A stretch of 44,704 bases of DNA from a virus, in the IMG/VR virus record IMGVR_UViG_3300042301_000543, positions 1 to 44,704 of that record. One strand, 5' to 3'. The notes under the pieces were generated by a model that was given only the letters and a program-made list of their open reading frames with translations, searched no databases and was not told the DNA's origin. Within the stretch, counting starts at the first letter, position 1; each line of letters begins with the position of its first letter. A program made the position numbers and the translations under genes. Shown here in pieces: positions 1 through 44,704 of the stretch.

Positions 1-3000
1 TATATAGACTGAAGCTGTCTCGCTGCCGTAGGGTTTGATTTACGTATCAAATCTATTTGTTTTTGAGTGATAGTGAAAGAAGGAGACTCTTTTTTATCGT
101 AATTTCTTGCGTAAAAGTCGCTCATCATGATTCTTCTAACGTCCTTGTACAAAGGAATCAGTCCAAGATTACCTACTGCCTCTAATGCCATTCTGCTTTC
201 TAGCTCATCCATTGCTCTCTTTTGAGTTTCTGGCTTAGATCCTTCTTTAGTAGCTCTGCCATATAGAGTTGCAGTTCTTGCTAATGTTGATAGTGCTGGA
301 GCATAAGGACCAGCAAAAGCCTTGCCAAGAACTTCGTAAGGGCTCTTTGTTTTCAAGTCTGACTCAGAAACCTTAGAATAAACTAATGAATTCTTGAAAG
401 GATCATATTCATCATCTCTTAGTCCGAAATCTTCACCAAGATCAGCATTTAGTTGCTCAATAGCATAGGCCACTGGAGTATAACCAATGTTTCCTAGAGT
501 TCTTCTACTTAGAACACCAACTCCAGTTCCTACCATGCTTCTCTTTGCTTTGGTCATTAGATCCTCTTCATCTTCATCTTCACCCTCCAAATCAAGTGCG
601 TCTCCGATAATTGAGTCAAAGATAGAACTTAATAATGAATATGCAACAACATACATGCTCATTCTGGTTACAGATGCTGCAATTATAGCTGTAGCTGCCT
701 TCTTATCTATCTGTCCACTCTTGAACAATGCTATCACGGCAGATCTTAATGTTCCGTATTCAGTTAGGTAGAACCTAGACATGAAAGAGTTTATCGCTCT
801 GTATGCTGACATCATTGCGGCATCTTTCTTTCTTGGCACGTTCTTAAGAATTGTATTGAACGAATTTCCAGAAGCGGCCATTCGAACAATATCTGAGTCT
901 GCTTTTTGTCGTGCCTTCTGTAGTGCTGTCTCATACTCTGGAGACAAGTACTCAGATGTTCCGTCTGATATCTTTCTTAGATCGCTTTCAGTCAACTTTA
1001 CGCCAGTCTCTTTCTCAAAGTTGTTTACAAAGTCAGCAACATAGTAAGCCTTTGATACCACCTTATCTGGTGTAGATATCAATAGATCTGAAGTTACGTC
1101 AGCAACTCTGTATAGTTTACCGATAGACATTCTAGTTATGAATGATGCGTAGTCCATTATCTTAGATGATGCTGCTGACTTACTTGTTCTTCCATATCCA
1201 GATGCAAAACCACCCTCAGCATACTTACCAGTTAGGATCTGAGTTCCTGCAAGTCTAGTTGATTCAGCACTGCCGATCTTCTCCAAGAAACCTAGCATGT
1301 CCGAAGAGAAAGCAAACTTAGTATGCTTCAGTGCATCTGTAGTTGTCTTTGGGTCTGATAATATTGCGAACGACATGTTAGATGAAAGTTCTGCAATAGC
1401 TCTTGGGATAGAAGCCAATGTTGTCTGGTACCCTAGTTTTTGAATAGCCTTAACTAAAGCCTCAAAGTTGGTGTCTGAGCTGAAGTGATTTTGGAATGTA
1501 ACTTCCAATGCTTCCTCTACAGATTCTACCAGAGACTGAGCAATATCCTTTTGATCCTGAGTTGAATTTGGATCATCAAATACTTTATCCTTTAGCTTAT
1601 TAAGTGATCCTGTAACCTCTCTGATCGCTGGCGTCATGTAGAAATCTGTTAGAGTTTCTCTAGCACCTCTCATTGACGCAGATATTGGATCAAACATAAT
1701 CGCCTTAGCCCCAGGAGTTCTCTCGTTCAATGTGCCAGCCTTAGTTGATGGCTTACCATTTGCACCTCTACCTAGCAGCTTATTTATAAGTGACTCAGCC
1801 TCCAAAGATTGATTCTTGCTAAGAACAGCGTGGTGTACGTAGTTGTTGATAATGTTAACTCTAGCACCTCTAATTACAGAACTTGTAAACAGTGCCTCAG
1901 ATGCTTGAGCCGCATTGATCTCATCAATCAACTTCATAGCTTTCTTGTCATTTTCTGTCAAAGAATTTTCAATGGCCTTAGTATTTAGAGTTTGATTTCC
2001 ATCTGCATCTTTAACACCAAAATCCTTTTTGATCTTCTCAAGTATTCTTGCATCACTATTTGTAAGTGAAGACTCTTTTCTAGATATAGCTCTAAGTGTT
2101 GCGTCAATAAACTCGATAGCAGGAGCCACAGATGGGCTTCCTGGGTTTGAATCAAACTCTCTCTGCAACTGTAGTGCCATGATCTTGTACTTAGCCTCAA
2201 CAACAGCGTTATCTGTTCTACCAGCACTCTGTAGTAACTTCTCTGCCGCATCTGCCTTCGCAGATAGGTCTGCTAGTCTTGCGTCTAGTCTTCCCTTTGG
2301 AGATCCAAGTATACCGAATGTTAGGTTATAGATTGTCTTGTCGTTAAAGTTTCCAATAACGTCATCGATAAATTCTAGAGGTGTAGATCTAATGGCCTCA
2401 AGAACTCCAGACTTACCTGTTATAGCTCCTTTAATCTTAGAGATAGTTCTAGTTACACCATTAAGAATCTTAGGTCCAGTCACCTTTCCTACAACTGTAG
2501 ACAATTTGTCTACGTTTCTGTTCTGTGCTACAGCTGTAGCCATAAGCATTGCCTCGTGTGTTACTATACCAGCCTTGATGTTTTCCCTAATTCCAAGCAG
2601 TAGCTTTAGCTTAGAGAAGTCTGTGATCCCATCCTTATCTATTGACAGTAAATCCATCATATCTTTTTCTGTGATAGATGCAATTTTTCTAGCCACGGCA
2701 GCATCATTTACATCAATAATGTTAGAGGTATCTAACTTATCTGCTTTGATCTGATCTATTAATGATTGTGCAGCCACAACGCTTTCTTCTGGAGTCATTC
2801 TAATCTTCTCCTGCTCGGCAGAATTAACTACATCTTCAGACTCATTAATCACAGCGTTTATGATGACATTCATCTTAGCTGTAAGCTCTCCAGAGTCTTT
2901 AATTGATAGAACTCTAGCTCTCTCTCCAATAACCTCCATGATGTCTAAGTAGTCATCGATCATTGGCGTTGGTATAAATGCAGGGTCTATGGATACCAGT

Positions 3001-6000
3001 ATCTTTCCAGCGTTAAATAAGTCAGGGTTCTGGCCAATCTTTGAGTTAATATTTCTCTTAGCATTCTTAACAAGAGACTTTGCTCGGCTAATCTTCATAG
3101 CCAAATTTGCATTGTCAAATATATCTGCAATGTAGTTAATGGTCTTGTTTACAGACTCAGGACTTGTTAGATTGGTCTTTACTATTCTTCCTATAATTAC
3201 ACCAGCTCTGAATGTGCTGATCTTACCAGCCTTAACTAGAGCTCTCACTGAGTTAACTAACTCAGATAGAGTCTGCTTATAGTTTGGTAGTTTTTTATTA
3301 GCGTCAGAGAGTTTCTCAGCTGCTCTTAACTGATCCTTAAGATTTGCATATTCATCTACTAGCACTCTAACTCTCATGCCAGAAAGTCTCTTGATACCAC
3401 CAATTACCTTAGCTTTGTCTCTGTCTCCAAGCTTTTTATATGCGTCAGTAGTCTTAACGTACTTAGCAGCCTCTCTAGCTATTTCTACTGGCTTGTTGCC
3501 AAGTGCTTTCTGCTCAGCTATTATGTTGTTTACCTGTTCGTTAACTCTAGCTGGCAATTGCTTTTGAAATTGAATTTCAAGACCTTCATCTGTTTTCAAA
3601 CTAAATCTTGGATCAGATGGAAGTGCTTTTTTAGCATTTTTAGCCAATACCAATGCTCCAACTTGAATAACCTCATCAGCAGTTACAACTGGCATACCAT
3701 CAGTCTTATCGTAAAACCAGCTGTGTCTAAAAGGATTCATTCCAACCTGAGTCCATTCAGGGTCATCCATTAATTTCTTTGCTCTTTCATGGACTGATTC
3801 AGGATCTTCATTAACCCAGTTACCATATATTCTTGCAAAAGAAGCTTTTGACTTACCAGGGTCTGATGCTATATTTAATGCAGCTTTTGGTAGTGTATCA
3901 AACTCTACATTTTTAATTACTGCGGTTTGCCCATAACCAATTGATTTACCGCTTGATCTTCCCTCTCCTTCATGTACAGAAACAACCCAAGTATCATACC
4001 ATTCATAAGCTGGAATATCTAATCTTGAAGATACATATTCTCCATCTTTAATATTTTTAGTTAGTCCTATTATACCTGTTGCTGATTTTCTAGTATCTAT
4101 AGCATTAGTTATATCAATTATAGATGGTAAGTCTGGAACTTTTTTGAATGGTTTAATAGGTTGTTCTTTTCTTACTACATCTAAATATTCATCTTGATTA
4201 ATTAATCCCTTTTTATATTTTTCGGCAGCCTGTTGTACAGCAGGAATTCTAAATTGTTTTTTATTTGTTTTATTTTTTTCTTCCCAAATCTTTACATCCT
4301 CAAGTGTTTGATTTGTAGCCTTAAGTACATCCAAATACTCAGGTGTAATTTTTTTCCCTTTATCTGTTTGCTTTACTATTTCAACCCCTGGAACAGTAAG
4401 CTGTACACCCCCTGTGGTTACACCGCTTGTTGTAGGGAATATTGAATCTCTTGATTTTTCTTTAATACCTCCACCAAATACATCATACCAATATGGTCTA
4501 TCCTTTAGTATGTGAATTTTTACAGGATTATCAGACTTTACAGTCTTAGGATATGACTTGTGGAAGTCTGAGTCTGCTGGTGAAATACCGCTATTCTTAC
4601 CCAATATTGCATAAATCTTGGCGTTTATAGCTGATACCTTTCTTTTCGCAGAATCAGTTTTAATTCCATCGTAATTTGATCTCTCCTTCTTGAGTTCCTT
4701 AATTCTGTTTACATCATCAGGATTTGTTATTGTTGGGCTATCAACCTCTAAAATAGCATATACCTGACCCCCCTTATCCCTGCTATCAAAACCTTCTTTC
4801 AATACTGGCTCAGTGAACATCTCTGATAACGCCTGAGTCATATTAGCGGCAGATATACTTACCTTACCTGTTTTAGTTATTCCTTTAAAATATTTGTTTT
4901 GAATACCTTCTGAGAATAACTCTCCAAATTGCTGAATAGATACATCGCTTTGCTTGATGTTTGCAGTCATTTCTTTTATTAACTGTTCAACAAATGCTCT
5001 TCTATCATTAAAAGAAGAATTTGTTGGAGATAATTTTTCTGCTATTCTATTTTTTATAGAAATTGAACTATCTCTATCTGAAAACTTGAGCTTTAGCCCA
5101 ACTTTTTTTATTGATATTGTTCCATCTTTCTCAATTGTTTCAATCTCTTTAGTAAATTTAGATGCTGATATTAACGCATTTTTTACTTGAGCTGGCTTTA
5201 TATTGAAATTTTTGTCAACAGCCTTTGATGAGAAAAAGTCCATCACTGCATTAGCCATGGTGGTACTTGACAGAAGTTTATCGTATGGTGATGAAACTAA
5301 AGCCATATACACTTTACCTCCGTTCTCAAAAGCTACATCTCTAAGTGAGTTAACCATTGATGAAACAGCAGTGTCAGTTGATGCCCAAAACACGTTCATG
5401 TCATGAAACTTGATTGGGTAATACATACCACCTTGCCCCTCTACAAGAATCTCACCGTTCTTCTGAATCTCACCTGAAAATGCTGCGTCAGGTCTATGCA
5501 ACATAATTATCTTCCCATTAAAGTCATTGATGTCTACATCCTCATTAATGAATCCATCCTTCTTTAATTGCTCAAATCTCTTAGAGTTTTTGTCATAGAT
5601 GAATGTCAACTTGGAAACTGGGTCAGAAAAATCATTTTGAAGTGAAGACTCTATTCCTTTAGCCTTCTTTGCTTTAGTCTTTCCAATAGCTGGTCTTACA
5701 TCCTCTCCCTTAGCAACTAAGTCAGACACACTAATCATAAACTGAAGAATGTTCTCTGGCTTAGCATCCTTCAAGAATACATCCTGACCAACAATTGACT
5801 TAGCAAACTTGTTAATGATCTCCTTGATCTTCTCAAGAATGGACTTCTCCTGTGCTGTTAGGTTCTTAGGATCGAAACCTTTTGTGGTAAGCAATCCACC
5901 AAGCTCTGCCAAGTATTCTTCGTATGCAGCGTCACCCTCATATTCAGCTGAGAATGTGTCAAGATAATCTGCAACATCAGCGTATCCAGATTTCTTTAGT

Positions 6001-9000
6001 TCTCTAGAAATAGCGTTCTGGAAGCTCTTAAATTTCTTAGCATCCTTTCCAAACGCTTCTCTCAATATCAAGTGCCAAACCTCATGTGCGGCAGTGTTTG
6101 ATAATGCCTTCTCTTTATTTACTACGACAGCTATTGGTTTACCATTATAGAATACTGCCTGACCTCTGGCTGTCTCTATTTGATCTGCAATAGTTTTTGC
6201 ATTTTCTTCTCCAACAATTGGAGTAAGTTGCTCTATAATTTGGTTCTTAGCATCTTCAGTATTATCTGCTACAATAACATTAACTCCAGGGAATGATGTC
6301 TGAAGCGTCTTTGCAGAGTTCTTAATAGACTCCTCTATATTTGTAGGAGCTGCTTTCTTCTGCTCAGATCTTCTGGTCTCCTCCTTTGATCCAAGAATAT
6401 CTTTGTACTCGTTCTTGATATCTTGTGGTAGGTCTGACTTCTCTATCAAGTCAGTGATCTCTTCCTGAGTATACTTTGAAGAATCAGTGTACAAACTATA
6501 AAGATTGTCGTATCTCTTCTCAACACTTCTTAACTCGTTAATCTTGTCGTAAAGAGCCTGTAGCTTGTCTGACTTTCTCTTAGGAACAACTGGAGTAAAT
6601 CCTTTAGTCTTGTTAGACTCATACTGGTTATCAAAATTCTTTTCAATAACATTTCCAGTAGACTCTTGTACGTCAACAGGTGTGAGTTCCTTAGTCGTCT
6701 GTGCTCTAGTTCCTCCAGCCCAGTCAGCAACTACCATGTCGAAACCTCTCTCTCCAGCAATCTTAGTTACATAGGCAATCTGAGAGTTTATATCAAACGC
6801 TTTCCCAGGGTTCTCTGACTCATGTCTCTGTCTAGCCTCATCAATTAAGTTTAGCTTGTCAGTGTTGAAGTCATACACCTTTTCTTTTGGCACCTTTACA
6901 GCATACTTAGCACCATCGGCACTTTGTCTTTCTGTCTGCTCTGGAGCGGTGTAGTACATTGCTAGACCACCAACCTTTGACAATGCAGATGCCTCTTCTC
7001 TTGAAGTTATAGCTGTTGCTCCAGTGCCTTTCTTAATTGTGCCATAACCCTTCTTACCAACATGGAAGAACACAAAGTTTCCTTCGTTATCTTCAGTCAT
7101 GTTTGCGTAGTTTGAAGACGTTTCTGGGGTCACTGTGACCTCTGTTTGCTTTGGCCTAGATAATCTATCCTGAATAGCTAAAAACTCTTTAGGAGTCAAA
7201 AATTTAGGGTTCTTACCGTCAGCACCAGTCTTGATGTTTTCGAATGTATCTAAGTCAAAGATTGATTCTTGACCAAGCTCTCTTGCAATTTCAATAGCCT
7301 CATCTCTTCTTGATCTGTCTGCTACGATGTTAATGTCTATGGAAGCCTGATCACTGTTTGGGAACTTGTAGATACCAACCTTAACCATGTCAGACCCGAT
7401 AGACTCTGAGTTCTCTTTTACAAACTCGTCTATCTTCTCAGCTGTAAGTTCTGATATAGGTAGATTTCTAGATGCCAATGGAATAACCACTCCACCCTTC
7501 TCATACTTAGTGCCATCCAAGTTCATGGTAGCACCGTCCTCATTTTCAATTGGAAGTGTTTTTACTCTATCAACCTCATCTATAGTGTACTTGTCTGCGA
7601 CATTAATTGCCACTGGCTGTGTCTCTACCTTTACCTCTGGCTGTATCTCTCCAGTAAACTGAGCTCTCTTAGCATCAATTACTTTCTGAACTTCTGGATC
7701 AGTAGTCTCAAGCTCATTTAGAGCTTCTTCATTCTTTGCCTCATCTACAGCAGCAACAAATCTAGCTCGGTCCATTTTAGAACCATCTATCTTGTACTCA
7801 ATAGTCTCAGCAGCTGGCTTTTCTTCTAATGTATACTTACCAGTAATAGAGTCAATCTCTTCGTCTATAGCCTTAACTCTGTTCTGAGCGGACTTAGTAT
7901 CAAGACCTTTTAGCTTTGCTCTTTCTTTCTCCAGCTTAACAAGTCTAGACTTGTCAGTCTCTTCAGTTACAGCTGGATCTATCTGACTAGCAAGTAATGC
8001 CTCCTTCTTCTTATCTTCAGCAACGGCTAATACATCGTTGTCATCTGTAATCTCAATGTTTGTTTTTGCAACCTCATCTGGAGTTGCAGTTTGAAGGAAT
8101 CTGTTTAGTCTATTCTTAGATACTTCTTCTCCATTAATTTTGTATCTACCTATTTTTTCAGTTCCAACTAAGTTTTCTACAGCCACGTTAAATACGCCAC
8201 CTCCAACACCGCCAAGCATCTCAAGAGCAATTTCTTCTCCAGAAACCTCTTGCCCAGAAACTACTTGAGCAGCACCTTCACCAGCACCTTCACCTACTGA
8301 TTCAACAGTAAGGGCAGCTCCAGTTCCTAGTACTTTACCAGTGGTTCCCTTTACAGCAGCCTTTGTTGCCCCTAGTGCCTTTCCTGCGAATCCAGACGTA
8401 ACAACATCAACAAGACCAATAGTAGCACCTCTAGATAGAGCTCTATTTGTTGCTCCATCTACAACCGCTTGATCCTCTAATAATTTTTTAACATTCTGCT
8501 CGTTAAATTCAAGCCCTCTCTTCTGGGCTTCCTCCTGAAGATACTGTCCATAAGACAACGCAACTTCAGTTGTTGCTGACATGCCAGCCATCAAACCTCT
8601 TAGCCCCCCAGCAGCGGCACCAGCCGTAACACTTATTGGAGCTAAAGGACCTCCTAAAGCTCCTAGACCTCCCCCAAGGGTAGCACCTGCACCACCAGCA
8701 GCAGCGGCACCAGCAAGAGCGTATGAACTAACTCCCTCATCTGTTACTGGAACCATCATTGAGAAGGAGTCAACAACAAGCTGAGGTATGATACCAGGGT
8801 TTTTAACTGCCTGAATAATTGAGTTTAAAAATCCTCCACCAGCTTGCTCAACATCTTTTTGATACTGACGCATCTCATCTGTTACTGGGGTTTTACTAAG
8901 TTTATTCGCAGACTCAACAAATGATTTCAATGACTCATCATCTATCTCAGATGCCTTCTTGCCAAAAATATTCATCGTTGGATCTATGTTTTCAACCTTA

Positions 9001-9332
9001 GAGGAACCAGCCTCATAAGATCTATAAATGTCACCAAAGAAGTCTGTTACTGGATTTTTACCAAAAGTTCTCTCTAATGCAGTATCTTTTTCACCGCTTG
9101 GCAAAGCCAATGTACCATCGACCGTAGATAAACCTGTAACGCCTTTTTTTTTTCCAACTAAACCATTAAAATCTTCAATTCCTTTTTGATATCCTTTTGA
9201 CTGAACATACGAATACATGTCATTTAGTACCGCATCATTTGTATGCAAGAGATTAACAAATTCTTCTCTGCTTTTCTTATATCCCTTGGATACCGCCTGA
9301 TTGAAAAGGTCGTCTATTACTTGTTCGTTCAT
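1..9332 (-). CDS. Giant large polyvalent (LPD-type) protein, partial at the left edge
   Basis: An open frame runs from ATG at 9330-9332 through the left edge: 3110 residues with no stop, so the C-terminus is missing. The N-terminus has two related segments (GYKKSREEFVNLL, GYQKGIEDFNGLVG). Residues about 190-345 are Gly/Ala-rich and hydrophobic, as in phage ejection proteins. Residues about 745-890 look like an ADP-ribosyltransferase-like (ART-PolyVal-type) module, with FFHVG (H757), MYYTAPE, and GFDMVVADW before a terminal PVDV segment. H1083-E-V-W-H1087 in TAAHEVWHLILREAFG is a zincin motif, with a Glu-rich helix (EEYLAELGG) after it. About residues 1867-1900 carry a segment I recall from other large polyvalent proteins (RHSWFYDK, EVIQVGALVLAKN). 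The rest is mainly helical, with a hydrophobic stretch near 2875-2910 followed by an acidic run. It starts 3 nt after the 548-residue gene, last in the tail/ejection module. I infer a virion-packaged, ejected, multi-domain effector. I noticed no RNA polymerase motif. Domain names come from memory of the families. Confidence 0.85.
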   Translation of the reverse strand, partial: MNEQVIDDLFNQAVSKGYKKSREEFVNLLHTNDAVLNDMYSYVQSKGYQKGIEDFNGLVGKKKGVTGLSTVDGTLALPSGEKDTALERTFGKNPVTDFFGDIYRSYEAGSSKVENIDPTMNIFGKKASEIDDESLKSFVESANKLSKTPVTDEMRQYQKDVEQAGGGFLNSIIQAVKNPGIIPQLVVDSFSMMVPVTDEGVSSYALAGAAAAGGAGATLGGGLGALGGPLAPISVTAGAAAGGLRGLMAGMSATTEVALSYGQYLQEEAQKRGLEFNEQNVKKLLEDQAVVDGATNRALSRGATIGLVDVVTSGFAGKALGATKAAVKGTTGKVLGTGAALTVESVGEGAGEGAAQVVSGQEVSGEEIALEMLGGVGGGVFNVAVENLVGTEKIGRYKINGEEVSKNRLNRFLQTATPDEVAKTNIEITDDNDVLAVAEDKKKEALLASQIDPAVTEETDKSRLVKLEKERAKLKGLDTKSAQNRVKAIDEEIDSITGKYTLEEKPAAETIEYKIDGSKMDRARFVAAVDEAKNEEALNELETTDPEVQKVIDAKRAQFTGEIQPEVKVETQPVAINVADKYTIDEVDRVKTLPIENEDGATMNLDGTKYEKGGVVIPLASRNLPISELTAEKIDEFVKENSESIGSDMVKVGIYKFPNSDQASIDINIVADRSRRDEAIEIARELGQESIFDLDTFENIKTGADGKNPKFLTPKEFLAIQDRLSRPKQTEVTVTPETSSNYANMTEDNEGNFVFFHVGKKGYGTIKKGTGATAITSREEASALSKVGGLAMYYTAPEQTERQSADGAKYAVKVPKEKVYDFNTDKLNLIDEARQRHESENPGKAFDINSQIAYVTKIAGERGFDMVVADWAGGTRAQTTKELTPVDVQESTGNVIEKNFDNQYESNKTKGFTPVVPKRKSDKLQALYDKINELRSVEKRYDNLYSLYTDSSKYTQEEITDLIEKSDLPQDIKNEYKDILGSKEETRRSEQKKAAPTNIEESIKNSAKTLQTSFPGVNVIVADNTEDAKNQIIEQLTPIVGEENAKTIADQIETARGQAVFYNGKPIAVVVNKEKALSNTAAHEVWHLILREAFGKDAKKFKSFQNAISRELKKSGYADVADYLDTFSAEYEGDAAYEEYLAELGGLLTTKGFDPKNLTAQEKSILEKIKEIINKFAKSIVGQDVFLKDAKPENILQFMISVSDLVAKGEDVRPAIGKTKAKKAKGIESSLQNDFSDPVSKLTFIYDKNSKRFEQLKKDGFINEDVDINDFNGKIIMLHRPDAAFSGEIQKNGEILVEGQGGMYYPIKFHDMNVFWASTDTAVSSMVNSLRDVAFENGGKVYMALVSSPYDKLLSSTTMANAVMDFFSSKAVDKNFNIKPAQVKNALISASKFTKEIETIEKDGTISIKKVGLKLKFSDRDSSISIKNRIAEKLSPTNSSFNDRRAFVEQLIKEMTANIKQSDVSIQQFGELFSEGIQNKYFKGITKTGKVSISAANMTQALSEMFTEPVLKEGFDSRDKGGQVYAILEVDSPTITNPDDVNRIKELKKERSNYDGIKTDSAKRKVSAINAKIYAILGKNSGISPADSDFHKSYPKTVKSDNPVKIHILKDRPYWYDVFGGGIKEKSRDSIFPTTSGVTTGGVQLTVPGVEIVKQTDKGKKITPEYLDVLKATNQTLEDVKIWEEKNKTNKKQFRIPAVQQAAEKYKKGLINQDEYLDVVRKEQPIKPFKKVPDLPSIIDITNAIDTRKSATGIIGLTKNIKDGEYVSSRLDIPAYEWYDTWVVSVHEGEGRSSGKSIGYGQTAVIKNVEFDTLPKAALNIASDPGKSKASFARIYGNWVNEDPESVHERAKKLMDDPEWTQVGMNPFRHSWFYDKTDGMPVVTADEVIQVGALVLAKNAKKALPSDPRFSLKTDEGLEIQFQKQLPARVNEQVNNIIAEQKALGNKPVEIAREAAKYVKTTDAYKKLGDRDKAKVIGGIKRLSGMRVRVLVDEYANLKDQLRAAEKLSDANKKLPNYKQTLSELVNSVRALVKAGKISTFRAGVIIGRIVKTNLTSPESVNKTINYIADIFDNANLAMKISRAKSLVKNAKRNINSKIGQNPDLFNAGKILVSIDPAFIPTPMIDDYLDIMEVIGERARVLSIKDSGELTAKMNVIINAVINESEDVVNSAEQEKIRMTPEESVVAAQSLIDQIKADKLDTSNIIDVNDAAVARKIASITEKDMMDLLSIDKDGITDFSKLKLLLGIRENIKAGIVTHEAMLMATAVAQNRNVDKLSTVVGKVTGPKILNGVTRTISKIKGAITGKSGVLEAIRSTPLEFIDDVIGNFNDKTIYNLTFGILGSPKGRLDARLADLSAKADAAEKLLQSAGRTDNAVVEAKYKIMALQLQREFDSNPGSPSVAPAIEFIDATLRAISRKESSLTNSDARILEKIKKDFGVKDADGNQTLNTKAIENSLTENDKKAMKLIDEINAAQASEALFTSSVIRGARVNIINNYVHHAVLSKNQSLEAESLINKLLGRGANGKPSTKAGTLNERTPGAKAIMFDPISASMRGARETLTDFYMTPAIREVTGSLNKLKDKVFDDPNSTQDQKDIAQSLVESVEEALEVTFQNHFSSDTNFEALVKAIQKLGYQTTLASIPRAIAELSSNMSFAILSDPKTTTDALKHTKFAFSSDMLGFLEKIGSAESTRLAGTQILTGKYAEGGFASGYGRTSKSAASSKIMDYASFITRMSIGKLYRVADVTSDLLISTPDKVVSKAYYVADFVNNFEKETGVKLTESDLRKISDGTSEYLSPEYETALQKARQKADSDIVRMAASGNSFNTILKNVPRKKDAAMMSAYRAINSFMSRFYLTEYGTLRSAVIALFKSGQIDKKAATAIIAASVTRMSMYVVAYSLLSSIFDSIIGDALDLEGEDEDEEDLMTKAKRSMVGTGVGVLSRRTLGNIGYTPVAYAIEQLNADLGEDFGLRDDEYDPFKNSLVYSKVSESDLKTKSPYEVLGKAFAGPYAPALSTLARTATLYGRATKEGSKPETQKRAMDELESRMALEAVGNLGLIPLYKDVRRIMMSDFYARNYDKKESPSFTITQKQIDLIRKSNPTAARQLQSI

Positions 9333-9335
9333 ATT

Positions 9336-10982
9336 TTATAGATCTGAATAATTTACTGATCCGCCCTGAGCAGGTGCGGCTTGTTGTTGATTACCTTTAA
9401 CTCTAGCTTGATTGATCAAATCAACTAATAACATTTGATCTCCATCATCATCAAAATTAACAGTTCCTACCTTAACTCCATCTTTAAATAGATCTATTTG
9501 GTCTTGAGTTGAGAACCATGATGAAGGGGTTGGTTTTACAGATAGAGTTGGATCTATAGCCATTAAAGCTCTGTTAACGTCATTTACATTATCTTCATCT
9601 GGAGATATGTTCATAATTATATCAGAAGCAGTAGCTGGGTTACCCTCATACATAATCATTGTTTCAGATAGAGGCAATACCTGCGCTGTAGGGGAGTATC
9701 CAATAGCTGTGGTAGCCATCTGAAGATCTGGAGTAATACCTCCAAGCTTTAAAACTTTATCTACATTAGATATTGTTTTAGGCATCAAGAAACCAACCAA
9801 TCCTCTTCCAATAAGTTCAGCATTCATGCCTTCCTGATTTTGATCAAAAGATTGAGCAGGACTTCCGTCATTAAAGTTGATAGTTATTACACCGTTAGCT
9901 CTATCAATTGATCTAATATTTGGGTTTTGACTTGCAAAGAATTGAGCTGAAACTTTAGACCTTGTAGGATCTCCAGATATTAAATCTCTAAGATTACTTC
10001 CGACCTGATCTTCTTTAGGAGTAGTTCCTCCGCCTCCGCCTCCACCTCCACTAGTGGGAGCAAAAACAGGCATAGGTGTAGCCTTCTTAGTAACCATTGC
10101 ATCAAACATTGAAGTAATTTTTTCTCTTACCTCCTTAGTCTGTTGCTCAGTTGGTATAAAGTTACCATTAACATCTTGAGCGATGTCTTCTCTACCAAGG
10201 AAGTCTCCTAATATGTCAACCACATTATTTGGGTCTCCCATTATAGAGTCTATGTAAAGATCACGAGCCTTTTTATACTCTGGGTTATTCATCTGGGAGT
10301 CTGTTGTTAGAACTCCATTCTTCCTTAGAACTTCAACAACAGAACCTATTGAGTTTACACCCTTTTCTAGGTTAGCATTCAAGTCAAAAGAAGTTATTTC
10401 TTGACCTAGACCTTGAGCAAGCACACCAGTGTTCATCATCTTTCTAGGATCAGCAACAGGATTCCCGTTCTCATCAATACTAGTTATGTACATAGATCCA
10501 TCAGGAGCAACGTACAACGTCTTATCCCTAAGATTACCATACTTAAAAAGATTCTCTTTTAATTTTTCCTCTCTAAATCCCATCTCTCCATTCGCAAGCC
10601 TTTCCATACTTTTCTTGTATGATTCATCGAATGTTTTTGATGCTTTGTCTAGATTACTTACTCCAGCACTCATGTTCTCCATAACCATTCTATACTGAGC
10701 TGGAGTTATAATACCTCTTTTTAGTAGGTTGTTATTTGTTAGTGCAAGGTTCTTCATCTCATTAGTTCCGTTGAGAACTAGGTTTCTAACGTACTCCTGC
10801 TCTGGAGCGGTAACCTCTGATGCTGATCTAATAAGATCAGTGTTTAGCTTATCAAGCTCAGTTCTCTGGGCCTCTCTATCTTTAGATATCCTAGTGATCT
10901 CATCAGACAATCCTTTCCCAATCTTCCCCCAGTCTACTTGAGACTCTTTTCCTCTTCTTACGTAATTATAGTATGTTGACAT
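9336..10982 (-). CDS. Hypothetical virion/ejection-module protein (548 aa)
   Basis: A 548-residue protein between a 266-residue ejection-type protein and the giant polyvalent protein. The N-terminal 150 residues are charged and helical (KDREAQRTELDKLN, MKNLALTNNNLLKRG). A run of eight glycines at about residues 310-318 acts as a linker to a C-terminal half richer in beta-strand and acidic residues (NFDDDGDQ). The tail is Gln/Ala-rich (QQQAAPAQGG). There is no signal peptide, membrane segment or catalytic motif. Its start codon overlaps the stop of the upstream gene by one base (TAATG), so the two are probably translationally coupled. Position suggests a capsid-interior or ejected protein, but I do not recognise a family. 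Confidence 0.85.
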   Translation of the reverse strand: MSTYYNYVRRGKESQVDWGKIGKGLSDEITRISKDREAQRTELDKLNTDLIRSASEVTAPEQEYVRNLVLNGTNEMKNLALTNNNLLKRGIITPAQYRMVMENMSAGVSNLDKASKTFDESYKKSMERLANGEMGFREEKLKENLFKYGNLRDKTLYVAPDGSMYITSIDENGNPVADPRKMMNTGVLAQGLGQEITSFDLNANLEKGVNSIGSVVEVLRKNGVLTTDSQMNNPEYKKARDLYIDSIMGDPNNVVDILGDFLGREDIAQDVNGNFIPTEQQTKEVREKITSMFDAMVTKKATPMPVFAPTSGGGGGGGGTTPKEDQVGSNLRDLISGDPTRSKVSAQFFASQNPNIRSIDRANGVITINFNDGSPAQSFDQNQEGMNAELIGRGLVGFLMPKTISNVDKVLKLGGITPDLQMATTAIGYSPTAQVLPLSETMIMYEGNPATASDIIMNISPDEDNVNDVNRALMAIDPTLSVKPTPSSWFSTQDQIDLFKDGVKVGTVNFDDDGDQMLLVDLINQARVKGNQQQAAPAQGGSVNYSDL

Positions 10983-11782
10983 TATCTTCCAGTAATTATA
11001 GGTAATGGCATTTGACCCAATGCTCCTTTTTTAATTCCTGATAAAGCTGTCTGTTGAGCCTGAGCAAGAGCAGCAGGGGTTTGCAAGAATGGAGAATATG
11101 AATTAGGATCTTGTTGACCTAGAAACTTCATTTGTCCTCTTGACAAACTAGAAAATCTATCTGCTAACCCAGTTTTTTGATTACCAGTTAAGTTCTGACC
11201 AAACTTGTCAGCCATTTTAGCTCCTTGAGCTTTTTTATATAAATCTGATCCTCCCTGTAAACCTGTAGCCGCTGATGTTAAAGCTCCAAATCCAGATTGA
11301 ATACTTTGAGCTCTCAAAGCTTGAGCGTCAGCAGCAGCTTGTTGAGCACCAGCGGACTCAGATAAGTCGAGCTCCGCTTGAATATCTCTAAGTCTAGATT
11401 CTTCTGAAACAATAGTTTTATCTCTCTCGTATAGGTCTTGTTGCATCCCCATTCTTAGTTGTTCTGCACCAGCTTGAGCTTGTTGCTGTAAACCAGCCAC
11501 ACCACCAATTATAGATCTTTGACCAGACTCTCTCATTGCATCTAAATTTTGAGATACTGTCTGTCTATTTATATCAGAAGCCATCTCATATCCTTCTAAA
11601 GGCACTCTAAGTTGTTCAGCAAAGTTAGTGCTGTACTTCTTTCTAGCGTCCTCCATATACTTAGCTGCTGCTTCCTCAGCCTGTCTCATTTTTCTTTGTT
11701 GTTTAGCAGCTTGAGAAAATGAAGACCCTGCTGATGCTAAAGCGACACCTGCTGCTATTGCTGTTGTAGTTGCTACTGCCAT
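10982..11782 (-). CDS. Ala/Gln-rich internal virion (ejection-type) protein (266 aa)
   Basis: The N-terminus is a hydrophobic, Ala-rich helix (TTTAIAAGVALASAGSSF). A Lys/Arg/Gln-rich helical region follows (AAKQQRKMRQAEEAAAKYM) and then long Gln/Ala-rich coiled-coil segments (LQQQAQAGAEQLRMGMQQ). This composition matches internal virion proteins of podoviruses such as T7 gp14-like proteins, which enter the host envelope during DNA ejection; the comparison is by composition and position, not by detected homology. The start overlaps the 3' end of the GNAT gene by 10 nt and the stop overlaps the next start by one base. Likely role: ejected or capsid-interior protein. Confidence 0.8.
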   Translation of the reverse strand: MAVATTTAIAAGVALASAGSSFSQAAKQQRKMRQAEEAAAKYMEDARKKYSTNFAEQLRVPLEGYEMASDINRQTVSQNLDAMRESGQRSIIGGVAGLQQQAQAGAEQLRMGMQQDLYERDKTIVSEESRLRDIQAELDLSESAGAQQAAADAQALRAQSIQSGFGALTSAATGLQGGSDLYKKAQGAKMADKFGQNLTGNQKTGLADRFSSLSRGQMKFLGQQDPNSYSPFLQTPAALAQAQQTALSGIKKGALGQMPLPIITGR

Positions 11783-12186
11783 ATTGTTTTTATCATTTCT
11801 TGTGAGTTACTCGTTCCCTTACTAAAACCACACTCTAAGTAAGAGTTTATCAATGATTCGTTTTTAAGAGTTGAGTAAATATATTTTTTACCACTTATTT
11901 TAGCCAGTTCCTCTAGAGTTAGTATTAGCAATCTAACAGCTTGCTTTCTATTCTCCTTATGCTTATACTCCATGTTGGACACAATAAACTCTAGCCAAGC
12001 TACGCTAGAGTTAGTTACGTATAGAAAACCAGCCACAACTGGATAGTCTTCATCGCAAACCATAAATCCCCCCTCTCCGTTGTCTGGTAGAAATTCTACT
12101 GGAGGAGGTGTCCATCTCCAGTCTTTCCACCACTTCACTAAGTTCTCTTCGTAATCCTGACTATTCAATTTTCTGACGTGCAGCAT
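11773..12186 (-). CDS. GNAT-family N-acetyltransferase
   Basis: A 137-residue protein with the GNAT layout. The N-terminal strand/helix contains WWKDWRW and PPPVEFLPDNG. A central beta segment follows (GFMVCDEDYPVVAGFLYVTNSSVAWLEF). Next is the acetyl-CoA-binding turn and helix region (SNMEYKHKENRKQAVRLLI) and a C-terminal strand and helix (KKYIYSTLKNESLINSYLECGF). The canonical Q/RxxGxG/A loop is replaced by a Lys/Glu/Arg-rich segment. Proteins of this size and sequence type occur among phage structural genes and are predicted to transfer acetyl groups to amines; the substrate is unknown. It begins 10 nt after the preceding gene and overlaps the next by 10 nt, so it is expressed with tail and ejection proteins. 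Confidence 0.75.
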   Translation of the reverse strand: MLHVRKLNSQDYEENLVKWWKDWRWTPPPVEFLPDNGEGGFMVCDEDYPVVAGFLYVTNSSVAWLEFIVSNMEYKHKENRKQAVRLLILTLEELAKISGKKYIYSTLKNESLINSYLECGFSKGTSNSQEMIKTIWQ

Positions 12187-12195
12187 AATGCAAAT

Positions 12196-12954
12196 TTACG
12201 GAAAGGATTTGAATACATCTGAACGAATTGCAAACAATTCGACAGCAAAGTTGTCGTTATTTGTTATAGTGTAGTCTAAGAAATCTCCTCTCAATCCATG
12301 TGATTCAGCAATTTGATTCTTAACGTATATTAAATATCTTCCTGAAGTTGGTATTGTTTTACCTGATCCAGAGCAATTTATTGTTATTGCATTACTTGTT
12401 CTTGAGATAACTGGTCCACAAAAAAATACTTGATTTAATCCAGTGTTAGACTCATAAACTAAATCACCAACACTAATCATTGAGTCAATTGCAAAAGAAA
12501 AGTTAACAACAGTAGATGCTGGAGTTGAAGCATTAACTGACGTAGAAGACCCAATACCTTGAGTAGATCTTAGGCTTAAGTTTGGAGTTGCACTATCTAC
12601 TCCTCTGATAAATGAAAAGAAAGTAGCTTCCTTGTTTTCAAAGTAAGACTTTTCAATAAATCCAGATTCTAGATCAGTAATTAAAGTTGCAGACCAAGAA
12701 GCGTTAGATTCAAGAGCTATCGTTTTAAATACCTTCTTCTCTATAGGAGATTGGTTTATTATACCTCTAACCATTGATGGTGTAAATGTACCATAGAAGG
12801 TATTTCTGCTCTCGTTCACGTTATGGCGATAAAGATTGCCACCCTTGAATGTATATAGGAACTGATTCATTCCTATCATGAAGTCTGGATAGTATGAATA
12901 AAACGAAGGCCATCCTTCTACTCCTGGGCTATATGTTAGTGTGTAGTTTGCCAT
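12196..12954 (-). CDS. Conserved phage tail structural protein (252 aa)
   Basis: I chose the ATG at 12952-12954 (MANYTLTYSPG). A longer frame opens at 13014, but its extra 20 residues would overlap the end of the upstream gene, and the MANYT start sits 5 nt after that gene's stop. The N-terminal GWPSFYSYYPDFMIGMN followed by FTFKGGNLYRHN-like text (here LYTFKGGNLYRHNVNE) is a signature I know from podovirus tail genes of uncultured aquatic and Bacteroidota phages, next to gp10-like stabilisation proteins. The protein is beta-rich with no signal peptide. Probably part of the tail hub or a gp10/muzzle-associated component; the exact role is unknown. Confidence 0.8.
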   Translation of the reverse strand: MANYTLTYSPGVEGWPSFYSYYPDFMIGMNQFLYTFKGGNLYRHNVNESRNTFYGTFTPSMVRGIINQSPIEKKVFKTIALESNASWSATLITDLESGFIEKSYFENKEATFFSFIRGVDSATPNLSLRSTQGIGSSTSVNASTPASTVVNFSFAIDSMISVGDLVYESNTGLNQVFFCGPVISRTSNAITINCSGSGKTIPTSGRYLIYVKNQIAESHGLRGDFLDYTITNNDNFAVELFAIRSDVFKSFP

Positions 12955-12959
12955 AGTTA

Positions 12960-13865
12960 TTAAGGACAAGTTCCAAATGCAATAATTACGCCATTGGCAT
13001 TTACTTGATACCAATTGTTAGAACCAGCAGCTGTAGTTTTATAGTATCCTTCTCCTAGTTTAAACTGACCATTAACGTCACTAAATACTAAGTCGTATAA
13101 TCCTAACGTACCACCAGAACCATTCACATAAGCTACATAATATGTTGTAGTTATAGTAGAGGCACAAGCTAACGCACTGCTTGCATTAACAGTGCTAGAT
13201 GCAAACGATGGTAGTGCAGCTGGACATGCGACTGAAATATTAAAAGCAGTTCCTGAACATGGTCCAATGAAACTAAGATTCAATGTAGAAGGAGTTGCTG
13301 CGGTCTTTGGTATAACCATTACACTATTACCAGGATCTCCTGCTGTAAGTTGCATTTGCCCTGATACGACTGAAACGCTAGTAACTGTACCTAATGAAAC
13401 AAAAGTGGTTCCATTATACTCATATTCATTTAAACTATATGGTGACCCTGCAACTATACCACAATCTTGCCCCGTATTTCCAATGTACGTAGCAAGACCA
13501 GCCGTACCTTGTCTCCAACCAAATGATGGTGATGATAAACCATTGTAGGTTATGCTATTGTATACAGCTAATATACCATCAGGTATACCAAATGGGTTAA
13601 ACTTAATAACAACAGCCCCTGTAGATGCACCTAAATTTGTATCAAGATAATATATCCCTCTACTACCACTAGCACTTATTGTACCACCACAAGGAACAGC
13701 ACATTCTGGGCAAATAGTAGAAGGGAGTAGTTCTCCTCCAGACATTTGTCTGTAGAAACCATCTTTTTGATAAAAGCCATCAGTAGCTTTTATGGTCAAA
13801 TTTGAATTTGTCCATATACTGGTAGCAGTTTCAAAATCGTTTGTATCTATGTAGTATGTAGCCAT
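12960..13865 (-). CDS. Cysteine-containing beta-rich tail/appendage protein (301 aa)
   Basis: A Gly/Ser/Thr-rich, beta-strand protein with regularly placed cysteines (CPECAVPC near residue 47, then DCGI, GPCSG, ACPA, ACAS and the terminal GTCP). It has a conserved-looking core (GIYYLDTNLGASTGAVVIKFNPFGIPDG) of a type found in Bacteroidota phages and host surface proteins. The C-terminal part (GQFKLGEGYYKT, WYQVNANG) resembles short repeated tail or adhesin modules. It lies directly after the 1403-residue stabilisation protein (15 nt gap), whose own C-terminus is also Cys-rich. I infer a distal tail or muzzle-attached protein. No enzyme motif is visible. Confidence 0.75.
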   Translation of the reverse strand: MATYYIDTNDFETATSIWTNSNLTIKATDGFYQKDGFYRQMSGGELLPSTICPECAVPCGGTISASGSRGIYYLDTNLGASTGAVVIKFNPFGIPDGILAVYNSITYNGLSSPSFGWRQGTAGLATYIGNTGQDCGIVAGSPYSLNEYEYNGTTFVSLGTVTSVSVVSGQMQLTAGDPGNSVMVIPKTAATPSTLNLSFIGPCSGTAFNISVACPAALPSFASSTVNASSALACASTITTTYYVAYVNGSGGTLGLYDLVFSDVNGQFKLGEGYYKTTAAGSNNWYQVNANGVIIAFGTCP

Positions 13866-13880
13866 ATTTTATGAAGGTTC

Positions 13881-16800
13881 TTATACGCAGTCGCAACAAG
13901 CTTCTTCTGCTGATACGTTGCTATAACACAATTCTGTACTGTAAATATTTCTGTAGTCGTGTATAATGTAAAGGTAATTTGATCCGCTGTTGTAAGTAAA
14001 ACCAGCCGTGTAAACACCAGCTGAAGGGTTTAGCACTGGACTAGCTATTGTTGAAGCGTTTAGTAAAGATAATACGTTTGTACTTGTATACAAGGTGTTT
14101 GAAATTAAATATCTCAACTTATGAGTTGTTGGATTAAACTCCATAGTTCCAGTAGTTCCTTTAACAGATCTAATTACAACCGTATCCCCATTACTAGGTA
14201 TTGAACCAAATCCTTCTGGACCAGAAAACGTAGAATAGTTAGAAACTATTGGCATCGTTGTTCCTCCAAGCATGCTTATTAAATTACCAGATATAAATTC
14301 ACCGACAGAATATTCATCTGTTATTACTTTGCCTTCGTAAGACTTATCATTTACCGTAACGCTAATTACTGTAATGTCTGTTACGTCAGGACATCCAACA
14401 ACTATTCTGTAAGATGCAACTCCTCCAGACTGGGCAACACTAAGTATACCATTATCCTTAGCTCCTTTATTAAATGAGAACGTATCTGAAATGCTAGTAT
14501 TACCAGTACTGTATGTTACTCCGTTGTAAACAAAAGAAACATTAAGAGTCTGTCCAGATGTTATTTGATCAATTGTCAATGTTACAGTAGATTCACCTTC
14601 ATAATCTCCAAGATCAATATTTATGTTTTGCAATCCAGTTGTTCCAGAGTTTATCTGTATTTCTGTTCCGCATCCTAAAGTAGACTGATCTGGATCTATC
14701 ACAAAGTTGTTTGAACTAAGAACATACTCACCCATGTAAGGGTCAAATCCTCCCAACTTTTGAGTATTACCATCACTTATAAATAGATCTCTAAACCAAG
14801 ATCTCATGCCCTCATTAGAAATAACAGATAGGTCTTCGCTTGTTCCTGCGCCAGATAGTCTTATTACCGATCCTCTTTTTTGATCCGTGAAGTACTTATC
14901 AAATCCCCACTCAACATAACTCTCAGGGTTTAAGCTTATTCCATACTCTTCAATTCTAGCAATTTGATTTCCAAGAACCTGTGGTATTGCTGCAATAGCT
15001 CCACCACCAGCACCTGCGTCAGAAAGAACATTTTTACCTGCAAGTACATAAGAGATCTTATCTTCTTGTAGAACAAGGATATCTGTCTGTCTTCCAGACA
15101 TCTTTTGAATAGAACCAAATCTACGTTCTAAATCACTGAAGTTTGCGAGACCAAGGTTAAACTCATTTAACTTGTTAAGATTTGTCTCAGGATTAAACAC
15201 GCCACTATAGGTTATAGAAGCATATCTATTAGCTTGTTTAAATTCTTCTGCTGACACTGAAGAAAATCTTTCTCCTAATCTGAAGTAAGGTGCAGCAAGA
15301 GCGTCTTCAATCTTATAACTTTCTACCCCGTTACCAAATGTAAAACAATCATGAAAGTTTAGTACTATACTATTTTGAGAGTGTGCTCCTCCAACTATTT
15401 CAAATGTCTGACTTCCCTCATAGTAAATATCATCAGCTGCTTCTGTTGGCTCTGTTTCAAATACAATAATTCCATCTTGTCTAACAACAGTTATAGATCC
15501 AGTGATTGATGTCTTTGGGTTGTTATATCCAGGTGTTCCTGTTCTTATTCCAAAATACAACTTACCAGATGAAGTAGGATTTTCATAAAACTGATATTTA
15601 TTTATACCATTAGTAGGTGAAGTACCTTCACTAGCAAGTGCTGGAATAAACAAATTTTGATTAGGTGTCTCATCACCGCTAACAGTACTATCACCTGTGG
15701 TAAAGTCTATATTTTGAGCTAGAACAAAGTCACGAAGATTTGAATAGTCTGATGAGGCTACATATTCTTTTTTATAGCTGTACCTTCTTTGGCCTTTATT
15801 TTCATTTCTATATGGTCTATTGAGAATTATATCAAATTTAACAATACTTCCATCTGTTATCTCCCAAGGAGTAAATGTGCCAGCTGGTTCTTCTGTAAAT
15901 ACTGGTATACTTATAGATGGATAGCTTTTACCAGTAACAGAAAATGTCTTTCCACCTAATACTGATGGAGTCTCTGTATCTATAGAAAAGCCTACAGGCT
16001 TAATTTTCATGTAAAGACCAGATGGCTCCTCTTGTCCACCCTCAATAAAATCTAAAGGCTGTGCTGAAATATCTAAAATTTCACATTTAACCAAATTACT
16101 TAAAGGTCCAGTACTATCTCTTTTAACAATAAGCTTATCTCCAACTTTAGCCTTATTTTGATTGTCACCCTCTAAATTTAGAAAAACAGTGTTATCTCCA
16201 GGATTAAAGAAGTAAAGAGTGCTATATATTATTTCATAATCTAATTTAGAAGGCAATAAAGCAAACTTGTATTTTTTAGCCCAAAATGGAGGAGGAGATA
16301 GTATGTCCACCTTTATAGAGTTTTTATTTACTGAATTTGCAGGAGGTATATGTATAGAATTATTTTCAGATGTTAATACAGTTGTTGCTCTATTAAAATC
16401 ATCCATGTATATTATACCTAAAGAGAAATCTCTATTGCTATGCAAGCTGCTTGCATCAGACTGAGTCATATACTCAGCAGAAACTGAACTTATCGAAAAG
16501 TATTCGTAATCAAATATTCCAGGATTTGAAATATCTTCATAAACCATTACAATCATCTGTAATGAAAAAGAAGAAGATCCAGGATTAGCTATTATTTTAA
16601 TTCCTTCTCCAACAGTATTTATACCGTATCCATAGCTAGAAAATCCAGTTGGTGGTACAGCTTTACAAGCTATTTGATCAGTAAAAGAAGTACCCTCATC
16701 ATCAGTCCCACAATCATCCACGTTTCCATGAAATGTTTGAGATCCTATTTCTTCAATAAACTCTTGGCTAGTTACCAACTCATAAACAGATGAATAATCT

Positions 16801-18092
16801 TTCTGCAATTCAAAGTAAAAAGATTGAATTATGTCGTTTGAATAATCTGGGTCTGAAACTAGTGTTCCGCTCAACGATAAGTCTATACCTATAGCTGCCC
16901 CCTCTTTTAAATCAATCCCAGTAAAATCTATAGTTGTTAATGTGTTACTATAAGTATGAGGCCCAAGTGGAACTATGTTATACTGAGATGATGATTTAGC
17001 TGAAGGAACTTCTAGGTATCCTAACTCTTCTGAAACAATTGATGTATTAAATTTTACATTAATTCTTTTACCCTGTGAATCTACAATGTCGTAACCATCT
17101 TTGTAGTTTCCATAGAAAATTCTATTTGACATCAAAGTTTGTGCTTTAGCAACAATTGGTACGTTATCAAATGTTCTTAAAATTTCAGATTGAGGCAGAG
17201 TAGATAATATTTTTTTAGAGCTAAACTGAACTGTATAGTCTGAATTATCTGTAATACCTAAAAGTTTTTTATCGTATCTCTCTATTACATTTATAATAGA
17301 AGAGGTTGATGTTTTAAAAAGCAGGTCAATAGCAACTACACTTTCACCACCAGTATCAAATGTTACATTAACAGCGTTGAATTTATTTCTCATTCCGCTG
17401 TTTGTAAATTTACTGAAGTCAAAATTAAAGAAGCCAGGTTCAAATGCTATCTCGCTAAACTGAGACATAGCACTGTACTCTCCGTTCAAATATTTATATC
17501 TGTAAGAAAATGATAAAAACTTATCCTCTATATAGTTTTCATCTCCAGATATATTTATCAATCTAATAGAAGGTGACTCAAAAGGTGGTGCAACAATTAC
17601 AGAAATATCAGCCTCAGTAAGAGTAGGCTCACTAGGGTATGATCTTTTTACATTTATTCTTCTAGGAGGATTGTATCCATCTGTGAAGAAAAGCAAGTCT
17701 TCTATCTTATTTATTCCATTGATTAAATAATCTCTGCTAAAATTTAACACAGATGTGCTAACCACGTGGTATACAGTAAACCCAGTCTCAACATTCATTG
17801 AGACAATCATGTCTACATTGTCTGCTGGAGAATGAATAAACCAGTATATAGTGTCATTCACACCATCTTGAAATGCGCCAATACAGATAGCACTACTTGA
17901 AAGTGGAACATTATTGTATAGTATGTTTGAAATCTTAGTGTTTCCTTTCGTGTTTTCTAAAGCACCAACATCTGATAACTCAGTAGAGCCAACACGAACA
18001 TTCATGGCGTCAATATACTCGCCATCAGGTATAAGCCTCTCATCAAGGCTTTTATTCATCCTGCCCTTTACGAAGGTTTTTACTAAATCCAT
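13881..18092 (-). CDS. P22 gp10-like tail stabilisation / muzzle-type protein (1403 aa)
   Basis: The N-terminus (VKGRMNKSLDERLIP followed by DGEYIDAMNVRVG) is the hallmark opening of P22 gp10-like 'stabilisation' proteins of aquatic and crAss-like podoviruses. These close the DNA channel below the ring proteins and bind the receptor-binding apparatus. At 1403 residues it is far larger than P22 gp10 (about 470), in the size range of muzzle-type proteins of crAss-like phages. The middle is beta-rich. A segment near residue 1000-1120 (RQTDILVLQEDKISYVLAG, YFTDQKRGSVIRL) reads like the gp10-type beta-propeller end. The C-terminus is unusual, with a terminal ACCDCV. It starts 2 nt after the 324-residue ring/tail protein. 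The muzzle name is an inference from order and size. Confidence 0.85.
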   Translation of the reverse strand: MDLVKTFVKGRMNKSLDERLIPDGEYIDAMNVRVGSTELSDVGALENTKGNTKISNILYNNVPLSSSAICIGAFQDGVNDTIYWFIHSPADNVDMIVSMNVETGFTVYHVVSTSVLNFSRDYLINGINKIEDLLFFTDGYNPPRRINVKRSYPSEPTLTEADISVIVAPPFESPSIRLINISGDENYIEDKFLSFSYRYKYLNGEYSAMSQFSEIAFEPGFFNFDFSKFTNSGMRNKFNAVNVTFDTGGESVVAIDLLFKTSTSSIINVIERYDKKLLGITDNSDYTVQFSSKKILSTLPQSEILRTFDNVPIVAKAQTLMSNRIFYGNYKDGYDIVDSQGKRINVKFNTSIVSEELGYLEVPSAKSSSQYNIVPLGPHTYSNTLTTIDFTGIDLKEGAAIGIDLSLSGTLVSDPDYSNDIIQSFYFELQKDYSSVYELVTSQEFIEEIGSQTFHGNVDDCGTDDEGTSFTDQIACKAVPPTGFSSYGYGINTVGEGIKIIANPGSSSFSLQMIVMVYEDISNPGIFDYEYFSISSVSAEYMTQSDASSLHSNRDFSLGIIYMDDFNRATTVLTSENNSIHIPPANSVNKNSIKVDILSPPPFWAKKYKFALLPSKLDYEIIYSTLYFFNPGDNTVFLNLEGDNQNKAKVGDKLIVKRDSTGPLSNLVKCEILDISAQPLDFIEGGQEEPSGLYMKIKPVGFSIDTETPSVLGGKTFSVTGKSYPSISIPVFTEEPAGTFTPWEITDGSIVKFDIILNRPYRNENKGQRRYSYKKEYVASSDYSNLRDFVLAQNIDFTTGDSTVSGDETPNQNLFIPALASEGTSPTNGINKYQFYENPTSSGKLYFGIRTGTPGYNNPKTSITGSITVVRQDGIIVFETEPTEAADDIYYEGSQTFEIVGGAHSQNSIVLNFHDCFTFGNGVESYKIEDALAAPYFRLGERFSSVSAEEFKQANRYASITYSGVFNPETNLNKLNEFNLGLANFSDLERRFGSIQKMSGRQTDILVLQEDKISYVLAGKNVLSDAGAGGGAIAAIPQVLGNQIARIEEYGISLNPESYVEWGFDKYFTDQKRGSVIRLSGAGTSEDLSVISNEGMRSWFRDLFISDGNTQKLGGFDPYMGEYVLSSNNFVIDPDQSTLGCGTEIQINSGTTGLQNINIDLGDYEGESTVTLTIDQITSGQTLNVSFVYNGVTYSTGNTSISDTFSFNKGAKDNGILSVAQSGGVASYRIVVGCPDVTDITVISVTVNDKSYEGKVITDEYSVGEFISGNLISMLGGTTMPIVSNYSTFSGPEGFGSIPSNGDTVVIRSVKGTTGTMEFNPTTHKLRYLISNTLYTSTNVLSLLNASTIASPVLNPSAGVYTAGFTYNSGSNYLYIIHDYRNIYSTELCYSNVSAEEACCDCV

Positions 18093-18094
18093 AC

Positions 18095-19069
18095 TTACTT
18101 TATCATCTTGTTTTGACCCCTCATGTTCATGAGTAATCTACCTGGGTGAATATTGCTAATTCTGATTCTTGCATTTCTTAATAGAGCACTCATTTCTTTT
18201 TTAGCCCTAGCTACAATATACTCCTGTACATTAAGTTTATTACTTAATATTGAATACTTAATAAATGAATAGATATAGCTCTCAAACATTTTGTTTACAC
18301 TGATCGCAGAATCATTTCTGGATGCTACTGGCCTTCCAGGCAAGTTAGCTGTAGAGGTGTATTCCATTCCATCTGAAATGTATTCAAGTATGCATGACTC
18401 GTAGGCCATATCATTACTAAAATTTATTACTCCAGATCTCTTGTCTATCTTGAATGTTGGATTCTGATTAGCTGTCTCAGTATTTAAGCCATATCTGCTA
18501 CCAACATTATAGTCAAAGTACCAGTTTCCTCCGTACTCCCATCCCCACATATTGTGGTATGGGCTAGATGGATTAAGGTAAATACTTTTTTGAAGGTTGT
18601 CTAATCTATCTAAATCTAAATCTGAATTTTCAGCATCAATAACTACACCATTTTCGTCAACCACAACTTTAAAGTTGTTATCTTGAACGTACTCTCTAGC
18701 AAAGTTAACCTGAATATTTTCAGTCAACGGTAGGATTAAACCATCTTTGTATAAAGATATTCTAACCCAGTTTACGTAGTCAGAAGGAAGGATGAACTTT
18801 AAATTAGGACCAACTTTTTGCTGAAGAACCTTGATCTCCTTCATCGCATCGAAGTTGAGCTCCTGAATACCCCTCTTAGCATAGAACAATACTTTGTATC
18901 TATTTAAGTTATTCATTAACTCATGGTCTCCCTGATACATCAACATAAAGTTGTTGACAATATCTTCTAGAGATATGTACTGATAAGATCCCCAGTTAGC
19001 ATCCTCTGGAACATTTCCATTGTTGCTATAGTACTGAAGATCAGATAGATATTTATTGTATAGCCCCAT
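18095..19069 (-). CDS. Ring/tail-adaptor protein, gp4- or tubular-A-like (324 aa)
   Basis: A mixed helical/beta protein with conserved-looking segments (FYAKRGIQELNFDAMKEIK, FILPSDYVNWVRISLYKDG). Such sequences are typical of the dodecameric adaptor or ring proteins stacked under the portal in podoviruses of this type; the helical-hairpin start followed by LPxDYxNWVR is the pattern I rely on. The C-terminal third is helical and basic (YIVARAKKEMSALLRNARIR, HPGRLLMNMRGQNK). It overlaps the upstream zincin-like gene by one base and is followed after 1 nt by the stabilisation protein. It shares a LPxDYY/DYV signature with the 233-residue protein at 19527-20228, which suggests two related rings. 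Confidence 0.8.
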   Translation of the reverse strand: MGLYNKYLSDLQYYSNNGNVPEDANWGSYQYISLEDIVNNFMLMYQGDHELMNNLNRYKVLFYAKRGIQELNFDAMKEIKVLQQKVGPNLKFILPSDYVNWVRISLYKDGLILPLTENIQVNFAREYVQDNNFKVVVDENGVVIDAENSDLDLDRLDNLQKSIYLNPSSPYHNMWGWEYGGNWYFDYNVGSRYGLNTETANQNPTFKIDKRSGVINFSNDMAYESCILEYISDGMEYTSTANLPGRPVASRNDSAISVNKMFESYIYSFIKYSILSNKLNVQEYIVARAKKEMSALLRNARIRISNIHPGRLLMNMRGQNKMIK

Positions 19070-19527
19070 TATTTTATAAAATTTAGAACTTTAAGTTTTT
19101 TTATAATCTTATTAGCTTCATCTTCAGCAAAAGTTATTGCCTCTTCTTCTTTATCTTTTATGTTCCAATTATTAAGCAAAATAGCTAGATGCATGGTCTC
19201 ATGCATAATCGCTGTCTTCTGTTCATCAGAACTGTATCTCTTAAACGCACCCATATTCAAGAAAATAAAAGGTTTGTAAGGATCTTTCGCTGTGAGTTTT
19301 TTATCATTTGGATCATAGTTTGTAAGTCCATAGATATAAACTCCATTTCCTTTTGTCTTATCAATCTCTTCTGCCTGAGCGTCTTTTAAATTTAACCCAT
19401 GCATTTCTTCTACATTATAAAACTTAAATATATCGGTTGCATCCTTACCTATTACAAGGATGTAATCTCCCATATCAATTTTTTTAAATCCTGGGGAATT
19501 GCTCTTTATTTTTAAACCTTCTCCCAT
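19069..19527 (-). CDS. Small zincin-like putative metallopeptidase (152 aa)
   Basis: Residues 109-113 read HETMH within KTAIMHETMHLAILL, a canonical zincin HExxH on a hydrophobic helix. An acidic helix at 127-136 (EEEAITFAED) could supply the third zinc ligand. The N-terminal 90 residues are a beta-rich domain (DYILVIGKDATDIFKFYNV). At 152 residues it is a minimal zincin. It sits between two ring/adaptor genes with one-base TAATG overlaps on both sides, so it is almost certainly translated with them. It could process a virion protein during assembly or act as an ejected protease; it could also be structural with only a remnant motif, although both His and the Glu are present. Confidence 0.75.
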   Translation of the reverse strand: MGEGLKIKSNSPGFKKIDMGDYILVIGKDATDIFKFYNVEEMHGLNLKDAQAEEIDKTKGNGVYIYGLTNYDPNDKKLTAKDPYKPFIFLNMGAFKRYSSDEQKTAIMHETMHLAILLNNWNIKDKEEEAITFAEDEANKIIKKLKVLNFIK

Positions 19528-20228
19528 TATTTCTCAATAACAATTTCTTTTTCTTCCTCCTGATTACCAAATTGAACAGTCTCAATTTCTCGAATAGACA
19601 TTCCAGCGTATTGCAATATTTTAGCTATCAAAGTAGGTTCGTCAGTTGAAGGTAGTTCAAAGTCCTGATAGTCAACAGCTCCTTGGTTAAACAATGGTTC
19701 ACCAGAAACCAGAGTGTATGTCCACTTAGGGTCTTTAGGATATCTAACGTAATAACAAGTTACACCAGTTGAAATTGTATCTGGATAAACTGTTATCTTA
19801 TTTTCTGACTGAACGTATGCTGGGAACAAATCAATTGGTTGTGTAAGGTTTGACATTAAAAGCTGTTGAGCTCTAGCAAGAGATACCTTTTCAATCTCAA
19901 CCATCTTTCCTACATTGTTTGTCTGTATAATTCTAACTATAGTGTAATAATCTGTAGGAAGAGTAAAAGTACCAGATACCTTGGTGAGTGATACAATTTT
20001 TGAAAATGAGTCAATAACTTCCTCATACTGCTTCTTGATATCAGCATACCCAATTCCAGATTGTCTAGCATTTTCTTTCTGAATCTGAAAGTTGTATCTG
20101 TAGAAGTAATTTTCAAAGATGTCTATCTGTGCTTGCTTTGCAAATAGGTTAAAGTCATTTGGGCTAATGTAGCCGTAATTATTCTTGTTCAAAACAGATA
20201 GAACCGTATTTCTTACTGAATTTATCAT
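19527..20228 (-). CDS. Ring/head-tail connector protein (233 aa)
   Basis: I start at ATG 20226-20228 (MINSVRNTVLSVLN). An upstream in-frame ATG at 20246 adds only MYKKNG and lies inside a -7-like box. The N-terminal pattern VRNTVLSVLNKNNYGYISPNDFN, then FNLFAKQAQIDIFENYFYRYN, is characteristic of a connector protein encoded next to the capsid genes in crAss-like and related Bacteroidota podoviruses. A beta segment (GTFTLPTDYYTIVRII) follows, then a helical and acidic tail (NQEEEKEIVIEK). The gene opens the ring/tail transcription unit, since a strong terminator lies just upstream. Likely part of the ring stack between portal and tail. Confidence 0.8.
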   Translation of the reverse strand: MINSVRNTVLSVLNKNNYGYISPNDFNLFAKQAQIDIFENYFYRYNFQIQKENARQSGIGYADIKKQYEEVIDSFSKIVSLTKVSGTFTLPTDYYTIVRIIQTNNVGKMVEIEKVSLARAQQLLMSNLTQPIDLFPAYVQSENKITVYPDTISTGVTCYYVRYPKDPKWTYTLVSGEPLFNQGAVDYQDFELPSTDEPTLIAKILQYAGMSIREIETVQFGNQEEEKEIVIEK

Positions 20229-20243
20229 CCCATTCTTTTTGTA

Positions 20244-20251
20244 CAAAGATA
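20244..20251 (-). promoter_or_regulatory. Possible -7 box for the ring/tail unit
   Basis: TATCTTTG on the minus strand fits the Bacteroidota -7 consensus TAnnTTTG and lies 15 nt before the chosen ATG at 20228. No TTG is found at 17-23 nt upstream, because that space is taken by the terminator. Its position right after a terminator is the main support. Confidence 0.35.
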
Positions 20252-20253
20252 GT

Positions 20254-20282
20254 AAAAAAAAAGAGAGGTATTACCCTCTCTT
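20254..20282 (-). terminator. Intrinsic terminator after the 243-residue gene
   Basis: Perfect 8-bp stem AAGAGAGG/CCTCTCTT (arms 20275-20282 and 20261-20268) with a 6-nt loop, followed on the minus strand by an uninterrupted U-tract (A-run 20254-20260 on the plus strand). It begins 9 nt after the stop codon of the gene at 20291-21022. Confidence 0.9.
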
Positions 20283-20290
20283 AATTTACA

Positions 20291-21022
20291 CTACTCAACA
20301 TTTCTTTCTAATAACTTAAGTGTCTCAATACCATCGTCTGTCTGTAGGTATTTAGATACGGTTGAGATTCTATGTTCCCCAAATGGGATCGTCATGAACT
20401 TACTCTTATTATCTGAAAGGTTAAAGTAAATATCTCTACCCTTGTTTCTCATCTTAAGAATCTGCTGCTCAAATGCTCTGGCTACAATGTCCTGAACTCT
20501 TAGCATTGGATCATTCAAGATCTCCATGAATCTAGTTGGATAATTCTTAGCGAAAACAATGACATCTCTCTTTAGTTCTGAAGATGTTTTCTTATCTGCC
20601 TGAATTCCTAAACCAATTCTTGCAACTGTTTCCATTAGTGAAAGTTCCATTGATTTAGCAGCAATAAGTGCGTTGACCTCAATATCTAGATCAATAAGAT
20701 CATTCTGAGCGTCTTTCTCTGGATCTAGTTCTTCAAAAATCTTACCATTCCCTGGATGATAATAAAGAAACTGTTGTAACACTGGATTACTTTCTGGTAC
20801 GTGTAGCATACCATCTTCAAACACAATTGGCTCAAGAAGCACATTGCCATCTTGTTCGTCAATAAATGGGCTTGGTTGATTTGCTGAGTACCTCAACTGT
20901 CTGTTAGCTTTACCGTCAAAGTAAAGTAACGGCCTTCTAGCTGTCCCTTTTGATGGGATCATCAAGCTAAGTGGCGCATCTGATCTTAGGAGAACATAAG
21001 TTCTCGATTTTAATTGTTCCAT
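20291..21022 (-). CDS. Conserved phage structural protein of unknown function (243 aa)
   Basis: Contains segments I recognise from many Bacteroidota and large environmental phage genomes: RPLLYFDGKANRQLRYSAN, SPFIDEQDGNVLLEPIVFEDG near residues 30-70, and a central helical region (ELKRDVIVFAKNYPTRFMEIL). It ends with a basic strand/helix segment (MTIPFGEHRISTVSKYLQ). No enzymatic motif, signal peptide or membrane segment. It lies between the basic capsid-adjacent proteins and the ring genes and is bracketed by its own terminators, so it is expressed as a monocistronic or read-through unit. Probably a virion component, possibly head-associated; no specific function can be assigned. Confidence 0.8.
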   Translation of the reverse strand: MEQLKSRTYVLLRSDAPLSLMIPSKGTARRPLLYFDGKANRQLRYSANQPSPFIDEQDGNVLLEPIVFEDGMLHVPESNPVLQQFLYYHPGNGKIFEELDPEKDAQNDLIDLDIEVNALIAAKSMELSLMETVARIGLGIQADKKTSSELKRDVIVFAKNYPTRFMEILNDPMLRVQDIVARAFEQQILKMRNKGRDIYFNLSDNKSKFMTIPFGEHRISTVSKYLQTDDGIETLKLLERNVE

Positions 21023-21043
21023 TTGATTTTAAATTAAATTGAA

Positions 21044-21070
21044 AATAGAGGGAGCCACAGCGACTCCCTC
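21044..21070 (-). terminator. Intrinsic terminator after the Lys/Ala/Pro-rich protein gene
   Basis: 7-bp stem GAGGGAG/CTCCCTC (arms 21064-21070 and 21048-21054) with a 9-nt loop, 9 nt past the stop of the gene at 21080-21574, followed on the minus strand by TATTTTC. The U-tract is weaker than at the 20.27 kb terminator. Confidence 0.7.
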
Positions 21071-21079
21071 AGTTAATTG

Positions 21080-21574
21080 TTACTTCTTTGCCTTGAATTT
21101 ATTAACTACTTCTCTAGCTCCAGACTTACCAGTATAACCTTGTCTTGCAATGTTTCCTTTTGATGTAACTTTTCCAGTTGAATCCCTCATAATATAGTTA
21201 TAGGTCTGTTCATCTGGCTTATTCATGTTTGTAGTATCAATTGACATTCTATATCCTTTGTTACCAACAGGAACATCCATTAATGGTGCTCTTTTATTAA
21301 TAGTACTAGGCTTCTTTGCTGCAACAGCAGGAGCAGGTGCAGGAGCAGGTGCAGCAGCCTTTTTAGGAGCAGGTGCAGCAGCTTTTTTAGGAGCAGGAAC
21401 AGGCTTTTTAGCAGCAGGCTTTTTCGCAACAGCAGCAGCAGCAGACTTTCTTGCTGCCTCTTTAATAGCTTTTTGACGTGCGTTTTCAGCAGCATACTTT
21501 GTAATCCCAGTTCCTGTACCAGCACCTAAAGTAGTTTTACCTTTTTTAGGTGGGTCATTTTTTTTAATAGCCAT
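21080..21574 (-). CDS. Lys/Ala/Pro-rich basic protein, capsid-adjacent (164 aa)
   Basis: The N-terminus (KTTLGAGTGTGITKYAAEN) is shared, with changes, with the neighbouring 185-residue protein, so the two are paralogous at least there. Residues about 43-90 are a low-complexity tract of Lys/Ala/Pro repeats (KKAAAPAPKKAAAPAPAPAP), like histone H1 or bacterial nucleoid-protein tails. The C-terminal 70 residues are a small basic domain (GYRMSIDTTNMNKPDEQTYNY, SGAREVVNKFKAKK). With its strong positive charge and position next to the capsid gene, a DNA-binding or capsid-interior role is plausible but unproven. It could also be a head decoration protein. Confidence 0.8.
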   Translation of the reverse strand: MAIKKNDPPKKGKTTLGAGTGTGITKYAAENARQKAIKEAARKSAAAAVAKKPAAKKPVPAPKKAAAPAPKKAAAPAPAPAPAVAAKKPSTINKRAPLMDVPVGNKGYRMSIDTTNMNKPDEQTYNYIMRDSTGKVTSKGNIARQGYTGKSGAREVVNKFKAKK

Positions 21575-21586
21575 TGTTTTATTTGT

Positions 21587-22144
21587 TTATTTCTTGCGAA
21601 TTCTTTGAATCTTACGTTGAGCAGATGCCTTCATAGTTCCATCCTTTTTCTTACCAGTAGCAAGCAAAGAACTAATCTGCTTTTCTTTGTCTGTGTAAGT
21701 TCTAGATGGAGCAATTGAAGGTGCCTTTGGAGCAGTCTTAGAAAGACCAGCAACACCAATTCCACTGATACCAGGGCTAGTAGTTTTAGTCGAAACAGGA
21801 GCATTTGCAGTTGCAAAAGAAGCTCTCTTCTGAGCAATTGAAGGAGCTTTAGGTGCAGATTTAACTGCGCTTCTTGCTTCTTCAGCTCTAGCTTTAGCTA
21901 ATAAATCAGTTCTTGTATAGTTAGAAGTCTCTCTGATTGCTTTTTTAATACCTGTTTGCTGATAATTTTCTCCAGCATACTTCATAATCCCAGAACCAAC
22001 TCCAGCACCTAGCTTAGTTGTTTTCTTAGGTTGCAATGAAGATTTATGCTTTTGAATATCACTTGCTTTTTTAGCTTCATAAGCAGACTGAATGTCAGAT
22101 CTTCTTTTTCTTTGGGCCGCAAGGGCTTTTTGTACATTGTCCAT
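21587..22144 (-). CDS. Basic Lys/Ala/Ser-rich protein, paralogue of the next gene (185 aa)
   Basis: Highly basic, with a Lys/Arg-rich N-terminus (QKALAAQRKRRSDIQSAYEAKK) and, at residues about 42-60, a motif matching its downstream neighbour (KLGAGVGSGIMKYAGENYQQ). A Ser/Ala/Pro/Lys-rich middle with repeats of KAPSIAxxR (KAPSIAQKR, KAPSIAPSR) follows. The C-terminus is basic (SAQRKIQRIRKK). There is no fold-defining motif. It begins 20 nt beyond the capsid-gene terminator and is followed by its paralogue after a 12-nt gap. Likely a virion-associated nucleic-acid-binding or capsid-lining protein, by composition and place only. Confidence 0.75.
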   Translation of the reverse strand: MDNVQKALAAQRKRRSDIQSAYEAKKASDIQKHKSSLQPKKTTKLGAGVGSGIMKYAGENYQQTGIKKAIRETSNYTRTDLLAKARAEEARSAVKSAPKAPSIAQKRASFATANAPVSTKTTSPGISGIGVAGLSKTAPKAPSIAPSRTYTDKEKQISSLLATGKKKDGTMKASAQRKIQRIRKK

Positions 22145-22164
22145 GTCTCTATGTATTTAAAGGT

Positions 22165-22191
22165 AAAAGGAAGGGCCAATCGGCCCCTCCT
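22165..22191 (-). terminator. Intrinsic terminator after the major capsid gene
   Basis: GC-rich stem GGGCC/GGCCC with a 4-nt loop (GATT), extended by AGGA/TCCT across one mismatch, then UUUU on the minus strand. It starts 9 nt past the capsid stop codon (22201). A terminator directly after a capsid gene is a common phage arrangement. Confidence 0.8.
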
Positions 22192-22200
22192 ATTTTACTA

Positions 22201-23619
22201 TTACTTCTCGAACAAGAAGAAGTTGTTAGCACCCATGGTGCACAACGCTCTTTCAGACAAGAAGTGTACCTCCATTGCATCCAAGCTTGAAGTCTGAGCT
22301 CCACCTGCGGAACCAGTCACCCAAGTCTTGTACTTACGATCTTCAGTCTCAGAAGCTCTGTAACGAACGTGCAAGAATGGACGCTTAGCGTTCTTACCAA
22401 GTACGTTATCGTACACAGTAGTAGTTCCAGCTGGAACAAGAACACCAGACACAGCACCACCGATCAATCCACCACGCATGGTTGGATCGTTCAAGTACTT
22501 CCAGTCAGACTTGTAGAAGTCATAACCTCTACGGAAGCCAGTGAAACCAAGAGTAAGAGCCATCTTCTCATCGTTGTCAAATAGACCGTAAGAAGTACCT
22601 CCAGCTCCGTAGCTGTTCTGAGCTGCCAACATATCATCGATGTCGAATCCAAACTGACGATCCAAGAAGATTACGTTCTCCTCGATAGATCCCTGCTTGT
22701 CAAGACGAGAAACGATGCTATCGAAATCATCCAAAGTAGATGGGTTACCACCTGCCCATACGTTACCTCTCTTACCGATTGCGTCAAATAGACCTTCAGA
22801 TCCTTTGAAGCCCAACGCCTTAGCAGATCCAGCAGCAGAACCTGCGGCAGGGATAGCTTCGATCATTGCAGTCTCAAGATAATCTTCGAAACGAAGACGA
22901 GTCTCGTGCTGAGACTTTAGGTACCACAAGAAACCTGGGCCATTGTCACCTTCAACCTCTACCCATCCGATCTGAGCCATGTCAGAACCAGATACTGCAT
23001 AGTGGTCTTTGATGATGATTGGAGAGTTCTCGAAGATCTCACCGTCAGACTCAAGAGAGTTTTCCATTCCAAGAGTTCCTTTCTTAAACTCAGAACCATA
23101 AACGAATACGGATACGGTCTTAGTTGCTGCGAAAGTTTGTCCAGCAGCTTCGTAGTAAGCTACGTCAAAAGTTCTTGCTGCATAGTCAACAGCAGTAACG
23201 ATACCTTTGTTTAGACCTTGAGCACCAGCTCCTTCTTCAGAGATAAGGACAGTCTGTCCAACACGGATAGCAATGCTACCGTTTACAAATCCTTTACCAG
23301 ATAGCTGACCAGCAGGTACGGTAAAAGTTGCATTAGAGTCGCCAGCGGCTCCATCTTGAGTTACGTTTACATACTTAGTATGAAGACGTCCTTGCTCAGT
23401 CCACTTGATCAAGTCAGAAGTAGAAGGCAATTCTGCGCTCACCAATCTTAAGAAAGATGCTACGCTTCGGTTACCGTAACGCTCAAATTCTTTCTCGTAA
23501 GTATCAGGTAGATACTGGTTCAAGAAGTTGAAGTCGGTAATGTAGTTTGTTGCGAGGGCTACTCGCTCTGCACTTGGCTGTAATTGAAAGCCAGGTACAG
23601 TTTGTACTGATCCTGCCAT
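22201..23619 (-). CDS. Major capsid protein (HK97-type fold expected)
   Basis: I start at ATG 23617-23619 (MAGSVQTVPG), giving 472 residues. An in-frame ATG at 23667 would overlap the scaffold gene and add a low-complexity KNKKNK segment. The N-terminal region YGNRSVASFLRLV (48-60) followed by IKWTEQGRLH (71-80) is a pattern I associate with crAss-like and related Bacteroidota podovirus capsid proteins. Length, the place between scaffold and a terminator, and visibly higher GC and a more restricted codon choice than in neighbours all fit a very highly expressed capsid gene. It forms the icosahedral shell with the scaffold encoded just upstream. Confidence 0.9.
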   Translation of the reverse strand: MAGSVQTVPGFQLQPSAERVALATNYITDFNFLNQYLPDTYEKEFERYGNRSVASFLRLVSAELPSTSDLIKWTEQGRLHTKYVNVTQDGAAGDSNATFTVPAGQLSGKGFVNGSIAIRVGQTVLISEEGAGAQGLNKGIVTAVDYAARTFDVAYYEAAGQTFAATKTVSVFVYGSEFKKGTLGMENSLESDGEIFENSPIIIKDHYAVSGSDMAQIGWVEVEGDNGPGFLWYLKSQHETRLRFEDYLETAMIEAIPAAGSAAGSAKALGFKGSEGLFDAIGKRGNVWAGGNPSTLDDFDSIVSRLDKQGSIEENVIFLDRQFGFDIDDMLAAQNSYGAGGTSYGLFDNDEKMALTLGFTGFRRGYDFYKSDWKYLNDPTMRGGLIGGAVSGVLVPAGTTTVYDNVLGKNAKRPFLHVRYRASETEDRKYKTWVTGSAGGAQTSSLDAMEVHFLSERALCTMGANNFFLFEK

Positions 23620-23632
23620 TGTTTTGTTTTTT

Positions 23633-24691
23633 TTATTTTTTAAACCTAATTCGAAGACCTCGACCATCGGTGTCTCCTACGCTAGTAACCTTAAAACTTC
23701 CCTTGTTAATCACTTCAGGGGATCTTCTAACTTCGAAGTTTATGTTCTTGCTTGATTTAGCTTCCTTTTCGACAGCGTCAGCAATCCCCTGCTCATAGAA
23801 AAACTTAGCAAATTTCTCTGGGTTCATAGCAACAGCTAATGACTTGTGATAACCTTTTGCATCCTCAATCAAACCATCATTATTTACGAATTTCGCAATG
23901 AAGTTATTGATATTGGACTGAACCTTCTTCAATTCATTGTGGTCTCCTGGTGAAAACTTCAGTTCTTTGTCTCCAATCTTGAAATCAAAACCTTTGAAAT
24001 CGCTGTTGAAAACTTCATCTGTCTTCTTAAGAAACCATTCTGCCTGACGTTGTTCTAGCTCTTGGTTACCGCTATTCCTAGCTGAGTATTCCTTGTAAGC
24101 TTTAAGTGCCTCTTGATCCTCAGCAGAAAGGCTACCATAGCTTGACTCAAGCGGTGCCTTGTACTTCTGCTTTTGTTCCTCAAGGAACTTCTTAGCTTTT
24201 GCAAGTTCTTTTTTCTTTTCAATCTGTTTTTTCTTGATATCCTTCTCGTCATCGAGGTCCTCATCGTAGCTAAACTTATCAGCTATCAAGTAATCGATTT
24301 CTTCAGTATCAAGATCACTCTCCTTTTGAGAGTAATATTCTTTTAGTAGTTGATCTGGATTCATTGAATCCAAGTCAGTATTAATCTTGAAAAAGTCATT
24401 AAGACCTCTTCCAGTTTCCTTTTTAAAGTTCAAGAACGCAGAAACATCTTCTGGTAGTTCTTCCTTTTGTACTGCGAATAGATCCTCTACGCTTGAGAGT
24501 TTCTTTCCGTACTTCTTGTCAAGAAAGTCAAGGACTTTATCCTCGCTTAAATCTTCTTGCCCAACAACTACAGTTTCTTCTATAACTGCTGGAGCAGAAA
24601 CTTGCTCTTCGTGCTTTTTAAGCAACTCTTCTTCGACTTGTTGAGCAGACTTCTGCTCCACATCGTCTAACGCTCTTACTTTTAATTCCAT
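23633..24691 (-). CDS. Capsid scaffolding protein (352 aa)
   Basis: Acidic and strongly helical, rich in Glu/Lys/Asp coiled-coil segments (EEELLKKHEEQVSAP, KKKQIEKKKELAKAKKFLEEQ), as in scaffolds of HK97-fold phages. The C-terminus turns basic (SFKVTSVGDTDGRGLRIRFKK), the usual capsid-binding end. It lies between portal (28 nt gap) and capsid (13 nt gap), the standard scaffold position. No protease motif is seen, so it is probably removed by exit or by a separate protease rather than by self-cleavage. Confidence 0.85.
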   Translation of the reverse strand: MELKVRALDDVEQKSAQQVEEELLKKHEEQVSAPAVIEETVVVGQEDLSEDKVLDFLDKKYGKKLSSVEDLFAVQKEELPEDVSAFLNFKKETGRGLNDFFKINTDLDSMNPDQLLKEYYSQKESDLDTEEIDYLIADKFSYDEDLDDEKDIKKKQIEKKKELAKAKKFLEEQKQKYKAPLESSYGSLSAEDQEALKAYKEYSARNSGNQELEQRQAEWFLKKTDEVFNSDFKGFDFKIGDKELKFSPGDHNELKKVQSNINNFIAKFVNNDGLIEDAKGYHKSLAVAMNPEKFAKFFYEQGIADAVEKEAKSSKNINFEVRRSPEVINKGSFKVTSVGDTDGRGLRIRFKK

Positions 24692-24719
24692 TAGATTACA
24701 AATTTAGTTAATATTTAAT

Positions 24720-27158
24720 TTATTTTGGTTCGAATGAAGCTAGATCAAATTTGTCTAAACTGTCCTCATTTGATTCAAACTTCATTGGAGGTAAATTATT
24801 TTTTCTTTGAGTAATTAATTTTGACTGCTGACTGTTCTGCTTACTAATTCTCTCATCCTTTCTGTCCTCCTTCATCTCCTCTCGATCCTTTAGCAACTGG
24901 GTCTGCATACCGTTCAGCTGCATGTTATACTGGAACTCTCGCTCCATCAACTGTAGCTTCAACATAGCCTCTCCTTTAAGCTTCTCAAGATCCATGGCTG
25001 CCTCAGCCTGCTTAAGTTGAATCTTACTCTCTGTCTCAAGCTGTATCTTCTGAACTTCCATTTGAGCGGCAGCCTGTTGAGACTGCATGTTGATCTGAGC
25101 CTGCATCTGCTGCTTCATCATATCGTTCTTCTGATCAAGCTCCATCTTCTTAGTTCTCTTAACCTTAAGCAGCTGGTTAGCCATCTTAATGTTCTTGATC
25201 TCTCTGATGTCAATAGCGTCCTCAAGATTGATATCGTTTCTAGATAGAGCAATCTGAATGTTCTGCTCAAGTCTCTCCTTCTGCTCCTCATCTGGAGAAA
25301 GTTCAATGAAGATACCAAAGTCATGTATGTACAAGTCCTTTATATCTCTTAGTATACCTACATTGTACTTACCGATCTGCATAGCAAACTCCTCTGCAAA
25401 GTCAGCATACTCTAAGATATCAGAAACCCTAACACTTAACGCCTCTGCAAATGTCTTAGTCATAAACAAACTTGCGTCAAGAATATGTCTTGTCGCAGTG
25501 TTTGAATTAAGTGCTGCAAGCTTCTGTACACCAACCAAAGCACGTGGATCTGGATCGCTTCCATCACGGGCCTCATTTAGCCCCGTCACGCCACGCAACA
25601 TCTCTAGGTAGTGGTTATAGTTGTTTATTAGTGCAGCCATCTTAGACTGCCCCGTAGTGCCTGTGAGAGGCTGTACAGGAACCCTTGCGTTATTGAAGTC
25701 ACCGTCTCCAGTGTAACTACGTCCAACAACACTACCAGTCTGGAAGTATAGTCTTAAAGCATCCTCTGGAGTGTATGCGTTTCCGTTACCCAAGTCAACC
25801 TCATTTAGACCATCAGCATCAATAAATACACCGTCTGGTACCATTCTAGAAATAACCTGCTGCAACTTTAGGTGAGTGATCTGAATAAGATCAGCAAAAG
25901 GAATCATTCGTCTAGTCAAAGACTCAATCGTTCCCTTATACATTCGTGGAGCAACAGCAACGTAGTTTGGCATTGCCATCTGAGATGCAGACTTAGGACG
26001 AACCATGTTCTCCATCAACTGCCACTTCAATACGATTCTAGTACCAGCAACCATTACGCCCTCGTACCAAACATCGATAGTCTTCTCTATTCTCTCAAAC
26101 CTTCCTTCCTCCATCATCTCTACTGGAGGATTAAATGTATCGTCCTTCTCAATTACCCTAGAAGCATTTCCCTCTAGAATTTTCTTCTTGTAAACAAAAG
26201 TCTTTGTGGTTTTATAATTGAAGTACAACAGAGTACATGTGTCTCTTGAAAATACATTGTCAGAATAAAACCTTGACACAGAGTAGTACTCACCCCAAGA
26301 CTGATTAGTCTTTGATATCTCCTCTAGCTCTTCTTTTGTTAGTTTTGGATTGATCTTTATAAGTTCAGTAATTGGAACTGTCTTTACTTCACCCCAGTAG
26401 AAACAATCTCTAAAGTATGGATCTTCTGTATAACTATAGATCACATTAGCTGGATCTACATAATTGATTTTTACACCCTCTCCAGGTAGAAACTCATGCT
26501 TACCAACAGCAATACCAATAGTGGTTAGATCATAATCAAAACGTCTCTTAATATCATCGTAATGATTTTCTAAAAGAATAGTGTTAATCGCTTCTTCTTC
26601 AGCAATCTCAATTGCTGGCTTGTAATTAAGCTGCATAAATAAAGACAGCTCTTCGTCATCGTTTGGCAAGTCCTCTGGGCTTACCATGAATGGATCTACA
26701 CCAAACTTATCTTGAACTTGTAGGAGAACTTCTTTCGCAGCCATCTCCCCTTCGATCATGTCCTGATACTGATTTCTTTTTTCAGCTGAAAGAGCGTCCT
26801 GAGCGTAAGCTTTAATAGTGAATAGTCTGTCAGACATACCGTTAACAACGATGTCTACAAACTTAGGGATAATAGGAACTGGAGTCCAGTCAATGTTTAA
26901 GTAAGAAAGATCTCCGTCAATAGCTAGTTCATTCTTATACTTCTGAATAGGCTGCTCTCCACGAGCGTACAACCTAAGACGGTTAAAGTCTTTCCACTGA
27001 TTGTAATACCTTGCAGATCCACTGTCTCTGCGAAACCATTCGTATTGTATGGCCTGGCCAACTCTCAATCCAAATTCCTCGCTTGCTTTCTCTGCATCTG
27101 TGGCAAGTTGGCTTGGAAACTGAATTGGAGATATGTCTATATTTGACTCTTTGCGCAT
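24720..27158 (-). CDS. Portal protein (812 aa)
   Basis: Large portal with a recognisable N-terminal part: RLYARGEQPIQKYKN, DGDLSYLNIDWTPVPIIPKF and VDIVVNGMSDRLFTIKAYAQD at about residues 65-125, a signature of crAss-like and related portals. Residues about 440-540 form the clip/stem region (ITHLKLQQVISRMVPDGVFID, YLEMLRGVTGLNEARDGS). The C-terminal 200 residues are a long Gln/Met/Lys-rich coiled coil (MMKQQMQAQINMQSQQAAAQ), likely the barrel inside the capsid. Twelve copies form the DNA entry channel and the site for TerL docking. Its start overlaps the TerL stop by one base. Confidence 0.92.
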   Translation of the reverse strand: MRKESNIDISPIQFPSQLATDAEKASEEFGLRVGQAIQYEWFRRDSGSARYYNQWKDFNRLRLYARGEQPIQKYKNELAIDGDLSYLNIDWTPVPIIPKFVDIVVNGMSDRLFTIKAYAQDALSAEKRNQYQDMIEGEMAAKEVLLQVQDKFGVDPFMVSPEDLPNDDEELSLFMQLNYKPAIEIAEEEAINTILLENHYDDIKRRFDYDLTTIGIAVGKHEFLPGEGVKINYVDPANVIYSYTEDPYFRDCFYWGEVKTVPITELIKINPKLTKEELEEISKTNQSWGEYYSVSRFYSDNVFSRDTCTLLYFNYKTTKTFVYKKKILEGNASRVIEKDDTFNPPVEMMEEGRFERIEKTIDVWYEGVMVAGTRIVLKWQLMENMVRPKSASQMAMPNYVAVAPRMYKGTIESLTRRMIPFADLIQITHLKLQQVISRMVPDGVFIDADGLNEVDLGNGNAYTPEDALRLYFQTGSVVGRSYTGDGDFNNARVPVQPLTGTTGQSKMAALINNYNHYLEMLRGVTGLNEARDGSDPDPRALVGVQKLAALNSNTATRHILDASLFMTKTFAEALSVRVSDILEYADFAEEFAMQIGKYNVGILRDIKDLYIHDFGIFIELSPDEEQKERLEQNIQIALSRNDINLEDAIDIREIKNIKMANQLLKVKRTKKMELDQKNDMMKQQMQAQINMQSQQAAAQMEVQKIQLETESKIQLKQAEAAMDLEKLKGEAMLKLQLMEREFQYNMQLNGMQTQLLKDREEMKEDRKDERISKQNSQQSKLITQRKNNLPPMKFESNEDSLDKFDLASFEPK

Positions 27159-29440
27159 TAGCTAATTATTTGACTGGTTGTCCCATTGTTCTTGTATCTT
27201 GCAAATTTAATGCTTATTTTTGACTCTTTTCTTTCAGGCTGATACATGTGCTTTTGATTAGCCATAATAGCTAAACCAGAACTAATAGAGGCATCATATT
27301 TTGTTCTATTACTAATATCAAACTTCGCCCAATCATTTAAAGTTCTATTAAAATACATTGATCCCATTTCTGAAGAATCTCTGTAAGCAGCCTCAACATC
27401 AAGTCCAACATTTTTTTCAATGTATGTCTCAATCGCTGATGCGTGTGCTTGTCTCACATCTTCACTTGAGTTAGGTATACCTCCAAGTTCCCTCTCTGTT
27501 GTAGACAACTTAGATAAAGGCTTATCAGGTCTATTCAAGCAAAAGTGTCTATACCCCCTATTTTTAAAGTGGTACAATAATCTTGGCTTGTTATTTTCTG
27601 CTAAAACTGGCATGCCATAAAAGAAACACGCCATTAATACTTCTTCAAAAAATATCTCTGCTGTCTGAGGTCTTGCTACATATTCTAAAAAGAACTCATT
27701 ACTTGGTGCGTCCTCCATGTTAAACTTAGTAAGACCATGCAGTGCTCCATTAGATCCAAAACCATCTACGGTTCCAGATATGTCGTATGAGTCACAACCA
27801 AACGCACCGATGTGTTCATTCATTGGGTAAAATAAATCACCCTTTCTTTCTACTCTATTCTGAAGACCACGTGGAGGAACCCAGGATATATTGAATCTAC
27901 CTCTTGGATCTGGGGTCCAAATAACCTCACTGTCCTTCTTACCATCTCTCCAGCTAAAGAATCCTCTAGTAGTAAAACTACCAGCTATCAAACTGTCGTT
28001 GAAGTCAATCTGAGTATAGATCTTTGTGAGGTTAAATATAGATTGCTTACTTTCATCTCTGAATGCGTGAGACTCTGTTCTAGGGTACTGACGGTAGAAC
28101 TCGTTAAGGGCATCAGGATCGCTTTTAAGAGACTTTACCTCATTCTCCCAATAGTCTATAGCCCCAATGCTTATCGCCTCACCATCGACACCTATGATGG
28201 CTCTATCAGGCTTTCTAAATACTGGCATACCATACTTATCTATGAAGCCTTCCATGTTCCACTCCATAGGTATGAACAAAGCATAAAGCCCAGACTTAGT
28301 CTGATCGTTATCAGACCTCTTGTTTGGTCTTGAATCCTCGTACAATCTCTTAAAGTTCTCACCACCCTTGTCAAGAGCGTTCGATGTAGATCCCATCATA
28401 CACTTGCCAATGATCTTTCTACCTAGACGCAAACATGTTTTTGTTACACGCCAGTTATTCAAAATATTATTTGGTTGTGACCACTTACCACTTTCATCAT
28501 GTACTAATAGCTGTAACTTTTCACCATCGTAACTGTTGTCAGCAGTATTCTTCCAGTCAATAGTAGTGTTAAGACCTTCCTCTGGCTCCTCCTCATTGTG
28601 CATCGTCTTAAAGTTCTTTGCAGTAATCTTAGAGGATGGAATCCTAAATGCCAACTCAGTTCTTGGATTATCCATACCATCCTGAATAGGCTTGAAAAAA
28701 AACGGATAATTTCTAAACGTAGGAACAACTTTATCCGTAAACATCGTCTTTGCATCTGGACCAGTCTTTGACAATATCCCTATACGTCCGTTGTGGATGT
28801 TTGTACCAATATTAACTATCTCACCGTCTGCCATGTAAGAAAAACCAGAACGTCTGATCTTTAAGTACACCATACCAAACGATCGTGGATCAGCCTTGCA
28901 AGCCTCCCAGTAAATGTAAAGTATTCTATTAGCCTCTCTGAAGTCTGGGAAACCAACGTCAATGCTAGACCACTGTAAGTACATGTAGTGACCACCAGTG
29001 ATATATGTTGACAATCCGTTGTTCTTAAACCACAATCCGTTATCCCTCCTGTCAAACTCAGTGTCAATGTAATCTACCCAGTTATTTCTAAACTGAAGAG
29101 TCATCTTGTTCCACTGGAATATTGATTTTATTTTAGATAGTGCTGATGGAAATTCAAACCTCTCCCAGTACTGATCTTCTTTTTTTGCAGATCTGCTGTA
29201 AACTTTCTTTGGCTCCTCTGGTAAAGCTATCTTAAGCCCATTGATTTGATATATCTCACCTATAGTACCATCCTTAGATATGACCACAAGATCATACTCA
29301 GAATTATACCCATACTGGTATATCTTTTTAGTATTACCCTTGATTCTATCATTTTCGGGTATAACTTTAATAATAGTGTACAGGGATTTACCCGTGTCTC
29401 TTTGCTCTTCGTTCAGCAAATCCACCTTTTCCAGTTTCAT
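27158..29440 (-). CDS. terL: Terminase large subunit (TerL)
   Basis: A 760-residue packaging motor. The ATPase domain has a non-canonical Walker A (KIRRSGFSYM, 194-203, in place of GxxxxGKS/T), Walker B LLVHDES (311-317) and the coupling motif GSTSNALDKGG (350-360). The RNase H-like nuclease begins at IGAFGCDSYDISG, with D550 as the first metal-binding Asp. The RRxGxS form of Walker A is seen in TerLs of this phage group. About 110 residues precede the ATPase core, an N-terminal extension of unknown use. The start (ATG 29438-29440) overlaps the upstream small gene by 53 nt; there is no other Met until about residue 113, so I keep it. Confidence 0.95.
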   Translation of the reverse strand: MKLEKVDLLNEEQRDTGKSLYTIIKVIPENDRIKGNTKKIYQYGYNSEYDLVVISKDGTIGEIYQINGLKIALPEEPKKVYSRSAKKEDQYWERFEFPSALSKIKSIFQWNKMTLQFRNNWVDYIDTEFDRRDNGLWFKNNGLSTYITGGHYMYLQWSSIDVGFPDFREANRILYIYWEACKADPRSFGMVYLKIRRSGFSYMADGEIVNIGTNIHNGRIGILSKTGPDAKTMFTDKVVPTFRNYPFFFKPIQDGMDNPRTELAFRIPSSKITAKNFKTMHNEEEPEEGLNTTIDWKNTADNSYDGEKLQLLVHDESGKWSQPNNILNNWRVTKTCLRLGRKIIGKCMMGSTSNALDKGGENFKRLYEDSRPNKRSDNDQTKSGLYALFIPMEWNMEGFIDKYGMPVFRKPDRAIIGVDGEAISIGAIDYWENEVKSLKSDPDALNEFYRQYPRTESHAFRDESKQSIFNLTKIYTQIDFNDSLIAGSFTTRGFFSWRDGKKDSEVIWTPDPRGRFNISWVPPRGLQNRVERKGDLFYPMNEHIGAFGCDSYDISGTVDGFGSNGALHGLTKFNMEDAPSNEFFLEYVARPQTAEIFFEEVLMACFFYGMPVLAENNKPRLLYHFKNRGYRHFCLNRPDKPLSKLSTTERELGGIPNSSEDVRQAHASAIETYIEKNVGLDVEAAYRDSSEMGSMYFNRTLNDWAKFDISNRTKYDASISSGLAIMANQKHMYQPERKESKISIKFARYKNNGTTSQIIS

Positions 29441-29666
29441 CCTTGTCTGTTTTATTTAGCAGTTCTTCCTCTGCCTCAATCCTGTCAAGTATCTCAAACG
29501 CATCAAATATAGCCAGCTTCTTAGTGGCAGCAGCGTTCTTAAGCTTGTCAGCAGAAAGGTCTTCCTCGCCTCCAGAGATAATCCTCTCCTCAGCAACCTC
29601 TATCAAGTGCATTACAGCCTTTCGGCCAGCACTGATAATCTTTCTCTTAGTTTCATTTAACTCCAT
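29388..29666 (-). CDS. Candidate terminase small subunit (92 aa)
   Basis: Short, charged and all-helical, with a segment (DLSADKLKNAAATKKLAIFD, then AFEILDRIEAEE) and a C-terminal GGFAERRAKRHG. It lies immediately upstream of terL and overlaps it, the classical small-terminase position. Small terminases are small oligomeric helical DNA-binding proteins, which fits. I do not see a clear helix-turn-helix, so the assignment rests on position, size and composition. The C-terminal 17 residues are encoded in the overlap with the TerL start. Confidence 0.6.
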   Translation of the reverse strand: MELNETKRKIISAGRKAVMHLIEVAEERIISGGEEDLSADKLKNAAATKKLAIFDAFEILDRIEAEEELLNKTDKDETGKGGFAERRAKRHG

Positions 29667-30231
29667 TTAGCTCTAGGCAAACATTTTTAGAATACATCCT
29701 GTAGAGTATGACACCGTCTATCTCAAACTCATACTCGCTTTCTGGTATAAATGCAACCTTATCACCACTATTCAAACCCTTATCTATAAGATCTTGGTTA
29801 GGGTATATTAGTGTGCCTCTCAAGTATTCCTCACTTCCAATCTTTGAAAGAATGTAGTTATCCATTCTTTTTTCTGGCATGACAAAGCAATACCTTGAGT
29901 ACGCCTTCCACTCGTTATCCCTCTTGTAAAGGTAGAACTGGTCATCGTCAATCAAGAAGATGTTCTCAAATAAGTATGATCTACCACTACGCTCATTACC
30001 ATTAATGTCGTTGTAGTACTTAAATACGTTGTGGTGTACGATCACAGTATCTCCTGGCATTACTTCTCCAGTGTACCCTATAGGCGTTGCAAGAACCTTA
30101 GCATATCTATTTGATGCTTTATGGTCCTCCTTTGAAGAGCTAGTTATAAAATCTATTCCTGAAATGCTCTTCACGTTATCATACCTAGAACCACCAACTG
30201 GTTCTACAATAAAGTGAAATGGTGATCTCAT
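29653..30231 (-). CDS. GroES-like fold protein (192 aa), near packaging genes
   Basis: Reads like an enlarged co-chaperonin. An opening strand (FHFIVEPVGGSRYDN) is followed by SNRYAKVLATPIGYTGEVMPG then DTVIVHHNVFKYY, equivalent to the 'G-x-V-..-G-D-.V' barrel of GroES. A second half repeats the theme (LIDKGLNSGDKVAFIPESEY, ILYRMYSKNVCLEL). Proteins like this are labelled co-chaperonin GroES in some phage genomes, from memory. It is twice the usual GroES length and distinct from the canonical groES at 42600-42881. It overlaps both neighbours by 4-14 nt. It could be a barrel-fold structural protein rather than a working chaperonin lid. Confidence 0.6.
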   Translation of the reverse strand: MRSPFHFIVEPVGGSRYDNVKSISGIDFITSSSKEDHKASNRYAKVLATPIGYTGEVMPGDTVIVHHNVFKYYNDINGNERSGRSYLFENIFLIDDDQFYLYKRDNEWKAYSRYCFVMPEKRMDNYILSKIGSEEYLRGTLIYPNQDLIDKGLNSGDKVAFIPESEYEFEIDGVILYRMYSKNVCLELNGVK

Positions 30232-30461
30232 TCAAAGTCTAAATTAAACTCCAAAGTTGCTGGCATGTTCTCGTTAAAGGTCTTCCATAAGTATATCTCA
30301 CCTGATCCTTCCTCACCATGAATAACAAATATCTCGATCCGTCTATTGACTTCTCTGATAAGATGTATTCTATAGGTGTCGTTAAATACAGGCTGACCTA
30401 TAACGTAGTGCATAGAACTACCCTTGTAGTCTGCACCAATAGATACTTTACGAATTACCAT
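30228..30461 (-). CDS. Small conserved phage protein, unknown function (77 aa)
   Basis: A beta-rich small protein with a conserved-looking opening (VIRKVSIGADYKGSSMHYVIG) and a C-terminal acidic strand (TLEFNLDFE). I recognise this as a recurrent neighbour of the packaging genes in Bacteroidota phages, without known function. It overlaps the upstream coiled-coil gene by 14 nt and the GroES-like gene by 4 nt (ATGA), which supports translation. Confidence 0.75.
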   Translation of the reverse strand: MVIRKVSIGADYKGSSMHYVIGQPVFNDTYRIHLIREVNRRIEIFVIHGEEGSGEIYLWKTFNENMPATLEFNLDFE

Positions 30462-30678
30462 TGGTCACCTCGCCTGTTTTTAGGTCAATAACTGCGTTCT
30501 CTCCGAACTCAGCCTTGATAGCTTCTTCTTCTTGGAAGATCTGCTCAGATACTTTTGAAAGTTGAATGAAAAGCCCCTGCTTCTCAATTTCGATCTCAGC
30601 GATTCTTAGCTTAGCTGTTGCATAAGCTACTCGTAAACTGTGGATCTTTTCTAGTTGTGTTTTTTCGATTTGTGCCAT
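30448..30678 (-). CDS. Small coiled-coil protein (76 aa)
   Basis: Residues 1-60 form one predicted coiled coil (KTQLEKIHSLRVAYATAKLR, QLSKVSEQIFQEEEAIKAEF). A short beta tail follows (NAVIDLKTGEVTNGNS). There is no catalytic motif. It starts the packaging gene run, 10 nt after the spanin-like gene stop, and overlaps the next gene. Function unknown. Confidence 0.75.
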   Translation of the reverse strand: MAQIEKTQLEKIHSLRVAYATAKLRIAEIEIEKQGLFIQLSKVSEQIFQEEEAIKAEFGENAVIDLKTGEVTNGNS

Positions 30679-30688
30679 TTGATTTTTA

Positions 30689-31216
30689 TTAAAATATTCT
30701 TCTTCCTATTCTTATTGTGTTTGAATTATCGAATCCTCTTGAATAGCCTAGCTCCCACTTCTTGTGTACAAATGTTAGGCCAACAGAAAGATGATTATTA
30801 ATTGTGTATGAAGCGTTTGCGTACAATGATGAACGCTCTATTTTCTTTTCAATTATCGTGCTTGTTACTGGGATATTAAAGTCTGGTTTAAACTCTAGAT
30901 CTAAAAGATGTCCTGCTGTTGAAGCCTTGTAACCTAGATCTCCAAACTCAGTCTTCTGTACTCCCTCAAAAACATTTACTGGGTACTTAACCTCGTTGAT
31001 AATAGTGTCACGCAAATAGATTGGCTTAGGAACATCAATAAAAACAAACTCCTTAAACGGAACGTGCTTTGTCTCATACTTGATCTTAACTTCTTGCTCT
31101 TTATCTTGAATTGATAGAACACCAAATACAAATCCAACAACTACAGCAAGTAGGTGGCTATAGTATCTACGGATGGAAATACTTTTGAGTTTTCTTAATG
31201 CGTTGTTCAATTCCAT
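30689..31216 (-). CDS. Membrane-anchored envelope protein, spanin candidate (175 aa)
   Basis: Residues about 19-36 are one strong hydrophobic helix (HLLAVVVGFVFGVLSI) after a basic N-terminus (RKLKSISIRRYY), so the rest should face the periplasm. A charged middle follows (DKEQEVKIKYETKHVPFKEF). The last 45 residues are alternating amphipathic strands (LYANASYTINNHLSVGLTF, WELGYSRGFD), ending in a terminal Phe (IGRRIF), as in outer-membrane beta proteins. The start overlaps the endolysin 3' end by 50 nt, so it belongs to the lysis cassette. An inner-membrane anchor with an outer-membrane-type end is what a one-protein spanin needs. There is no lipobox, so it is not a classical o-spanin. Confidence 0.75.
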   Translation of the reverse strand: MELNNALRKLKSISIRRYYSHLLAVVVGFVFGVLSIQDKEQEVKIKYETKHVPFKEFVFIDVPKPIYLRDTIINEVKYPVNVFEGVQKTEFGDLGYKASTAGHLLDLEFKPDFNIPVTSTIIEKKIERSSLYANASYTINNHLSVGLTFVHKKWELGYSRGFDNSNTIRIGRRIF

Positions 31217-31760
31217 TTAGTCCTCCATTTATCCGCTTGCTTACAGCGGTTATTGATTTGTCTGACAAATCTTTACATAATGCAAATATGCGATTTTTTT
31301 CGAAGAACCACAAGGCTATCTCAAAACCATACTGAAGAGTCAGATCTGGGTTCTCCACAAAGTCTACGCCAAAGTGTTTTGAAGCGTTCTCGTAGTTGGC
31401 CTTACCAGTTAGATGAATAGGTGTTCTTCCTCTGTATTTCCATCCATCTCCTGACGATTCTGGACCGTTACCCATCCTGTTAGCATAAGCAATGTTAGCA
31501 ATGTTTTGAGGCTTCCTTGCGTTAGCCATAGCAGTTTTTTCATTGAAGTATTTTGGGAAAGTTTTTAATAATCCTTGAGCTGAATAATTCAGGTTTTCAA
31601 CAAATGCTGTAAATCCAGCAGTCTCGTGATCACACTGACCAAAAAAATGAGCACACTCTATAGGGTTTAATTTATGTTTCTCCGCAAACTTACTTACAGT
31701 TACTTTTCCAATAACCCCGTCATCCTTGATACCAAGTGACTTTTGTAGATCTCTTACCAT
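31167..31760 (-). CDS. Endolysin, GH19-type peptidoglycan glycosidase (197 aa)
   Basis: The N-terminus resembles a short peptidoglycan-binding repeat (LQKSLGIKDDGVIGKVT). The GH19 core has the catalytic-Glu motif CDHETAGF (E46) and NRMGNGPESSGDGWKYRGR, followed by TPIHLTGKANY. Many relatives read GPIQLTGR at the latter site, so T and H are minor substitutions. A second cysteine-containing helix (FFEKNRIFALCKDL) and a terminal basic segment complete the fold. It cleaves the glycan chain of peptidoglycan at the end of infection. It overlaps the holin stop by 7 nt and the spanin candidate by 50 nt. No signal peptide is seen, so it needs the holin to reach the wall. Confidence 0.9.
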   Translation of the reverse strand: MVRDLQKSLGIKDDGVIGKVTVSKFAEKHKLNPIECAHFFGQCDHETAGFTAFVENLNYSAQGLLKTFPKYFNEKTAMANARKPQNIANIAYANRMGNGPESSGDGWKYRGRTPIHLTGKANYENASKHFGVDFVENPDLTLQYGFEIALWFFEKNRIFALCKDLSDKSITAVSKRINGGLNGIEQRIKKTQKYFHP

Positions 31761-32224
31761 GACTCCATCCAGTTAGATAACCTTTTCAATATTTTCTCTA
31801 AAGGAGTCTTAACTGATTTTGGAGGATTTAGTTTGTAAAGGTTTTTAATTGCAGACACGGCTTCAAAAGCCATAAGAACAGAAAGTGCTGCTGAATCAAC
31901 AATGTCGCTAAAAAAACTTTCTTTACCACCAATTTTTGCGTTATCAATTATGCCAATAAGCATAACAGACATCGCTATGTATCCAAGCTTCTTAATAAAG
32001 CCACTCATCCCCCTAGTGGCACTAAATCTTTTTTCCTTAATGGCGAGCCATGAACCGAATACTGTGTCAAATAAAACTAGAAGCCCTATGCTTACTAGAA
32101 AGTCCCAGTCATTAAAAACATATCTCTCAAAGAGATATATCACTGGAGTACCAATGAATGCTGAGTGAATTCCGAATGTTAAGTTATCGCTGATAGTCCA
32201 GGGGGATAGGGCTTTTACTTGCAT
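31754..32224 (-). CDS. Holin, phage_holin_4/toxin-secretion-type (156 aa)
   Basis: Three to four hydrophobic segments at about residues 14-33, 39-60, 76-95 and 105-125. It has the family-type DxxFG core in LVLFDTVFGSWLAIKEKRF, a Gly-rich SGFIKKLGYIAM segment, and a basic C-terminal tail (KTPLEKILKRLSNWMESW). Holins of this family oligomerise in the inner membrane and open it for the endolysin at a set time. The endolysin follows with a 7-nt overlap. The gene is preceded by a promoter-like sequence and a terminator-like hairpin ending about 20 nt before the ATG. Confidence 0.85.
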   Translation of the reverse strand: MQVKALSPWTISDNLTFGIHSAFIGTPVIYLFERYVFNDWDFLVSIGLLVLFDTVFGSWLAIKEKRFSATRGMSGFIKKLGYIAMSVMLIGIIDNAKIGGKESFFSDIVDSAALSVLMAFEAVSAIKNLYKLNPPKSVKTPLEKILKRLSNWMESW

Positions 32225-32243
32225 CTTACTAATCTATTGACAA

Positions 32244-32285
32244 AAAGAAATCCCACCACAGCGTATGCTGAAATGGGAGTTCTTT
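32244..32285 (-). terminator. Terminator-like hairpin in the holin leader
   Basis: Minus-strand arms AAAGAACTCCCA and TGGGATTTCTTT (32274-32285 and 32244-32255, one mismatch) enclose a smaller perfect stem CAGC/GCTG with loop. The outer arm continues into TTTCTTTTTG, a U-rich tract. It ends about 20 nt before the holin ATG. It can terminate fibre-module transcription, or act as an attenuator for the lysis genes if transcription starts at the -7 box at 32317. Confidence 0.65.
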
Positions 32286-32316
32286 ACCATGTTTAATACT
32301 GTATCCTTCATGGATA

Positions 32317-32345
32317 CAAATATAGCTATTTCAAGAATAGCTCAA
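32317..32345 (-). promoter_or_regulatory. Candidate lysis-cassette promoter
   Basis: Minus strand TTG (32343-32345), 18 nt, then TATATTTG (32317-32324): this fits the Bacteroidota -33/-7 pattern. It lies at the 3' end of the gene at 32326-32721, giving a leader of about 85 nt before the holin ATG. Two inverted repeats overlap or flank it: TGTATCC/GGATACA (32300-32318) and AGCTATT/AATAGCT (32324-32342). Confidence 0.5.
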
Positions 32346-32721
32346 TGAAAACTGGGTATGATTCACTTGACTTAAAATCAAAATCATCTATTGAAAAAGA
32401 GAAGTCATTAAAGTCAATCTCCTCATCAAATAACTCAGCCCTAACGGTACTATAGTTTAGAAAAGCTTCACTCTCAAAGAATTCCTTTGTTTGTTCTGGC
32501 TCTGTCTCACCAAAGTACTTTTTAAATAGTTCTTTTTCAGATTCAGCAACGTGTTCAAATTCTTTTTCAACTTCTTTTGAAAGTTTTGAAAGATGATACT
32601 TTGCTTTAAAATGAATCTCCTGCAAAAGCAGTCCCTTGTAGAAAACTTGTCCAGTTGTCCGATCAGACAACCCATTAAGCTCTTGTCTTAAGAGCACGAG
32701 GTCTTTTAATTTAAGTTTCAT
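32326..32721 (-). CDS. Conserved hypothetical phage protein (131 aa)
   Basis: The N-terminus MKLKLKDLVLLRQELNGL followed by TGQVFYKGLL is a pattern recurring in Bacteroidota phage genomes near fibre or lysis genes, function unknown. The rest is a charged helical segment (LSKEVEKEFEHVAESEKELF), then a strongly acidic C-terminus (FDEEIDFNDFSFSIDDFDF). No membrane helix. A TATATTTG box lies 18 nt before the ATG, so it may have its own promoter. It could be an assembly factor or a regulator; nothing in the sequence decides. Confidence 0.75.
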   Translation of the reverse strand: MKLKLKDLVLLRQELNGLSDRTTGQVFYKGLLLQEIHFKAKYHLSKLSKEVEKEFEHVAESEKELFKKYFGETEPEQTKEFFESEAFLNYSTVRAELFDEEIDFNDFSFSIDDFDFKSSESYPVFIELFLK

Positions 32722-32738
32722 AAAGATTTAATTTTTGA

Positions 32739-32746
32739 CAAATATA
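32739..32746 (-). promoter_or_regulatory. -7 box before the 131-residue gene
   Basis: TATATTTG on the minus strand, 17 nt upstream of the ATG at 32721 and 10 nt after the stop of the preceding gene. A TTA, not TTG, is present 21 nt upstream. Identical to the box in the groEL promoter. Confidence 0.45.
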
Positions 32747-32756
32747 CTACTATTTT

Positions 32757-33089
32757 TTATTCTGCACTAACTACTGGATCAGGATTAACTGGCTCAGGAG
32801 CTGGTGGTACAGGTGGGACATAGTCACCAGTGATGGTTAGGTTTAGCTCTGCTGCTACCCAGTCCCATGCGTAGGAGTCCACTTCCCATTGAGCGTATGC
32901 TTCACCAGTCATGCTCAAGTTTCCTTGTGCCACTTGTTGAGATACATTCCCCTCAACTGTTTGAGAAAATAGCTGATAATAGAATGTCGCACTTGTTCCT
33001 AGTGTAACATTTACAGCGTAAGCGTTTAAGATAGTTGCCTCTACTGTTTGTCCGTTGTCCCAGATTGAGACTGCTTCGATTGTTTTCAT
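32757..33089 (-). CDS. Small fibre-module protein with Pro-rich tail (110 aa)
   Basis: A beta-rich domain of about 90 residues (EAVSIWDNGQTVEATILNAY, ATFYYQLFSQTVEGNVSQQV, YAQWEVDSYAWDWVAAELNL) ends in a Pro/Glu/Val-rich tail (PPVPPAPEPVNPDP). Small proteins with the FYYQL...QGNL...YAxWxxDxYAxDW pattern accompany tail-fibre genes in Bacteroidota phages; I recall the pattern but no function. It lies downstream of the two fibre genes, separated from them by the 29-bp repeat copy. Possible fibre chaperone, fibre tip or assembly protein. Confidence 0.75.
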   Translation of the reverse strand: MKTIEAVSIWDNGQTVEATILNAYAVNVTLGTSATFYYQLFSQTVEGNVSQQVAQGNLSMTGEAYAQWEVDSYAWDWVAAELNLTITGDYVPPVPPAPEPVNPDPVVSAE

Positions 33090-33121
33090 TTGTTTGTTGT
33101 TTATAATTATTTAATCGTTTA

Positions 33122-33150
33122 CGATGTCCCCGTATTCTTGCTCATTAGTT
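33122..33150 (-). repeat. 29-bp direct repeat, downstream copy (start-codon fragment)
   Basis: Identical over 29 bp to 34678-34706, where it forms the start of the 510-residue fibre gene. Here the same ATGAGCAAGAATACGGGG text is followed by a stop, encoding only MSKNTGTS (minus strand 33119-33145). It lies between the fibre gene stop and the 110-residue gene start. Probably the relic of a duplication or recombination. Confidence 0.9.
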
Positions 33151-33168
33151 ATTTTAAAATATTAATTT

Positions 33169-34701
33169 TTACATATCTACTATTGCTGCATAAGCAGTTA
33201 CGTTATATGTCGCAGCATTTGAAACTGAAATATTTAATGTTCTTAATGCACCACTTCCTCCAATACTAAAGGTTGCAGCACCAACGTATCCACTTGACCA
33301 ATCATTTGATGCAATAACACTTATAGCTGAATTAGGTGTTCCCCAACCAGTATCAGTTGCACCTATAAACAATAAATATTGTCTTTGAGCATTTGCGTTA
33401 TTATTCCATCGGATAGTTACAGAAATAAGAATATTTGTACGAATATTAAAATAACTAGATGACACCAATGTAAAAGTTGAATTAGTCGTAATATTAACAC
33501 TTTCAACAGCACCAACTTCAACTTTAGCAGTACTTAATGTACCTGAAAATAATCCTGATCCATTAACATTTAATTTTCTACCATTGTCTGAAACCGTTCC
33601 AATACCAATATTACCATTAGTTGTATTTATATTAAATTGAGGAGTACTACTTGTTCCAAGGGATATAGAACTGTTACCTAATATAAATCTAGCAGAATTA
33701 CCTCTTGCATTAACAATATGAAACTGGAATTGATTAGCAACATACTGTTGAATAGTTCTTCCATTACCATCAGTATCAAAATATATACTGTTACCAACTC
33801 CTTCTACATGAATATTACCATTTACACCAAGTTTTTCTAACAGACTACTTGCTCCAATACCAACATTACCACCTGATGTAATGGTCAGTCGTGGTGCATC
33901 ATTTGTTTCAAAACGCATTCCAATATTAGAGGAAGTGCCTAAACGAATAATATCTGCATTATCATATTTAAAAGTGGCATTTCTAACTGTACCACTTGAA
34001 TTTCTGCCTTCTAAATCAACTTGTGCTTCTCCATTTGTTGCAGTAGATTGAAGCGTTAACACTGAGCCTCCACTTGACCTAATTACTGATAAATTACCAC
34101 TAAACCGCCCTGTTCCGTTAACGTCTAGCTTAAAATTAGGATCACTTGTAGCAGTTCCAATAACTACGTTTTGAGTTGATTGAAATATTCTTAATGCTTG
34201 TGTACCTATTGAGCCATCACTACCAACATTAATTCTAAAGTCATAAACACTTCCAGTATAACCTAGTCTCCATGTTCCACTAGCACCTCCACCTTGTCTA
34301 AATGCTAACCAAGCTTGGTCTGCATCACCTAATTTTGAAATAGTTATAGCATTACCAAGAGTTGATAAGCTTCTGTCAATTGTTAGGTTTCTTTCAGAAG
34401 CATTAAACAAAAAATTTGAACTACCTGTTATAGCAGAACCTGATGACCAATAAGTTACCTGTCCTGTTGAGCCCGTACCTGTTACTGGATTAGTAAGTAA
34501 GCCTTGAGCACCTATGTCTGAGAGGAGTTCTGCGCCTGTACGGTATTTAATAATGCCTGTGTCTGAGACTAGGAACCTGTCAGTATCAGTAGTAGCATTA
34601 GCAATAGTGTTTACATCTAAGCTTCCTGCAATGCCCACATCCCCATTGGCACCTAAGTCAAAGTAGTTTATTAATTCCGATGTCCCCGTATTCTTGCTCA
34701 T
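33169..34701 (-). CDS. Tail fibre / receptor-binding-type protein, secondary (510 aa)
   Basis: Gly/Ser/Thr/Asn-rich beta protein made of repeated units with the pattern xIGTxxxxxxKLDVNGTGRFSG (VVIGTATSDPNFKLDVNG, NVGIGASSLLEKLGVNG, NIGIGTVSDNGRKLNVNG). The same units occur near the C-terminus of the 1925-residue fibre. The C-terminal 110 residues are a different beta domain (FTLVSSSYFNIRTNILISVT, NISVSNAATYNVTAYAAIVD). There is no S74 autochaperone. It overlaps the upstream fibre stop by one base (TAATG). Likely a second fibre or the receptor-binding tip. Its first 29 bp are duplicated downstream of its stop. Confidence 0.8.
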   Translation of the reverse strand: MSKNTGTSELINYFDLGANGDVGIAGSLDVNTIANATTDTDRFLVSDTGIIKYRTGAELLSDIGAQGLLTNPVTGTGSTGQVTYWSSGSAITGSSNFLFNASERNLTIDRSLSTLGNAITISKLGDADQAWLAFRQGGGASGTWRLGYTGSVYDFRINVGSDGSIGTQALRIFQSTQNVVIGTATSDPNFKLDVNGTGRFSGNLSVIRSSGGSVLTLQSTATNGEAQVDLEGRNSSGTVRNATFKYDNADIIRLGTSSNIGMRFETNDAPRLTITSGGNVGIGASSLLEKLGVNGNIHVEGVGNSIYFDTDGNGRTIQQYVANQFQFHIVNARGNSARFILGNSSISLGTSSTPQFNINTTNGNIGIGTVSDNGRKLNVNGSGLFSGTLSTAKVEVGAVESVNITTNSTFTLVSSSYFNIRTNILISVTIRWNNNANAQRQYLLFIGATDTGWGTPNSAISVIASNDWSSGYVGAATFSIGGSGALRTLNISVSNAATYNVTAYAAIVDM

Positions 34702-34706
34702 TAGTT
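34678..34706 (-). repeat. 29-bp direct repeat, gene-start copy
   Basis: Contains the start codon (34699-34701) and first eight codons of the 510-residue fibre gene. Exact match to 33122-33150; flanking bases diverge on both sides. The two copies bracket the whole fibre gene at a distance of 1556 bp. Confidence 0.9.
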
Positions 34707-37700
34707 CTTACTTTTTAATTCGTCTAACTCTGCCTTAAGTTCTTTTATGCCTTCAATTAATAACGGAATAAGTTTATCATAATATACAGTCAAATAATTT
34801 TGGCCTGACTTTGATGTATTATCGTCAAAGTTTGTATCAAATGGAGCCAAACAAACTGCATTTGGTAAAACTTTCTCAACTTCTTGCGCAATTACTCCAA
34901 TGTCAAATGTTCTAGAGGTTTCATACAATTCTTGATTCCATTTAAATGTAACTCCTCTTAACTGTTTAATTTTGTCAATTGCATTTGGGATAATCTCAAT
35001 ATTATTTTTTAGTCTTTCGTCAGATGCATTTTGTGTAAGGGTTCCCCTTAAAGTTGCATTACCATTATCTAAAGCAACAAAATTATTAAATGCATCGGTG
35101 CTATTATTAAATCTATAACCAGCTGAGCCGCAAATAAAATAAGAACTTACTGGAACCCTATAAATTCCATCAACCCAAATGTCACCATTTACCCTAAGTT
35201 TATATCCATTATCTGTTGTCGTTCCAATCAGCACGTTGCCTGCCGAATTAATAGATAATGCAACAGTTCCTTGTGTTGCAAATTTTAATGCATTATCGCT
35301 TCTAATAATAAAATCTGTTGCTGCTGCACCTGATGATAAAGAAGCACCAAATCCAAGATAACCTGTTCCTCCTGCGCCTGTGCTCTGAAACTGCCAATAA
35401 GGTGTTGTGCCTGATGATTGAAAACTACCCGAAAGTTGTACGCTACTTGTAAATGTGAATGTTCCCGTCACGAATATTCCAGTTGAATTAGCGGTCAATC
35501 TACCAGAATCTCCAACTGCTAAAGTAACGGATGTGCTTGCGTTTAAAACTGCGTTTGTACTTCTTGCTATTAAACTATAATTAGTTCCGCTTGGTGTTAC
35601 GCCAACTGGATATATTGCTCCCCATCCGTCCGTTCCAGTATATGCCCTTATAATTAAACCTTGTGTTCCATCACTAAACCTCCCAGTGCCGTTAACGTCT
35701 AGCTTAAAGCCAGCGTCTGTAGTTGTGCCGATTAAAACGTTACCGCCATCTAAATAAGAGGTTCCGCTTGCTCTAATTGCTACCTTTTGAACATTTGTTT
35801 TATAAAGTCCTAAATAACCCTCGTCAGTAGTTGTGCTATTAAGATTACCTATAAATGCTTTAAGAGTTGTCCCATCTGATTTGTAAAAATTTAATGCTCC
35901 ATCATTAATGTTTTGATTCATATTACCATTAAAAGTAGCTGCTCCTGAACTTCTATTTAATGTCAAAACATTTGTTGAACCTCTGTTTATATAAAAATCA
36001 TCGTTAACGTATAACTCCCAAAGTTGGACGTTATCTTGTAAAATTAAAGAGCAATCTTGTGCGCCATAAACTCCAACAAATCTATCTGCTCCGCTTGGCG
36101 ATGTAAATGAATAAGTACCAATTTCAACATTTCTTCCGTTGGTAATACGCATTGCTTCGGCTGAATTTGCATAAAATACAACACTATTATTTGACCAAGT
36201 GCCAAAAATTGCATCGTTATTAATTCCAGATTCTTTGCCAACTCTTATGTCTCCACCATCTCCGCATGTATATCTAGTAAATGTTTTTGTACTTCCAGAT
36301 GCAGAATCGTTTATTTGCATTATCGCTCCATTATCTGAACTAGAACCAAATATAAAATTGCCTCCACTTGATAAAGTAAATGGCTGATTTGTCCCAGTAG
36401 ATAAATAAAGATTACTTGATAAATTACCAATAGAAGCTAAAACAGAAGATTGAGCAGCATTCCAAAAAGTAATTTGATTTTCACCATTTAATCCAGCAGT
36501 TCGACCAACTAAATCTAAACTGTAAGAGCTAGATGGAGTTTTTATTTGCAATGTTGCATAACTAGCATTTGGATTTTGCCCCACGCCAACTTGTGTACCG
36601 TTGTCAATTACTTGGCTATTCCCAATCGTTGTACTTCCCGTGAACTTTGGCAAGTAGTTAGTCGTTCCTGTTCCCGTGACTGGGTTAGTAAGAGCGTTTT
36701 GTTTGCCGTTCAGCTGAGTCTGAATAGAGCTTGTCACTCCCTTAACGTAGCTAAGCTCAGTCAATGATGGGTAGGTCGCAGTGCTTAAACTCGCTATAGT
36801 TGTGGAGGCTGTGAAGTACGCCAACTCATTAGTCGTACCTGTACCTGAGATGCTGTTCACAATCCCAGAAGTGTACTTAATAATGTCCACAATGTTGCCT
36901 GCCATTGTCCCTACAGTTAGCACCACGGTCGTGCCGTTAGTAGCTGTGTAGTCAGACGATGTCAATCGAACACCATTGATGAACACGTCTACAAGCCCAA
37001 CAGTGTACCCACCTGTTACAGTGAACGTAGTTTGTGAAGCCGTAGCAATGTATGTTTGTATCTCTCTAGCAGATGGATTGACCCCTACAGTCCATGAACG
37101 GTTTGCTGTCAAGTCATACGTAACGCCATTAATACTTAATGTCCTAGCATCTGTTACAGGAGTGTACCCCAACGCTGTAGTGACATCACTGCTAGTCAAT
37201 GTAACTGCACCTGTTCTAGTGTTGAAGCTAGTAACACCACCTTGGTACTCAGGGATATTAAGAACGCCTGTAACGCTGCTATAAGTAGCAGGGCCACTGG
37301 TCCCCGTTGTTGTCAAACTAATCGATGCTCTACTTGTAGATGTTACTTGGCCAAGCGTAGCAAACTCATTGTTATTGACAGCATTGCTACCAATCACACG
37401 TCCCTTGAAGTTAGCCACCACACCTGATGGTAGGTCAGCAATGGCTCCTGTTATAGCGTCTACGACACCGTTAGTCTCTCCAACAATAATGCTTGAAGCG
37501 AACTGCTGTACGCCTGTGTTGTAAGCGTAGATAGGATATCTGCCTGTAGGATTGCTTGCGTAGTAGTTTAAAAGATTTGTGTTTACAGATGCACTTAGAA
37601 GTCTTTCTCCTGTAACTAATACACCTCTAAAGAATGATATAGGGGTAGTTGTAAGTCCAGTTCCAGTTCCATTATTAAACGTATTTGCAAAGCTCCATGT

Positions 37701-40478
37701 AGCCTCACCTGCTGGAGCCAACTCATTTTGATTGTAAGCTACCTTTAGCGCATAAATATTACTTGTATCAATCTTAAAGTTTAGCACATCTATGGCAGCC
37801 CCAACCCTCATAATGGTCTTGAGGCCTGTGATAGTTTGGTCAGTGGCTAGTGTAACGTACCCACTCAAGTCAGTGCTGTAGTTAGGAATATTTAAAGTGC
37901 TTCCAATTAAAGTAGCGGAACCAGTTGTTCCAGTAGTAGTTAATGTAATAGCATTCTGCTTTCCATTAAAAGTAATCCAATCGGCAGAAGACAAAGCACC
38001 TCTAATCGTAGAAGTTGCTGTAGGTAGATTAAATGTATGGGTAGCAACTGAGCTTGCAATATTAAAGTCAGTACCACTAGTACCTGTAGTAAGATATTGA
38101 ACCTGCTTGGTAAGCCCATTAAGAGCAGTCAAGCCTGTGGTAAATGTTGTAATTACTTGACACAGGTGACTATTCTCAGTATGCAGTGTTATAGTTTTGC
38201 CTGAGTTGTTTACATATACCCTAATAGCAAGTCTATCAGTAACTGCTAATACAGTCTCAGGGACAGCTAATGGGGAAAAGTAAGGATTGATGGTAGTACC
38301 AAAAGCAATAAACTCAGGGTTAGCAGAGTTGTCTGCAATCAAAGTGAATGTGGTACCATCATACTTGTACAACTCAACATAGAATGATGGAGTGCCCCCA
38401 CTAGATGATGAAGAGAAATAAAGCTCAAAGTTCCAGTTTCCTGCTGGAATTAATAATGATTCAGGGTCATTGGCATCAGTAATAAACTGAGAAATGTATC
38501 CGTTTGTAGCAATATTAAAATCAGTACCAGCTCCAAATACTGGAACCTTACTCATCTCATAGTACGTGTTGCCTGCAAATGTTCCTTGATTTATAGAGCC
38601 ATTTAAGTAGTAAGATACAGATGAGCCTCCGCCACCTCCGCCACTTGGAAAGTCTCCAAGAGTACCATCACCTCTAACATATTGTGCTGCCGTACCTGCG
38701 CCAACAACAGTTAGCGTCCCAGAACTTGTTATAGGGCTATTCGATACAGTAAACGCATTAGGCATACTAAGCCCCACACTTGTAACCGTACCTACAAATT
38801 GGTCAGTGTACTGAGGTATATTTAAAGTATTTCCAACTAGAGTGGCAGGGCCACTCGTTCCAATTGTTGTTAAAGTATTAACAGTCCCAACACTCCAAGT
38901 TCTATCTGCTGATAGATCGTAAGTTACTCCATTAATAGTTAACTGACGAGTTCTGTACGCATACCTGTTATCACCCCACGTAGTATCAAAAGCAATAGTA
39001 ATGTCAGAAGACAAGTTGCCTCCACCAGTTAATCCAGTTCCTGCGTTAACAGATCTTGTAGTAGGAACATACTGACTAGTGTCAACAGATCCATCTGCTT
39101 TTAAAAACTGAGAAGACGTTCCACCAGCTTTAATAAACGAATTTGCTGTAATGTTATTTGAACCAAGGTTTACATTTGCATTTGCTCCAGTGTAAGGAAC
39201 AAACTTATTGTCAGCCTCAGTCTTTGTATAAGCGTCAGTAATTCCATACCCACTTAATGTGGTAGGTGTTCCAGTAATCTTTGACCAGTTTATTGAAGAA
39301 ATTGAATCTCCTGAAATAAGACCAAACAATAGATTACCAGCAGATCTTAATAGCACATGACCATCAGTAGTCGCCTGTATATCCGCAGGGTCTCCAGTAG
39401 TAGAAGCAGATCGTCCTATTACAGACGTTCCTACGCTGTCTCTGAGCTTTTCATTGCTCACAGCGTTGTTTGATATGGTTGTAGAAATGGACGTCTTACC
39501 GCTGCCTGTAACGTCTCCAGAGAGCGTTATAGTTTGGTTCTCCAAAAGAAATGGAGGAACTCCAGTTATCTTTGTAAATGCAAGCGTGTTAATCCATGTA
39601 GGATTGTCGTAAGCTTGAGAAAGTCTAGGATAAAAAGATTGATAGTCACCCTCTAAAGCTAGAATAGCTCCTATCCTTCCAAAAACGCTAGTTACAGCAT
39701 CAGTATTATCTACTTTCTCCCAAATAACTCCGTTAGATATAATCCAGTCACCGATCTGATAATCAACTCCACCAAACACTCCAGCAGCGGAAACAACGTA
39801 GTAGTGACCTCTTTCTTCTGGGATTAGTGGATTTAGAGTAGGAGTATTAGTAAACGCATTCCAGGTACCCATGTATTGAACCTGACCAATAATTGAGTCA
39901 GGTATCTGAGACAAAGGAATCTTCCCACCAGAATCCAAAGATGCAACTCCATTAGGAACTCCAATAGATGTTTTGTCAACCTTAAGATCCAACAAAATAT
40001 CAATTTCATTCTCAAGGTTTAATATAGCTGAATTAACTTGACCAAGGGTAGCAGACTCAGTAGTAAGTACAGCTGGTGGATGAATTATACGTCTTAAGCT
40101 AGATATAGATTGACCTAAGTCGTTTGGAATAACAAAAATGTCACCATCTCCTCCAATAACTCTAAGTGCGTCAGCACCTGAAACAGTACTATTTATTACA
40201 GCTCCATTAGCAGTGTAAAGTGATCCACCAACAGCAAGCCTGTAACCCATGGCGTTTACGCCTCCAATTACAATGTTTGATCCGTCTTGAAAAATTTGTG
40301 AATTACCTAATGTTTGAGTTCCTGTAAAAACAGGAATATACCCAGGGTTTCCAGACCCAAAGATTTGGTTACCAAAAAAGTCAGACACACTAATTCTAAT
40401 GTTCTGCTCTTCGGTATAGCCAACAATGAAATCTAGATCACCAGGATCACTTACTAATAGAAAGTCCGAAAATCTCAT
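34701..40478 (-). CDS. Long tail fibre with C-terminal S74 intramolecular chaperone (1925 aa)
   Basis: The N-terminal 100 residues (SDFLLVSDPGDLDFIVGYTE) probably attach to the tail. The body is built of repeats: three copies near residues 533, 845 and 1053 of the type LTTxGTSGxATxxxxxLNIPxY, two of the type INGVTYDLSANRTWxVG, and fibre units such as ALSSADWITFNGKQ. A Gly8 linker lies near residue 620. The end carries the peptidase S74 / endosialidase chaperone domain: S1819-DERLK followed by FDIGVIAQEVEKVLP and YLTVYYDKLIPLLIEGIKEL. In this family the Ser-Lys pair (S1819, K1824) cleaves just before the Ser after the trimer folds. The final helix (KELKAELDELKSK) is the typical coiled coil. 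Host recognition role. Confidence 0.92.
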   Translation of the reverse strand: MRFSDFLLVSDPGDLDFIVGYTEEQNIRISVSDFFGNQIFGSGNPGYIPVFTGTQTLGNSQIFQDGSNIVIGGVNAMGYRLAVGGSLYTANGAVINSTVSGADALRVIGGDGDIFVIPNDLGQSISSLRRIIHPPAVLTTESATLGQVNSAILNLENEIDILLDLKVDKTSIGVPNGVASLDSGGKIPLSQIPDSIIGQVQYMGTWNAFTNTPTLNPLIPEERGHYYVVSAAGVFGGVDYQIGDWIISNGVIWEKVDNTDAVTSVFGRIGAILALEGDYQSFYPRLSQAYDNPTWINTLAFTKITGVPPFLLENQTITLSGDVTGSGKTSISTTISNNAVSNEKLRDSVGTSVIGRSASTTGDPADIQATTDGHVLLRSAGNLLFGLISGDSISSINWSKITGTPTTLSGYGITDAYTKTEADNKFVPYTGANANVNLGSNNITANSFIKAGGTSSQFLKADGSVDTSQYVPTTRSVNAGTGLTGGGNLSSDITIAFDTTWGDNRYAYRTRQLTINGVTYDLSADRTWSVGTVNTLTTIGTSGPATLVGNTLNIPQYTDQFVGTVTSVGLSMPNAFTVSNSPITSSGTLTVVGAGTAAQYVRGDGTLGDFPSGGGGGGSSVSYYLNGSINQGTFAGNTYYEMSKVPVFGAGTDFNIATNGYISQFITDANDPESLLIPAGNWNFELYFSSSSSGGTPSFYVELYKYDGTTFTLIADNSANPEFIAFGTTINPYFSPLAVPETVLAVTDRLAIRVYVNNSGKTITLHTENSHLCQVITTFTTGLTALNGLTKQVQYLTTGTSGTDFNIASSVATHTFNLPTATSTIRGALSSADWITFNGKQNAITLTTTGTTGSATLIGSTLNIPNYSTDLSGYVTLATDQTITGLKTIMRVGAAIDVLNFKIDTSNIYALKVAYNQNELAPAGEATWSFANTFNNGTGTGLTTTPISFFRGVLVTGERLLSASVNTNLLNYYASNPTGRYPIYAYNTGVQQFASSIIVGETNGVVDAITGAIADLPSGVVANFKGRVIGSNAVNNNEFATLGQVTSTSRASISLTTTGTSGPATYSSVTGVLNIPEYQGGVTSFNTRTGAVTLTSSDVTTALGYTPVTDARTLSINGVTYDLTANRSWTVGVNPSAREIQTYIATASQTTFTVTGGYTVGLVDVFINGVRLTSSDYTATNGTTVVLTVGTMAGNIVDIIKYTSGIVNSISGTGTTNELAYFTASTTIASLSTATYPSLTELSYVKGVTSSIQTQLNGKQNALTNPVTGTGTTNYLPKFTGSTTIGNSQVIDNGTQVGVGQNPNASYATLQIKTPSSSYSLDLVGRTAGLNGENQITFWNAAQSSVLASIGNLSSNLYLSTGTNQPFTLSSGGNFIFGSSSDNGAIMQINDSASGSTKTFTRYTCGDGGDIRVGKESGINNDAIFGTWSNNSVVFYANSAEAMRITNGRNVEIGTYSFTSPSGADRFVGVYGAQDCSLILQDNVQLWELYVNDDFYINRGSTNVLTLNRSSGAATFNGNMNQNINDGALNFYKSDGTTLKAFIGNLNSTTTDEGYLGLYKTNVQKVAIRASGTSYLDGGNVLIGTTTDAGFKLDVNGTGRFSDGTQGLIIRAYTGTDGWGAIYPVGVTPSGTNYSLIARSTNAVLNASTSVTLAVGDSGRLTANSTGIFVTGTFTFTSSVQLSGSFQSSGTTPYWQFQSTGAGGTGYLGFGASLSSGAAATDFIIRSDNALKFATQGTVALSINSAGNVLIGTTTDNGYKLRVNGDIWVDGIYRVPVSSYFICGSAGYRFNNSTDAFNNFVALDNGNATLRGTLTQNASDERLKNNIEIIPNAIDKIKQLRGVTFKWNQELYETSRTFDIGVIAQEVEKVLPNAVCLAPFDTNFDDNTSKSGQNYLTVYYDKLIPLLIEGIKELKAELDELKSKN

Positions 40479-40500
40479 CCGATGATTATTCCAATTACAA

Positions 40501-40767
40501 TTACCATAGTGCTATAATGTTTAGAGCTGAGGTACCACTAGCCCATACTTTGATAACCTGAACTGGAACAAATGTTCCGCTCACGATACCAGTAAAGGTT
40601 ACATCATCACCACCAGCGGTAGTAACTCTTAAAGTACCTCCAGTTCCAACATACAAAACACAGCCTTTGTTATCCAGGCCATTTTGGTTTGCAATATTAG
40701 GAATATCAACAGTATTACTAGGTGTAACTGCGGCAGCTCTAGCTGCCTGTAATTTTTGTACTGCCAT
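40501..40767 (-). CDS. Spike-base-like small structural protein (RCAP_Rcc01079-type, 88 aa)
   Basis: A small beta protein matching the family I know as 'spike base protein RCAP_Rcc01079' from gene-transfer agents and phages: SNTVDIPNIANQ, CVLYVGTGGTLRVTTAGGDD, FVPVQVIKVWASGTSALNII and a terminal ALW. Such proteins trimerise at the base of head or tail spikes. The position directly before the long fibre, 22 nt from its start, fits a fibre-attachment or spike-base role. Its start overlaps the 3' end of the Cys-containing 58-residue gene by 29 nt. Confidence 0.8.
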   Translation of the reverse strand: MAVQKLQAARAAAVTPSNTVDIPNIANQNGLDNKGCVLYVGTGGTLRVTTAGGDDVTFTGIVSGTFVPVQVIKVWASGTSALNIIALW

Positions 40768-40915
40768 CTTCTTGTTGTTTAAAAGGAAATAACTCGTTTA
40801 ACTTAGCTTTTCTAGCAGCACAACCACAATCTTTCTTTCTAGTAATTTTTTTTACTACATAAGAAATACCAGTGGAATCAACTACCTTTTCAATTACGTC
40901 TCCAAGCCCTTCCAT
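40739..40915 (-). CDS. Small Cys-motif phage protein (58 aa)
   Basis: Translated from ATG 40913-40915 to TAG at 40739-40741. The core KKDCGCAARKAKLNELFPF is a pattern that recurs in small proteins beside fibre genes of Bacteroidota phages (CxC, then Arg/Lys, then LNxLFP). The two Cys could bind metal or form a disulphide. The N-terminal half is a short charged helix and strand (DVIEKVVDSTGISYVVKKIT). The last 29 nt overlap the spike-base gene start. Function unknown. Confidence 0.7.
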   Translation of the reverse strand: MEGLGDVIEKVVDSTGISYVVKKITRKKDCGCAARKAKLNELFPFKQQEDGSTKITGS

Positions 40916-40921
40916 TGTTAA

Positions 40922-41050
40922 TTATTTTTTACTTTTACCAGCCTTAGAAAGAGCAATAGCAATAGCTTGTTTTCTAGGCTTTCCAGCCTTAATCTCTTTT
41001 CTTATATTTTCACTAATCACTTTTTGTGATTTTCCAGACTTTAATGGCAT
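40922..41050 (-). CDS. Tiny basic protein, DUF6496-type (42 aa)
   Basis: Translated from ATG 41048-41050 to TAA at 40922: [20 protein letters not shown], then [22 protein letters not shown]. The [14 protein letters not shown] core is the hallmark of a short phage family (DUF6496 by memory). Basic and helical; no function known. It has a TATATTTG box 16 nt before the start and ends 6 nt before the next start. Confidence 0.75.
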
Positions 41051-41065
41051 AGCTAAATGTTTTGA

Positions 41066-41073
41066 CAAATATA
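41066..41073 (-). promoter_or_regulatory. -7 box before the 42-residue gene
   Basis: TATATTTG on the minus strand in the 30-nt gap between the stop at 41081 and the start at 41050. No TTG at 17-23 nt upstream. Supported by identity to the groEL promoter box and by its place in a rare gap. Confidence 0.4.
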
Positions 41074-41080
41074 CAACTTT

Positions 41081-41326
41081 TTACCTCTTCTTGTTCTTGT
41101 GTAGACCATGAAATGCGTACTGTTTTCCAGATTTTGTTGCTTCTCTCTTCTCCTTGTTAGCCATTGAAAGCTTTGCTCTACCAGCTGGTGTAGACTTTAA
41201 CTTAGAAATAGTAGCAGACGGTGCATAAACCTCTCCAGTTTCTTTAGAAGGCTTACCACTAGCGGTTGTCCACTTTTGCTTGGTCCACCTATCTAAACTT
41301 TTTTGTGAAGCAGTTTTTGCAGCCAT
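41081..41326 (-). CDS. Small basic phage protein, DUF5872-type (81 aa)
   Basis: The opening KTASQKSLDRWTKQKWTTAS then GKPSKETGEVYAPSATI is a widely distributed small phage family (DUF5872 by memory). The remainder is Lys/Arg-rich (AKLSMANKEKREATKSGKQY). No enzymatic motif. Its start overlaps the stop of the 49-residue gene by one base. Possibly a nucleic-acid-binding or virion protein. Confidence 0.75.
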   Translation of the reverse strand: MAAKTASQKSLDRWTKQKWTTASGKPSKETGEVYAPSATISKLKSTPAGRAKLSMANKEKREATKSGKQYAFHGLHKNKKR

Positions 41327-41475
41327 TACTTCTTCTTAGCTTTGATTATACGGTTTTCAACCTTAGCAGCTCTACCAAAAAGTCTGTCAGCCTTTCTTTC
41401 TCTTCCTTCGTCTACAGCTTTTTTACCTTTACTAACAAGCTTGCTTTCTTTTTTTTCTAGTCTTGTAACTTTCAT
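41326..41475 (-). CDS. Tiny Lys/Arg-rich helical protein (49 aa)
   Basis: Start taken at ATG 41473-41475 (MKVTRLEKKESKLVSKGKKA). The longer frame to 41565 would overlap the upstream gene by 86 nt with no supporting motif. Contains KADRLFGRAAKVENRIIKAKK, strongly basic and helical. It ends with a one-base overlap into the next gene. Function unknown. Confidence 0.65.
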   Translation of the reverse strand: MKVTRLEKKESKLVSKGKKAVDEGRERKADRLFGRAAKVENRIIKAKKK

Positions 41476-41479
41476 ATTT

Positions 41480-41665
41480 TTAATTTTTATATCCTCCACC
41501 TTTTTTCTTATACTCACTAGCAAGAAGCTGTGCCTTTCGAGCAGACCACTCTCCAGGATCTCCACCTTTGCTACCAGATTTAATCTTTTCGAACAAAGAT
41601 TTTCTCATTGTTGGCTTTGTATAGTTGCCAGCAGAGTTAACAGTAGATTTCTTTTTCATCACCAT
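41480..41665 (-). CDS. Small basic protein with SARKAQLLAxEYKKKGGGY motif (61 aa)
   Basis: The C-terminal segment GEWSARKAQLLASEYKKKGG plus GYKN is a motif repeatedly found in small proteins of aquatic and Bacteroidota phages. The N-terminal part has TKPTMRKSLFEKIKSGSKGG. Two Met codons (residues 1 and 3) could start it. Overlaps the upstream gene by 7 nt. Function unknown; basic charge suggests contact with nucleic acid. Confidence 0.7.
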   Translation of the reverse strand: MVMKKKSTVNSAGNYTKPTMRKSLFEKIKSGSKGGDPGEWSARKAQLLASEYKKKGGGYKN

Positions 41666-41925
41666 TTTACCTTATTTGCCCAATAAGCTGCTGACATTGG
41701 TCCTTTTGCAATATTTTTACTATGTCTTGCTTTAAAAGACGCTCTTTTCTTCTTCATAGTGTCAGACTCTCCTAGCTTTGGTTTGCCAGCAGTATTAGCT
41801 CCCTGCTCACCAAAACGGATAATTTTTTCTTTTCCTCCAGAGCAAGCCTTTACAACATGAGATTTTTTAGAATGTGACGGTGTACTCTTTGGAGAGTTAC
41901 ACTTCATCTCATTTTTTCTTACCAT
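41659..41925 (-). CDS. Small basic conserved phage protein (88 aa), DUF6321-type
   Basis: Start at ATG 41923-41925 (MVRKNEMKCNSPKST). An in-frame ATG at 41958 would extend it back inside the upstream gene. The body KSHVVKACSGGKEKIIRFGE, then KRASFKARHSKNIAKGPMSA and AAYWANKVKW, is a distinctive family found in many phages, including marine myoviruses (DUF6321 by memory). Its conserved aromatic C-terminus and basic patch are striking, but its function is unknown. It overlaps the upstream 50-residue gene by 17 nt. Confidence 0.75.
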   Translation of the reverse strand: MVRKNEMKCNSPKSTPSHSKKSHVVKACSGGKEKIIRFGEQGANTAGKPKLGESDTMKKKRASFKARHSKNIAKGPMSAAYWANKVKW

Positions 41926-42061
41926 AACCAAGAGCTTCTTTAGTCTTAACCATAGCAAGTGCCTCCATAACAGCCTCGGCTAGTTCTTCTTTCTTATCGT
42001 TTGCCTTCTTGACCTGAATACATTTCTCGATTCCAGTCATACTTAGTGTTGGTCTGTTCAT
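41909..42061 (-). CDS. Small helical protein (50 aa)
   Basis: Translated from ATG 42059-42061 to TGA at 41909-41911: MNRPTLSMTGIEKCIQVKKA, then an amphipathic acidic helix (KKEELAEAVMEALAMV) and a basic end (LGYGKKK). It opens the cluster of small genes and has a TATATTTG box 20 nt before the start. I recognise no family. Confidence 0.65.
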   Translation of the reverse strand: MNRPTLSMTGIEKCIQVKKANDKKEELAEAVMEALAMVKTKEALGYGKKK

Positions 42062-42081
42062 AATTTTTTTTAGCTTTACTG

Positions 42082-42089
42082 CAAATATA
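42082..42089 (-). promoter_or_regulatory. -7 box for the small-protein cluster
   Basis: TATATTTG on the minus strand between the divergent starts at 42061 (minus) and 42095 (plus). The nearest TTG is 16 nt upstream (42106-42108), slightly short of the usual spacing, and lies inside the plus-strand gene. Proteins bound here could affect both genes. Confidence 0.45.
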
Positions 42090-42094
42090 CGAAT

Positions 42095-42682
42095 ATGAAT
42101 TCATTCAAAAGGAGAGCAAAGAGAGTTTGGGATAAAGAGAACATCCCGATCAGAAATATCAAACGACCAATATACGACAGAAGGCACCCAGAGCACGATT
42201 ACCTAAAGTACTGGAGAGTAATACGTTACTGGACACTACGCAAGTATGGACTAAAAAGCCAGGACCTGGATATGCTTTTATTCCTATACAGTGAAGGTTA
42301 TTTTGACAACGAAAGATTTGAGGAGTACAACAACGTACTAAGCTGGGACATCGACAGGTTCAGAAGGCTACTAGAGGATGGATGGATACACGTCTGGCGT
42401 GAAAAGGCATACAACTCTAGGGCCCTATACGAAATTACAGAAAAGGGAAGGAGAGCTATCAACGCAATGTACAAGAAACTCAACCGTGAGGAGATCTCAA
42501 TGGACCCACACACTAACCCAATGTTCCTAAAGGACACTATTTACTCAGACAAGGTCATGAGAAACTTCATCAGAAAGATGAACATGGAAATGAAAGAGGC
42601 TAAACGGAGAAGGCGTCAGGAGATTCTAGAACAACGACAACGTCTTTCTCAAGTATTACAGTCAAAACCTCCCCAGCAATAA
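42095..42682 (+). CDS. Winged-helix (MarR-like) DNA-binding protein, only plus-strand gene (195 aa)
   Basis: The core resembles a winged-helix domain: YWRVIRYWTLRKYGLKSQDL (helix), DMLLFLYSEGYF (helix), then SWDIDRFRRLLEDGWIHVWR (recognition helix and start of wing), then RALYEITEKGRRAINAMYKK. This is the MarR/PadR-like order in which 'ITEKGRRAI' is the conserved wing-helix text. Similar proteins occur in Bacteroidota phage genomes near fibre or chaperone genes. The N-terminal 25 residues and C-terminal 40 are very basic (KEAKRRRRQEILEQRQRLS). The 3' end overlaps groES by 83 bp convergently, and the 5' end overlaps the divergent small-gene promoter zone. Likely a phage transcription regulator. 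Confidence 0.8.
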   Translation: MNSFKRRAKRVWDKENIPIRNIKRPIYDRRHPEHDYLKYWRVIRYWTLRKYGLKSQDLDMLLFLYSEGYFDNERFEEYNNVLSWDIDRFRRLLEDGWIHVWREKAYNSRALYEITEKGRRAINAMYKKLNREEISMDPHTNPMFLKDTIYSDKVMRNFIRKMNMEMKEAKRRRRQEILEQRQRLSQVLQSKPPQQ

Positions 42683-42881
42683 TCATCTCATGAGAAGCAA
42701 ACTTGTCGTAGTAGATAAACTCATCATCGCTGACAGATTTAACATCTGCACCAACCTTGACAATCTGACCTACACCGTAGCGCATTTTATTTTTGTCGTC
42801 TGCGGATAATAGAAATCCGCCTTGTGTGCGGATTTCTTTTTCTATTTTTCTGATTACCAGATACTTACCTATTGGTCTCAT
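42600..42881 (-). CDS. groES: Phage co-chaperonin GroES (93 aa)
   Basis: The canonical barrel elements are present: MRPIGKYLVIRKIE at the N-terminus, a mobile-loop-type segment (IRTQGGFLLSADDKNKMRYG), then GVGQIVKVGADV (barrel strand), DDEFIYYDKFASHEM and VVVVLESPDAF at the end. The length matches bacterial GroES (about 95). The mobile loop reads GGFLLS where many bacterial GroES have GGIVLT, so binding to its GroEL partner is likely conserved. It overlaps the groEL stop by 17 nt and overlaps the convergent plus-strand gene by 83 bp. Here groES follows groEL, the reverse of the usual bacterial order. Confidence 0.88.
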   Translation of the reverse strand: MRPIGKYLVIRKIEKEIRTQGGFLLSADDKNKMRYGVGQIVKVGADVKSVSDDEFIYYDKFASHEMIIAGEVLTVILEKDVVVVLESPDAFSV

Positions 42882-44421
42882 TTGCGATTATTGCGTTTGT
42901 AGTTAAAATTGTAGTTGCCACGGAGACGGCATTTTTTAAAGCGGTCTTTGTAACCTTGAGCGGATCAACGATCCCCATGTCGAACATGTCACCTATCTCA
43001 CTGGTTTTAACATTGAGACCCTCATTACCTGATGTATCTCTCAGCATATCTAGGATAAACTGACTGTCTAGGTCCGCATTTTTAATAATTTGATAGAACG
43101 GAGCCTGGATTGCGTTAACAAAGCACTCAACAACCTTGTCGTTGTAGCTTTCATTCAGCAACTGCTCACCGATTCGGTACAAAGCAAGTCCTCCGCCAGC
43201 AACGATACCGTCTTCCATGGCAGACTGCACCGCACAAACTGAGTCATCGACCCGATCGTAGAGCTCTTTTTGCTCAACGTCTGAGTTTCCACCAACGTGG
43301 ATGATACCAACACCGCCAGTCAAGTAAGAAATACGCTCCTTGATGAAGTCTTTGTCCTGCTTTTTGGTCGCCTGGTCGTGCGCCTGCTTCAATTCGCTAA
43401 CCAACGCCTCTAATGCCTCACTATTGTCAGTCCTTGGGTCTGGAACCAGCACAGTCTTGTCTCTCGATACTACTACTTTCGATGCTAGACCAAGATCATC
43501 GAACGAAATTAGTGATGTGTCGTCACCAGACATCTGGCTAAAGAACCGTCCGCCTGTCGCAACCGCCAAATCTTGCATCAGCTCGTGCTGCTTGTAGCCA
43601 AACTGAGGTGGCTCCACGATGCAGTACTTCAAGTTGTTCTTCAATACGTTCGCAGCGATGGTGTTTGTGAAGTTCGCAGAGCACGGTGCCACAATCAACA
43701 ATGGCTTCCGACTGTTGATCACTGGCTCAAGGACACCCTGGATCTGGGTGATCGCACTTAGCTCAATGTCTGTCATCAAGATGAAGCAGTCCTCCACCAC
43801 GTACTCGTCATTCTTCTGGTTGTTCACGAACAGCTTGTTGGTGTACCCCCTGTCCATGCGAATACCCTTAATCACCTCAGCATAGGTCTCCGTAGTCATC
43901 GACTTCTCAACCGTCACCACACCATTCTTCCCGATCTTCTTGTACGTGTCAGCGATCAATTTCCCAATGTGTCTGTCATTGTTGGCAGATATTGTGGCAA
44001 TGTCCTCGATCCAACGCTTAGTTGTCCGCACCGACATCTTGTTGAGCAAGCCCTCAGTCCTGTCTGACAACTGGTTAATCTTCTTGACCGTACCCCAGTC
44101 AGCGTTCAACGCCATCCCACCCTCGACTAGGGCCTCGGTTATCACCACCGCAGTGGTTGTCCCATCGCCTGCTGTCATCGCAGTCCTCTCACTGGCCTCC
44201 CTAACGATTCGAACAGCCATGTTCTCCACTGGATCACTCAAGTGAATGCTCTTCGCAACCGTAACACCGTCCTTTGTAATTGTTAAACCACGAGTATGAG
44301 TAGGAGAATCAATGATAACAGTCTTACCACTGGGACCTAACGTGCTCTTCACAGCGTTCGACATAATCTTGACACCACGTAGTAGTTTGTCACGACCTTC
44401 CTGGTCAAAGTAAACTTCCAT
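42865..44421 (-). CDS. groEL: Phage chaperonin GroEL (518 aa)
   Basis: I start at ATG 44419-44421 (MEVYFDQEGR). An in-frame ATG at 44466 would lie upstream of the -7 box and add an unrelated 15 residues. ATPase residues are present: TLGPSGKTV (27-35), GDGTTTA with D86 (85-91), VDDSVCA with D393 (391-397) and GIVAGGG (405-411). The apical domain is recognisable (EPPQFGYKQHELMQDLAVAT, compare bacterial [20 protein letters not shown]). The C-terminus ends NAIIANETNR with no GGM tail, and it is about 30 residues shorter than E. coli GroEL. GC is higher than in most of the window, like the capsid gene. It probably folds capsid or fibre proteins. Confidence 0.95.
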   Translation of the reverse strand: MEVYFDQEGRDKLLRGVKIMSNAVKSTLGPSGKTVIIDSPTHTRGLTITKDGVTVAKSIHLSDPVENMAVRIVREASERTAMTAGDGTTTAVVITEALVEGGMALNADWGTVKKINQLSDRTEGLLNKMSVRTTKRWIEDIATISANNDRHIGKLIADTYKKIGKNGVVTVEKSMTTETYAEVIKGIRMDRGYTNKLFVNNQKNDEYVVEDCFILMTDIELSAITQIQGVLEPVINSRKPLLIVAPCSANFTNTIAANVLKNNLKYCIVEPPQFGYKQHELMQDLAVATGGRFFSQMSGDDTSLISFDDLGLASKVVVSRDKTVLVPDPRTDNSEALEALVSELKQAHDQATKKQDKDFIKERISYLTGGVGIIHVGGNSDVEQKELYDRVDDSVCAVQSAMEDGIVAGGGLALYRIGEQLLNESYNDKVVECFVNAIQAPFYQIIKNADLDSQFILDMLRDTSGNEGLNVKTSEIGDMFDMGIVDPLKVTKTALKNAVSVATTILTTNAIIANETNR

Positions 44422-44443
44422 AGATTTGATTTTTTGTTCACAG

Positions 44444-44473
44444 CAAATATACAAACCGTATGCCAATTAACAA
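44444..44473 (-). promoter_or_regulatory. groEL-groES promoter (TTG-N19-TATATTTG)
   Basis: Minus strand: TTG at 44471-44473, exactly 19 nt, then TATATTTG at 44444-44451, a full match to the Bacteroidota -33/-7 consensus. The -7 box ends 22 nt before the groEL ATG. A direct/inverted repeat element lies immediately upstream (44477-44494). Confidence 0.8.
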
Positions 44474-44704
44474 GCATGACAGAAATGTCAGAAAAAAGGT
44501 CCGTATATACATATATATGTACAATATGTATAAATAGATATTTTTTTTTTTTTATTTTAAAGATAAAATGCGCATTTTGAGCATCTCTCTATGTATCAGC
44601 ACTTTAACTAACACTTTTTCGACATTTAACTGGTTTTCATTTACACTTTTTGTCAGAAATAAGCACTATTTGGGTTATACCCCAAGAAATCACGTGGCCA
44701 GCCG
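44474..44704. other. AT-rich non-coding region at the right edge
   Basis: No credible gene on either strand. It holds the 9-mers above, a perfect 14-bp palindrome TACATATATATGTA (44508-44521), a T-run near 44540-44553 and the third 9-mer at 44651-44659. I infer a control region between divergent or separate gene blocks; an origin is possible but nothing proves it. Confidence 0.5.
44477..44494. repeat. Tandem 9-mers upstream of groEL
   Basis: Two adjacent 9-mers, TGACAGAAA and TGTCAGAAA, which together also give an inverted repeat TGACA-N4-TGTCA (44477-44490). A third TGTCAGAAA lies at 44651-44659. It sits just upstream of the groEL -33 box, so it may be an operator or part of an origin/early control region. 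Confidence 0.5.

Follow-up and report, generated by a model that had tools for sequence, protein, structure and literature searches.

Small accessory proteins that are injected with the genome are best described in bacteriophage T4. The internal proteins IPI, IPII and IPIII (Ip1-3) of Tequatrovirus are small, accessory, diverse and otherwise non-homologous, with a short N-terminal sequence in common; the available parts of two accounts describe them as sharing only a targeting sequence, as contacting packaged DNA through lysines and as being injected (PMC3012670, PMC12373910). For the crass-like phage crAss001, the available part of the virion study describes an internal cargo space and proposes protein ejection through the tail (PMC10172136). 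The crAss001 cargo proteins (gp45 and gp46) and virion RNA polymerase proteins constitute a second known system for comparison, and this cargo, as far as the available part of that study describes it, is large (60-277 kDa), and its genes follow that of the muzzle.

The stretch of DNA analysed here, referred to as the window, is a 44.7-kb IMG/VR virus record with a crass-like structural block on the minus strand. The block is arranged in the order terminase, portal, a 352-aa acidic protein, the probable major capsid protein, B, A, a 243-aa protein (g243), the adaptor-like g239, an HExxH protein, a 324-aa virion protein (g324) and the muzzle protein. A and B occupy the interval between the probable major capsid gene and g243, which is referred to as the slot (Table 1). 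The explanation that we prefer, and hold tentatively, is that A and B are accessory virion cargo encoded by an exchangeable cassette, which would be packed with the DNA and ejected in the manner of the T4 internal proteins. Its main support comes from the position in the capsid slot, the diversity of the proteins and their independent movement.

Table 1. Features of the cassette and its borders, listed along the minus strand of the window.
Feature	Coordinates	Strand	Basis
Probable major capsid protein gene, left slot border	22201..23619	-	PHROG, Calle_1 annotation, phi38:1 lysines
Terminator-like stem-loop between capsid gene and B	22168..22191	-	Terminator scan; folding of relatives' segments
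Gene B, 185-aa basic protein, net +28	21587..22144	-	ORF and composition; slot survey
LGAG module in B, LGAGVGSGIMKYAGEN	21965..22012	-	Some relatives have SRTDSAGMQ or other sequence instead
B C-terminal two-helix domain (predicted)	21590..21703	-	Residues 151-185; common to 11 aligned B-type proteins
Gene A, 164-aa basic protein, net +27	21080..21574	-	ORF and composition; slot survey
N-terminal signature of A, MAIKKNDPPKKG	21539..21574	-	Pattern in 34/54 distinct slot proteins
LGAG module in A, LGAGTGTGITKYAAEN	21482..21529	-	94% mean nt identity, 5 distinct A genes, 10 pairs
Probably disordered Lys/Ala/Pro linker of A	21302..21424	-	pLDDT <50 for residues 1-93; tandem repeat
A C-terminal domain, four strands and one helix (predicted)	21083..21301	-	Residues 98-163; common to 14 aligned A-type proteins
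Terminator-like stem-loop after A	21048..21070	-	Terminator scan; folding of relatives' segments
g243, 243-aa protein, crAss001 gp33 place, right slot border	20291..21022	-	Position; weak gp33 profile match (13.3 bits)

The first-pass annotation had placed the two genes next to the capsid gene, and this placement held up. The neighbouring product matches a PHROG annotated 'virion structural protein' (E 2e-104), and its homologue in Calle_1 is annotated 'structural protein / major capsid protein'. In the available part of a phi38:1 study, 'gp067' is a putative major capsid protein present in virions, with methylated lysines at 359 and 385 (PMC13288928). In KC821614, the phi38:1 homologue of the window protein is numbered gp093 and gp067 denotes a short hypothetical gene, and the gp numbering clearly differs between the two sources; gp093 carries lysines at both positions, which agrees with the capsid label and is no proof of capsid identity. 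Together with gene order, these lysines, the Calle_1 annotation and the PHROG match form the basis of the label. The ORF spans 22201-23667, and translation probably starts at 23619, 16 codons past the first ATG, since many relatives align only from about residues 10-20. In capsid protein sequence, the window is closest to an uncultured Manatee Spring phage (65% identity), followed by Maribacter phage Panino (52%), Flavobacterium elemo phages (48%), Cellulophaga phi38:1 and Calle (about 40%) and the phi13:2 group (26%).

Downstream of the ring/adaptor genes, the product of 13881-18092 matches the muzzle family PF25731 (crAss_MUZ) with 51.2 bits against a cut-off of 27, the best stretch covering profile positions 4-207 of 1224, and the window phage is a muzzle-bearing (crass-like) podovirus. 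Profiles of seven window genes were compared with 18 crAss001 proteins, with E-values calculated for these 18, and the collinear partner was the best match for six of the seven. g239 matched gp34 with 20.6 bits (hhalign 60%), and g243 matched gp33 with 13.3 bits but with only 1.8% in hhalign; weak profile matches linked the portal to gp20 (4.7 bits), g324 to gp43 (4.5), the muzzle to gp44 (4.3) and the capsid to gp32 (2.5), and the 352-aa protein gave no match to gp31 in this comparison (E 18). In view of these scores, the 'gp33 place' of g243 refers to gene order and is weakly supported by sequence. The presence of a crass-like muzzle and a gp34-like gene in order makes a capsid and tail cargo store plausible. 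Unlike the crAss001 cargo, A and B are small accessory proteins whose genes follow the capsid gene. Elsewhere in the window, 34701-40478 encodes a 1925-aa fibre-like protein with a C-terminal Peptidase_S74 intramolecular chaperone domain.

The initial description of two adjacent basic, Lys/Ala/Pro-rich proteins sharing the motif LGAGxGxGIxKYAxEN was confirmed. A consists of 22% K+R and 5% D+E (pI 10.5) and B of 22% K+R and 6% D+E (pI 10.6), and the next highest net charge among the 27 window ORFs tabulated is +8. The KKAAAPAP repeat of A is a tandem repeat at the DNA level, with a 24-bp unit present 3.4 times at 21341-21418. In a six-frame translation of the window, the LGAG pattern matches only in A and B. 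The Smith-Waterman score of the pair is 123, compared with a shuffled mean of 48.6 (sd 8.0, maximum 92), and none of 2000 shuffles reached it. BLAST with filters off aligned A 4-97 with B 34-139 (36% identity, E 4.8e-13); judged by eye, similarity is strong between A 4-46 and B 34-75, and the remainder is low-complexity. The homology ends short of the C-terminal domains and is not whole-length, and these domains are unrelated (hhalign probability 0.3%). T4-type cleavage triplets have the form I/L-x-E. Such triplets were noted by eye past the module in A and B of the window and were set aside as a candidate feature, being absent in B of L007, L008 and L090; no prohead protease was among the family-scan matches.

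In AlphaFold2 predictions, residues 1-93 of A have pLDDT below 50 and the domain at 98-163 has block pLDDT mostly of 67-85, and B has an N-terminal helix and a small two-helix domain at 151-185 (block pLDDT 91-95). Each protein has a long lysine-rich, mostly low-confidence part, which is probably disordered, and a small conserved C-terminal domain; this combination of low-confidence tail and small domain is one of the points behind the cargo explanation. Alignments of A-type and of B-type proteins show the C-terminal domains to be better conserved than the basic tails. For a 35-codon piece of the A domain in 27 distinct sequences (window included), the median dN/dS of 0.27 indicates constraint, as calculated from 271 of 351 pairs after removal of pairs with dS of 0, dS above 1.5 or a failed estimate, with one row (L138) misaligned by a 3-aa insertion.

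A had nothing better than E 0.27 in PHROG or E 0.16 in Pfam (noise, 0.16-0.57), B had no match in either up to E 1, and 14 A-type proteins searched against Pfam gave nothing related, the best unrelated match having E 0.01. No significant match was obtained for A or B in PDB sequence searches, for A in Foldseek against PDB and BFVD, or for B in Foldseek against PDB; in VIA-align, the best Z for A was 4.3, which is not significant, and none of 21 chains reached Z of at least 2 for B. A dsRBD-like or DUF1508-like assignment of the A domain was unsupported, as the Atu0232 NMR structure, which we take to belong to the DUF1508 family, ranked fourth in Foldseek with E 0.66. In tblastn searches of GenBank phages, A, B and the B C-terminal piece had no match and the A C-terminal piece had a single chance-level one (E 3), and a scan of genome contigs with the A alignment returned 32 pattern matches and no relative. 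No anti-defence or other activity was suggested by the family and fold searches. DUF6321 (PF19846) and DUF5872 (PF19197) likewise comprise small basic phage proteins without an assigned function, but they are different families that neither A nor B matches. The view that such proteins are undocumented is in line with these searches and with the literature surveyed, in the available parts of which, with subscription journals mostly outside coverage, no description of A/B-type proteins was found.

The predicted architecture also bears on a possible outer location. Outer decoration proteins are often accessory and fast-changing, and A and B are both; a small beta-rich domain on a long flexible linker could belong to a head decoration or fibre-anchoring protein whose basic tail reaches outwards. 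Such a role is improbable in view of the strong positive charge and of the absence of any significant fold match, so that no carbohydrate-binding or Ig-like domain was recognised.

The slot survey covered the best 80 of at least 597 IMG/VR capsid relatives, near-copies included, of which 7 were left out for a missing border; among the 73 loci with both borders, the slot was filled in 9 and empty in 64. Addition of loci found via A or B, which raise the occupancy, gave 111 distinct slots (45 filled, 66 empty). The slot was also empty in the six named phage regions viewed and in crAss001, which has 71 bp and no gene there, and 85 phage records with capsid homologues contained no A or B match with the low-complexity filter on. 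Per filled slot there are one to three proteins, 63-231 aa in length and with a K+R content of 19-30%, as picked by a score favouring modules and charge, and these were grouped as A, B, C, D and five singletons. Among loci up to L165, window included, the slot contains 34 of the 35 distinct A-type genes (both borders known for 32, one for 2) and 14 of the 15 distinct B-type genes (12 and 2), amounting to 48 of 50 genes (44 and 4); the other two are in the distant locus L097.

On a capsid tree of 103 rows (97 different), built by a quick method and with long-branch warnings, slot occupancy requires 5 changes, compared with about 30.6 for shuffled labels, so filled slots cluster in few clades. 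The clade to which the window belongs has 10 rows, every one with a filled slot; B is present in 10 and A in 6, and the neighbours of B and the modules within A and B vary. B is constant in this clade and hence not optional there; outside it, the slot is empty in most capsid relatives.

These counts bear most directly on a histone- or protamine-like role, in which A and B would serve only within the capsid, by neutralising and condensing the DNA there or by coating the inside of the wall, without a task in the host. Net charges of +27 and +28, pI values above 10, the KKAAAPAP repeats and the adjoining capsid gene are all compatible with it, and the presence of B in 10 of 10 rows means that B could be needed in the window's clade. 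Packed basic proteins have a precedent in the adenovirus core proteins VII, V and X/mu, which the available part of the source describes as basic, virion-internal and DNA-associated (PMC5491326). However, with 64 of 73 slots empty in the survey of the top 80 relatives (of at least 597) and 85 phage records without an A or B match, DNA packing in these heads does not in general depend on A and B. Near-identical capsids are accompanied by different cassettes, the C-terminal domains are conserved better than the basic tails, and no H1 (linker-histone) or HC2 model was among the Pfam matches of the 14 A-type proteins up to E 10, a search in which HMMER filters may hide low-complexity matches. Adenovirus and its core proteins are unrelated to the phage and proteins considered here, and A and B differ from them in forming an exchangeable set, which is absent from many relatives. 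An exclusively histone-like role is a possibility, less likely than ejected cargo; on its own, we regard it as unlikely. The first-pass annotation had suggested DNA condensation or capsid lining; a capsid-internal, DNA-contacting role remains plausible, and a required role is less likely because most slots surveyed are empty.

The cassette does not follow its flanks. In Mantel tests on 30 loci, capsid distances correlated with those of g243 (r 0.98) and far less with those of the A domain (r 0.22, P about 0.009). Over aligned columns only, the window and L151 share 97% nt identity in the capsid gene and 74% in A, and the window and L100 share 83% in the capsid gene, 69% in g243 and 87% in A. 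A moves independently of its flanks, and the cassette is exchanged between phages, partly as pieces of genes.

The exchanged pieces can be followed as short modules. Ten module patterns, composed once the proteins had been read, were run against plus-strand ORFs from 165 loci plus the window part; they match slot genes only, some with one border known. Short modules, like the N-terminal signature described below, recur in families that are otherwise unrelated. SRTDSAGMQ (SRTDSAGMQxFG) is found in A-type genes of L127, L133 and L135 and in B-type genes of L094, L095 and L151, with 79-87% DNA identity between the two types. LGAG-type A genes also occur in phages without B (L100, L119). Judging from these sequences, the LGAG piece behaves as an exchangeable module, and the SRTDSAGMQ module does likewise. 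A looser variant of one module lies outside the slot in L223. The module LPQVTVxASRIVDxP / LPEAVVTASRMTDKP, which we take to resemble the TonB box of TonB-dependent receptors, occurs in slot A genes of L101, L103, L106, L108 and L022 and in L223:10075-10557.

An N-terminal signature, defined after looking at the proteins as [DG]P, up to two of GPVIL and [KR]K within the first 28 residues, is present in 21 of 28 A, 5 of 5 C, 4 of 5 D and 4 of 5 singleton proteins, and in 0 of 11 B proteins. This amounts to 34 of the 54 distinct slot proteins, spread over 7 of the 8 groups, compared with 0 of 708 core proteins and 5 of 1331 other ORFs of at least 60 aa, at least two of the five being A genes in contigs without g243. 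When one protein was drawn per group, a mean of 6.06 of 8 groups carried the signature; two kinds of shuffle gave means of 0.10 and 0.16.

Relatives of A and B also exist in a different genomic setting. A weak B match pointed to L097, a section of the 111-kb record G001, whose muzzle gene scores 71 bits, and A/B relatives were present in three more contigs of 108, 110 and 27.7 kb. An A-like gene lies directly before or overlaps a B-like gene in L254 (the contig of L097), L255 and L256, and a B-like gene stands alone in L257; the pairs run in the opposite order to the window's, and in the translations seen these relatives have no LGAG motif. A relative of the window HExxH protein is present in two of the four stretches (L254, L256), and L097 encodes a DUF6321 protein close to its A- and B-like genes. 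G001 gave no match to the window capsid protein. Its portal gene was recognised (E 2.7e-7), and the A/B-like genes are more than 30 kb from it; the presumed capsid gene, assigned by gene order beside the portal, is 131 bp from the next gene, with no ORF of 60 aa listed in between, i.e. an empty slot. The A/B-like genes of all four distant contigs are not beside a recognised capsid gene, and confinement of A and B to the capsid slot is ruled out by these relatives. These contigs suggest that A and B are separate families which often occur side by side, and that they came to share the LGAG motif later.

The proposal in the first-pass annotation that A and B are tandem duplicates with diverged tails did not survive this comparison. 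The adjacency of the genes and the significant similarity over A 4-97 and B 34-139 speak for duplication, but the similarity stops before the unrelated C-terminal domains, the two families are distinct even in distant contigs that lack the motif, LGAG-type A genes occur without B, and the swappable SRTDSAGMQ module shows the same pattern. Tandem duplication is very improbable.

The cassette is bounded by the two top-listed of 18 terminator-like sites in the window, where 5.9 were expected from a shuffled control run on the window only. In RNA folding without a shuffled control, energies below -8 kcal/mol were obtained for the segment after the capsid gene in all 46 filled slots and for that before g243 in 44 of 45, and all 62 folded empty slots form stem-loops too; the folding covered few segments between slot genes, most of these being below 30 bp. 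A stricter hairpin scan, which allowed neither G-U pairs nor mismatches and was superseded by the folding, had detected stem-loops in 8 of 46 segments following the capsid gene, 9 of 46 preceding g243 and 48 of 66 empty slots. Another stem-loop lies between g243 and the adaptor gene g239, and such stem-loops are thus common between these genes and not special to the cassette.

Since the stem-loops set the cassette apart from both neighbours, it may be separately dosed. This would suit non-virion late proteins that bind nucleic acids and act in the infected cell, e.g. on late RNA or the host nucleoid, and the distant A/B-like genes, which lie away from recognised structural genes and among other small basic genes, also fit such proteins. 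The location of 48 of 50 distinct A/B genes in the capsid slot, with the other two in the distant contig L097, argues against this role, which we consider rather unlikely.

Under the preferred cargo explanation, A and B would be late products, synthesised along with the capsid protein. They would be taken up into the prohead, sit within the packaged DNA by contacts between lysines and phosphates, and exit through the tail with the DNA. The C-terminal domain might then act in the host, e.g. against a defence, and such an action would explain the fast turnover of these proteins; the shared N-terminal modules could serve packaging or ejection. Small, basic, diverse, capsid-linked proteins that are lacking in many relatives and have short N-terminal parts in common follow the pattern of the T4 internal proteins. 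This is a functional analogy and not a claim of homology: the signature is missing from B, A and B have no family match, and packaging, injection and anti-restriction are features of the T4 proteins; for A and B, we infer virion location, DNA binding, injection and host action. Against ejected cargo, B is without the N-terminal signature (0 of 11) and constant in its own clade, distant A/B-like genes lie away from a recognised capsid gene, the stem-loops are not cassette-specific, the family scans revealed no prohead protease, and neither they nor the fold searches pointed to an anti-defence activity. If A and B are packed and ejected, the slot would be a sequence signpost to injected accessory proteins in many uncultured crass-like phages, and the N-terminal signature could serve as a tag for loading chosen proteins into these heads. 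Exchangeable payloads of muzzle-tailed podoviruses, beyond the conserved polymerase and cargo proteins, thereby become testable.

A more far-reaching and doubtful possibility is that the slot is a dedicated assembly site for cargo proteins, where short modules would be combined at the sub-gene scale within stem-loop-bounded cassettes. The parts would be the N-terminal signature, a middle module (LGAG, SRTD or LPxVTVxASRIVDxP), the Lys/Ala/Pro linker and the C-terminal domain; recurring modules would act as packaging or ejection signals and C-terminal domains as payloads, forming a fast-evolving injected arsenal of crass-like phages.

The HExxH protein (19069-19527, 152 aa, HETMH motif), encoded between the adaptor and 324-aa virion genes, has 163 relatives in IMG/VR and no match at E 0.001 in 50,697 GenBank phage records; in near relatives such as L007, L010, L088, L091, L096 and L110, its gene is missing and the adaptor gene directly adjoins the 324-aa gene. 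Small basic ORFs lie within 1.5 kb downstream of HExxH relatives in 33 of 81 loci, near-copies included. Those examined (L097, L191, L182, L178, L194, L199, L223) include DUF6321 and DUF5872 proteins, and others end in KCKxGC or similar and have modules common to one another. A second variable slot is located directly after g243 and before the adaptor gene (L021, L039, L059, L062, L074 and others), and in several phages with an empty basic slot it contains one or two Lys/Arg-poor ORFs of about 90-265 aa.
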